The notes below the pieces were generated by a model, which worked only from the letters and a program-made list of their open reading frames with translations, ran no database searches and was not told the DNA's origin. From positions 1 through 39,839 of the IMG/VR virus record IMGVR_UViG_3300031251_000973: a DNA stretch of 39,839 nucleotides. One strand, 5' to 3'. The position numbers and the translations under genes were made by a program. The first letter of the stretch is position 1; each line of letters begins with the position of its first letter. This document shows, piece after piece, positions 1 through 39,839 of this stretch. Origin of the DNA: a virus.

Positions 1-324
1 ATGACGAACGACCTTACAACCGTGAACATCCCAAAAAATCCCGCCGAGCGGCGGGTGTGGATCTGTGGACAGCTTCGGCTCAAGGGGAAATCCCTGCGCC
101 GCCTTGCCGCCCAAAACGGGGTTTCGCAGCAGGCGATGAGTGCGGCACTGCTTAACTCCTCCTCGCATCTGGAGCCGGTGATCGCGGCGGCGATCGGGCT
201 TACAGCCAAGCAGCTGTTCCCGGAGCGCTTCGGCGCCGACGGAAACCGGCTTTCCCATACACGAGAGCCACAGCGTAGCACGGCGCCTAAAGGCCGCAAT
301 GTCAAAGAAGGACGAGCGGCATGA
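1..324 (+). CDS. Ner-like DNA-binding regulator
   Basis: A 107-residue protein whose residues about 15-78 match the Ner/Nlp type of lambda-repressor-like helix-turn-helix domain. The visible pattern is a basic helix, then SLRRLAAQNGVSQQAMSAAL as the HTH, then IAAAIGLTAKQLFPERF, which corresponds to the Ner signature ending in a 'lfPeRf' motif. In Mu, Ner is the first early gene and down-regulates early and repressor transcription. Its position here, first in the rightward operon and upstream of the transposase, fits that role. The C-terminal 25 residues are a basic, probably disordered tail not found in Mu Ner. The stop overlaps the next start (ATGA). The ATG is the first base of the window, so a more upstream start cannot be excluded. 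Confidence 0.8.
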   Translation: MTNDLTTVNIPKNPAERRVWICGQLRLKGKSLRRLAAQNGVSQQAMSAALLNSSSHLEPVIAAAIGLTAKQLFPERFGADGNRLSHTREPQRSTAPKGRNVKEGRAA

Positions 325-596
325 ACAACGCAGCACCTTCCGCTTCGGGCGGCTGGAAATCCTCCTATCTGGCGCTGACGACGCTGTTGATGCGGCGGCG
401 GGAGGAACTGGGGATCAGCCAGGAGGCGCTGGCCGCGCTGCTCGGGATCGGGCGGCGGACGTTGCAGCGCTGGGAGAGCGGCGAGGCCGAGCCGCCGGGC
501 ATGCGGATGTTTCAGTGGGCGGGCGTGCTTGGGGTGCGGATTGCGCCAGATGTGGCGCAATCCGGGACGGATCAAAGCAACGGGAGAGCAGCATGA
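321..596 (+). CDS. XRE-family helix-turn-helix protein
   Basis: A 91-residue protein. Residues about 22-60 form a canonical XRE/Cro HTH: the segment around RREELGISQEALAALLGIG followed by RRTLQRWESGEAEPP, with the usual 'W-E-x-G' after the recognition helix. It is probably a DNA-binding regulator of the early region. Its ATG overlaps the stop of the Ner-like gene, so the two are co-transcribed and probably translationally coupled. Its own stop overlaps the start of the next small gene. A strong inverted repeat at 537-564 lies in its last codons. It could be a second transcriptional switch component; the lysogenic repressor itself, divergent in Mu, is not in the window. Confidence 0.75.
   Translation: MNNAAPSASGGWKSSYLALTTLLMRRREELGISQEALAALLGIGRRTLQRWESGEAEPPGMRMFQWAGVLGVRIAPDVAQSGTDQSNGRAA
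537..564. promoter_or_regulatory. Perfect 12-bp inverted repeat near the 3' end of the XRE gene
   Basis: The arms CGGATTGCGCCA (537-548) and TGGCGCAATCCG (553-564) are exactly complementary and separated by only GATG. The hairpin lies inside the coding end of the XRE gene, about 30 bases before the next start at 593. It could be an operator for the Ner-like or XRE protein, or an mRNA structure affecting translation of the 593 gene. There is no T tract after it, so it is not a classical terminator. Confidence 0.6.
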
Positions 597-802
597 GCAC
601 CATCATGCCACCCGGCTGGGTCAAGGGGGACGTGGTCTCATTCGCACTCAGTGTGCCGTCATGGATGTCGGCGGCGGCATTTCAGGAAATTCAAAGTGAG
701 ATCTATCGGCTACTGGAAACGGGAGCCTCATTCGAAGAAGCAAAAGCAGCATTAATGCCGCTCGTCGCTGCACATCATCCAGTCCATCCGGCAGCATCGT
801 GA
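593..802 (+). CDS. Small hypothetical early protein
   Basis: A 69-residue protein of unknown function. The start overlaps the XRE stop (ATGA) and is preceded by GGGAGAGC, a good ribosome-binding site. Residues about 20-60 are predicted helical (SAAAFQEIQSEIYRLLETGA). No family is recognised. Its last 155 bases overlap the 3' end of the minus-strand gene at 648-1121, which is unusual for phage genes. One of the two C-termini may have been created when the minus-strand cassette inserted. Confidence 0.45.
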   Translation: MSTIMPPGWVKGDVVSFALSVPSWMSAAAFQEIQSEIYRLLETGASFEEAKAALMPLVAAHHPVHPAAS

Positions 803-1121
803 TTCGATTGCCCACACCCTCATTTGCGATAGCAACCACCTGTAATTGCAGGTGGCGTTCGAGCAGTACACGCCAGCATCCGGCGGAAACGGCACCCCAG
901 GTCGCGGATACCGGTGATGCGGCAAAAGCGATGATTGCTGCGTCAGCCTCCGGCTCGAACCTCGCTTCATACACAACCGATCCAATCTTGTCGATGTGCG
1001 GTCGGAAGAGCTCGTTAAGCGGCCACAGAATTTCTACGGCTTGCCATCCGGCCACCGGAACGGGGGTCGCGCTATCGAGATCCATCAGGCCGGACAAAAA
1101 CGTCAAAGCTTCTTCGGACAT
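648..1121 (-). CDS. Minus-strand hypothetical protein (cargo gene 1)
   Basis: A 157-residue protein read against all its neighbours. The start at 1121 is chosen because AAGGGAGAAATTCTGC precedes it as a clear ribosome-binding site; a longer in-frame reading upstream lacks one. The N-terminal 115 residues look like a normal globular mixed alpha/beta protein (MSEEALTFLSGLMDLD at the start, then YEARFEPEADAAIIAFAASP). The last ~50 residues are Leu/Arg- and Pro-rich and are read through the antisense of the 593 gene, so they may be an accidental extension. No known family is recognised. It is the first of three minus-strand genes embedded in the early region. It is probably transcribed separately, possibly in the lysogen. 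Confidence 0.5.
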   Translation of the reverse strand: MSEEALTFLSGLMDLDSATPVPVAGWQAVEILWPLNELFRPHIDKIGSVVYEARFEPEADAAIIAFAASPVSATWGAVSAGCWRVLLERHLQLQVVAIANEGVGNRITMLPDGLDDVQRRAALMLLLLLRMRLPFPVADRSHFEFPEMPPPTSMTAH

Positions 1122-1184
1122 GCAGAATTTCTCCCTTGGTTCGGGTGTCTTGACAACCACCACCATAGGGGAAAACGCGCCGGG

Positions 1185-1196
1185 CGGGAATTCCCG
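1185..1196. promoter_or_regulatory. Palindrome CGGGAATTCCCG between divergent genes
   Basis: A perfect 12-bp palindrome in the 175-bp space between the start of the minus-strand gene (1121) and the next plus-strand gene (1297). It is placed where a regulator could control either divergent unit. Function is inferred from position only. Confidence 0.3.
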
Positions 1197-1212
1197 GAAT
1201 GATGTGCCTCCT

Positions 1213-1253
1213 AAAGGCCGGCGCCGATCAGCAACCGGTGCCCGCCGGCTTTT
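1213..1253 (+). terminator. Probable rho-independent terminator
   Basis: The left arm AAAGGCCGGCG (1213-1223) pairs with CGCCGGCTTTT (1243-1253) over 11 positions, including one G-T pair. The loop is 19 bases and the right arm ends in a run of T. It lies upstream of the gene at 1297 and could stop rightward transcripts or leftward read-through. The loop is longer than usual. Confidence 0.45.
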
Positions 1254-1296
1254 CCGAGAGGTGGGGGCAACCACCAATCCGGTAGGAAAAATCGAC

Positions 1297-1806
1297 ATGG
1301 GCAAAATCAACGGGAGCAAAAAACCGAGGCGGCGCACGCTCGACGCCATGCAGCCCGATTTCCTGGCTTTGCTCGAAGGCGCCATCGATATGCCGGCGGC
1401 GGTGCCGGAGCCACGGCGCGAGGCCGGGGCGGTCGATATGGAGATGCGGGTCCGCACTCTCCTCAACGAGGCGATCAAGGCCGGGCCGTTCGCCGACAGG
1501 GCGCATCTGGCCGAGGCGGTGAGCTACCTGTCCGGGCGGCGGATCACCAAACCGATGATCGATAGCTGGACCGGGGCCAGCCGGCCCCACCATTTCCCCG
1601 CCGATCTGGTTCCGGCGTTCTGCGTGGCGCTCGGCAATTCGATCCTGCTGCATGGCCTCGCCGAGGCGGCGGGCTGCGGCGTCACCGAAAGCATCGAGCT
1701 GATGCGCTCGCGGCTGGAGCGGCTGGCGCTGTTCATCCGCTTCGCCAAGGCGGAACAGAAGCGGATCGAAGCCTCGATGCCGCTGTTCCAAGGGGCAAGG
1801 TCATGA
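1297..1806 (+). CDS. Hypothetical early protein, probable DNA-binding
   Basis: A 169-residue protein with a basic N-terminus (MGKINGSKKPRRRTLDAM). A middle segment, residues about 50-100, could hold a helix-turn-helix (FADRAHLAEAVSYLSGRRIT then KPMIDSWTG), and the C-terminal region is helical (ESIELMRSRLERLALFIRFA). The start is supported by GGTAGGAAAAATCGAC upstream; the open frame extends further 5' but reads as antisense of other DNA. A gene of this size commonly lies just before the transposase in Mu-like phages, but I recognise no named domain. The last codons overlap the stop of the minus-strand gene at 1801 by six bases. Confidence 0.65.
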   Translation: MGKINGSKKPRRRTLDAMQPDFLALLEGAIDMPAAVPEPRREAGAVDMEMRVRTLLNEAIKAGPFADRAHLAEAVSYLSGRRITKPMIDSWTGASRPHHFPADLVPAFCVALGNSILLHGLAEAAGCGVTESIELMRSRLERLALFIRFAKAEQKRIEASMPLFQGARS

Positions 1807-2277
1807 TGGAGGGTATTCTTCCCGGAGAAGCGCTGAAATTCCGCGCGGCCAGATGTGAGTCCAATCTGGAAGATCAAGAAAATCCTCGGGAGAATAGGCC
1901 GGACCAAGACCCGACAGACGCGCAAACTCGCTCCCAGCAAGTTCCGCCACATCCCGATAGGAAAGGCCGATCGAATTCGCGATCCGGTCAGCGGCACGAA
2001 GCAAGCCAGCCGCCTCGGCCAGAAACTGAATGGCCGCGAATTGAAGGAGAAGAGGCTCGGCTTGCGCGCGAAGCAAGGCTTGCTGCCGTTTTGGAGTGGC
2101 GCCAACAAAACCTGATACAGCAGTTGCGTTTGAAATTCGCCATGCCTCCCATTCCTTCCACCCAATCTCGCCGAGACGGCGAAGCAAGACGGATTGCGTT
2201 TCTTCGTCACCCAATAGCGACTGGTTCAGTTCGGAGAGCATTCCGATACAGCGATTGGCGTATCCGGCTGCTGACAT
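1801..2277 (-). CDS. Minus-strand hypothetical protein (cargo gene 2)
   Basis: A 158-residue, mostly helical protein of unknown function (segments such as LLLQFAAIQFLAEAAGLLRA and NSIGLSYRDVAELAGSEFAR). The start at 2277 has GAGGAAGGTCCACC upstream as a strong ribosome-binding site. It lies between the 1297 gene and the transposase, tail-to-tail with the former and head-to-head with the latter. Sampled lines of its sequence are 53-65% GC, on average somewhat poorer than its surroundings. No signal peptide or membrane segment is seen. Its orientation and placement make it a candidate lysogeny-expressed cargo gene, so the transposase operon must be transcribed across it. Confidence 0.6.
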   Translation of the reverse strand: MSAAGYANRCIGMLSELNQSLLGDEETQSVLLRRLGEIGWKEWEAWRISNATAVSGFVGATPKRQQALLRAQAEPLLLQFAAIQFLAEAAGLLRAADRIANSIGLSYRDVAELAGSEFARLSGLGPAYSPEDFLDLPDWTHIWPRGISALLREEYPPS

Positions 2278-2361
2278 GGTGGACCTTCCTCGAATGCGAT
2301 TGCGGGATGTTCTACCGTCGGGTGCTTAGACGATTCTTGCGGCTCTGCAAAGGGGCGCGCC

Positions 2362-4464
2362 GTGGATGAGTGGGCCTCCGCCGCTGAACTGGCCGGGTTG
2401 AGCCCGACCGCGTCCGAGCTGCGCGAACTGGGGATGCGGGCATGGCCGAAGACTCAGCAGGGCATCAATGCGCGGGCCAAAAAATGGCAATGCGAAGGCC
2501 GTCAGCAAGGCAGTTCACAGGCATGGGAATATCTCCGTTCCAGCCTGCCGGCGCCGGTGCGGAAGGTCATGGCCCGCGCCCTGCTGAAGACCGCTTCCGC
2601 CGTCCCGGCCCCGCTCCCCGCCCTGGCGAAAATCCCCGTCAACACCGCCGATCTCAAGAACTATCAGCGCACGACCATGGAAGCCCGCGCGGCGATCCTG
2701 GCGGAGGTTGACCGGCTGGTCATCACCGCCGGAGTCGGGCGCAGCAATGCCGTCAAAACCCTGGTCGAGATGGCGCGGGATGGCACGCTGGCGCCGGAGC
2801 TGGCGCGGCTGGTGCCGATCGCCAATGCGCGGGGGAATGCCTCGCGGAGCCTCTGCCGCAGTACAGTCTATGGCTGGCTTGCCACCCGATCCCTGGCCGA
2901 TGGCGATACCGGAGCGCTGGCGCCGGTGGCCATCAGGGAAGCGCCGGTCCGGGGATGGACGCGGACCTTCATGGATTGCTACTGCATCCCGCAGAAGCCG
3001 ACCATTGCCGAGGTGCTGGACCGGCGCTGGCCGGAGGGCGTGGAAAAGCCGTCCTATGATCAGGCGCGGCGGTTCGTCAAAAAGCTCGGCACGGTCACCC
3101 GCAACAAGGGGCGGATGGGGCCGCGCGCGCTTCAGGCCTACAAAGCCTATGTGACCAGGGATGTTTCGGATCTGTGGCCGGGCGCCTGCTTCATCGGCGA
3201 TGGGCACACCTTCAAGCGCGAGGTTTCCAATCCGAAGACCGGGCTTCCGTTCAGACCCGAAGTTACCGCCATCCTCGACGTGTTCACGAAGGTGTGGGCC
3301 GGCTGGTCGGTGGCGCTTTCCGAGAACACGATCGCTGTGGCGGATGCGCTCCGTCACGCCATCACCTCCACGACCTGCTGCGCCATTTTCTATTACGACA
3401 ACGGCAAGGGCGCCAATAACAAGAAATGGGATGACGACATCACCGGGATGATGGGGCGGCTTGCCATCACCAAGCTGAATTCGGCGCCATGGACGAGCCA
3501 ATCGCGCGGGATCATCGAGCGGTTCAACGGCTCTGTCCTGCACCGCCTTGCCCGGCAAGCCCCGACCTATGTCGGCCAGCACATGGACAAGGAGGCCCGC
3601 GACCGCGCCTATAAGATCACGCGCAAGCAGATCAAGGAGACAGGATCATCGGCGCTCCTGACCTCCTGGGCGGATTTCATGGCCGAGCTTGAGGCCGAGC
3701 AGCTTCGCTACAACGCCACGCCGCATTCGTCCCACCCGGAAATCATCGATCAAGCCACGGGCAAGCGCCGGCATATGAGCCCGCAAGAGGTTTGGGACAA
3801 GGCCGTAGCGGCGGGCTGGACCGCCGATCCGATTTCCGCAGAGGAAGCGACCGATCTGTTCCGACCGGCGGAAATCCGGACGGTGCTGCGGTGCCAGATC
3901 GAACTCTACAACAATCTCTATTTCCATCCGGCTCTCGAAGAACTGCACAAGGAAAAGGTCTCGGTCGCCTTCGATATCCACGATGCGGCCAAAGTCCAGA
4001 TCCGGCTGCTCGACGGGCGCTTCGTGTGCGAGGCGGTCTTCGAGGGCAACAAGAAGGGCTACTTCCCGAAATCCTATGCCGAACAGGCGGAGGAGAGGCG
4101 CGTCGCGGGACAGGTAAAGCTGCTCGAAGGGCATATCGGGAGGGTCAAGCAGGCGCTCGGCCCGCTGCCGATCGAGCATCTGCCGGAGGTGCCCCTCACC
4201 TTCGATCAACAGCAGGCGGTCGAGGCCGAGTTTGCGCGGCTGGAAGCGCGCGAGGCCGTGGCATCCGCGCCAACGCCCGCAGCCGGTATCCGCCCGAATT
4301 TCCACGACGATGTTTCCTGGGCGCGATGGGTGCTGGAGCATCCGCAAGAGGCGCTCGACCAAGACCGGAACCACCTCAAGCGGAAGCTTCGAGACCGGAT
4401 TTTCATGGAATTACTGGAGATGCAAGGGCTGGACGTTGGTGCGCTCTCAGCCCTTGCAGCTTAA
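2362..4464 (+). CDS. MuA-type DDE transposase (transposase A)
   Basis: A 700-residue transposase that cuts and joins phage ends to target DNA during replicative transposition. Residues 1-65 match the Mu-type N-terminal HTH domain (EWASAAELAGLSPTASELR). The catalytic core shows Asp280 (FIGDGHTF), Asp346 (FYYDNGKG) and Glu386 (RGIIERFNG), with spacing similar to Mu's D269-D336-E392. A C-terminal beta-barrel-like region follows at about 470-550. The length is close to MuA (663). It starts with GTG after AAAGGGG. It acts in the nucleoid as a multimer on the phage ends with the MuB-like ATPase encoded next. The extreme C-terminal helical tail (MELLEMQGLDVGALSALAA) sits where MuA carries its MuB/ClpX-interacting tail. 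Confidence 0.95.
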   Translation: MDEWASAAELAGLSPTASELRELGMRAWPKTQQGINARAKKWQCEGRQQGSSQAWEYLRSSLPAPVRKVMARALLKTASAVPAPLPALAKIPVNTADLKNYQRTTMEARAAILAEVDRLVITAGVGRSNAVKTLVEMARDGTLAPELARLVPIANARGNASRSLCRSTVYGWLATRSLADGDTGALAPVAIREAPVRGWTRTFMDCYCIPQKPTIAEVLDRRWPEGVEKPSYDQARRFVKKLGTVTRNKGRMGPRALQAYKAYVTRDVSDLWPGACFIGDGHTFKREVSNPKTGLPFRPEVTAILDVFTKVWAGWSVALSENTIAVADALRHAITSTTCCAIFYYDNGKGANNKKWDDDITGMMGRLAITKLNSAPWTSQSRGIIERFNGSVLHRLARQAPTYVGQHMDKEARDRAYKITRKQIKETGSSALLTSWADFMAELEAEQLRYNATPHSSHPEIIDQATGKRRHMSPQEVWDKAVAAGWTADPISAEEATDLFRPAEIRTVLRCQIELYNNLYFHPALEELHKEKVSVAFDIHDAAKVQIRLLDGRFVCEAVFEGNKKGYFPKSYAEQAEERRVAGQVKLLEGHIGRVKQALGPLPIEHLPEVPLTFDQQQAVEAEFARLEAREAVASAPTPAAGIRPNFHDDVSWARWVLEHPQEALDQDRNHLKRKLRDRIFMELLEMQGLDVGALSALAA

Positions 4465-4484
4465 GGCCGAATAGTTATTCGGCC
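4465..4484 (+). promoter_or_regulatory. Intercistronic hairpin between transposase A and B genes
   Basis: The arms GGCCGAATA (4465-4473) and TATTCGGCC (4476-4484) are perfectly complementary and start immediately after the transposase stop codon. No T run follows, so termination is unlikely. It could protect the upstream mRNA or set the ratio of transposase to ATPase. It occupies most of the short gap before the next ribosome-binding site. Confidence 0.55.
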
Positions 4485-4514
4485 ACCCCCCAACAGAGAA
4501 GAGACCATAGCATT

Positions 4515-5294
4515 ATGAGAGCCGCATTCGTCAAGACCGAGAATTACAACCGGTTCCTATCCGGTCTCCTCGCCCTCAACGACCGGGGTGCCTCCGAGGC
4601 TTGTTTCCTGGTGGTCGACGGCGAGCCGGGCCTGAGCAAGACCACCATCGTCTATCGCTGGGTCTGTCAAGAGGGCTGTATCTATCTGCGCGCCAAGAAG
4701 GAATGGACGCCGGGCTGGATGCTGCGCGAGCTGCTCGAACTTCTCAAGGTCACCCCGGAATACAGCTTCGAGCGCATGTACCGGCAAGCCCTGGCGGCGC
4801 TGGCCGAGCAGGCGAAGGCGGCTGCGCGCGACGGCACCACCTTCGCGGTGGTGATCGATGAGGCGGACCATATCAGCCGCAAGGAGAACATGCTGGAGAC
4901 GCTGCGCGATCTCTCCGACATGCTGGAAATCCCCTTCGTGCTGGTGGGCATGGGGCGCATCCGCCACAACCTCACCCGCTTCAAGCAGATATCAAGCCGC
5001 GTCGGGCAGCCGGTCGAGTTCAAGCCCTGCTCGCTCAAGGATGTCGATGCGCTGGTCAAGGGGCTCTGCGAAGTGCCGGTGGCCGATGATCTCATCGCCT
5101 GCCTGCATCAGGTGTCGGAAGGCTACGCCCGCGAGGTCAAGGAAGGGATCGCGGCGATCGAGCGCTTCGGGCGGCGGGCGCCGCCGAACACGCCGATCGA
5201 CTGCGCGATGATGGATGGCGAGCCGCTGCTGATCGACCGCCGCACCGGCAAGGCGATCCTGGTGCGGGCGCCAATTTCGGCGACGGGGCGTTAG
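4515..5294 (+). CDS. MuB-type transposition ATPase (target DNA activator)
   Basis: A 259-residue AAA+ ATPase of the MuB/TniB/IstB type. Walker A is at residues 36-44 (GEPGLSKTT) and Walker B at 110-117 (VVIDEADH, with acidic Asp115-Glu116). A sensor-like segment, VLVGMGRIRHNL, follows. MuB binds target DNA, directs transposase A to it and gives target immunity. The start is the ATG after an AGAGAAGAGA sequence; the same frame is open far upstream, but only as a shadow of the transposase gene. It is shorter than Mu B (312) because it lacks that protein's long N-terminal HTH arm, a common state in Mu-like phages of other bacteria. Confidence 0.9.
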   Translation: MRAAFVKTENYNRFLSGLLALNDRGASEACFLVVDGEPGLSKTTIVYRWVCQEGCIYLRAKKEWTPGWMLRELLELLKVTPEYSFERMYRQALAALAEQAKAAARDGTTFAVVIDEADHISRKENMLETLRDLSDMLEIPFVLVGMGRIRHNLTRFKQISSRVGQPVEFKPCSLKDVDALVKGLCEVPVADDLIACLHQVSEGYAREVKEGIAAIERFGRRAPPNTPIDCAMMDGEPLLIDRRTGKAILVRAPISATGR

Positions 5295-5295
5295 G

Positions 5296-5910
5296 ATGGC
5301 CGCCGAACCGTTAAGTTCTGGCGCGCCCGACGCGCCGGGGGGCCACCAGACCTCGCTCCTCAACGCCATCCCGCCGGGTGCATGCCTGACGATGGATGAG
5401 CTGGCGGGCGCGTTACCGGATTTGAACCGGCGGCAGTTGAGCAACGCCGCCACCGGGCTGGCCCTGCGCGGCTTGGTCGAGCGGGTGGAGCGCGGCTGTT
5501 TCCGCCTGACCGATGGCGGCGAGACGGCGCAGGGTGCCGGGCTCGTCATCAAGTCCGGCCCGCGCGGCCCAATGCCGCGCAAGCGGGCGACGCGCAACAG
5601 CCTGACCTCGCGCCTGTGGCGGGCGATGCGGCTCAAGCGGAAATTCACGATCCCGGATTTGTTGGAACTGGCGGCGCGCGACGAGAAATATCCGCGCAAC
5701 ATGGCGGAGCGGCTCGTCCGGGCCTTGGCGGATGCGGGTTACCTCCACGGCCTCGGCACGCGGCAGAAGGGCACCAGCCCGACCAGCAACGGCTTCCGGC
5801 GCTGGACGCTGATCCGGGACACCGGCCCCTTGCCGCCGATCCGGCGCGGCGACGGCACGCTCTACGATCCCAATACCGGCGAGACCATTGTTCTTGGCTG
5901 GACCCCATGA
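5296..5910 (+). CDS. Winged-helix-like early protein
   Basis: A 204-residue protein beginning one base after the ATPase stop. It shows two helix-turn-helix-like halves. Residues about 30-75 contain LTMDELAGALPDLNRRQLSN followed by a beta-wing-like GCFRLTDGG. Residues about 100-155 contain FTIPDLLELAARDEKYPRN followed by ADAGYLHGLG. A comparable double winged-helix protein is common directly after the B gene in Mu-like phages, but its exact role is unknown. DNA binding is inferred from the fold pattern and high Arg content. The stop overlaps the next gene (ATGA). Confidence 0.6.
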   Translation: MAAEPLSSGAPDAPGGHQTSLLNAIPPGACLTMDELAGALPDLNRRQLSNAATGLALRGLVERVERGCFRLTDGGETAQGAGLVIKSGPRGPMPRKRATRNSLTSRLWRAMRLKRKFTIPDLLELAARDEKYPRNMAERLVRALADAGYLHGLGTRQKGTSPTSNGFRRWTLIRDTGPLPPIRRGDGTLYDPNTGETIVLGWTP

Positions 5911-6284
5911 GCCGGGCCACGAATTTGGAGCGCGCGCTGGCCGGATGGGGTGCTGATTTGCCCGATTGGGTCGAGGCCCTGGCCCGCGCCTGCGATGCTT
6001 CGAGCCAGACCGAGATCGGTAAACTGCTCCGTTACTCGCGGACGGCGATCTGCCTGTTGGTAAACGGCGAATACCACTGCAATCAGACCGCCATCGAGAC
6101 ACGTATCCGCTTGGTGCTGATGCGCCCGCCCGCGATCCATTGCCCCGGCGAGGGGCGCGAGATTTCAAGCGAGGCCTGCGCGGCCCGCGCCGTATCGCCG
6201 ATGCCGATGTCCAGCCCGCAGGAACTCCGCGCCTGGACCGCCTGCCGCACCTGCCCGCATAGCCGGATCGGAGGCGCCTCATGA
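5907..6284 (+). CDS. HTH protein with Cys4 zinc-binding tail
   Basis: A 125-residue protein. Residues about 25-60 form an HTH (SQTEIGKLLRYSRTAICLLV). The C-terminal part has four spaced cysteines (Cys79, Cys91, Cys113, Cys116; CP, EAC, CRTCPH) that probably bind zinc. This pairing of HTH with a Cys4 module is frequent in early regions of Mu-like prophages and is usually called a transcriptional regulator without experimental proof. The ATG overlaps the previous stop, and the following start overlaps its stop, indicating one tightly coupled operon. Confidence 0.6.
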   Translation: MSRATNLERALAGWGADLPDWVEALARACDASSQTEIGKLLRYSRTAICLLVNGEYHCNQTAIETRIRLVLMRPPAIHCPGEGREISSEACAARAVSPMPMSSPQELRAWTACRTCPHSRIGGAS

Positions 6285-6625
6285 CCGCATGCCCCTTCGG
6301 CCCGGACAGCGTCTATCGCTGGCGGCATGGACATAGCGAGATCGCCGCAAAACCCGCCGGCTATTTCAGGCTTGAAGGGCGGTATCGCGCCCTGCTGATC
6401 GACACGGCGGAGCAGTACTGGACCGCCGATATCGATGCCGCCGGCAAGTTGATGCGCATCGTCGCCGGCCCGGTAACCGCCGAACAGGCGCTGTTCGTGG
6501 CCGAATTGGCGATCACCGGCAGCCCCGGCCACGGCTCCGTATCCGGTGCCATCTCGACACTGGCCATCGGCCTGATGGCCAAAGGGTTCGCCCAACCCGA
6601 ACCCAATTCCAAGGAAAGGAACTGA
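6281..6625 (+). CDS. Hypothetical early protein
   Basis: A 114-residue protein with an N-terminal beta-rich half (SVYRWRHGHSEIAAKPAGYF, then YRALLIDTAEQYWTADID) and an Ala/Gly-rich C-terminal half. No signal peptide or clear membrane segment is seen and no family is recognised. It lies within the overlapping early gene chain; its start overlaps the previous stop. Confidence 0.5.
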   Translation: MTACPFGPDSVYRWRHGHSEIAAKPAGYFRLEGRYRALLIDTAEQYWTADIDAAGKLMRIVAGPVTAEQALFVAELAITGSPGHGSVSGAISTLAIGLMAKGFAQPEPNSKERN

Positions 6626-6629
6626 ACCG

Positions 6630-7658
6630 ATGAACGCCACGCAACAAGTTGCCGTCGCGGCGCTGACCCATCCGGGCGCCCATGAGATCAATGGGGTTCC
6701 GCATTTGCGGGACGCCAAGGGAAGATTGGTTCCGGTCGACAATATCCGCCCGATGGATCTCTTGATCGACGAGCGGGTGCGCCTGATCGCCCTCTATGCC
6801 GAAGACCTCTCGGCGGAGCTGGCGCGGTTCCAGAGCCACGCCTATGCCGACATCGCCGCCCTCGATGCGCTGATCGCCCAGGAATTCGGGATCGAGAGCC
6901 TCCCCGGAGCCAAGAACGCGGGCAATAAGGGCAACAGGACGTTCCTCAGCTTCGATGGGCTGACGATGGTCAAGATCGCCGTCTCCGACCGCATCGTGCT
7001 CGGGCCGGAGCTTCAGGCGGCGAAGGAGGTTCTTGACGCCATCATAAGGCGGCGTGGCGAGGGCGCCGATGCCTTCCTCGTCACCTTGGTCAAGCGGGCC
7101 TTTGCCGTCGATACGGAAGGCCGCGTCGACGTGCAGGCGATCCTGGCCCTGCGCCGGATGGAGGTGGACGACGACGCCTGGCCGAATTTCTGCCGCGCCA
7201 TCGATGCCTCCGTGCGGGTGATCGGCTCCAAGCGCTATCTGCGGATCTACCGGCGGGAGACCCCGGACGGGTCATGGCAGATGATCCCGCTCGACATCGC
7301 ATCGGTCGAGCCCACCCCGGCCGCATTCGCGCGCCGCACCCTGCGCCGGCAAGTCGAGGATTTGACCGCCAAGATCCATCTGGCCCGGAACCTCCTGAAG
7401 CTCGGCCGCATCTATGGCGAGGACGGCGCCATGGCCAGCATGCTGGCGCAGATGGACGAGGCGCGGGAGCTGCTCGGCGATGCCGACACGGATTTCACCA
7501 TGCCCGGCAAGGATCAAGCCACGATGCCGGCCTATGTCCGCGCATGGCTCGCCAGCGTGCCGTCCGAAGTGCTGACCCGGAGCCTGGGCACCTTCGTCGC
7601 GGATGCGATCGCCGGCGCGCTGGCGGAAGCGGCGTCCCTGGTTGGGGAGGGCGTCTGA
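6630..7658 (+). CDS. DUF3164 protein with long C-terminal extension
   Basis: A 342-residue protein. Residues 1 to about 230 match DUF3164, a family conserved in Mu-like phages beside the transposition genes: RDAKGRLVPVDNIRPMDLLI near the start, LPGAKNAGNKGNRTFLSFDG in the middle, and a C-terminal block with RVIGSKRYLRIYRRETPDGS. The usual family length is about 200 residues. Here about 110 extra residues follow (ARRTLRRQVEDLTAKIHLAR then a helical tail), as if a second gene had been fused on. Function is unknown; some databases carry a misleading 'sulfate transporter' label. The start has AAGGAAAGGAAC upstream. Confidence 0.75.
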   Translation: MNATQQVAVAALTHPGAHEINGVPHLRDAKGRLVPVDNIRPMDLLIDERVRLIALYAEDLSAELARFQSHAYADIAALDALIAQEFGIESLPGAKNAGNKGNRTFLSFDGLTMVKIAVSDRIVLGPELQAAKEVLDAIIRRRGEGADAFLVTLVKRAFAVDTEGRVDVQAILALRRMEVDDDAWPNFCRAIDASVRVIGSKRYLRIYRRETPDGSWQMIPLDIASVEPTPAAFARRTLRRQVEDLTAKIHLARNLLKLGRIYGEDGAMASMLAQMDEARELLGDADTDFTMPGKDQATMPAYVRAWLASVPSEVLTRSLGTFVADAIAGALAEAASLVGEGV

Positions 7659-7975
7659 TGCGCCCCGGATTTGTCCTGACAACCCCGGAAGGGGCTACGG
7701 AAGTGGAATTCACGGCCCTCGGCCAGGCGCTCGCCACCATCATCGATCTGGCCGGCATGCCCGATGCGGGGCGGGCTTCCCTTGGGCTCCCGGATCAGCC
7801 CCGGCCCCACACCCGCCTCGACGACCACGTCGAGGACATCCTTGCAACGCACGAGTTCGACAGCGCCGAAGATTATCGAGACCAGCTCTACCGGGTTGGG
7901 GCCTTGGTCCTGAAAGAACTGGTGGCACTCGGTCTCGATCCGACGGCAACGGCGATGACAGGAGCATCGGCATGA
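7658..7975 (+). CDS. Hypothetical protein, part of HDD-like pair
   Basis: A 105-residue protein whose second half (RLDDHVEDILATHEFDS then YRVGALVLKELVALGLDP) resembles the C-terminal half of the next gene product in layout: an Asp-Asp/His motif followed by an Ala/Leu-rich helix and a similar final helix. The pair may be diverged duplicates; this comparison was made by eye only. It starts by TGATG overlap. No named family. Confidence 0.5.
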   Translation: MRPGFVLTTPEGATEVEFTALGQALATIIDLAGMPDAGRASLGLPDQPRPHTRLDDHVEDILATHEFDSAEDYRDQLYRVGALVLKELVALGLDPTATAMTGASA

Positions 7976-8334
7976 GCGGCGCGATCGACATCGAGCCCGG
8001 CGAGGCGCTCTACACCATCGAGGCCACCGAATATCCCGCCGCCGCTCCGGAAGGCGCCGTCGAGGATCTGATGCGGGTGCTCGGCTTTGTAGCCGATGAG
8101 CGCCACGCCCAGGATATCCAGCATGGCGGCCCGAGCCATGACGACACCCACACGCCGGCCGTGTGGGAGGATCTGATCCGCGAGCATGCCTACCGTCTGA
8201 CGGATGGGGATGGACCGAATCAAGACTACCGCGCCCGCTTGATCAAGATCGCAGCCCTTGCCGTGGCGGCGGTGCAGTCCTGGGATCGTCCCCCGGCGGC
8301 GATCCGCCCCACCAACGAGACGGGAGGGGTGTGA
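7972..8334 (+). CDS. Phage protein with HDD-type motif
   Basis: A 120-residue protein. Residues about 45-105 contain RHAQDIQHGG, SHDDTHTPAVWEDL and a Tyr/Ala-rich helix. This matches the pattern 'RxxQ..hGG..HDD.H....L...A..Y' of a small all-helical domain common in phage early genes. It has no established biochemical function. The N-terminus is acidic and unrelated. Overlapping ATGA at the start and TGATG at the end place it in the same polycistron. Confidence 0.55.
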   Translation: MSGAIDIEPGEALYTIEATEYPAAAPEGAVEDLMRVLGFVADERHAQDIQHGGPSHDDTHTPAVWEDLIREHAYRLTDGDGPNQDYRARLIKIAALAVAAVQSWDRPPAAIRPTNETGGV

Positions 8335-8579
8335 TGGCGACCAATGAAACCGTTTCGAAGCCGAGCGAGCTCTATCTTGCGGCCTATGAAGTGATGTGCC
8401 CCCGGTTCGGCGAAGACGCCGCTTTGAATGGGCTTTTCATGACTTTCCTCGCGGCGGCGGCAAGGACCGGCAGGCTGCCGGAAGTGGCGGAACTTCTTCG
8501 GGGAACCCTGGAGAAGATGCCGGTGCTCGAACGTGAAGCCGCCGCCGTGAACGCCGCCTTCCCGATCGGGAGGGCGTGA
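8334..8579 (+). CDS. Small hypothetical early protein
   Basis: An 81-residue, largely helical protein (SELYLAAYEVMCPRFGEDAA, then LAAAARTGRLPEVAELLRGT). Starts and stops by TGATG overlaps with both neighbours. No family recognised. Coding is supported by the tight packing and codon pattern. Confidence 0.5.
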   Translation: MATNETVSKPSELYLAAYEVMCPRFGEDAALNGLFMTFLAAAARTGRLPEVAELLRGTLEKMPVLEREAAAVNAAFPIGRA

Positions 8580-9451
8580 TGGCCGACCTCGACGTTCCCA
8601 CCGCCGTCACGGCTCCCAGGCTCGCCAATTTGGAATTTTCCGAAGACCTCGGCCCCGTGCCGGAATTCCAATGGATCAATGCGACGCTGCTCGATGTCGA
8701 TTTGCATTATCAGCGATCGGCCAGCGAGACCCGCTCGATGGCGGTGATCCGGAAGATTGCCGAGAGCTTCTCCTGGGCGAAATTCGCGCCGATCACCGTA
8801 ACCGCCACGCCCAACGGAAGGTATCTCGTCGTCGATGGACAGCACCGCGCGAAGGCCGCTCTGCTGCACCCGAACGTCGTCCAGATACCGTGCTGGCTGA
8901 TCTCGGCTCAGTCCAGCAAAGATCAGGCAAAGGCATTCATCGGGATCAACCGCGACCGCACAAGCCTGCATGTGTTGCAGATCTACAAGGCCGAACTCGC
9001 GGCTGGCGATCCCGACGCGACCCAGATCCGGAAGATCGCCACCGCTTGCGGCGTGACCATCGCCTTCTGCTCGCCGGTCGAGCTGCACCGGATGCCGCCT
9101 CGGACGACGCAATCCGTCTCGACGCTCAAGAAGCTGCTGCGGGCGCATGGCGAGAAACCGCTCCGGGTGGCGCTGACGGCGCTGGCCGAAGCCTATCCGG
9201 ACACGGGCGGCGATCTGCGCGGGCAGCTGATCGAAGCCGCAACCCTGATCGTGCTGGCGCATGGGCCGCGTCTCGACGCGAAGCGTCTGGCCTCGGTCCT
9301 ATCCGAGCAGACGGGCGAGGAGTGGATCGAGCACGGGCGGCTCCTCAGGAAGGCTTTCGCTGGAAAGGCGGTCCCCGCGCTCATCGAGACGATTATCCGG
9401 AAATACGACAACCGGCTGCCCCCGGACCGGCGTCTCGGAAAGGGTGTGTGA
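8579..9451 (+). CDS. ParB/sulfiredoxin-like nuclease-fold protein
   Basis: A 290-residue protein. Residues about 35-110 form a ParB N-terminal domain: HYQRSASETRSMAVIRKI, then PITVTATPNGRYLVVDGQHR with the signature DGQHR at 86-90. The rest is helical and contains a possible HTH (QIRKIATACGVTIAFCSPVE). Proteins of this type in Mu-like phages are not plasmid partition proteins. ParB-fold members bind CTP or act as nucleases, but which applies here cannot be read from the sequence. The start is the ATG overlapping the previous stop; a GTG one codon upstream is also possible. Confidence 0.75.
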   Translation: MADLDVPTAVTAPRLANLEFSEDLGPVPEFQWINATLLDVDLHYQRSASETRSMAVIRKIAESFSWAKFAPITVTATPNGRYLVVDGQHRAKAALLHPNVVQIPCWLISAQSSKDQAKAFIGINRDRTSLHVLQIYKAELAAGDPDATQIRKIATACGVTIAFCSPVELHRMPPRTTQSVSTLKKLLRAHGEKPLRVALTALAEAYPDTGGDLRGQLIEAATLIVLAHGPRLDAKRLASVLSEQTGEEWIEHGRLLRKAFAGKAVPALIETIIRKYDNRLPPDRRLGKGV

Positions 9452-9452
9452 C

Positions 9453-9731
9453 ATGGCCCGCCGCACCCCATCGCGCCGCCGCCCGCACCGGTTCGAGATG
9501 GACTGGGATTTGGCTTTGACCATCGGCCAGGAGCTTGCCGATCGGGATGCCGGGTTTCTCGCCATCGGGTGGAAACGAGCCCGGCGCGTCCGCGTCACCC
9601 TGACCGCCGCCGCCCTGTTCAACGTCTGCTTCGTCTGGACGCGCGGGGGCCAGGGCGCTCGGGAGAAGCACTGCATCACGATCAAGGGCATCCGCCTGGA
9701 TCAGGACGCAGCCGCGACGGGGGCGACGTGA
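9453..9731 (+). CDS. Small basic hypothetical protein
   Basis: A 92-residue protein with an Arg-rich start (MARRTPSRRRPHRFEMDWDL) and a central beta-like stretch. No family recognised. It lies directly after the ParB-like gene and its stop overlaps the next ATG. Confidence 0.45.
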   Translation: MARRTPSRRRPHRFEMDWDLALTIGQELADRDAGFLAIGWKRARRVRVTLTAAALFNVCFVWTRGGQGAREKHCITIKGIRLDQDAAATGAT

Positions 9732-9931
9732 TGACCGGCAATCCGGTCGCCGTCAACGCAAGCCATGCTCCCACCTGCGGCTGCTGCGACGGGACCGGCC
9801 TCACCGAGGACATCCGAGGAACGGAACGGCCATGCAGCCGCTGCCGAGTGACCGAGTTTTCGGACTGGTATGCGCGGCAAGTCGAAGCGGGTCGGAGAGA
9901 AATCGTCGCCGCCGTGAACCGTGAAGATTGA
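9731..9931 (+). CDS. Small zinc-ribbon protein (CxxC...CxxC)
   Basis: A 66-residue protein with Cys16-x-x-Cys19 followed by GTGL, and Cys35-x-x-Cys38. The CCDGTGL element resembles one DnaJ-type zinc repeat. The C-terminal helix is amphipathic. Probably a zinc-stabilised early accessory protein; partner unknown. Confidence 0.5.
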   Translation: MTGNPVAVNASHAPTCGCCDGTGLTEDIRGTERPCSRCRVTEFSDWYARQVEAGRREIVAAVNRED

Positions 9932-9959
9932 GCCGGGAATATTTGAGGATGAATTGGAC

Positions 9960-10211
9960 ATGACGATCACGAATTTGAAGCCATGCCCGGTCTGCGGACG
10001 GGAGATCCATTTGAATTCCCTCACCTGCCTCGATTGCTGGGCGCTGGTGCCGGAAGCACATCGTAAGGCGCTCGCGGTGATCGCTCTCCCGCGCCCCCGC
10101 CCGAACAGCGGCTCGCAACGCGCCGCTGTTCGGCAACAACACCAGCGCGTCATCGACGCGGCGATCCGCGAGGCGAGCATGGCCAGGACGGCGATGGAGG
10201 ACCGGCGGTAA
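9960..10211 (+). CDS. Small zinc-ribbon protein
   Basis: An 83-residue protein with an N-terminal Cys4 ribbon: Cys9-x-x-Cys12 (CPVCGREIH) and Cys23-x-x-Cys26 (CLDCW). A basic helical tail follows. The ATG at 9960 is preferred over an in-frame GTG at 9921 because TTTGAGGAT lies a few bases before it, and because the earlier start would overlap the previous gene. Its stop overlaps the next ATG. Function unknown. Confidence 0.55.
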   Translation: MTITNLKPCPVCGREIHLNSLTCLDCWALVPEAHRKALAVIALPRPRPNSGSQRAAVRQQHQRVIDAAIREASMARTAMEDRR

Positions 10212-10612
10212 TGGTCGCCTACAGCTTCAAGGCTCGCTTCGCCGAGCCGATCCTCGACGAGACCAAGGGCGGCACGATCCGCGCCGATCGGCGGCGGCAT
10301 GCGCGGCCGGGCGAGGCGCTACAGCTCTATACGGGGATGCGGACCCACCAATGCCGGTTGGTTGCACGGCAAACCTGCCTCGCGGTCGAGCCGATCCGGA
10401 TCGATGTGGCGGCGAATTGGATCGAGGTCGGCGGGACGCAGATCAACGACATCCTCGATCCGCTCGCCCTCGATCTTTTCGCCCGGTTCGATGGCTTCCG
10501 GGATTGGGCGGATATGCAGGGTTTCTGGTGGGACACGTATAGCCAGGACATTTTCTCGGGCTGGCATATCCGCTGGGCGCCGTTCCCTGTCGGGTTGGAG
10601 ATGGGGCGATGA
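10211..10612 (+). CDS. ASCH-domain-like phage protein
   Basis: A 133-residue protein with the features of a phage ASCH/PUA-like family. The start is YSFKARFAEPILDETKGGTI, followed by the basic patch RADRRRHARPGE, then LQLYTGMRTHQCRL. The C-terminus has aromatic residues (GFWWDTYSQDIF). ASCH domains are predicted nucleic-acid-binding beta-barrels; the 'K-x-x-T-I-R-x-x-R' arrangement is typical. The biological role in Mu-like phages is not established. It sits just before the Mor-like regulator and overlaps its start. Confidence 0.7.
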   Translation: MVAYSFKARFAEPILDETKGGTIRADRRRHARPGEALQLYTGMRTHQCRLVARQTCLAVEPIRIDVAANWIEVGGTQINDILDPLALDLFARFDGFRDWADMQGFWWDTYSQDIFSGWHIRWAPFPVGLEMGR

Positions 10613-10998
10613 GCCGGGGTGAGCTGACCTACGACTATCTGGTCGAGCTGATCGGGCGCGAGGCGGCGGAGCGTCTCTCCGAGGTCCGGGGCGGGCGCAG
10701 GATGTACTTGCCGCCGCCGCATCGCCTTGGACCGAATTGTCCGCTCGTGCGGGCGGTCGGAGCGGCGGCGGCGCGGGTGCTGGTCAAGTCGCTCCAGCCG
10801 GGGGAGATGATCTCGGTTCCGATCGGTCCCGGCAAGCGCTCGCGGATCAGGGCCTTGCGGACCGAAGGCCGCAGCATCGACGAGATCGCCGCTGATCTGC
10901 GCTGCACGCGCCGCCACGTCTTCTACGTCCTGGCCGAAGAGCCACCCCCGGCGACCGAGCCGCCGCCGCTGCTTGCCCTGATGGGGGCCGTGCGATGA
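10609..10998 (+). CDS. mor: Mor-family transcription activator
   Basis: A 129-residue protein matching the Mor/C activator family of Mu. An N-terminal dimerisation helix region (YDYLVELIGREAAERLSEV) is followed by the family's beta motif GGRRMYLPPP (residues about 28-37). A C-terminal HTH follows at about 84-112 (RALRTEGRSIDEIAADLRCT then RRHVFYVL). Mor activates the middle promoter of Mu by binding a dyad next to RNA polymerase. The candidate target here is the repeated dyad GGTGAA-N4-TTCACC at 13243 and 20993. The last gene of the early chain before the minus-strand cassette. Only one Mor/C-type gene is visible, so it may do the work of both Mor and C. Confidence 0.8.
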   Translation: MSRGELTYDYLVELIGREAAERLSEVRGGRRMYLPPPHRLGPNCPLVRAVGAAAARVLVKSLQPGEMISVPIGPGKRSRIRALRTEGRSIDEIAADLRCTRRHVFYVLAEEPPPATEPPPLLALMGAVR

Positions 10999-11006
10999 CG
11001 CGCAAA

Positions 11007-11966
11007 TCAGAAGAGCCCAGCCCGGATCAACGTGGCATCGGCGAGCCGATCGTTTATCATTTTCACGTTGATCTTCATGGCTACGGGCTTCTTCTCCCAT
11101 TCGCCGGTTTGGAGAGCCTGTGTCTGGTCCAGGCTCAAAGTGCCTTCGGGCACCTTCACCGTCAGTACCTCATTCGTGTGGATATTGCGGACCTTCAGAC
11201 GAAAGCCGCCCGGCACCTGCCCGGAATCGACGCTGAGAATGATGAATTCGGCATCGAGGCGGGATTCGACGGCTTCGGCGCGAGGGCGCCGGATAATTCG
11301 CTGCGCGGTCTCGCCGTCGATGACCGGGATGTCATCGATTACAAGCTGATCCGCTGGAGCGAGACGCTTGAGCAGGGTCTCCTGAAGCAACTGCATTTGA
11401 AGCATTTGATCGTGAAGGACCGGGGAGAGATCGGCAGCCTTCCTAAGCAACTCATAGCGCCGCGTCTCTTCCCGGCTGAGTTCCAGCTTTTGGTCAATTT
11501 CCTTCTCGTCCAGCATGGCGTTCAGATGGGTCTTCCAGACATAACCGCCAGCGATCAGTGCTGCCATGCCGAGAATGACGATCATGAGTTCCCTGGCACT
11601 CATTTTGCGTACCGCTTGTTGAGCTATGGCGTTGAGGATTGGCGACATTTTGGAAATGAACGTGGTCGAGCGCCCAGCCTGGAAATGTACGACCAGCTCG
11701 GTATATTTACGTTCCTCTTTCGAAAGCCGCTGTTCCGTTCCGTAAGTCAGTCGAGCATAGGCCTTGTCGACGACTTTCTGAAGAGCCAGCAACGCAGGCA
11801 TAATTCTGGTGGGAACGCCGCCATCAAAGCTCAGCCCCCTGATGGTGACCTCGAAATTCGGCCAACCTTGGAATTCGACGGACCAATCGGCTCCGACGCC
11901 ATCTTCCACCACCCTTTGCAGGGCGGCGTAAAGGTCCGCCTCCCCAGCGATCTCAATCATTTCCAT
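11007..11966 (-). CDS. Membrane-anchored protein of unknown function (cargo gene 3)
   Basis: A 319-residue protein on the minus strand. Residues 1-100 form an alpha/beta domain (DLYAALQRVV, EFQGWPNFEVTIRG, then LQKVVDKAYARLTYG). A single membrane segment follows at about 127-144 (LMIVILGMAALIAGGYVW). Residues 150-205 are a charged, coiled-coil-like helix, and the C-terminal domain is beta-rich (FRLKVRNIHTNEVLTVKV). GGGAGGACACGCGACG precedes the ATG. GC content is much lower than around it: two sampled 60-base lines have 28 and 33 G+C, against 48 in a sampled line of the preceding mor gene. It lies between mor and later genes, facing their transcription. Similar N-terminal domains occur, as I recall, in uncharacterised prophage proteins, but no function is established. 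Superinfection exclusion or defence is an inference. Confidence 0.8.
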   Translation of the reverse strand: MEMIEIAGEADLYAALQRVVEDGVGADWSVEFQGWPNFEVTIRGLSFDGGVPTRIMPALLALQKVVDKAYARLTYGTEQRLSKEERKYTELVVHFQAGRSTTFISKMSPILNAIAQQAVRKMSARELMIVILGMAALIAGGYVWKTHLNAMLDEKEIDQKLELSREETRRYELLRKAADLSPVLHDQMLQMQLLQETLLKRLAPADQLVIDDIPVIDGETAQRIIRRPRAEAVESRLDAEFIILSVDSGQVPGGFRLKVRNIHTNEVLTVKVPEGTLSLDQTQALQTGEWEKKPVAMKINVKMINDRLADATLIRAGLF

Positions 11967-12015
11967 CGTCGCGTGTCCTCCCTAAAAGTTGATTGTCGGT
12001 GGAACTACGCGAGTC

Positions 12016-12030
12016 TTGAGGATGTCTCAA
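12016..12030. promoter_or_regulatory. Inverted repeat upstream of minus-strand cargo gene 3
   Basis: TTGAG (12016-12020) and CTCAA (12026-12030) flank five bases. On the minus strand this overlaps a possible promoter: a TTGAGA-like -35 and a TAGTTC-like -10, 17 bases apart, about 30 bases before the ribosome-binding site. It could be the promoter/operator of the cargo gene. Weak matches, position-based inference. Confidence 0.3.
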
Positions 12031-12052
12031 CAATTTTGCGGAGAGCGGCGCC

Positions 12053-12430
12053 ATGACAACCGCCCCCGCGCGCCTCCCCACCCTCGCCGATCTCGACCGT
12101 GACGAGCTGCTGCGGTTTGCGGAGTGCCACGCCTTTGCCTTCCGCGCCCGAGATTTGATCTGGGTGCAATGGGAGGTGGCGTGCCGCCGCCGTCACGCGG
12201 CGTATGAGGACGTGCTGGCCCTTGCCGATGAGCTGATCCGGTTGGCGCGGGCCGTGGATCTTGCCCAAGATGCGGTGCGCGCCAACCCGACGACAGCTAA
12301 ACAGTTTTTTGCGGCCCATGCTGCCTATGAGGAGGTGACGGCACGGGAGGGCAAACTGCGCGCCAAAGCCGATCGCCTGGATCGACGCGCCAATCGGCTC
12401 TATGCGTTGTATCAGAGCCTGCCGCGATGA
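12053..12430 (+). CDS. Helical hypothetical protein before GemA
   Basis: A 125-residue, almost entirely helical protein (DELLRFAECHAFAFRARDLI, then a long charged helix ending RLDRRANRLYALYQSLPR). The C-terminal half looks like a coiled coil rich in Arg and Lys. No named family. Its stop overlaps the GemA start by ATGA, so the two are coupled. Transcription must come from upstream across the minus-strand cargo gene or from a promoter near 11970-12050. Confidence 0.55.
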   Translation: MTTAPARLPTLADLDRDELLRFAECHAFAFRARDLIWVQWEVACRRRHAAYEDVLALADELIRLARAVDLAQDAVRANPTTAKQFFAAHAAYEEVTAREGKLRAKADRLDRRANRLYALYQSLPR

Positions 12431-13164
12431 GCGCCGCTCTCGATCTCCGCACCCGGCAGCTCGCCGCCATCCATGCCGGGAGGAAACAGATCGGCATGGA
12501 GGAGGATGATTACCGGGCGATCGTCTCCCGGATCAGCCGGGGCCGGACGGAGAGTTCCGGGGAGATGACCGACACCGAAAGGGCAAGGCTGCTCGACCAT
12601 CTGAAAACCCTCGGCGCCGGCAAGAAGCCATCCGGCAAATCCACCATGCCCGCCCGCGCGCGGCCACCTGAAAAGCTGGCGCCGCAGGTGGGCAAGCTCC
12701 GGGCGCTGTGGATTTCGCTCTGGCAATTGGGCGTGGTGGATCATCGGGAAGACACGGCGCTGGCCGCGTTCGTGCGGCGCCAGACCGGGCTCGATGCGTG
12801 GTCCTGGAATTCGGCCGAACACCTCCGCGCCGCGATCGAGGCGCTGAAGGAATGGGGCAAGCGGTTCGAGATGAAAGCGCCGGACCGGAAATTCCGGGAT
12901 GCCGTCGCCGCGGCACGTCTGGCGGCGGGGCTTGATGATGGCGGGTCCGCCTTTGAGGAAAAGGTATTGTTGATCCGGGCGCAGTGGAGCCGCCTCGGCG
13001 TGCTGGGCGCTGTGGCCCAGGCGGATACGCTGGGCGCTTGGCTCCAGGCAAGCCACGGGGTGACGGCGGGGCATTTCTTGAGCGGCGAGCAGGCCGATGC
13101 GGCGATCGCCGATCTCGGCACCCAAATCCGCCGAACGAGGAAAAGCTCGGATCAAGGCGGGTGA
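12427..13164 (+). CDS. gemA: GemA / Mu gp16-like regulatory protein
   Basis: A 245-residue protein. The N-terminus matches the GemA/gp16 (DUF1018) family: LAAIHAGRKQIGMEEDDYRA, then ISRGRTESSGEMTDTERARL and a short DHLKTLG. The C-terminal part continues the family pattern with VGKLRALWISLWQLGVVDHR and a conserved-looking FVRRQTGLDAWSW. In Mu, GemA influences host gene expression and DNA topology; the mechanism is not settled. It is longer than Mu GemA because of an additional ~70-residue helical tail. This is the last gene before the first late-type control region at 13165-13295. Confidence 0.8.
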   Translation: MSAALDLRTRQLAAIHAGRKQIGMEEDDYRAIVSRISRGRTESSGEMTDTERARLLDHLKTLGAGKKPSGKSTMPARARPPEKLAPQVGKLRALWISLWQLGVVDHREDTALAAFVRRQTGLDAWSWNSAEHLRAAIEALKEWGKRFEMKAPDRKFRDAVAAARLAAGLDDGGSAFEEKVLLIRAQWSRLGVLGAVAQADTLGAWLQASHGVTAGHFLSGEQADAAIADLGTQIRRTRKSSDQGG

Positions 13165-13194
13165 GATGACCCGCGCGAGCCGCCGCCGCTTGCC

Positions 13195-13209
13195 TTGACG
13201 ACGCGTCAA
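13195..13209. promoter_or_regulatory. Inverted repeat TTGACG-acg-CGTCAA
   Basis: A perfect six-base inverted repeat in the gap after gemA, about 35 bases before the dyad at 13243. It may be an operator, or its TTGACG half may act as a -35 element; no convincing -10 follows at the right distance. Confidence 0.35.
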
Positions 13210-13214
13210 TCATA

Positions 13215-13258
13215 GGGTGAAGGGGTGCCCCGGAACCGCAGTGGTGAATAGGTTCACC
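13215..13258 (+). promoter_or_regulatory. Candidate activator site 1 (GGTGAA-TAGG-TTCACC)
   Basis: A 16-base dyad (13243-13258) identical in arms and spacer to the one at 20993-21008; 17 consecutive bases are shared. An extra half-site GGGTGAA lies at 13215-13221. Both copies lie in non-coding DNA just ahead of late-type operons and nowhere else in intergenic DNA of the window. The product of the mor-like gene is the obvious candidate ligand. A GATACT hexamer is centred 35 bases downstream of the dyad centre. Confidence 0.6.
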
Positions 13259-13295
13259 CGCGCAAGCGGTGATAATCGCCGCGATACTGGCGGCC

Positions 13296-13775
13296 ATGAG
13301 CGACAAAACCACCTTCCTTCAATACCGCATCCACGTCGTCCAACCGGCGCTGGCCGTTCTCAATTTGCCGGGCGGCGAGGCGGCGGAGTTGATCGTGGTC
13401 GGCACGGCGGCGCAGGAGACGCGGCTTGAGCGCTTCGCCCAAACCCCCTCCGGCCCGGCGCGGTGCTTCCTCCAGATCGAACAGCCGACATTCGACGATC
13501 TCTTCGATAATTTCCTGGATCACCGGCCCGATCTCCGCGACCTCGCCTTGGGCATGGCGGTGCCGCATTACGATCTCTTCGACCAGCTGACCTGGAATTT
13601 GCGGTTCGCCGCCGCCATCGCCCGGCTGATCTATTACCGCGCCCCCGGTCCGCTTCCCGCCGCGTCCGACATCGAGGGGCTGGCGGCTTACTACAAAAAA
13701 TTCTGGAACACCTCGGGTGGCGCGGCCACGCCCGAGGAATTCGTGCGCAATTTCCATGCGCTCGTCGCCTCCTGA
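13296..13775 (+). CDS. Probable muralytic (transglycosylase-like) phage protein
   Basis: A 159-residue protein of a family common in phage lysis regions. The visible core is ELIVVGTAAQETRLERFAQ, with a Glu in the position of a lysozyme/SLT catalytic acid, then ARCFLQIEQPTFDDLFDNFL, which resembles the 'A-x-GLxQI' motif of transglycosylase folds. It probably degrades peptidoglycan at lysis, although homologues are mostly annotated as hypothetical. There is no signal peptide, so export would need a holin. The first gene after the dyad at 13243 and followed by a holin-like gene, which supports the lysis assignment. The ribosome-binding site is weak (GGCGG). Confidence 0.5.
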   Translation: MSDKTTFLQYRIHVVQPALAVLNLPGGEAAELIVVGTAAQETRLERFAQTPSGPARCFLQIEQPTFDDLFDNFLDHRPDLRDLALGMAVPHYDLFDQLTWNLRFAAAIARLIYYRAPGPLPAASDIEGLAAYYKKFWNTSGGAATPEEFVRNFHALVAS

Positions 13776-13798
13776 GGCCGCATTCAACGGGGTTTTAC

Positions 13799-14086
13799 AT
13801 GAGCTTCAATCTCAAGGATTTGCTTGCCCTGGTCGGCGATATCGTCAGCCACGCGAACGACACCGGCGCTCTCGCCGACATTACCCATGGCAAGGGCGGT
13901 CTCCATAAGGACGTCGCCATTGCGGGGGTCGTCTTGAGTACCATCGCCACCGTCGCCCCGCTCTTCGGCGGCCCCGGCGCCGCCATCGGCACGGCTGCCG
14001 GTGTCGGCGAGCAGCTGCTCGAAGGCGCCAGCGGAGCCCAGCCTCAGCCGGCGAATACCGACGAGGCCGTCAAGGCCGCCGCCTGA
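13799..14086 (+). CDS. Small hydrophobic protein, holin candidate
   Basis: A 95-residue protein with one long hydrophobic stretch at about 40-70 (VAIAGVVLSTIATVAPLFGG followed by a Gly/Ala-rich helix), an N-terminal helix, and a polar Gln/Ala tail. Size, position after the muralytic-like gene and the hydrophobic segment suggest a holin or a membrane accessory of lysis. The sequence matches no named holin family that I recognise. AACGGGG precedes the ATG. A rho-independent terminator follows 28 bases after its stop. Confidence 0.45.
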   Translation: MSFNLKDLLALVGDIVSHANDTGALADITHGKGGLHKDVAIAGVVLSTIATVAPLFGGPGAAIGTAAGVGEQLLEGASGAQPQPANTDEAVKAAA

Positions 14087-14114
14087 CGGCCCACGCCACT
14101 TATACCCAGTTCAG

Positions 14115-14152
14115 CCCAGGCGGAAGCGTGTTCGCCTGGGGTTTTTCCCAGG
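14115..14152 (+). terminator. Terminator that can refold to hide the next ribosome-binding site
   Basis: CCCAGGCG (14115-14122) and CGCCTGGG (14133-14140) form an eight-base stem with a ten-base loop, followed by G and five T: a good rho-independent terminator. The same CCTGGG (14135-14140) is also complementary to CCCAGG at 14147-14152, which overlaps the AGGAGA ribosome-binding site of the TTG-started gene at 14162. The two folds exclude each other. In one, transcription ends; in the other, translation start is masked. Confidence 0.65.
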
Positions 14153-14161
14153 AGAAAAGCC

Positions 14162-14596
14162 TTGCGTATTCCGAATAACGAGACCGCCACCATCCCGTTT
14201 CTCTTCTTGCTTGCCGGCGTGGTCGAGAGCGTCCTGGCGACGCTGGCCGTCACCGTCGGCGCTCCGGATCTGTTCAAGGTGGACGTGGACAACGCGGCGT
14301 CGACCATCAAGGTCACCCCCTTCGATGGCGCCGTCGGGACGGCCAACATCACGGTTACCGCCACCTTCGTCGATGGCGGCGTCCTGTCGTGGGCCGAGGC
14401 CATCGAAATCTACAATCCGGACCCGGACCACATCCGTGTCGGCCCCGTCGCCATGGCGGTGAAGACCGAGCCCAACCCGGTGCCGGCTCCGGCTTCCGCC
14501 ACGGGAACCGCTTCGGCCTCGGCTTCGGCGGCTCCGGAAGCTTCCGCTTCGGCGGCAGCTGCGGCCCAGGCCTCCACCACCGGCGCGGCGACCTGA
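14162..14596 (+). CDS. Beta-sandwich-like protein with Ala/Ser tail
   Basis: A 144-residue protein. It has a hydrophobic N-terminal segment (TIPFLFLLAGVVESVLATLA). A beta-rich domain follows at about 34-100 (FKVDVDNAASTIKVTPF, then ANITVTATFVDGG), resembling an Ig-like fold. The last 40 residues are low-complexity Ala/Ser/Pro. It starts with TTG; AGGAGA seven bases upstream decides this start. Function unknown. The tail composition suggests an extended linker or surface-exposed arm. It lies between the lysis-like pair and DUF2730. Confidence 0.55.
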   Translation: MRIPNNETATIPFLFLLAGVVESVLATLAVTVGAPDLFKVDVDNAASTIKVTPFDGAVGTANITVTATFVDGGVLSWAEAIEIYNPDPDHIRVGPVAMAVKTEPNPVPAPASATGTASASASAAPEASASAAAAAQASTTGAAT

Positions 14597-14611
14597 CGCA
14601 AGACATACCAA

Positions 14612-14705
14612 GGTGGCCCCTTTTGGGCCGCCACACCGGGACGGCGCGAACTTGACGGGATGCGCCGTCCACACGTCCCCCGCCTGGGTCTACGCCTGGG
14701 CGGGG
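14612..14705 (+). other. Three consecutive hairpins in a gap
   Basis: Within the 140-base gap before the DUF2730 gene lie three separate stems. GGTGGCCC with GGGCCGCC (14612-14632, one T-G pair). GGACGGCGC with GCGCCGTCC (14639-14670, perfect nine bases). CCCCGCC with GGCGGGG (14678-14705). No T run follows any of them. The stretch could be a processed leader, an mRNA stabiliser or a small structured RNA. Confidence 0.5.
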
Positions 14706-14736
14706 AACGTCCATCGGACCTTCAAGGGGAATGGCG

Positions 14737-15159
14737 ATGTCGCCAACGGATTGGATCGAGGCCGGGACTTTCGCCTTGCGCCTGCTGGAAGGCGTCTCCG
14801 CCTTGGGCGTCGGCGTCGTCAGCTGGATGCACTGGTCGCTACGCCGCGAGATGGTCACCAAGGGGGATCTGGCCCGTTACCGCGCGGCACATGATGATGC
14901 GCATGCGGCGCTGAATGAGCGCCTTGCCGAGGGCGAGAAGCAATTCACCGCGATCAAGGCCGATATCGAGCATCTTCCGGACCACCATGATCTGAAAAAA
15001 ATCGAGGACCGGATCGGAGCCGTCGACAGGTCGGTAGTCGCCGTGGAAGGGTCGGTAAAGGAGCTGAGTGCGACCATGCGCGGGTTGGATGCACTCCTTA
15101 GGCGGATCGAGACGCCCCTCAACCAATTGGTCGAGCATCACATGACGGTGCCGAAATGA
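14737..15159 (+). CDS. DUF2730 membrane/coiled-coil protein
   Basis: A 140-residue protein: an N-terminal membrane helix at about 11-31 (TFALRLLEGVSALGVGVVSW) followed by a long charged coiled coil. It matches the DUF2730 family found beside lysis and packaging genes of Mu-like phages. A spanin-like role (linking inner membrane and envelope) is plausible from layout but unproven. The ATG at 14737 is chosen over 14731 because AAGGGG ends only one base before the earlier ATG but seven before this one. The stop overlaps the next start (ATGA). Confidence 0.75.
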   Translation: MSPTDWIEAGTFALRLLEGVSALGVGVVSWMHWSLRREMVTKGDLARYRAAHDDAHAALNERLAEGEKQFTAIKADIEHLPDHHDLKKIEDRIGAVDRSVVAVEGSVKELSATMRGLDALLRRIETPLNQLVEHHMTVPK

Positions 15160-15464
15160 GCTTCCGTGATCGTGTGATCGAAGGGCGTAGGCTGTTCCTG
15201 TTGCGGCGCATCGTCGAAATGAACGGCGAGGCCAACGAGGGTATGCTCCATATTTTCGCCAAGGATGCGGGGGTCGGCGATCCGTCGCGCGACGATCTGC
15301 GGTGCGATCTCGACCATCTGCGGCAGATGGGCTGCGTCACCGAGCGCTGGGACAGCGACATGCGGATCGCCATCCTCACCGAGCGCGGGGAAGATGTCGC
15401 CCATGGGCGCGCCGCAGCCGAGGGGGTACAGCGTTCCCGCTGGGACCGCCGGCAGCAATCCTGA
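15156..15464 (+). CDS. VpaChn25_0724-type phage winged-helix protein
   Basis: A 102-residue protein with the pattern of a small winged-helix family found just before the terminase genes in Mu-like phages: RRLFLLRRIVEMNGEANEGM, then a recognition-like segment RDDLRCDLDHLRQMGCVTER, a wing (RIAILTERGEDVAHG) and the conserved ending GVQRSRW. Probably DNA-binding, perhaps in regulating late genes or assisting packaging; no function is proven. Translationally coupled to DUF2730. Confidence 0.7.
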   Translation: MSFRDRVIEGRRLFLLRRIVEMNGEANEGMLHIFAKDAGVGDPSRDDLRCDLDHLRQMGCVTERWDSDMRIAILTERGEDVAHGRAAAEGVQRSRWDRRQQS

Positions 15465-15467
15465 CTC

Positions 15468-16016
15468 ATGGCGCGCCCGTCCAAAATCGACCGCCTGCCG
15501 CAAGAGGTCCGCGAAAAGATCGGCGAGTTGCGCACGGCAGGGCACACGATCGATGAGATCATGGCGCATCTCAAGAAGCTCGATCTTCCGGATGGCAGCC
15601 TGCCGGCGCGATCGGGTCTCGGCAGCCACATTCTGGAACTCGACAAGATGCTTCAGGAGGCGCTTGAAGCCCGCGCCTTTGCCGAGGCGATGAAAAAGCG
15701 GGTGGGCGAAGAGCCTGAAAGCCGCCTCGGCGCTCTGAACGCCGAGTTCCTGCAGATCGCCATCTTCAAGCTGAACCGGGCCGTGGCGACGGGACAAGCC
15801 GAGAATTTCGATGCGAAGGAAATTCTGGCGATGGCGCGCGCGCATGAGAGCTTGGAGCGCGCCATCAAGACAAATGCCGAGACAACCCTGAAGCTGCGCC
15901 GGGAAGCCAAGGCGGAATCAGCTGAGGCCGCCACTGCGGTGGCGAAGAGGGCCGGTCTTTCGAAAGCTATGATCGACGATATCGTCGGCTCCATCATCGG
16001 CAAGGCCGCCGCATGA
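15468..16016 (+). CDS. Terminase small subunit (Mu gp27-like, DUF3486)
   Basis: A 182-residue protein matching DUF3486 / Mu gp27. It begins MARPSKIDRLPQEVREKIGE, a signature start of the family, followed by an HTH (LRTAGHTIDEIMAHLKKLD) and a long helical oligomerisation region. The small terminase recognises phage DNA ends and recruits the large subunit for headful packaging. Its stop overlaps the large-subunit start. Normal length for the family. Confidence 0.85.
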   Translation: MARPSKIDRLPQEVREKIGELRTAGHTIDEIMAHLKKLDLPDGSLPARSGLGSHILELDKMLQEALEARAFAEAMKKRVGEEPESRLGALNAEFLQIAIFKLNRAVATGQAENFDAKEILAMARAHESLERAIKTNAETTLKLRREAKAESAEAATAVAKRAGLSKAMIDDIVGSIIGKAAA

Positions 16017-17548
16017 CCCCATCAATACCCGGAGCCGGAGCCTTCCTGGCGTATCAGGAGGATTTGAGGTCCACGGTCGCAGCCAATGCGGTGACCGTGG
16101 TCGAGAAGTCCCGGCGCACCGGCTATTCCTGGGCAGCCGCCTTCATCGCCATGCTGACGGCGGCGGCGGATCGGGCGGCGGGTGGCCAGGACGTGTTCTA
16201 TATGGGCTACAATTTGGAGATGGCCCGCGAGTTCATCGACTATGTCGGTGAGTTCGGCAAGAACCTGGCGCCGATCGCCTCGGAGTTCCTGTTCCCCGAT
16301 CCGGACCACCCCGACCGGGATATCATGGCCTTCCGCGTGACCTTCGCCAGCGGTTTCAAGGTCGTGGCACTGCCTTCCGTTCCGCGCGCCCTGCGCGGCA
16401 TGCAGGGGCTGGTCATCATCGACGAGGCGGCATTCCACGACGAACTCAATGAACTGCTGAAGGCCGCCTTCGCCCTGTTGATCTGGGGCGGCAAGGTGTT
16501 GGTGATCTCCACCCATAACGGCGACACCAACCCCTTCGCCGAGCTGGTCAACGACATCCGGGCCGGGCGCAAGCCCTATGCGCTTTTGCGCTGCACCTTC
16601 GACGATGCGCTTAGCGACGGGCTCTACCGGCGCATCTGCTATGTCAAGGATATGCTTTGGTCGGCGGCAGCCGAGGCCCAATGGCGCCAGGAGATCATCA
16701 ATCTCTATGGCAGCGGCGCCGACGAGGAATTGTTCGTCATCCCCAGCGCCAGCGGCGGCAGCTTCCTGTCGCTGGCGATCCTCGAACAATGCATGGATAA
16801 AGCCATCCCGGTGCTGCGCTGGGAGGCGCCCGCCGGCTTCGCCGAACTGCCCGACCACATCCGCGAGGCGGAGGGGCTGGATTGGTGCGAGGGCCAGCTG
16901 GCGCCGGTGCTCGCCGGACTGGACCCACGGGCCCGGAGCGTGTTCGGCGAGGATTTCGGGCGCAGCGGCGATTTGACGGTGCTGTGGCCGCTGCTGATCG
17001 GCAAGGATTTGGTGCGGCGGACGCCGTTCCTGATCGAGTTGCGCAACATGCCGTTCCGGCAACAGGAACAGGTGCTGATCTATATGGCCGACCGCCTGCC
17101 CAACCTCCAGGCCGGGGCGCTCGATGCGCGCGGCAACGGGCAGTATTTGGCCGAGCGGGCCATGCAGAAATATGGCGCTCGGCGCATCGCCCAGGTGATG
17201 ATCTCGGTCGAGTGGTATCGGGAAAACATGCCGCCCTATAAGGCGGCGTTTGAAGACCGCACCATCACGGCCCCCCGCGATGCCGATGTGCTGGCCGATC
17301 ACCGCGCCCTGGTGATGGATAAGGGCGTGGCCCGAATCCCCGATCGGTCCAATGACCGGGACGGTAAGCAACGCCATGGCGACAGCGCCATCGCCGGCGC
17401 CATGGCCTACGCCGCCAGCCGCATGCCGGTGGTCGAGTATGGCTATGAGAGCGGTACCGGGGAGAGGAGCCGCGATCCGTCCCGGCCACCCGAGGATGAT
17501 GATGACGACAAAGGCGGCGGTTTGCGATTTGGAGCAGGAGCCTGGTAA
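16013..17548 (+). CDS. Terminase large subunit (Mu gp28-like)
   Basis: A 511-residue packaging ATPase-nuclease. An atypical Walker A lies at about 31-39 (EKSRRTGYS), as in other gp28 proteins. Walker B is at 132-138 (LVIIDEA, Asp137-Glu138). The coupling motif region is VISTHNGDTNPF. The RNase H-like nuclease shows acidic residues in GEDFGRSGDL (about Asp314), ALDARGNG and RHGDSAIAGAMAYA. It pumps DNA into the prohead and cuts the headful. The C-terminal ~30 residues are an acidic, Gly-rich tail (PPEDDDDDKGG), possibly for prohead docking. Full length, no lesion seen. Confidence 0.95.
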   Translation: MTPSIPGAGAFLAYQEDLRSTVAANAVTVVEKSRRTGYSWAAAFIAMLTAAADRAAGGQDVFYMGYNLEMAREFIDYVGEFGKNLAPIASEFLFPDPDHPDRDIMAFRVTFASGFKVVALPSVPRALRGMQGLVIIDEAAFHDELNELLKAAFALLIWGGKVLVISTHNGDTNPFAELVNDIRAGRKPYALLRCTFDDALSDGLYRRICYVKDMLWSAAAEAQWRQEIINLYGSGADEELFVIPSASGGSFLSLAILEQCMDKAIPVLRWEAPAGFAELPDHIREAEGLDWCEGQLAPVLAGLDPRARSVFGEDFGRSGDLTVLWPLLIGKDLVRRTPFLIELRNMPFRQQEQVLIYMADRLPNLQAGALDARGNGQYLAERAMQKYGARRIAQVMISVEWYRENMPPYKAAFEDRTITAPRDADVLADHRALVMDKGVARIPDRSNDRDGKQRHGDSAIAGAMAYAASRMPVVEYGYESGTGERSRDPSRPPEDDDDDKGGGLRFGAGAW

Positions 17549-19257
17549 TGGGATTGTTCGATAAGGTCGCAAGCCTGCTGGCGGGCGGAAAACCCGATCC
17601 GGCGCTCTTGCGCGAGGAGCTGATGGCGCCGACGGTGACGGGCTTGAGGCCGATCATTTCCGGGCATCCCGAGGAGGGCCTGGGACCGGAACGGCTGGCC
17701 GGGCTGCTGCGCGAGGCCGAGATGGGCAACCTCATTCCGGCCATGTGGCTCGCCGAGGCGATGGAGGAGAAGAACCTCCATTACCGCTCCGTGCTCGCCA
17801 CCCGCAAATTGCAGGTCTCGGCGCTGCCGATCCAGGTGACGGCGGCCAGCGACGATGCCCTCGACCAGAAGGCCGCCGATCTGGTGCGCGACTTCTGCGA
17901 AGGCCCCATCCTGCGCGGCGCCCTGTTCGACATCCTCGACGCCGTGGGCAAGGGGTTCTCGGTGTCGGAGCTGATCTGGGGCCTGCAAGCCGGCGAGTGG
18001 CGGCCCGAGCGGATCGAGTGGCGGTTTCCGCAATGGTTCGTGTTCGACCGGGTGGACGGCAAGACCATCCTGATGCGTGGCGGACCCGGCGATGGCGCGT
18101 CCGCCTTCCAGGTGCCGGCGGGCGAACTGGACCGGGGAAATTTCGGGACGCCATTGCCGCCGGCCAAGTTCATCACCCATACCCATCGCAGCAAATCCGG
18201 CCTGCCGATCCGAGGCGGCCTGATGCGTCCCGCCGCCTGGGCCTATATGTTCCAGAACTTCTCGGTGAAGGCTTGGGCCGTCTTCCTGGAAGTCTACGGC
18301 CACCCCTTGCGGGTCGGCCGATACGAGCCCGGCGCCAGCGCGGAGGACAAGGCCACATTGCTGCGCGCCGTGCGCAATATCGCCGCCGATGCCGCCGCGA
18401 TCATCCCGCAGGGCATGGACATCGAATTCGTCGAAGCGGCCAACGGCGCCGGCGGATCGCCCCATCAGGGCCAGCTGGACTGGTGGAACGGCCAGATTTC
18501 CAAGCTGGTCCTGGGCCAGACCGGCACCACCGACACCGGCCAATATGTCGGCACCGCCGACGCGCATGAGCAGGTGCGGACCGACATCCGCGACGACGAC
18601 GCGGCCCAGCTGGGCGCCGCACTCTCCCGCGATCTGGTCAAACCGCTGGTCGATCTCAATATCGGTCCGCGCCCGCGTTACCCCACCCTCCGGATCGGCG
18701 AGGCTGAAACCGAGGATCTGACCGGGCTGATGGACAACATCAAGACCTTCGTCGGCCTCGGCGGCCAGGTCGCCGAATCGTGGCTGGGCGGCAAGCTCGG
18801 CATTCCGGCGCCGGAGCCGGGCGAGCCGGTGCTGAAGGCGCCGGCACCGGTGCCGGCATTCGGCGCGCCGCCGGATGGCGAAGGAGACGAATTTGATCCG
18901 GAAGGGACCGACGCCCCCGATCTAAAGCCGCCGCCTGGACCGAAGGGCGGCAAGATCACCGTCGGATCGCAATTGCCGCAAACGGCGGCGCCGGTTGCCG
19001 ATGCGCTCGACAGTCTGCAAGACGATCAGCTGGCCGATTGGCACGAGCTGGTGAAGCCGCTGGTCGATCCGATCCAGGCGCTGATGGCGGAATGCAAGAC
19101 GCTGGAGGAATTCCTGGCGCGGATCCCTGAGCTGCTGGACAAGCAAGACCCCACCAAGCTGGCGCAGTCGCTGGCCCGGTCGGCCTTCGCCGCCCGGCTG
19201 GCCGGGTTGACCGGCGCCCCCATTGTCCCAGATCCAGATGGCGGCAATGCCGGTTGA
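17548..19257 (+). CDS. Portal protein (Mu gp29-like, DUF935)
   Basis: A 569-residue protein matching DUF935. The conserved parts include GLRPIISGHPEEGLGPERLA near the start, YRSVLATRKLQVSALPIQV, FQNFSVKAWAVFLEVYGHPL and GQTGTTDTGQYVG. The portal dodecamer forms the DNA entry vertex, nucleates prohead assembly and contacts the terminase and the MuF protein. The region after about residue 410 is Pro/Gly-rich and then helical. It starts at the last base of the terminase stop, and its end overlaps the next gene. Confidence 0.95.
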   Translation: MGLFDKVASLLAGGKPDPALLREELMAPTVTGLRPIISGHPEEGLGPERLAGLLREAEMGNLIPAMWLAEAMEEKNLHYRSVLATRKLQVSALPIQVTAASDDALDQKAADLVRDFCEGPILRGALFDILDAVGKGFSVSELIWGLQAGEWRPERIEWRFPQWFVFDRVDGKTILMRGGPGDGASAFQVPAGELDRGNFGTPLPPAKFITHTHRSKSGLPIRGGLMRPAAWAYMFQNFSVKAWAVFLEVYGHPLRVGRYEPGASAEDKATLLRAVRNIAADAAAIIPQGMDIEFVEAANGAGGSPHQGQLDWWNGQISKLVLGQTGTTDTGQYVGTADAHEQVRTDIRDDDAAQLGAALSRDLVKPLVDLNIGPRPRYPTLRIGEAETEDLTGLMDNIKTFVGLGGQVAESWLGGKLGIPAPEPGEPVLKAPAPVPAFGAPPDGEGDEFDPEGTDAPDLKPPPGPKGGKITVGSQLPQTAAPVADALDSLQDDQLADWHELVKPLVDPIQALMAECKTLEEFLARIPELLDKQDPTKLAQSLARSAFAARLAGLTGAPIVPDPDGGNAG

Positions 19258-20665
19258 ACTGAAGGCGCTGGCGCCGGAAGAGGCCATCGCCTATTTCAAG
19301 GCCAAGGGCCACGGGCTGTCCCCAAGCTTCGACTGGCGGGACATGTGGCAGAAGGACCATGCCGCCCAGTTCACCGTCGCTAAATCGGCCGGCTTCGACA
19401 TCCTGACCGACATCCATGCCGCCGTGCTGAGTGCCCTGCAAAACGGCACCACCTTCGCCGAGTTTCAACGCGGCCTGGTCCCCACCTTGCAGGATAAGGG
19501 CTGGTGGGGCCGGGCGCCGGCATTCGATCCCAAGACCGGCGAATCTCCGGTCTCGCAATTGGGCAGCCCGCGCCGTCTCAAGACCATCTTCGATACCAAT
19601 TTGCGGATGGCCTATGCGGCGGGCAAATGGGCGCAGGCCGAGCGGACCAAGGCGACACACCCCTTCGCCGAATATTCCGCCATCCTGGACGACCACACCC
19701 GGCCCGAACACAAGAAGTGGAACGGCACCGTCGTCCATATGGACGATCTCTGGCTCGCCACCCATACACCGCCCTGCGGCTGGAAATGCCGCTGCACGCT
19801 CCGCCAGCTGAGCCACGCCGATGTCGCCAAGGAAGGCCGCACGGTGTCCAAACCGCCGCCGCCCGAGACCGTCACCTACACCAACGCCCGCACCGGCGAA
19901 GTGACCGAAGTTCCGAAGGGGATCGATCCCGGCTTCGGCTACAATCCCGGCAAGGCCGCCGTCGATCTCCACGCCGCCCGCGTCGCCGCGTCGAAATGGG
20001 TGGCCGCTCCTCCGCCCCTGGCGGCGGCGGCCCAGGCCGAGAGCATCAAGTTCATGCTGGGAGCGCTTACCCAGGATTTCGGGGAATGGGTCAACCGGAT
20101 CGAGACCACGGGCCATACCATCGGCGACCGCCGCGTGATCGGGGCACTGCCGCAGGAGGTGCTGGATTTTCTCACCGGCAAGGGCGCGTCGCCCGTCAGT
20201 GGCGCGATCACGGTCGAGGACCGGGTGCTTGGACATTTCCGCAGCGCCCGCCATGTGCTGGGCTCGATCAAGCCGGACGGCACACAACGGCGCCCCGCCA
20301 CGGCGCCGCCGCTGACCGATCTGATGCGGCTGCCGGAGATGCTCGCCGATCCTGAGCGGGTGCTTTGGGATAAACAAAAGCAGAACCTGCTCTATGTCTT
20401 CGGCCCGTCCGGCGGCGACCCGCGCGCCGGCAAGATCGTGCTTGAGGTCAACTGGGCCGAGAGAAAAACCGGCGGTCTCTTCACGAATGCCATCGTCCAC
20501 GACAGCCTGGTCAACCCGGCCAGTCTGGATAACACCGGAACTTATGAAGAGGTGCCGCTCAGGCGCACAGGCGCCAAATCATCCCATGGCGGCGGTGCCG
20601 CCCAATCATCCCATGGCGGCGGTGCCGCCCAATCATCCAATAGCGGCGGTGCCGCCGGGAAGTAG
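19238..20665 (+). CDS. MuF head-morphogenesis protein fused to PBECR2-like nuclease
   Basis: A 475-residue, two-domain protein. Residues 1 to about 215 match the Mu gp30 / SPP1 gp7 'MuF' domain: RRLKTIFDTNLRMAYAAGKW, then YSAILDDHTRPEHKKWNGTV and the Cys motif CGWKCRC. Residues about 280-440 match the PBECR2 RNase-like domain pattern: SARHVLGSIKPDG, MRLPEMLADPERVLWDKQKQ, NLLYVFGP and KIVLEVNW. The last 35 residues are repeats (SSHGGGAAQ units). MuF proteins enter the capsid in few copies, so the nuclease may be delivered with phage DNA. Starts at 19223 (TTG), 19238 and 19247 (ATG) are all possible; none has a strong ribosome-binding site. Confidence 0.85.
   Translation: MAAMPVELKALAPEEAIAYFKAKGHGLSPSFDWRDMWQKDHAAQFTVAKSAGFDILTDIHAAVLSALQNGTTFAEFQRGLVPTLQDKGWWGRAPAFDPKTGESPVSQLGSPRRLKTIFDTNLRMAYAAGKWAQAERTKATHPFAEYSAILDDHTRPEHKKWNGTVVHMDDLWLATHTPPCGWKCRCTLRQLSHADVAKEGRTVSKPPPPETVTYTNARTGEVTEVPKGIDPGFGYNPGKAAVDLHAARVAASKWVAAPPPLAAAAQAESIKFMLGALTQDFGEWVNRIETTGHTIGDRRVIGALPQEVLDFLTGKGASPVSGAITVEDRVLGHFRSARHVLGSIKPDGTQRRPATAPPLTDLMRLPEMLADPERVLWDKQKQNLLYVFGPSGGDPRAGKIVLEVNWAERKTGGLFTNAIVHDSLVNPASLDNTGTYEEVPLRRTGAKSSHGGGAAQSSHGGGAAQSSNSGGAAGK
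20562..20657 (+). repeat. In-frame palindromic element with triplicated 27-bp unit
   Basis: Hairpin 1 pairs GGCGC (20562-20566) with GCGCC (20571-20575). Three 27-base units follow at 20577-20603, 20604-20630 and 20631-20657; the first two are identical. Each contains a stem GGCGGC-GGT-GCCGCC. The element lies in frame at the C-terminus of the MuF gene and encodes SSHGGGAAQ repeats. A related single copy lies at 21684. Confidence 0.8.
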
Positions 20666-20885
20666 GAGGGTTCGCCGGTTCGGAGGGGCGCCACTTCCTC
20701 CCCCATTTCGGCAGCTCCGGTTTCCCAGAGCCGCCGCGTTGACATAGCGACTTTCAACTTCGAACCGGCCCGCAGATTATCCGCCTCCATGCCGGAAAAA
20801 TCAATCGCGCCCCGGAAGGCCGCTGAGCGCGGGTGGGGCCTTCGGGCGGCAAAGCGTGCCACCCCGCGCCAGACGCGCTCCAGCC

Positions 20886-20907
20886 CCGTTTAACTACCGT
20901 TTAACGG
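20886..20907. promoter_or_regulatory. Direct repeat CCGTTTAAC, 11-base period
   Basis: CCGTTTAAC occurs at 20886-20894 and again at 20897-20905, one helical turn apart. The second copy with its flank reads CCGTTTAACGG, a palindrome around a central T. The spacing suggests a protein bound to one DNA face. It lies about 100 bases upstream of the activator-type dyad. Confidence 0.4.
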
Positions 20908-20953
20908 GCGTGTTATCGGGCGGGACGATGGGTGACGCGGTTGCGGTTTGCCA

Positions 20954-21009
20954 TTCACCCGATTACCCTGCCATCTGGCCCATGCGGATGGGGGTGAATA
21001 GGTTCACCC
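20954..21009 (+). promoter_or_regulatory. Candidate activator site 2 (GGTGAA-TAGG-TTCACC)
   Basis: The second copy of the dyad, at 20993-21008, extended by one more pair to GGGTGAA...TTCACCC (20992-21009). A separate half-site TTCACCC lies upstream at 20954-20960. A weak TAGTGT hexamer is centred 35 bases after the dyad centre, the same spacing as GATACT at site 1. It precedes the protease-scaffold gene by 60 bases. Confidence 0.6.
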
Positions 21010-21068
21010 CTGATCCGCCGCCTGCGCACCGGTAGTGTTCCCTCGGTCAACCCGACGAGGATAAGCCT

Positions 21069-22124
21069 GTGCCGCCATTGTCCCCCATCACCATCCTGTC
21101 CGTCGCCTCGGCCCTGCCATTGGCCGAAGGCGGCGCCGTGCCGGAATGGCTGATGCTGATGCCAGCGGGCACCTCGCGCGGCGTCGATGGGCGCGGCCCC
21201 TATGTGCTGTCCGATCCGGCGCGGGTGGCGGCGCAGTCGATGGAAGGCGGCAGGCCGCTGGCGTTCGACTACAACCACCAGACCGTGTTCGCGGCGGTCA
21301 ATGGCTCTCCCAGCCCGGCGGCGGGCTGGATCGACAAGCTTGAAGCCCGCGACGGCGCCCTCTGGGGCCGTGTCGATTGGACCCAGGCTGGCCGCGCCGC
21401 CGTCGCATCCCGCGAATACCGCTTCATTTCCCCGGCATTCCACCACGACCCGAAAACCGGCGAAGTGCGGACACTGGCCAGCGTCGGCCTGGTCAATATG
21501 CCGAACTTCGCCGAATTGCCGGCCATCAATTCTCAACTCTTCAATCCCGGAGATCCCATGGACAAGGAAGCGCTTGCCAAGCTGGCGGCGGCCCTAGGCC
21601 TGCCCGCCGATACGGCGCTGGACAAGATCGAGGCCCAGTGCCGCGATCTGACCGCCGCCGCGCAGAAGACGCCGGTCACCACCGGGCGCGCAGGCGCCCA
21701 ATCATCTGATGGTGGCGTAGCCACCGGCGCCCCCGATCCCAGCCTCTACGTGCCGATGGCGGCCTTCGCCGATTTGCAGACCCAGGTGGCCACTCTGGTC
21801 CAGACCAATGCCGCGACCCGTGCCCAGGCGGCGGTGGATGATGCGATGAGGGCCGGCAAAGTAACACCGGCCTTGAAGGACTGGGCTTTCACCTATGCCT
21901 CGCAAGACCCGAAAGGGTTCCAGACCTGGCTCGGCGCATCGCCGGTCATCGTGGCGCCCGGCGCATTGCTGCCCGGCACTCCGCCGCCCGGCGCCGACGC
22001 CCATGCGGCGCGGCAGGATGATAAGACCGTGCTGGCGGTCTGCGCCAATCTCGGCATCACCATGGAGCAATACCGCGCAACTCAGGGCGTCACCACCGCC
22101 CAGGACGCGGGAGCCAAGGCATGA
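21069..22124 (+). CDS. Prohead protease with scaffold region (Mu gpI-like)
   Basis: A 351-residue protein of the Mu I family. Residues 1-160 are the protease domain: GVDGRGPYVLSDPARVAAQS, PLAFDYNHQT (His70), REYRFISPAF (Ser121) and LVNMPNF. The C-terminal 190 residues are helical and resemble a scaffold (DLQTQVATLVQTNAATRAQA). It processes the prohead and itself during assembly. It starts with GTG after GAGGATAAGCCT. A palindromic element sits in frame at the linker between the two parts (21684-21731). An internal start at 21558 probably yields the scaffold alone. Confidence 0.85.
   Translation: MPPLSPITILSVASALPLAEGGAVPEWLMLMPAGTSRGVDGRGPYVLSDPARVAAQSMEGGRPLAFDYNHQTVFAAVNGSPSPAAGWIDKLEARDGALWGRVDWTQAGRAAVASREYRFISPAFHHDPKTGEVRTLASVGLVNMPNFAELPAINSQLFNPGDPMDKEALAKLAAALGLPADTALDKIEAQCRDLTAAAQKTPVTTGRAGAQSSDGGVATGAPDPSLYVPMAAFADLQTQVATLVQTNAATRAQAAVDDAMRAGKVTPALKDWAFTYASQDPKGFQTWLGASPVIVAPGALLPGTPPPGADAHAARQDDKTVLAVCANLGITMEQYRATQGVTTAQDAGAKA
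21558..22124 (+). CDS. Nested scaffold protein (Mu gpZ-like internal start)
   Basis: Within the protease gene the ATG at 21558 (codon 164) is preceded by CCCGGAGATCCC, a good ribosome-binding site. It begins MDKEALAKLAAALGLPAD. It would produce a 188-residue protein equal to the helical C-terminal part. In Mu the scaffold gpZ is made in this way from within gene I. The scaffold guides assembly of gpT shells and is then removed. Internal initiation is inferred from sequence and from the Mu precedent. Confidence 0.65.
   Translation: MDKEALAKLAAALGLPADTALDKIEAQCRDLTAAAQKTPVTTGRAGAQSSDGGVATGAPDPSLYVPMAAFADLQTQVATLVQTNAATRAQAAVDDAMRAGKVTPALKDWAFTYASQDPKGFQTWLGASPVIVAPGALLPGTPPPGADAHAARQDDKTVLAVCANLGITMEQYRATQGVTTAQDAGAKA
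21684..21731 (+). repeat. In-frame two-hairpin palindromic element in protease linker
   Basis: Hairpin 1 is GGGCGC-GCAG-GCGCCC (21684-21699) and hairpin 2 is GGTGGC-GTA-GCCACC (21711-21725). Aligned with the copy at 20568, 28 of 35 bases agree. One difference is a compensatory pair change (C-G to T-A) in the second stem. Same reading frame in both genes (GAxSS then GG). Confidence 0.75.
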
Positions 22125-22543
22125 CCGCGCTCGTCGCCGATTTCGACTGCCCGACGCAAGAGGGTAAGTTCCGATCCGAGCCCGTAGCCGCCGGTGTCCT
22201 GATCTATGCCGGTGCCCTGGCGGTGCTGGACGAGGCCGACGGCTATGTCCATCCGGGCAGCACCAAGACCGGCTTGATCGCGCTCGGCCGCGCCGAGCAT
22301 CAGGCCAATAACAGCGCCGGTGCCGCCGGTGCCATTACCCTGCGCATCCGGCGCGGCGTGTTCCTGTGGAACAACAGCCCAGCCGGCGCCGACCTTATCG
22401 CCACGGTCAATATCGGGCAGCAGGCCTTCATCGTTGACGACAACACGGTAGCCCTCACTTCGGCCACCGGCACCCGGTCGGCCGCTGGCCGGATCTACGA
22501 CATCGACAGCCAGACGGGAAACGTCTGGGTCGAAGTGATCTAA
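22121..22543 (+). CDS. Head decoration-like protein
   Basis: A 140-residue, beta-rich protein lying between the protease-scaffold and major head genes, where Mu-like phages often carry a capsid decoration or cement protein. Visible: FRSEPVAAGVLIYAGALAVL, then LRIRRGVFLWNNSPAGADLI and the C-terminal RIYDIDSQTGNVWVEVI. The fold pattern resembles the DUF2190/cement type, but the family match is not certain. Its start overlaps the protease stop (ATGA). Confidence 0.6.
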   Translation: MTALVADFDCPTQEGKFRSEPVAAGVLIYAGALAVLDEADGYVHPGSTKTGLIALGRAEHQANNSAGAAGAITLRIRRGVFLWNNSPAGADLIATVNIGQQAFIVDDNTVALTSATGTRSAAGRIYDIDSQTGNVWVEVI

Positions 22544-22553
22544 GGAGCAGTCC

Positions 22554-23465
22554 ATGGAACTCAACACCGCCAATCTCGGCATTCTGTTCACCGGCGTTCA
22601 AAGCGTCTTTCAGAATGCCTTCAACGACTATGCTCCGCAGATCCTCTATTCGCGGATCGCCACCGATACCAATTCCTCGACGAAGCAGGAATTCTACCCC
22701 TGGCTTGGCACCTCCACCGGCTTCCGGGAGTGGCTGGGCGACCGGGTGGCGCAGAATTTGGCGGTGCATAATTACACCATCGCCAACCGGACCTTCGAAA
22801 ACACCGTGTCCCTGGACCGCGACGCGGTCGAGGACGACAGCTACGGCGTCTATAACCCGTTGTTCGCGCAGCTTGGCAAGGACGCGGCGGAATATCCCGA
22901 TGTGCTGTCCTTCGGGCTGCTGGGCAATGGCGGCACGGCGCTCTGCTATGACGGCCAGCCCTTCTTCTCGGCCAACCACCCCGGTTTCGACGCCAACAAG
23001 AAGAAGACCACCTACAGCAACGATATGGGCGGCGCCGGGCCGGTCTGGTATCTGGCCTGCACCAAGCAGGTGCTGAAGCCGCTGATCTATCAGAAGCGGC
23101 GCCCCTTCCAATTCACCAGCCTGGTCAATCTCACCGATCCGAACGTCTTCCAGCGCAAGGAATATCTGTTCGGTGTCGATGGCCGCAGCAATGTCGGCTT
23201 CGGCCTGTGGCAGACCATCGTGCGGTCGAAGCAGCCGCTGACCCCCGACAACTACGCGGCGGCCCGCGCCCAGATGCTGGGGTTCTTCCGCGACAACGGC
23301 CAGCCCTGGAACCTCGTCCCCGACACCTTGCTGGTCGGACCCAGCAACGAGGGGGCCGCCAACACCATCCTCAAGGCGGATTTCATCGGCACCGCCGGCA
23401 GCGGTTCGACCAGCAACGTCTGGAAGGGCACCGCCGATCCGATCATGTCGCCGCGCGTCGCCTAA
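22554..23465 (+). CDS. Major head protein (Mu gpT-like)
   Basis: A 303-residue major capsid protein of the Mu gpT family (HK97-type fold). Conserved parts: MELNTANLGILFTGVQSVFQ at the start, EFYPWLGTSTGFREWLGDR, NRTFENTVSLDRDAVEDDS, LCYDGQPFFSANHPG and TLLVGPSNEGAA. It forms the icosahedral shell with the scaffold and protease encoded upstream. AAGGAGCAGTCC precedes the ATG. Normal length for the family. Confidence 0.95.
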   Translation: MELNTANLGILFTGVQSVFQNAFNDYAPQILYSRIATDTNSSTKQEFYPWLGTSTGFREWLGDRVAQNLAVHNYTIANRTFENTVSLDRDAVEDDSYGVYNPLFAQLGKDAAEYPDVLSFGLLGNGGTALCYDGQPFFSANHPGFDANKKKTTYSNDMGGAGPVWYLACTKQVLKPLIYQKRRPFQFTSLVNLTDPNVFQRKEYLFGVDGRSNVGFGLWQTIVRSKQPLTPDNYAAARAQMLGFFRDNGQPWNLVPDTLLVGPSNEGAANTILKADFIGTAGSGSTSNVWKGTADPIMSPRVA

Positions 23466-23482
23466 ACCGGAGCCAAGCCACC

Positions 23483-23917
23483 ATGCCCGACAGCTATGCC
23501 TATTGCACCGCCGCCGATCTGACCGCCCGCTACAGCGCCGCCGCGCTGTTGCAAGTCTCCGACCGCGACGGCGACGGCGTGGCCGATCCGGGCGTGGTGG
23601 ATGCCGCCTGCGCCGATGCCACCGAACTCATGGATGGTTATCTGGGCGAGCGCTACACCCTGCCGCTGACGCCGGTCACCGGCATCGTCATGGGCTGGGC
23701 CTGCGCCATCGCCTGGTTCCGGCTGTTCCTATCGCCGCCCGATAACGTCCGCGCGGCTTACCAGGATGCCCTCGACCATCTGGAGCGGGCGCGCACCGGC
23801 AAAATGATCCTCCAGGCCAATGGCGTGCCCGATGCCGCCACGCCGGTCAACGGCGCGGTGGTGGCCGTGGCCGGCGCGCCGCGTGAATTCGATCACCGTT
23901 CGTTGCGGGGGTATTGA
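23483..23917 (+). CDS. Head-tail connector protein (Mu gp36-like, DUF1320)
   Basis: A 144-residue protein matching DUF1320: YCTAADLTARYSAAALLQVS near the start, an Asp-rich turn DRDGDGVADPG, then DATELMDGYLGERYTLPLTP and AYQDALDHLERARTGKM. DUF1320/gp36 proteins are helical connector components at the portal-tail junction. The stop overlaps the following start. Confidence 0.85.
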   Translation: MPDSYAYCTAADLTARYSAAALLQVSDRDGDGVADPGVVDAACADATELMDGYLGERYTLPLTPVTGIVMGWACAIAWFRLFLSPPDNVRAAYQDALDHLERARTGKMILQANGVPDAATPVNGAVVAVAGAPREFDHRSLRGY

Positions 23918-24519
23918 TGGACCCGGCCCTCCTTACCGTCGATATCGAGGATCAGGCGACCAAGGCCTTTGCCGAGATCGCCCTGCGTCTGGGCAAGTCA
24001 AGGGGCCTGATGGACGCCATCGGCCAGCAGCTGGTGAGCAGCACGCTGCGCCGTTTCCAGACTCAGACCGGGCCGGACGGCAAGCCCTGGTCGCCCTTGT
24101 CCAATGCGACGCTGAAGAAACGCGGCGCCAATGCCAAGGCGCTGCAAGCCTCGGGGCGGCTGCGCCAGTCGATCACCTTCCGCTCGACCGCGAAGACGGT
24201 CGAGGTGGGCAGCAACGTGATCTATGCCGGGCTGATGCAGCATGGCGGGACGATCGATCATTACGCCATGGGCAGGGTGCTGCGCCTGCGCCAGGTCGAT
24301 CTCAAGAAGAAGGACGGGACCACGGTCAAGAAGGAGGACGGGACCACGGTCAAGGTCTGGCGCTTCGCCAAGGACAAGCACAAACGCGTCGAGGAACATC
24401 GCGTCGAAATCGGCGCCCACAGCGTCACCGTGCCGGGCCGGCCCTATATCGGCCTATCCGCCGGCGACCGGAAGGCCATCGCCCGCATCGCCCATGATTA
24501 CCTGATGGGGGCCTCATGA
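23917..24519 (+). CDS. Virion morphogenesis / tail completion protein (Mu gpG-like)
   Basis: A 200-residue protein of the phage virion morphogenesis family (Mu G, related to P2 S tail completion). Seen: RRFQTQTGPDGKPWSPLSNA, KALQASGRLRQSITFRSTAK, NVIYAGLMQHGGTI and PGRPYIGLSAGDR. It joins tails to heads. A 24-base internal duplication (24312-24354) adds a repeated DGTTVKK segment in a surface loop. The ATG at 23917 overlaps the previous stop as TGATG; a TTG codon just before it is less likely. Confidence 0.9.
   Translation: MDPALLTVDIEDQATKAFAEIALRLGKSRGLMDAIGQQLVSSTLRRFQTQTGPDGKPWSPLSNATLKKRGANAKALQASGRLRQSITFRSTAKTVEVGSNVIYAGLMQHGGTIDHYAMGRVLRLRQVDLKKKDGTTVKKEDGTTVKVWRFAKDKHKRVEEHRVEIGAHSVTVPGRPYIGLSAGDRKAIARIAHDYLMGAS
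24312..24354 (+). repeat. 24-base tandem duplication in the gpG-like gene
   Basis: GGACGGGACCACGGTCAAG occurs at 24312-24330 and again at 24336-24354, period 24 bases, so the reading frame is kept and the peptide reads KDGTTVK then KEDGTTVK. Probably a recent slip duplication in a loop. Confidence 0.8.
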
Positions 24520-25160
24520 GCGGCATCATCCGGTCGATCGAAGACGCCATCATCGCCCGCTTGTCCCTGGCCAACACGGTCCCCAATATCGGCGCGCTGA
24601 TCAAGACCATCGACCGCTATTCGGGCGAGTTCGCCGACGAGAATTTGGACCGCCTGGTGGCAATGGCGCCCTTCGCGCTGGTGAGCCATACGCGGTCGGC
24701 GGCGCTCCTGACTTCCGGGGCCGGCACCAATTGGGAGGGTGAGTTCACGATCGTCTTAGGATCGGCCTCGATGCGCACGCAGACGCTGACCTCGCGGATC
24801 GGCGGGCCGACGGCGCAGGAACTGGGCTCGCGCCAGATCGCCGAGCTGGTCCGCGATCTTCTGACCGGCCAGACCCTGGGACTGCCGATCCGGAGCCTGA
24901 CGCCGGTCGCCATCGACGAGGTCTATTCCGGTCCCGCCGGCGGCGAAGGGGGCCAGCATCGCCTCTCGGTCACCGGCATCCAGTTCACCTGTCAGTACCT
25001 GACCCATCGCTCCACCGTCGCCGATGGCGGCGATCCGGCGGCGCTGGTGGCGATCCATGCCGACTGGCTGCTCGACGGCCACGGCGCCACCAGCGCAACC
25101 CAATTGCCGCTCTCCCCGCCGGGAGATTTGGAAGCCATCACCACATTCGGAGGCCCTTAA
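24516..25160 (+). CDS. Mu gp37-like protein (DUF1834)
   Basis: A 214-residue protein of the DUF1834 family. The pattern IIRSIEDAIIARLSLA, then LVAMAPFALVSHTRSA and SRQIAELVRDLLTGQTLG, is typical. It is a conserved morphogenesis protein between gpG and the sheath, probably part of the tail terminator or neck. The start overlaps the gpG stop (ATGA). The C-terminal 40 residues extend beyond the family core. Confidence 0.85.
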   Translation: MSGIIRSIEDAIIARLSLANTVPNIGALIKTIDRYSGEFADENLDRLVAMAPFALVSHTRSAALLTSGAGTNWEGEFTIVLGSASMRTQTLTSRIGGPTAQELGSRQIAELVRDLLTGQTLGLPIRSLTPVAIDEVYSGPAGGEGGQHRLSVTGIQFTCQYLTHRSTVADGGDPAALVAIHADWLLDGHGATSATQLPLSPPGDLEAITTFGGP

Positions 25161-25161
25161 A

Positions 25162-25461
25162 GTGGATTTACAGCCCGTTAAAACCGCGCCCGGACGCCGT
25201 CTGCGTCATCCGGACAATCACAAGGTGCTGGCCTGCGCCGACGACGCGGAGGCCGCACCGCATCTCGTAGACCTTCACGATCCGCATTGGTTCCGGGCGC
25301 TGGCCTGCGGCGACATCGTCGTGGTCGTGGCCGAGACGCCGGCGGACACGGCGACGGCTGAACCGGCCATTGCCGCCTCCGCCACTGCGATCCCGATCCC
25401 TTCGGCCAAGCCGCCGGCGGACGCCGCCGGGACGCCTTCCCCCGCGACGATTAAGGAGTAA
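25162..25461 (+). CDS. DUF2635 protein
   Basis: A 99-residue protein. The first 55 residues match DUF2635 (VKTAPGRRLRHPDNHKVLAC, then PHWFRALACGDIVVV), a small family placed just before the tail sheath gene in Mu-like phages. The remaining 40 residues are a low-complexity Ala/Pro/Thr tail. The GTG start is set by CGGAGG nine bases upstream. Role unknown. Confidence 0.8.
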   Translation: MDLQPVKTAPGRRLRHPDNHKVLACADDAEAAPHLVDLHDPHWFRALACGDIVVVVAETPADTATAEPAIAASATAIPIPSAKPPADAAGTPSPATIKE

Positions 25462-25463
25462 TC

Positions 25464-26963
25464 ATGGCCCCTCCGCCCACGACCATCGGTTTCACCCAGA
25501 TCCCCGGCGGCCTCCAGGTTCCCGGCGCCTTCCTGGAATTCTCCGGCGCCAACGCCAATAACGGCGCCGCTGCTCTTTCCTATATCTATCTGATCATGGG
25601 GCAGATGCTGCCGACCGGCACCGCCCCGCCGCTGGTGCCGGTGATGATCTCCAACGGGCGGACCCAGGCGAACCAGTTGTTCGGCCAGGGCAGCATGTTG
25701 GCGAACATGGTGGCGGCGGCGGTCAATGCCAACGCCCTGACCCAGATCTGGGCGATGCCTGTTCTGGACAACGCGGCGGGCGTGGCGGCCACGGGCAATA
25801 TTCTGTTCTCCGGCACGGCCACCCAGGCCGGCATGCTCACCGCCTATATCGGCTATAGCGGCCTCTACGCCCCGGCACAGATCGCCGTGACGGTGGGGAT
25901 GACGGCCATTCAGGCCGCCGCCGCCCTGGTCGCCGCCATCAACGCGGTGCTCGATCTGCCGGTCACCGCCGCCGTGGACGGGACCACCGCCGCCAAGGTG
26001 GATATCACCGCCCGCCACAAGGGCGTGGACGCCGGCAACATCGACCTACGCGTGCAATATTATTCCAGCGACATCATCCCGGCGGGGCTCACGGCGGTCA
26101 TCACCGCCATGACGGGCGGTGCCGGCAATCCGCTGCAAACCGCCATCATCGCCGCTTTGGGCGACACCCAGTATCACGTCATCGCCTGCCCGTGGAACGA
26201 CACCGCCTCCTATACGGCCTGGTACACGGAAATGAGCCGGCGCTGGAATGCCCTGGTGGCCAAGGAGGCGACGATCGTGACGGCGGTCCATGGGACGCCC
26301 GGCACCATCAACGCCGCCCTGGCGCTGATGAACAGCCAGTTCCACGACTGCTATGGCAGCCAGAACGCCCCGACGCCAAGCTACATCGAATGCGCGGTGA
26401 TCGGCGCGGTCTATGCCTTCAACCTCGCCAACCGGCCCAACGCGCCGCAACGGGGCACCTTGCTGCCCGGCGTGATGGCGCCGGCCATCGCCGATCAGTT
26501 CACTTTCGGGATCCGCAACACCCAGTATCTCGACGGCGGCTCCTGCTGGATTTCAAGGCCGGACGGTACGGTCATGATCGAGAAGGCGGTAACCACCTAC
26601 AAGACCAATGCCTCGGGGTCCGCCGACACCAGCTATCAAGGCCGCTGGACCATGGCGACGCTGATGTACCTCCGAGCCTCATGGGTCAATTGGATGTCGG
26701 CCAAATTCCCGAATGTGACACTGGCCAATAACGGCACGCCGGTCATCACCGGCGAAGTAACGCCGGCCATCCTCGGTAACGAGACCATCGCCTGGTATCA
26801 GTCCATGGCCAATTTGGGCCTCGTTCAGAATGTCCCAGGCTTCAAGGGCGATCTGGTGTCGATCCGCGACATCCAGAACCATGCGCGCAACGATCAGTTG
26901 CTGGCGCCTTATCTGGTGGGGCCGCTCGACATCATCGCCGGCCAGATGGCCTTCCAACAATAA
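25464..26963 (+). CDS. Contractile tail sheath protein (Mu gpL-like)
   Basis: A 499-residue sheath protein of the Mu L family. Seen: FTQIPGGLQVPGAFLEFSGA at the start, a central beta domain, HVIACPWNDTASYTAWYTEM, and the conserved C-terminal core LMYLRASWVNWMSAKFP with QNHARNDQLLAPYLVGPLD. The sheath contracts to drive the tube through the envelope. A strong AAGGAG precedes the ATG. Length is typical. Confidence 0.95.
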   Translation: MAPPPTTIGFTQIPGGLQVPGAFLEFSGANANNGAAALSYIYLIMGQMLPTGTAPPLVPVMISNGRTQANQLFGQGSMLANMVAAAVNANALTQIWAMPVLDNAAGVAATGNILFSGTATQAGMLTAYIGYSGLYAPAQIAVTVGMTAIQAAAALVAAINAVLDLPVTAAVDGTTAAKVDITARHKGVDAGNIDLRVQYYSSDIIPAGLTAVITAMTGGAGNPLQTAIIAALGDTQYHVIACPWNDTASYTAWYTEMSRRWNALVAKEATIVTAVHGTPGTINAALALMNSQFHDCYGSQNAPTPSYIECAVIGAVYAFNLANRPNAPQRGTLLPGVMAPAIADQFTFGIRNTQYLDGGSCWISRPDGTVMIEKAVTTYKTNASGSADTSYQGRWTMATLMYLRASWVNWMSAKFPNVTLANNGTPVITGEVTPAILGNETIAWYQSMANLGLVQNVPGFKGDLVSIRDIQNHARNDQLLAPYLVGPLDIIAGQMAFQQ

Positions 26964-26990
26964 CGGGCGAGCAGTAACGGGAGACGATAA

Positions 26991-27353
26991 GTGCAACAAT
27001 TAACAGGCAAGGCCGACATCTACATCAACGGCACCTGGGCCGCCACCAGCCAGGAAGGCTCCTCGCTGGACAACCTCGCCGCGGTGGAAAACACCGTGGT
27101 CATGAACAGCCGGGGCCAATCGGGCGGCTATACCAGCAAGGCGGTTGCCGGCGTCATCAAGGCCAATTTCCTGCACGGGGGCGGGTTCAACATCAACGCC
27201 CTCATGGGCAGCGGGATGTCCCTGGTCTTCGCCTGCGATTCCGGCGCCACCTATCAGATCGCCGATGCCGTCTTCGTGAAGGCCGAAGCGCTGGATGCCA
27301 ACAAGGGCACCATCGCCATCAGCTATAGCGGCGACGTGGCGACGCTGTCATGA
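26991..27353 (+). CDS. Tail tube protein (Mu gpM-like)
   Basis: A 120-residue tube protein matching the Mu M family: LTGKADIYINGTWAATSQEG, then NLAAVENTVVMNSRGQSGGY and the ending AISYSGDVATLS. It polymerises as the inner tube. It starts with GTG after AACGGGAGACGATAA. The region before it (26963-26990) shares TAACGGGCGA with the leader of the tape-measure gene. The stop overlaps the chaperone start. Confidence 0.9.
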   Translation: MQQLTGKADIYINGTWAATSQEGSSLDNLAAVENTVVMNSRGQSGGYTSKAVAGVIKANFLHGGGFNINALMGSGMSLVFACDSGATYQIADAVFVKAEALDANKGTIAISYSGDVATLS

Positions 27354-27982
27354 GCCGCCTGACCGATCTCCATGCCGGCCGGCTTGATCAGGCCGATGAC
27401 GGGATGGTGACCTTCGCCCTGCGGTCACCCTTGACTACCAAGGACGGCGAGATCGCCTTCCTGACCCTGCGGCGCCCGAGCTTCGACGACGTACTGGTCC
27501 AGAGCCGCCAGCCCGGTGACGACATGGACAAGGTCGGCTGGCTGATCGCGCGGCTATCGGGGGTGGCCGCCGGCGATTTCGATGCCATCGATGCCGAGGA
27601 CGCCCTGGTGTTGTCCGAAGTGGTCGGCGGCTTCTTCGACCGGCTGCCGGGTGGCGGCGGGCGTTACGAAGGCGATCTGCCGGAGCGCCATGCCGACCGG
27701 ATCGTCAGGACCGGCGACGGCGCCACCCTGACCTTGCGCCAGCCCTTGACCACCAAGGACGGCGAGACGGCCTCGATCACGCTGCGCCGTCCGACTTTCC
27801 GGGAAATGAAGACCCACCGGGCGGCGGGGACCACCAATCTCGCGGCCTCGGCCAAGCTGATCGCCACCCTGTCCGGCATCGGCCCGCTGACGCTGGGCCA
27901 GATCGACGCGCTGGACGGTCTGATCCTGGGGGAGATCGTCTCCGGTTTTTTGGGGAATTCCCCGAGAACTGGCGATCGATAG
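27350..27982 (+). CDS. Tail assembly chaperone, internally duplicated (Mu gp41-like)
   Basis: A 210-residue 0-frame product. Two copies of one ~75-residue chaperone domain are visible. Copy 1 (residues about 20-97) has LRSPLTTKDGEIAFLTLRRP and LVLSEVVGGFF. Copy 2 (about 122-200) has LRQPLTTKDGETASITLRRP and LILGEIVSGFL. A single domain of about 100 residues is usual. The chaperone coats the tape-measure protein during tail assembly. The second copy ends on a -1 slip site (27946-27952), so a longer fusion product is also expected. Start by ATGA overlap. Confidence 0.85.
   Translation: MSRLTDLHAGRLDQADDGMVTFALRSPLTTKDGEIAFLTLRRPSFDDVLVQSRQPGDDMDKVGWLIARLSGVAAGDFDAIDAEDALVLSEVVGGFFDRLPGGGGRYEGDLPERHADRIVRTGDGATLTLRQPLTTKDGETASITLRRPTFREMKTHRAAGTTNLAASAKLIATLSGIGPLTLGQIDALDGLILGEIVSGFLGNSPRTGDR
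27946..27963 (+). promoter_or_regulatory. Programmed -1 frameshift site T-TTT-TTG
   Basis: In the chaperone frame the codons GGT-TTT-TTG give the slippery heptamer T TTT TTG at 27946-27952. The palindrome GGGGAATTCCCC (27952-27963) follows at once. The -1 frame stays open for another 51 codons to the stop at 28105-28107, just before the tape-measure gene. Confidence 0.85.
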
Positions 27983-28107
27983 CCGCCGATGTGGCGGCGA
28001 TCCTGCACACCGGGCTGGATGTATTGGAACGCATGACGCCGGGCGAGCTTTACGCCTGGCATGCCGAGGCGGTCAGGGTCTTCAAGCTTACCCACGGAGA
28101 CCGGTAA
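27952..28107 (+). CDS. Frameshift extension of tail chaperone (Mu gp42-like)
   Basis: Codons read after a -1 slip at 27946-27952. The extension encodes 51 residues beginning GEFPENWRSIAADVAAILHT and ending FKLTHGDR, with a central LDVLERMTPGELYAWHAEAV. This matches the layout of the second chaperone part (gp42/GpE' type) that interacts with the tape measure. It has no ribosome-binding site of its own and its first ATG is deep inside, so it is made only as a fusion of about 252 residues with the upstream domain pair. Frameshifting at this locus is a conserved feature of long-tailed phages. Confidence 0.85.
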   Translation, partial: GEFPENWRSIAADVAAILHTGLDVLERMTPGELYAWHAEAVRVFKLTHGDR

Positions 28108-28138
28108 CGGGCGACCAATCAATAATGGGGGATAAATA

Positions 28139-30907
28139 GTGGCCGGCAACATGGCCTTCAGCCTGATCTTCAACGTGATCGATGCCGCGACGGCGCCGAT
28201 CAAGGGGATCGCCGCCGCCCTCGGCGCGCCGGCTGCTGCTGCGGCGGCGGTCGGCGAAGCGGGCGAGAAGGCCGGCACGCGGCTCGGCGCCGGCATGGAC
28301 CGCGCCCAGGCCGGTGTGCGCCGGCTGGGCGATGCGTTCAAATCCCCGATTTCACGGGTGGCGGAATTGGCCAAGGCCGGCGGCGAGGCCTCGGAAAAAT
28401 TCGCGCGGAGCTTCGCCGGCATGGGCGCCCTGGTAGCCGAGGGGTTGTCGATCAAGGACGTGGCCGGGCAGGAGGAATTCTGGCGGCGCATGCAGATCAA
28501 CACCGGCATGACCGGTGCCGCGATCGGCAAGCTCAAGGACAACCTCAATGGCGCGGTGGTGGAATTCGGCATCGGCCAGGGCACGATGATGGAGGCATTC
28601 AAGTCCTTCAAGGCGACCGGCGGCACCACGGAGATGTTCCAGGCCAATGCCCGCGCCATCGCCGCGTCCATCCAGCTGATGGGCGGCCATGCCGAGGAGA
28701 CCGGCAAGCTGTTCTCGACCATGCAGACCCGTCTGCATTTGGAGAAGCCGGAGGATTTTCTCAATGCCACGGCGCTGATCCGCAAGCAGCTGGCGGGCAT
28801 CGACGGCGGCTTCGATGCCTTCGCCGAAGCCTCCGACCGGCTCGCCGACAGCATGGAAGCCTTGGGCCGAAAAGGCCCCGAGGCCGTCGCCGCCTTGGGG
28901 GCGGTTTATGGCGTTGCCGCCAAGGGTGCCGGCGGCAACGGCCGCAAGGCGATGATCGCCACCGAGGGCTGGCTGGGGGAACTGACCAACCGCGGCTATC
29001 AGGCGCAGTTGTCGCAAGGCTTGGGCGAACGGATCACCGACCAGAACGGCCGCGTGAAGGATCCGCGCGAGCTGATGCGGAAGATGGCGGCGAAATATGC
29101 CGAGGCCATGAAGCTGCCGGAAAATCAGCAGGTTCCCGCCATCGCCCGGCTCGACAGCCTGTTCGGGGAGTCGGCGGCCAAGATGTTCAAGGCCGTGGGC
29201 GGCGAGATCAAGGCGACCGGCAGTTCGGCGACCATGGACCGCATCCTCGGCGCCAAGGGCGACGGGGCTGAGTTGATGGCAAAAGCGGCCCTTGCCGGTG
29301 AGGGCCTGACCGCCTCCATGAACCGTCTGCGCGCCTCGATGTCGATCGCGGCGGAGAGCGTCTTCGCCGGGCCGATCGAGATCTTCGCCGAGGCCATGAA
29401 CGCCTGCGGCGGGGCGGTCGGCAAGGTGGTGCTCGTCCTGGCGGCACTGGCGGCGGTCGGCCATGCCATCACCTGGATCGCCCGCGCCATCGAAGGGTTC
29501 AAGCTGTTGCAGGCCACGCTGCTGACCTTCCGGCTGGGCGGCATCGCCACCGGCATGGCGTCGATCGCCACCGGCTTCGTGCCGGTGATCGCCGCCTCCT
29601 GGGCCTGGACGGCGGCGATGCTGGCCAACCCGGTGACCTGGATCGTCCTCGGCGTGGTGGCGGCGGTGGCGGTTTTGGGCTTGGCGGTCACGGGGCTTTA
29701 TAAACTCTGGAGCGGGATCTGGGACGCCATCGCCGGGATGATCGAGGCGCCGCTCGCGGCGGTTGCAGCACTCGGCGCCGGGGTCAAGGACATGCTGGGC
29801 GGCGCCTGGGATTGGATCGCGGCCAAGGGCACGGCGATCTGGGCCGCCATCGGCGGGATGATCAAGGCGGCGGCAGCACCGGTTGCAGCACTCGGCGCCG
29901 GGATCAAGGACACGCTGGGCGGTGCCTGGGATTGGGCGGCGGCCAAATGCGCCAAGGTCATCGATTGGGCGGTGCAAAAGCTCGACTGGCTGTTCGGCAA
30001 GCTCAAGCAGGCCCGGGATTGGCTCGCCGGCATCACCCGCCCGGCGCGGGATTTCGCCAAGGGCGTGGTGGCCGGCGTTACTCATAGCGCCCCGGTTAAA
30101 TTCGCCGTCCATGCCGCCGAAAAAGGTGCGGCCATGGTGGGCGACGCCACAAGGCAGGCGGTCGCATTTTTCGAGGGCAAGGGATGGTCACACCCACAGG
30201 CCGCCGGCATTGCCGCCAGTCTGAAGGCCGAATCAGGCTTCAATCCCGGCGCCGTCGGCGATGGCGGCCACGCCTATGGCATGGGCCAGTGGCATCAGGA
30301 CCGCCAGGCGGCTTTCGCCGAATGGGCGGGGCACGACATCCGCGCCTCGACACCGGAAGAACAGATGGGGTTCGTGCATCATGAACTGACCGAGGGCCAG
30401 GAAAGGGCGGCGGGGCTGGCCCTGGCCCAGACCTCGACTGCGCCCGAGGCGGGTGCCGTGGTCTCCAAGCGCTATGAACGCCCCGCCGACCGGGACGGCG
30501 AAGCCAGCCGCCGGGCGGCCAGTGCTGAAATCATCGCCGCCGCTATCCCGGCGGCGCCTGCTCTTGAATTAAGAGGCGCGTCTGGCGCCTCGGCGGCGTC
30601 GCCGCCTACTCTTGATTTAAGAGGCGCGTCTGGCGCCTTGGTGCCGCAACCCCTGGTGACCAATGACAATGGGGCCAACGACAACAGGGCATTGGCACCC
30701 GCTGCCCCGGCACCCGCCACGCTGACGGCGGCGCCCCAGCCCTTGAGCCGTTCCGACATGGCATCGGCGCCGTCACCGCAGAAATCCGAAGGGGTCATCG
30801 TCGTGCGCTTCGAAAATCTGCCCCGGGGCGCCGTGCCTCAAATCGTCAGTCAGCCGCAGGGGCTCGCCTTGCTGCTCGATCGCGGCGCCTCGATGGCGGC
30901 GGGGTAG
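28139..30907 (+). CDS. Tail tape-measure protein with tail lysozyme domain
   Basis: A 922-residue tape-measure protein (sets tail length; ejected ahead of the DNA). It has an N-terminal helical region with Ala/Gly-rich motifs and two hydrophobic segments at about 427-455 and 487-520 that probably cross the host membrane. A 40-residue tandem repeat follows (29717-29947). At about 680-795 lies a phage tail lysozyme domain: GKGWSHPQAAGIAASLKAES with catalytic-type Glu698, then AYGMGQWHQDRQ. The C-terminal 130 residues are an Ala/Pro linker interrupted by a palindromic repeat (30561-30641). It starts with GTG after ATGGGGG. The enzyme domain suggests local cell-wall digestion during entry. Confidence 0.9.
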   Translation: MAGNMAFSLIFNVIDAATAPIKGIAAALGAPAAAAAAVGEAGEKAGTRLGAGMDRAQAGVRRLGDAFKSPISRVAELAKAGGEASEKFARSFAGMGALVAEGLSIKDVAGQEEFWRRMQINTGMTGAAIGKLKDNLNGAVVEFGIGQGTMMEAFKSFKATGGTTEMFQANARAIAASIQLMGGHAEETGKLFSTMQTRLHLEKPEDFLNATALIRKQLAGIDGGFDAFAEASDRLADSMEALGRKGPEAVAALGAVYGVAAKGAGGNGRKAMIATEGWLGELTNRGYQAQLSQGLGERITDQNGRVKDPRELMRKMAAKYAEAMKLPENQQVPAIARLDSLFGESAAKMFKAVGGEIKATGSSATMDRILGAKGDGAELMAKAALAGEGLTASMNRLRASMSIAAESVFAGPIEIFAEAMNACGGAVGKVVLVLAALAAVGHAITWIARAIEGFKLLQATLLTFRLGGIATGMASIATGFVPVIAASWAWTAAMLANPVTWIVLGVVAAVAVLGLAVTGLYKLWSGIWDAIAGMIEAPLAAVAALGAGVKDMLGGAWDWIAAKGTAIWAAIGGMIKAAAAPVAALGAGIKDTLGGAWDWAAAKCAKVIDWAVQKLDWLFGKLKQARDWLAGITRPARDFAKGVVAGVTHSAPVKFAVHAAEKGAAMVGDATRQAVAFFEGKGWSHPQAAGIAASLKAESGFNPGAVGDGGHAYGMGQWHQDRQAAFAEWAGHDIRASTPEEQMGFVHHELTEGQERAAGLALAQTSTAPEAGAVVSKRYERPADRDGEASRRAASAEIIAAAIPAAPALELRGASGASAASPPTLDLRGASGALVPQPLVTNDNGANDNRALAPAAPAPATLTAAPQPLSRSDMASAPSPQKSEGVIVVRFENLPRGAVPQIVSQPQGLALLLDRGASMAAG
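29717..29947 (+). repeat. 120-base tandem repeat inside tape-measure gene
   Basis: Two copies (29717-29827 and 29837-29947), period 120 bases. Both encode a 37-residue segment with VAALGAGVKDMLGGAWDW in the first and VAALGAGIKDTLGGAWDW in the second. Tape-measure length fixes tail length, so a 40-residue unit is a simple way to alter it. Confidence 0.85.
30561..30641 (+). repeat. Double palindromic element in tape-measure linker
   Basis: Two 33-base copies (30561-30593 and 30609-30641), 31 of 33 bases identical, period 48. Each holds CTCTT...AAGAG and AGGCGC-GTCTG-GCGCCT stems. Between them lies GGCGGC-GTC-GCCGCC, the same core stem as in the elements at 20562 and 21684. Translated in frame as ELRGASGA and DLRGASGA. 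Confidence 0.8.
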
Positions 30908-30909
30908 AG

Positions 30910-31383
30910 ATGGCTTGGATCGATGACATCGAAGACGCCAGCTTCCGAGGGGTTGGGTTCTTCGTCGAGAAAAATCAAACCAAGGGCGGCAGGCGCGTCG
31001 CCAATCATCAATATCCGCGCCGAGATAAGCCCTATGCCGAGGATATGGGCCGGAAGCAACGGGGCTACACGCTCGACGCCTACACCATCGGCGACACGGC
31101 CATGGGCGACCGCGACACCCTGATCGCGGCGCTGGAGCAGGCCGGGCCGGGCACCCTGATCCATCCGACCTTCGGCACTTTGCGGGTCCAGACCGAGTGC
31201 TGGACGGTCGCCGAAGACCTCGTCAATGCCATGCGCATTTGCCGCTTCAGCCTGAGTTTCGTGGAGGCCGGCGATATCGCCGCACCCACGGTCACCGCCG
31301 ATACCAGCGCCCAGGCCGGAACGGCGGCGGACACCGCCACCACCGGCAATCAAGCCGTCTTCGCCGGAGAATTCATCGCATGA
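30910..31383 (+). CDS. DNA circularisation protein, N-terminal half (Mu gpN-like)
   Basis: A 157-residue protein matching the N-terminal domain of Mu gpN: MAWIDDIEDASFRGVGFFVE, then PYAEDMGRKQRGYTLDAYTI and HPTFGTLRVQTECWTVAED. In Mu a single ~490-residue gpN holds this and the C-terminal part. The protein is a virion/baseplate component called 'DNA circularisation' because it travels with the injected DNA. Here the gene ends after the first domain and the rest continues in an overlapping gene (ATGA), so the two halves are separate polypeptides. Confidence 0.85.
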   Translation: MAWIDDIEDASFRGVGFFVEKNQTKGGRRVANHQYPRRDKPYAEDMGRKQRGYTLDAYTIGDTAMGDRDTLIAALEQAGPGTLIHPTFGTLRVQTECWTVAEDLVNAMRICRFSLSFVEAGDIAAPTVTADTSAQAGTAADTATTGNQAVFAGEFIA

Positions 31384-32135
31384 GCACCGACGCCGTAACC
31401 CTCGCCGCCATCGCCGATGCCGGCGCCGTGCTCGATGTCCTCGCCGGCTTCGCCAGGACCATCGACTTCACCGCCAGCGTCGCGGCGGCGACCTCGTCCA
31501 CCGGGATGGTGGCCATCGCCGAGGTGGCCGGACTATCGATCCTGGCCGATATCGCCGCCGCGCAATCCAGCCTCGCGCAGTTGGTGGCGGTGCCGGCATC
31601 GCTGGCCACCACCCTGGTGGCGCTGATCCAGGAATTTCAGGGGACGAGCGTGGATTACCGCGCGGTGTCCGATGCCGCCGCGTCGATCGTCTGGGCATCG
31701 GCGATCCCCGCCGCTGGCCTCGGTGCCGCGCAGATCGCCGCCAACCGGACGGCGCTGGCCAATCTACTGGCCGTCCAGGGGCTGATCGAGGCGGTGCGGG
31801 CCGCCACCCAGGCCAACTACGCCTCCCAGGACGCGGCGCTGGCGATGTGCTGCGATCTGGCCAACCGCCTCGATGCGGGTTTCGCCGCCACCTCCAGCCG
31901 GGCCTTGCGCGCCACCCTGGACGGGTTGCGGGTGGCGCTGGTGACCGACATCAATACCAGGGCCGCCACCTTGAGCGCGCTCTTGACCTTCACCCCGGCC
32001 CAGGTGCTGCCCGCTTTGGTGCTGGCCCATAACCTCTATGACGATCCGGCCATGGCCGCCGATATCACCGCCCGCAATCGCGTGCTTCATCCGGGCTTCG
32101 TGCCGGCGGCGGCGCTGACGGTGCTGGCGCCATGA
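31380..32135 (+). CDS. DNA circularisation protein, C-terminal half (Mu gpN-like)
   Basis: A 251-residue protein carrying the C-terminal part of the gpN family: LRVALVTDINTRAATLSALL, then FTPAQVLPALVLAHNLYDD and ARNRVLHPGFVPA. The first 100 residues are Ala-rich and helical. It begins in the stop of the N-terminal half gene. No frameshift signature is seen at the junction, so the split looks like a stable gene fission rather than a lesion. It probably joins its partner in the baseplate. Confidence 0.8.
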   Translation: MSTDAVTLAAIADAGAVLDVLAGFARTIDFTASVAAATSSTGMVAIAEVAGLSILADIAAAQSSLAQLVAVPASLATTLVALIQEFQGTSVDYRAVSDAAASIVWASAIPAAGLGAAQIAANRTALANLLAVQGLIEAVRAATQANYASQDAALAMCCDLANRLDAGFAATSSRALRATLDGLRVALVTDINTRAATLSALLTFTPAQVLPALVLAHNLYDDPAMAADITARNRVLHPGFVPAAALTVLAP

Positions 32136-33217
32136 CTTCCTTATCGGATGAGGTCACCCTCAAAATCGGCGGCCTGATCCATGGCGGCTGGACCGGATTG
32201 GAGATCGAATCGTCACTGACCGAAATCAGCGACTCCTTCAGCGTTTCGCTTACCGATCTCGATCCGGGGCGGCAGGCCATTTTCCAGGTGGCGCCGGGCA
32301 ATCCCTGCGCGCTGGCGATCGGCGGCACCACCCTGATCACCGGCTATGTCAACGATGTCGATATCGCCTACGACGCCAATTCCCACGGCCTGACCATCAG
32401 GGGCCGCGACAAGACCGGCGACCTGGTCGATTGCACGGCCCTGGTATCCGGCTTCGGGCAGTGGAACAGCGTCAGCCTGATGGTCATCGCCAAAGAATTG
32501 CTGGCGCCCTTCGGGATCGCCGCCAGCTCGACCGTATCCGACACGTCCAAGGTTCTGGCCGGGCACGCGGTGCAGATGGGCGAGACGGTCTGGGAGTGCC
32601 TCGATCGGGCGATGCGCCAGTATGGGGTGATGGCGATGGTCGACGGTTCAGGCAATCTGGTATTCGCCCGCCCCGGCGACGGCGGCGCCCTGGCCGAGGC
32701 GCGGCTCGGCGGCAATATCCTCTCGGCCTCCGCCGCCTATAGCGAGCGCGAGACCTTCCGCGATTATTACGTCCTCGGGCAGTTTCCCGGCGGCAACGAA
32801 ACCTATTCCGATCCACGGGTGACCACCGGGGCCTGCGAGCATGCCGCCGATCCCAACGTCGCCCGCTATCGCCCGCTGATCGTCCAGGTCGAATGCAACA
32901 CCTCGGACATGTCTTTCCTGCCGACCCGCGCCGCCTGGGAAGCGGCGTTCCGCTCCGGCAAGGGGCGGCGCTTCACCGTCACCGTCGCCGGGTGGCGGGA
33001 CGCCAATGGCATGCTTTACGCCGCCAACACCATGATCCGGCTGGAAGACGATTTCCTCGGGGTGCATGAGACGCTGCTGGTGGTGGCGGTGCGGCTGAGC
33101 TTGAGCGAAAACGGCCAGCTTGCCACCCTGACCCTGAGCCGCAAGGAGGCATTCCTGCCGGCGCCCCTGACCAGCCTGTCGCCCTATGAAAACTCGACCG
33201 GCAGGGCGGCGCCATGA
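32132..33217 (+). CDS. Baseplate hub protein (Mu gpP / gp44-like)
   Basis: A 361-residue protein of the Mu P family: LKIGGLIHGGWTGLEIESSL, then DSFSVSLTDLDPG, a GYVNDVDIAYDANSHGLTI block and RDKTGDLVDCTAL. The structure of Mu gp44 is a trimeric hub like T4 gp27, linking tube and spike. Its start overlaps the gpN C-terminal gene and its end overlaps the spike gene. Normal length. Confidence 0.9.
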   Translation: MTSLSDEVTLKIGGLIHGGWTGLEIESSLTEISDSFSVSLTDLDPGRQAIFQVAPGNPCALAIGGTTLITGYVNDVDIAYDANSHGLTIRGRDKTGDLVDCTALVSGFGQWNSVSLMVIAKELLAPFGIAASSTVSDTSKVLAGHAVQMGETVWECLDRAMRQYGVMAMVDGSGNLVFARPGDGGALAEARLGGNILSASAAYSERETFRDYYVLGQFPGGNETYSDPRVTTGACEHAADPNVARYRPLIVQVECNTSDMSFLPTRAAWEAAFRSGKGRRFTVTVAGWRDANGMLYAANTMIRLEDDFLGVHETLLVVAVRLSLSENGQLATLTLSRKEAFLPAPLTSLSPYENSTGRAAP

Positions 33218-33870
33218 TCCGGGCCATCAACAAGCTGCTCGATCCCGTCCGCCGGCAGGTCCGCAACAGCATCGCCCGAGGCGTGCTGACATTGATTAAT
33301 GACGCTACGGCGTTGCAGCGGGTGCAGGTGCAATTGATGGCCTATCCGCAGCCCGATGGCTCGATCGCGGCGGAAATCAGCCCGGATATCGAGGTGATGG
33401 CGCATTACGGCTTTACCTGCGCGCCGTTCCCCGGCGCCGAGGCGGCCTATGTCGCGGTCGGCGGCGTGCGGGCGCACGGGTTGGTCATCGCCACCGACGA
33501 CCGCCGCCATCGTCCGGTCGGACTGCTGCCCGGCGAATCGATGCATTACGACGATCAGGGCCAGCGGATCTACATCAGCCGCGCCGGCATCGTCATCGAT
33601 GGCGCGGGGCTGCCGGTCACGGTCATGAATACGCCGTCCCTGACCGTCAACGCCTCGGTCAGCGTGACCCTGAACACCCCTTCGGTGACTTGCACCGGGA
33701 CGCTCACCGTCGATGGGCTGATCACCGGCAAGGCCGGCGTCGCCGTTTCCGGCGGAGCCGGGATCGCCGTCAGCGGCGGCACCGTCATCGCCGATGGCAT
33801 TGACCTCAAGGCCCATGTCCATGGCGGCGTGGCGGCGGGCTCCGCCGACACTTCCCTCCCGATCGGTTGA
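33214..33870 (+). CDS. Baseplate spike protein (Mu gp45-like)
   Basis: A 218-residue spike. Residues 1-120 form the OB-like base (INDATALQRVQVQLMAYPQP, then GFTCAPFPGAEAAYVAVGGV). The C-terminal half is a repetitive beta-helix (SLTVNASVSVTLNTPSVT), ending in His201-x-His203 (AHVHGG). In Mu gp45 and P2 gpV such an HxH pair from each subunit holds a metal ion at the spike tip. The spike pierces the outer membrane when the sheath contracts. Confidence 0.9.
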   Translation: MIRAINKLLDPVRRQVRNSIARGVLTLINDATALQRVQVQLMAYPQPDGSIAAEISPDIEVMAHYGFTCAPFPGAEAAYVAVGGVRAHGLVIATDDRRHRPVGLLPGESMHYDDQGQRIYISRAGIVIDGAGLPVTVMNTPSLTVNASVSVTLNTPSVTCTGTLTVDGLITGKAGVAVSGGAGIAVSGGTVIADGIDLKAHVHGGVAAGSADTSLPIG

Positions 33871-33874
33871 TGCC

Positions 33875-34180
33875 ATGACTGAGATGTTGCGAGCCTTGGT
33901 GCAATCCGGAATGCTTGACCGCATCAACAGCGTCGTCGAGTTGGCCATCCTGCTGCCCTTTGCAGCCGACTGCTATCACATTCACCGAGTACGAACCTCG
34001 ATCAGCATCAATTCCAAGAGCCTGTGGTGCTGGTTCGCTTACTGCGTCTGGGCCACGCTGTTTTTCTGCGCGCTCGACCAGGCCTATTCGCTCTATTCCG
34101 CCCTCCTGTGGGTCGTGGCCTATCTGGTCAAAATCGGCATCGTCTATCGGTACAAGCCGCCGGCATCGGAGGCCACATGA
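33875..34180 (+). CDS. Small three-helix membrane protein
   Basis: A 101-residue protein with hydrophobic segments at about 20-36 (VVELAILLPFAADCY), 50-67 (LWCWFAYCVWATLFFCAL) and 74-91 (YSALLWVVAYLVKIGIVY), and a basic loop between the first two. It is unexpectedly rich in Cys and Trp. Inserted between the spike and gp46 genes, where Mu has no membrane protein. No family recognised. Candidates are a superinfection-exclusion protein, a holin-like protein, or a membrane assembly factor. The following start overlaps its stop. Confidence 0.6.
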   Translation: MTEMLRALVQSGMLDRINSVVELAILLPFAADCYHIHRVRTSISINSKSLWCWFAYCVWATLFFCALDQAYSLYSALLWVVAYLVKIGIVYRYKPPASEAT

Positions 34181-34650
34181 CGGATATCGCGCTCACCTTC
34201 AATCCGGCCTTCCTGGCTTGGGACATCACGCTCGACGGCGCCGATCTGGCCCAGGATGACGGGCTGGAAACGGCCATCGTCCTGTCCTTGTTCTTGGACC
34301 GTTACGCCAATGCCGACGATCCCCTACCGCCGGGTTACACAAGGCGCGGCTGGTGGGGCGACCGGGTAGCGCCGCTGGCGCGGCCCGCCCAGGGCAATGG
34401 CGCCAATCCCGACCGGATCGGCTCCCGGCTGTGGATCCTGATGCGCGAGCGGCAATTGCCGGCCTTGCTGCCCCGCGTCAAGGGCATCCTCGCCGAGGCT
34501 CTGGCCTGGATGATCGAGGACGGATGGGCGTCGGCGCTCGATATCGCCGTCTCGTTCCCGGCGCAGGGCTTCCTCGCCTACACCATCACGGCGATGAAGC
34601 CCACCGGGGCAACCGTCAGCATCACGCGCCAAGTCGCCTGGGGGATATGA
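34177..34650 (+). CDS. Baseplate wedge protein (Mu gp46-like)
   Basis: A 157-residue protein of the Mu gp46 family (GP25-like wedge): FLAWDITLDGADLAQDDGLE, then VLSLFLDRYANADDPLPPGY and GWWGDRVAPLARPAQGNGA. It links the hub to gp47 in the baseplate. Overlaps the preceding small membrane-protein gene. Confidence 0.9.
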   Translation: MTDIALTFNPAFLAWDITLDGADLAQDDGLETAIVLSLFLDRYANADDPLPPGYTRRGWWGDRVAPLARPAQGNGANPDRIGSRLWILMRERQLPALLPRVKGILAEALAWMIEDGWASALDIAVSFPAQGFLAYTITAMKPTGATVSITRQVAWGI

Positions 34651-34651
34651 G

Positions 34652-35755
34652 ATGCCCATTACCGTACCCGATCTGCCCACCATCTCCCAATCCGCCGCCT
34701 CGGCCATCGCCACCCGCCTGCCCGGCGCCGACGCCACGCCGCCCCGGTCGGTGCTGGGGGTTCTGGCCAAGGTATTGGCGGGTGCCGTCGACGGCCTCTA
34801 CGGCGCCATCCAATCCGTCTCGGCCGAGATCATCTACGACACCGCCTCCAGCAACTATCTGGCCCGCGAGGCGGCGTTCTGGGGGTTGACGCGGGAGGCG
34901 CCGGCCTCCGCCACCGGAGCCGTGACCTTCACCGGCAGTACCGGCGCCATGGTGCCCGAGGGAACCATGCTGGCCCGTGCCGATGGCTTGCAATACACCC
35001 TCGCCGCCGCCGTAACCCTGGCCCCCGTCAGTGGCGGCAGCGGCAGCGGCGCCGGCACGGTCACTTGCACCAGCGCCGGGGCGGTCACCAATACGCCGGC
35101 GGGCGGCACGCTCACCCTGACCTCGCCGGTAACCGGGATCGCCTCGTCCGTGGTCATCGGCGCGGGCGGTCTTGCCGCCGGCGCCGATATGGAGACCGAT
35201 GCGGGGCTGCTGGCCCGGCTGCTGCGCCGGGTCCAGCAGACGCCCCAAGGCGGCAGCGATGCCGATTACCGGGAGTGGGCGGGGAGCGTCAACGGCGTCA
35301 CCCGATCCTGGGTCTATCAGGGGTGGGTGGGCACCGGCACCGTCGGCGTCACCGTCATGATGGACGCGCGCGCCAACCCGATCCCACAAGGTGCCGATGT
35401 GGCGGCGGTGCAGGCGGCGATCAACGCCGCGCGGCCGGTGGGGGCGCTGGCCGTCGTCTTCGCGCCGAATCCGGTGCCACTGAATTTTACCATCCACCTC
35501 AACCCCGGATCGGCGGCGATCAAAGCCGCTGTCCAAGCCCAGCTGGCCAGCCTGATCGCCAATCAGTGCACGCCGGGCGGCACCTTCCTCGTCGGCGGCG
35601 TGCCGGTGTCCGGAGGGCTGCTCTATATCAGCCATATCTGGGCGGCGATCTCGGCGGCAGCCGGCGAGGTCGATTTCACCCTGGTCTCACCCACCGCCAA
35701 TGTCACGGTGGCGTCGGGCAGCATCACCACCATGGGGGCCATCACATGGGTGTGA
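34652..35755 (+). CDS. Baseplate wedge protein (Mu gp47-like, GpJ family)
   Basis: A 367-residue protein of the Mu gp47/GpJ family: ITVPDLPTISQSAASAIATR at the start, RSVLGVLAKVLAGAVDGLYG, ARLLRRVQQTPQGGSDADYR, GVTRSWVYQGWVGTGTVGVT, and PNPVPLNFTIHLNPGSAAI later. It forms the outer baseplate ring to which gp48 and the fibres attach. Confidence 0.95.
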   Translation: MPITVPDLPTISQSAASAIATRLPGADATPPRSVLGVLAKVLAGAVDGLYGAIQSVSAEIIYDTASSNYLAREAAFWGLTREAPASATGAVTFTGSTGAMVPEGTMLARADGLQYTLAAAVTLAPVSGGSGSGAGTVTCTSAGAVTNTPAGGTLTLTSPVTGIASSVVIGAGGLAAGADMETDAGLLARLLRRVQQTPQGGSDADYREWAGSVNGVTRSWVYQGWVGTGTVGVTVMMDARANPIPQGADVAAVQAAINAARPVGALAVVFAPNPVPLNFTIHLNPGSAAIKAAVQAQLASLIANQCTPGGTFLVGGVPVSGGLLYISHIWAAISAAAGEVDFTLVSPTANVTVASGSITTMGAITWV

Positions 35756-35775
35756 TGAATATGGGCGTGATGAAT
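35746..35775 (+). repeat. 15-base tandem repeat over the gp48 start
   Basis: ATGGGTGTGATGAAT (35746-35760) and ATGGGCGTGATGAAT (35761-35775) differ by one base. They create four in-frame ATG codons (35746, 35755, 35761, 35770) and make the true gp48 start uncertain; the peptide begins MGVMNMGVMN or a shorter version. Confidence 0.85.
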
Positions 35776-36363
35776 TCTGGCGATTACCTGGCCCTGCTGC
35801 AAGCCATGCTGCCATCCGGCCCGGCCCTGGCCACCGACCCCGCCGCCAATCTGACGGCGCTGCTCCAGGCCTGGGCCGATGTGCTGGCGCCGGTCGATCA
35901 GGCGATGAACGCGCTCTATGACGAAGCCGACCCGCGCACCGCCATGGCCCTGCTGCCCGATTGGGAGCGCATCGCCGGGCTGCCCGATCCGGCGGTGGGC
36001 GGCGCCACCCAATCGATCGCGGAGCGGCGGGCGTGGCTGGCGACCCGCCTGACCGGGGTCGGCGGTCAATCCATCGCCTATTTCATCGGGTTGGCGGCAT
36101 CGCTCGGCGCCGCCATCACCATCACCGAGTTCCACCCCTTCGGCTGCGGCCTTGGCCAGACGGGCCGCGATCAGATCGACGGCGCCGGCGCCATCTTCAT
36201 GGCATGGCAGGTCAATATGCCGTCGCCACCGGTCTATCTGTTCCAGACCGGCCTGTCCCAATGCGGCGACCCGCTGGGCTATGCCCGGACCGGCGTGATC
36301 GAGGCGCTGTTCGCCCGCTACAAGCCCGTCCAGACCACCCTGATTTTTCATTACGGGAGCTGA
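35755..36363 (+). CDS. Baseplate/tail protein (Mu gp48-like)
   Basis: A 202-residue protein matching the gp48 (DUF2313) family: LLQAMLPSGPALATDPAANL, then LLPDWERIAGLPDPAVGGA, RLTGVGGQSIAYFIGLAASL and the ending ALFARYKPVQTTLIFHYGS. It adapts the baseplate to the tail fibres. The start is the ATG overlapping the previous stop; alternatives lie at 35746, 35761 and 35770 within a tandem repeat. Confidence 0.85.
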   Translation: MNMGVMNSGDYLALLQAMLPSGPALATDPAANLTALLQAWADVLAPVDQAMNALYDEADPRTAMALLPDWERIAGLPDPAVGGATQSIAERRAWLATRLTGVGGQSIAYFIGLAASLGAAITITEFHPFGCGLGQTGRDQIDGAGAIFMAWQVNMPSPPVYLFQTGLSQCGDPLGYARTGVIEALFARYKPVQTTLIFHYGS

Positions 36364-36368
36364 GTTCC

Positions 36369-38372
36369 ATGCAACGCATCAACGGCGCCAATTTTCTCCC
36401 CAACGGCAATGGAGCCGGCAAGAACGCCTGGCAGGATTACAATGCCGGCACCGGCCAGGCGGGGACCATTCCCAACGCGCAGACGCTCAACGCGTGGCAG
36501 GAGGAACTCTGCACCTATGTCGAGTCGTGGCTGGGCGCCCTCAACGCCGCCGACAATACGCAAATCTATCAGGCCATCTCGGCCCATATCGCCACTCAGA
36601 TGCGCGGCATGTTCGCCCCGGAGCCGACGGTGCCCGCCAGCATGGTGGTCAACCTGACGGCGGGTTTCATCCCAGGGGCAAGTACAGTCACCCAGATAGT
36701 CGCGCAATCGACTTCGGCCTTCGTGGCCCCGGTTGGCAATCCCCGCATCGACCGCATCGTCATCAGCCGGACCACCGGCCTGTTGTCGGTAGTGGCCGGC
36801 ATCCCCGGCGCCACGCCGGCCGCCCCGGCGGTGCCGGCGGGCGCCATCCCCATTGCCCAGGTGGCGCTGACGCCAACCACCGTCGCGGTCACGGCGGCGA
36901 TGCTGACCGACGAGCGCGATCTGCCACCTCTGGGGCTCGGTGTGCTGGCCTATCTGGGCGTCGGCGCGGGCTTGGCGCTGGACGGCCTCGGCAATCTGAC
37001 CCTCGCAGCTGGATTGGTGTCCGGCACCGGCACCGCCGGGCACCTGGTCAAGTGGCTCACGGCATCCACGGTCGGCGATGGCGGCGCGCTCGGCACCGCC
37101 GCCAATCTCAATGCCAGCAGCGCCAATGCGGGTGGCGGCCTGCCGGCGGTCTATGCCTATGCCGGGAACCCAAACGGTCATGTCGCCGGCACCGCCGGCA
37201 TCGCCGGAACCTCGCCGCCCGACATGGTGTGGGACATCACCGACGGCATGCTGTGGGTTTGCACCGCCAGCGGCATCGCGGCGGCGGCGGTCTGGAAGGC
37301 GCCGGCGAGTTTCATCGAATCCTCGATCTCGGCCGCCACGGCGATCGGCGCCTCGAACACGGCGATGAACTATGTCGCCACCGCCGCACTGACACTCACC
37401 ATCGCCCGGACGACGACGCTGGCCACCAGCTGGACCAATACCGTCTTCGCCCTCGGCGGCTCCGTCACCATCGCCATCAACGCGGCGGACGCCATCAATG
37501 GCGGCACGGCGGGCCTAGGTGCTGTCATCCCCAAGGGCTGGTTCGGGACGCTGACCACCGACGCCAACGGCAATCTGTATCTGGAAATGGGCCAAGCCAC
37601 GCTGGGCTCGACCACGCTGGCCAGTGCCGCCACCGTCGACCTCGGCAGCTCGGCCACCAGCAACATCGTCATCACGGGGACCATCGCGATCACCAGCTTC
37701 GGGGCGTCGGCGCAAAACGGTCAGGTGTTCAACGTCACCTTCTCGGGATCGGTGACCCTGACCCAAAACGCCGCCTCGATGATCTTGCCGACTTCCGCGA
37801 ATATTACGACGGCACCGAACGACACGGCGCAATTCCTGGCGCTCGGCGCGGGGAATTTCCGGTGCATCGGCTATCAGACGGCCTCCGGTGCCGCGTTGAT
37901 CACGAATTTGACCGCGCCAGTCGTCCATGTTCAGGATCAGCGGGCATCGGGTACGGCTGGGCAAGCCCTGGCCGCCACGACCTGGAACGTGCGCACCCTT
38001 CAGACGGTGGTGCGCAACACCATTGCCGGGGCGTCTTTGGCCTCAAATCAGGTGACCCTGCCGGCCGGCACCTATGATGTGACGGCCACCGCTGCCGCGC
38101 ATGGGAATGCGATCGGTGCCCTTTACCATAAAATCCGGCTCCGCAACATCACCGGGGGCGTCACGCTGCTGAATGGCACCAATGAATTCGTTTCCATCGT
38201 GAACGCCACCACCATCACCGGCCATGTCGCGAAACTGAATGGCCGCATCGTGCTGGCTGGCGTCACCGTCGTGGAGCTGGATCACTACACCACCAACGTC
38301 GCCTCCGGCTACGCGGCAAGCTCTGGCGAGGTCGAGGTGTATGCCGATTTGATGATTTGGAAGGTGGGATGA
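36369..38372 (+). CDS. Tail fibre protein
   Basis: A 667-residue fibre. It has a conserved N-terminal baseplate-binding region (MQRINGANFLPNGNGAGKNA, then PNAQTLNAWQEELCTYVESW) and a long Ala/Gly/Thr-rich shaft of beta repeats. The C-terminal head domain ends EVEVYADLMIWKVG. The fibre binds the host surface receptor. No invertible segment or invertase gene is seen, so unlike Mu there is no sign of host-range switching. The shaft is free of frameshifts. Confidence 0.85.
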   Translation: MQRINGANFLPNGNGAGKNAWQDYNAGTGQAGTIPNAQTLNAWQEELCTYVESWLGALNAADNTQIYQAISAHIATQMRGMFAPEPTVPASMVVNLTAGFIPGASTVTQIVAQSTSAFVAPVGNPRIDRIVISRTTGLLSVVAGIPGATPAAPAVPAGAIPIAQVALTPTTVAVTAAMLTDERDLPPLGLGVLAYLGVGAGLALDGLGNLTLAAGLVSGTGTAGHLVKWLTASTVGDGGALGTAANLNASSANAGGGLPAVYAYAGNPNGHVAGTAGIAGTSPPDMVWDITDGMLWVCTASGIAAAAVWKAPASFIESSISAATAIGASNTAMNYVATAALTLTIARTTTLATSWTNTVFALGGSVTIAINAADAINGGTAGLGAVIPKGWFGTLTTDANGNLYLEMGQATLGSTTLASAATVDLGSSATSNIVITGTIAITSFGASAQNGQVFNVTFSGSVTLTQNAASMILPTSANITTAPNDTAQFLALGAGNFRCIGYQTASGAALITNLTAPVVHVQDQRASGTAGQALAATTWNVRTLQTVVRNTIAGASLASNQVTLPAGTYDVTATAAAHGNAIGALYHKIRLRNITGGVTLLNGTNEFVSIVNATTITGHVAKLNGRIVLAGVTVVELDHYTTNVASGYAASSGEVEVYADLMIWKVG

Positions 38373-38373
38373 G

Positions 38374-38862
38374 ATGACGTTTTATTATGAATTGCGGGAT
38401 GACTCCGGGGTGGTGATCGAGCGCCGCGCTTCCGAGATTAAACTTGATGTCGGACCCGAGGCACCGGGAGATCATGCTCATCTGGTTTTGGTCGATGAAC
38501 CCCTGGACTCCGCCATCGCCTCGCAGCTTGCCACCCTGACCGCCGCCTGCGCCGCCGCCGTGGCCGCCCCGGTCAATTTCACCACGGCGGGAAAGGTCAC
38601 AAAGACATTCCAGGCCGACCCGTCCTCGGTCGCCAATCTCCAGGCCACTCTGGCCGGCCTTTCCTCGGCACAGGCCACGCCCGCCGGGTTCTATTGGGTA
38701 TCCGCCGACAACACGCCGGTGCCGTTCACCTATGCCGATCTTCAGGGGTTGGCGGCGGCGATGCTGGCGCAGGGCTGGGTGGCCTTCCAACATCTCCAGG
38801 CCCAGAAGGCCGCCGTCAAAGCGGCCACCACGACAGCCGCCGTGACGGCGGTGGTCTGGTAG
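38374..38862 (+). CDS. DUF4376-type tail fibre accessory protein
   Basis: A 162-residue protein. The C-terminal ~100 residues match DUF4376: VNFTTAGKVTKTFQADPSSV, then GFYWVSADNTPVPFTYADLQ and MLAQGWVAFQHLQAQKAAV. Such domains occur in fibre assembly or fibre-attached proteins. It starts one base after the fibre stop, so it may be a chaperone or a second fibre subunit. Confidence 0.75.
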   Translation: MTFYYELRDDSGVVIERRASEIKLDVGPEAPGDHAHLVLVDEPLDSAIASQLATLTAACAAAVAAPVNFTTAGKVTKTFQADPSSVANLQATLAGLSSAQATPAGFYWVSADNTPVPFTYADLQGLAAAMLAQGWVAFQHLQAQKAAVKAATTTAAVTAVVW

Positions 38863-39029
38863 AGGGGATTTTAGATACCCCTGCCGGTCGAGGCCGGCGG
38901 GGCCGGGGCGCTGGCACGCCCCGAACCGCGAGAACCCCCTCGCACGATCCGACCGTCCGTCCGGTTTCGGCCGTCCGGACCGTTCCGCCACCCCACGCGG
39001 GGCGGAACAAATATGGAACAAACACCACC
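38863..39029. other. 167-base gap with hairpins before the methylase
   Basis: Non-coding. It contains GC-rich inverted stretches near 38880-38910, three copies of CCGTCCG between 38953 and 38978, and a clean stem at 38982-39008. No consensus promoter is obvious. It probably ends the fibre transcript and controls the methylase. Confidence 0.5.
38982..39008. promoter_or_regulatory. Hairpin upstream of the methylase
   Basis: GTTCCGCC (38982-38989) pairs perfectly with GGCGGAAC (39001-39008) around an 11-base loop. It sits 21 bases before the methylase ATG. It may be a terminator lacking a T tract, an operator, or a translational control structure. Mu controls mom both by methylation and by translation, so control here is a fair guess. 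Confidence 0.45.
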
Positions 39030-39839
39030 ATGGAGTCGAGTCAATCCAACATGCCGCGCCATCCCGTCAGCCCGGTCGCTCCGTATTTCGGCGGCAAACG
39101 GCTGCTCGCAAAAAGGCTGATCGAGCGGATCAACACCATCCCCCATGAACTCTATGCAGAACCGTTCGTGGGGATGGGCGGTGTCTTCTTAAGGCGCGAT
39201 GTGCCCGCAAAAATTGAGGTGATCAACGATCTCTCCCGTGACGTGGCGACGCTTTTTCGTATCTTGCAGCGTCACTTCCAGGCCTTCGCCGATGTTCTGA
39301 AATGGCAGGTCACCAGCCGTGCCGAATTCGAACGCCTGATTGCCGTCGATCCGGACACGCTCACGGATTTGGAACGGGCGGCCCGATTCATTTATCTGCA
39401 ACGGACCAGCTATGGTGGGAAGATCACGGGCCGCAGCTTCGGTGTCAGCCGCACCAATCCGGCCCGGTTCAATGTGACGAAGTTGATCCCGCTCCTCGAA
39501 GACGTACATGAGCGGGTATCCGGTGTCGTGATCGAGTGTCTTCCCTACGGGAGTTTCATCGAACGCTATGACCGTCCTGGTGCCTTGTTCTATCTCGACC
39601 CGCCCTACTGGGGCTGCGAGGGGGAATATGGAAAACTCCTCTTCAGCCGTGACGAATTCGCTCGGCTGAGTGAGCGGCTATCCAAAATCAAGGGCCGGTT
39701 CGTCCTGTCGGTAAACGACGTTCCCGAACTCCGCGCGATCTTCGCGGGCTTCACCATCGAGACCGTTCCAACGACCTACTCGGTCCGTGGTAACGGACAC
39801 ACGAAGAAGGTCTCAGAACTGGTCATCTCTAACGGGTAA
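39030..39839 (+). CDS. DNA adenine-N6 methyltransferase (Dam-type)
   Basis: A 269-residue D12-class adenine methyltransferase. Seen: the N-terminal YFGGKRLLAKRL, motif I EPFVGMGGVFL (44-54), and the catalytic motif DPPY at 190-193 (YLDPPYWG). It transfers a methyl group from S-adenosylmethionine to adenine. The target base sequence cannot be read from the protein. It is the last gene, at the right-end position where Mu has the com-mom DNA-modification genes, and could protect phage DNA from host restriction. The first ATG is at 39030; ATG at 39051 (MPRHPVSP) is a possible alternative. Confidence 0.9.
   Translation: MESSQSNMPRHPVSPVAPYFGGKRLLAKRLIERINTIPHELYAEPFVGMGGVFLRRDVPAKIEVINDLSRDVATLFRILQRHFQAFADVLKWQVTSRAEFERLIAVDPDTLTDLERAARFIYLQRTSYGGKITGRSFGVSRTNPARFNVTKLIPLLEDVHERVSGVVIECLPYGSFIERYDRPGALFYLDPPYWGCEGEYGKLLFSRDEFARLSERLSKIKGRFVLSVNDVPELRAIFAGFTIETVPTTYSVRGNGHTKKVSELVISNG

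Follow-up and report, generated by a model that had tools for sequence, protein, structure and literature searches.

The window analyzed here is the whole 39,839-base record of an IMG/VR virus, and a Mu-type transposase marks it as a transposable (Mu-like) phage. A head maturation protease and a major head protein are encoded farther right in the record. The gene under study lies antisense between a mor-like gene and a 125-amino-acid (aa) ORF that precedes a gemA-like gene. The features of this region are as follows.

2362 to 4464, plus strand: Mu-type transposase (phrog_310, E = 1.8e-133)
8576 to 9451: ParB-like protein
10609 to 10998, plus strand: mor-like late transcription activator, left neighbor of the cargo gene (phrog_836, E = 2.9e-15)
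10995 to 10999, plus strand: ATGAC at the mor stop, possible left edge of an inserted segment (from sequence)
11007 to 11966, minus strand: coding sequence of 319 aa, PHROG 6191 family protein, accessory cargo gene (ORF and translation, PHROG 6191 match, codon score)
11977 to 11983, minus strand: ribosome-binding-like AGGGAGG, 10 bases before the ATG of the 319-aa gene
12053 to 12057, plus strand: ATGAC at the start of the 125-aa ORF, possible right edge of an inserted segment (from sequence)
12053 to 12430, plus strand: 125-aa ORF without a family match, right neighbor of the cargo gene
12427 to 13164, plus strand: gemA-like gene (phrog_286, E = 1.6e-38; also matches annotated GemA proteins)

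The ORF listing and translation gave minus-strand limits of exactly 11007 and 11966, an ATG start, and a product of 319 aa. A profile search matched this product to PHROG 6191 (E = 1.2e-56), with residues 2 to 316 aligned on profile columns 6 to 331 of 338. On the opposing plus strand, a 353-aa ORF (10995 to 12056) opens at the ATGA common to the mor stop and closes at the ATGA common to the start of the 125-aa ORF. These overlaps link it to both neighbors and would suit a genuine gene, in which case the minus-strand ORF would be spurious. However, no family matches the plus ORF, its codon score is noncoding (-0.03, versus 0.26 for the minus ORF; the score was trained on ten genes of the window), and homologs are full length in the minus frame. 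Because of the higher codon score and the full-length homologs, the minus strand is the coding strand, and the plus ORF is refuted in practice as a gene. This confirms the earlier note, which had described a 319-residue gene running backwards beside mor. Its statement that the gene repeats the geometry of two other cargo genes, which it did not name, found no backing: among the minus-strand ORFs of the window, only a weak 111-aa ORF (7888 to 8223) otherwise passes the coding test. No clear promoter was found upstream of the window gene. Elsewhere in the window, a 335-aa ORF (799 to 1806) is regulator-like toward its C terminus (phrog_2345), whereas its N-terminal part matched nothing; its codon score is weak, and its start may be wrong.

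Without the intervening segment, mor and the 125-aa ORF would share an ATGA overlap, as some neighbors in the operon do. The simplest reading of the sequence is that the two formerly overlapped in this way and that the cargo was inserted between them. No homologous empty site was found in relatives of the window phage, because those in which both genes were seen have gemA ahead of mor; the order within 10609 to 13164 of the window, mor before gemA, is the opposite of that in related transposable phages that have both. The relatives (n = 80) were collected with the protein at 16013 to 17548, a terminase by position and by its neighbors in related phages; GemA and transposase patterns retrieved none. 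The family gene was present in 1 of the 80, a lower bound since many of them are fragments. In this relative (L105), which is 59% identical to the window phage in the terminase, the gene lies about 3.2 kb after the terminase gene and is followed by a strong terminator-like hairpin. mor was visible in 14 relatives, and the family gene adjoined it in none of them.

The GC content of the gene is 0.560, compared with 0.653 for the whole record and 0.708 for mor, and the lowest-GC 960-bp window of the record (0.557, starting at 11041; mean of all such windows, 0.654; standard deviation, 0.025) lies almost wholly within it. The gene is indeed well below its surroundings in GC, as had been noticed earlier. 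Further low-GC 500-bp stretches occur in the record (e.g., 0.574 at 39001 to 39500), so that low GC by itself is not unique to the gene. Across 23 loci, the window included, the family gene was below the GC of its locus in every case, by 2.5 to 17.6 points, and its GC content followed that of the locus (r = 0.94). Such tracking with a standing deficit would not be expected in a newly imported gene. Low GC is therefore a standing offset of the family; it is weak evidence for recent foreign origin and says little about the time of arrival, and we do not take it as proof of recent import.

PHROG 6191 is annotated as of unknown function and includes mEp33204 of coliphage mEp332. Full-length or near-full-length matches were found in Moraxella phage Mcat17, Pasteurella phage Pmp14, coliphages mEp332, phi458, and PhiR12, Escherichia coli prophages, a low-GC viral contig (L056), and chromosomal genes; more than 20 distinct members were examined. 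The window protein resembles PHROG 6191 proteins such as mEp33204 in its full-length match and similar length and differs in being encoded on a transposable phage, antisense beside mor. In a profile comparison, members of the window type and of the mEp332 type aligned over 317 columns with 99.95% probability. Identity to the window protein was 15 to 30% for most members and 49 to 51% for the nearest (L105 and L065). The latter comes from a genome of the class searched around Fuscovulum blasticum, and its family gene adjoins ORFs reading as EF-Tu, SecE, NusG, and RplK. The family is infrequent in the genomes surveyed. Within that class, 4 of 385 genomes carried the family gene, the seed genome included. 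One query found two subgroups of the family in 95 of 5,426 complete E. coli genomes, and the mEp332 type was found in 22 complete E. coli genomes.

Neither Pfam nor NCBIfam contained a match to the window protein, and no defense-protein model of PADLOC-DB 2.0 matched it or any member of our family sets A2 and A8. Weak Pfam matches of other family members (best E = 0.0022, at most two members) look like chance, and a search of solved structures by sequence returned nothing convincing. No match to a structural or housekeeping family was found. Our literature search found no paper on any PHROG 6191 family member and no antiphage test of one; the phi458 paper mentions neither Orf11 nor superinfection nor immunity. 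The family is unnamed, undescribed, and fairly widespread; as single-gene cargo, it occurs in dormant phages of many unrelated kinds and, in a few cases, in bacterial chromosomes.

An AlphaFold2 model of the window protein, built from 14 sequences (mean pLDDT, 82.8; pTM, 0.62), bore out the architecture that had been proposed for it, namely, an alpha/beta N-terminal domain, one hydrophobic helix, a coiled coil, and a C-terminal beta domain. The parts correspond to the following stretches of the minus strand.

11601 to 11966, minus strand: N-terminal alpha/beta domain, residues 1 to 122, no known-fold match found (AlphaFold2 models; best VIA Z, 3.6)
11532 to 11597, minus strand: hydrophobic helix, residues 124 to 145, putative single membrane anchor (hydropathy in 24 family members)
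11361 to 11474, minus strand: coiled-coil helices, residues 165 to 202, with the family motif SxxET.R (model and alignment)
11010 to 11276, minus strand: predicted C-terminal OB-fold domain, residues 231 to 319 (VIA)

The earlier note had proposed profile and structure searches with the two soluble domains. By VIA, residues 231 to 319 resembled OB folds, with alignments to many OB domains (SilF, Z = 9.4, root mean square deviation of 2.2 to 2.8 over 73 to 74 residues; RecO, Z = 8.3; Rim1, Z = 8.1), and Foldseek alone returned nothing for this domain at an E value of 0.001 or below. The N-terminal domain modeled alone (mean pLDDT, 78.9) retrieved nothing above Z = 3.6 and may nevertheless have a known fold. 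Against a viral structure library, the whole model matched a DUF6575 protein and a protein of Leptospira phage LE1 (E = 3e-5 to 1e-4), with TM-scores below 0.4. The best 19-residue mean Kyte-Doolittle value of the hydrophobic helix ranged from 1.1 to 2.5 among 24 family members, which is modest, and the helix is likely but not certain to be a membrane anchor. Lysine and arginine residues flanking it averaged 1.7 on the N-terminal side and 3.7 on the C-terminal side. This bias favors a cytoplasmic OB domain, with an N-terminal domain that would then lie outside without a signal peptide, and the excess on the C-terminal side does not fit the simplest topology, in which the N terminus is inside. 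The OB domain has a charge of -1 and a pI of 5.8 in the window protein, and that of most members is either acidic or close to neutral; its charge therefore lends no support to binding of DNA or other nucleic acids. The protein is probably not an enzyme, since the most conserved residues of the family (Q63, Y70, A71, G98, S100, and M122) do not resemble a catalytic set.

The survey of prophages called for by the earlier note found the gene at variable positions. Many members lie behind repressors, in Pseudomonas and Moraxella phages as well as lambdoid phages. In mEp332, the annotated order is pRM, cI, family gene, and terminator Timm, which places the gene on the pRM transcript. The gene also lies behind the repressor in phi458 and PhiR12, behind a CI/LexA-type repressor in two E. 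coli loci (L006 and L007), directly behind S24-type repressors in four loci (L002, L010, L056, and L059), and two genes past one in L061. In L061, an Acinetobacter prophage, the repressor is followed (5450 to 10163) by a mixed cargo cluster that consists of an HSDR_N protein (type I restriction-like), a small ORF, the family gene, and a GAF-GGDEF protein. Of two Mu-like phages, one (L009) has the gene directly after an S24 peptidase ORF; in the other (L050), about 1.3 kb separates it from a preceding HTH repressor region, which is weakly supported. Elsewhere, the gene runs antisense in the interval from antiterminator Q to the lysis side (L008, an arrangement shared by at least 74 E. coli genomes, and likewise L020 and L052) or antisense adjoining endolysin and tail genes (L016). 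In three loci, it is on the same strand as the late genes: ahead of the tape measure gene (L012), between baseplate hub and wedge genes (L054), and flanked by tail-like genes (L168, a phage that also encodes a Mu-type transposase). It stands alone in chromosomal stretches of L071 and L073 and probably also in L072, beside a transposase-like ORF.

No partner gene was constant across the loci examined. Variable position in related and unrelated phages, outside the core gene order, is what distinguishes a prophage moron, and the family gene is such accessory cargo, sited where expression in the lysogen is suited. Its positions imply transcription in the lysogen, which would start either at the repressor promoter or at one belonging to the gene itself. 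The interpretation in the earlier note is partly supported: the gene is mobile, backwards cargo of an undescribed family, and the homologs occupy sites used by lysogenic-conversion and exclusion genes. The sensor-effector behavior suggested there is putative, low GC is weak evidence of recent foreign origin, and the two companion cargo genes were not found.

The slot between a small ORF and antiterminator Q in E. coli prophages is itself a cargo slot. In sibling prophages (L162, L163, L165, and L166), it holds other, exchangeable cargo on the strand opposite the lytic genes, and in one sibling it holds a same-strand ORF instead. The alternative cargo, all opposite the lytic genes, was as follows.

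NYN-domain protein WP_032252670
DUF6731 set of three ORFs
Two-gene unit WP_000868396/WP_001131905
Porin WP_032192726

Phage PA-2 carries a porin gene near its lysis genes that is known to serve lysogenic conversion. Both the NYN protein and the two-gene unit are additional candidate exclusion systems.

We compared the window protein with known exclusion systems. PdpSau of Staphylococcus aureus prophages and AbiP of Lactococcus are abortive-infection proteins with a membrane helix and an OB fold (PMC10127798), a combination that is predicted for the window protein as well, and PdpSau, like the members of this family, is encoded by a single prophage accessory gene (PMC10127798). The domain order differs, with the PdpSau helix at residues 5 to 27 and that of the window protein preceded by a 120-residue domain, and the C terminus of PdpSau is positively charged, whereas the OB domain of the window protein is near neutral. 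Homology to PdpSau was rejected (hhalign probability, 0.1%). The rex position behind cI, that of rexAB in lambda, is taken by many family members, although the window gene itself lies beside mor. For the PHROG 6191 family, we propose membrane-linked exclusion, as for lambda RexAB and RexABpp of Pseudomonas putida. RexAB consists of two genes and the family of one, and no RexB-like membrane partner was found next to the gene either at mEp332 (cI, the gene, and Timm only) or in the window (mor and the 125-aa ORF). A comparison with lambda RexA gave no homology (hhalign probability, 0.1%; 14 columns). SieB, an exclusion protein of lambdoid immunity regions, is present in mEp332 together with the family gene and likewise showed no homology (hhalign probability, 0.2%). 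Fc02 resembles the window phage in being of the transposable type and in having exclusion activity, which arises from overlapping opposite-strand genes in the regulatory region (PMC9936078); its proteins differ from the window protein in being small and encoded beside the repressor. The likeness to PdpSau and AbiP (helix and OB fold) and to Rex (position) is one of presumed function only.

Taken together, we favor, with a probability of roughly 0.6, the reading that the gene is a self-contained moron expressed by the dormant phage and that its product would be a membrane-anchored exclusion or abortive-infection protein guarding the lysogen against other phages. The gene is intact and belongs to a coherent family, and its position shifts among unrelated prophages, often behind the repressor or antisense to lytic operons. 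The prophage would express the gene in the lysogen, and the protein would oligomerize in the inner membrane through its coiled coil. An infection event, either the arrival of DNA or the appearance of an early phage protein, might be sensed by one of the soluble domains. In response, the complex might arrest phage development at the membrane, whether by stopping the entry or replication of DNA or by disturbing the membrane itself. Within this reading, a block to entry and abortive infection are about equally likely. Several points weigh against it: the members within tail operons could be expressed late; the searches described above returned no antiphage test, no PADLOC match, no profile link to RexA, SieB, or PdpSau, and no clear promoter for the window gene; and the charge of the OB domain, the modest helix, and the charges flanking that helix count against it as well. 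A more specific form, to which we give slightly less than even odds, is that the family constitutes an unnamed and widespread one-gene prophage exclusion system made up of an N-terminal recognition domain of new fold, an anchor, a coiled coil, and an OB fold. It would be common to lambdoid coliphages, transposable phages, and lone alphaproteobacterial loci and would fill the rex position in many phages that lack rexAB there. If true, this would give a function to a phage family now labeled "unknown" and explain the content of the rexAB-position slot in a number of lambdoid and transposable prophages. The coliphage members (that of mEp332 and the E. coli Q-slot gene, WP_000357056) make the exclusion idea testable at once in standard laboratory strains.

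The strongest competitor, although a distinctly less probable one, is another form of lysogenic conversion, in which the prophage-expressed gene would alter the host envelope, stress tolerance, or competition and would not exclude phages. The porin in the same E. coli slot, the lone chromosomal copies, which suit any host-benefit gene, and the lack of an antiphage test in the literature searched all fit such a role. Repeated use of the site directly behind the repressor, where lambda has rexAB, and the occurrence of a single gene without pathway partners argue against it.

A phage-internal regulator that stabilizes lysogeny or tunes induction is improbable. The model for it would be Hex of phage 434, which has been reported to have such an effect from the pRM transcript (PMC3564112), and mEp332 and phages like it are expected to cotranscribe the gene with cI. 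However, the family also has members at a distance from the repressor (antisense in the early, lysis, or late region), in phages whose repressors are unrelated, and outside phages. Slightly less probable still is a selfish or passenger gene that serves neither phage nor host. A few copies appear truncated or split (L051 and L058), and that of L168 is divided at a domain border; nevertheless, intact full-length frames at 26 to 50% identity across proteobacterial classes point to long-term constraint at the protein level. A late-phase or virion-related role, such as in lysis or tail assembly, would account for the same-strand members within tail operons and is very unlikely given the sporadic occurrence of the gene among the phage relatives, the many members behind cI or antisense to late genes, and the absence of a virion family match.

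In L168, a second transposable phage, the family gene (5995 to 6969) reads as two ORFs in the same frame, and the break falls exactly where the N-terminal domain gives way to the membrane helix; the split is due to a nonsense change or represents a natural form with two proteins. The product of another gene of this phage (11165 to 11998) is 63% identical to that encoded at the right end of the window (39072 to 39833), which, judged from its first residues, is likely a DNA methyltransferase.
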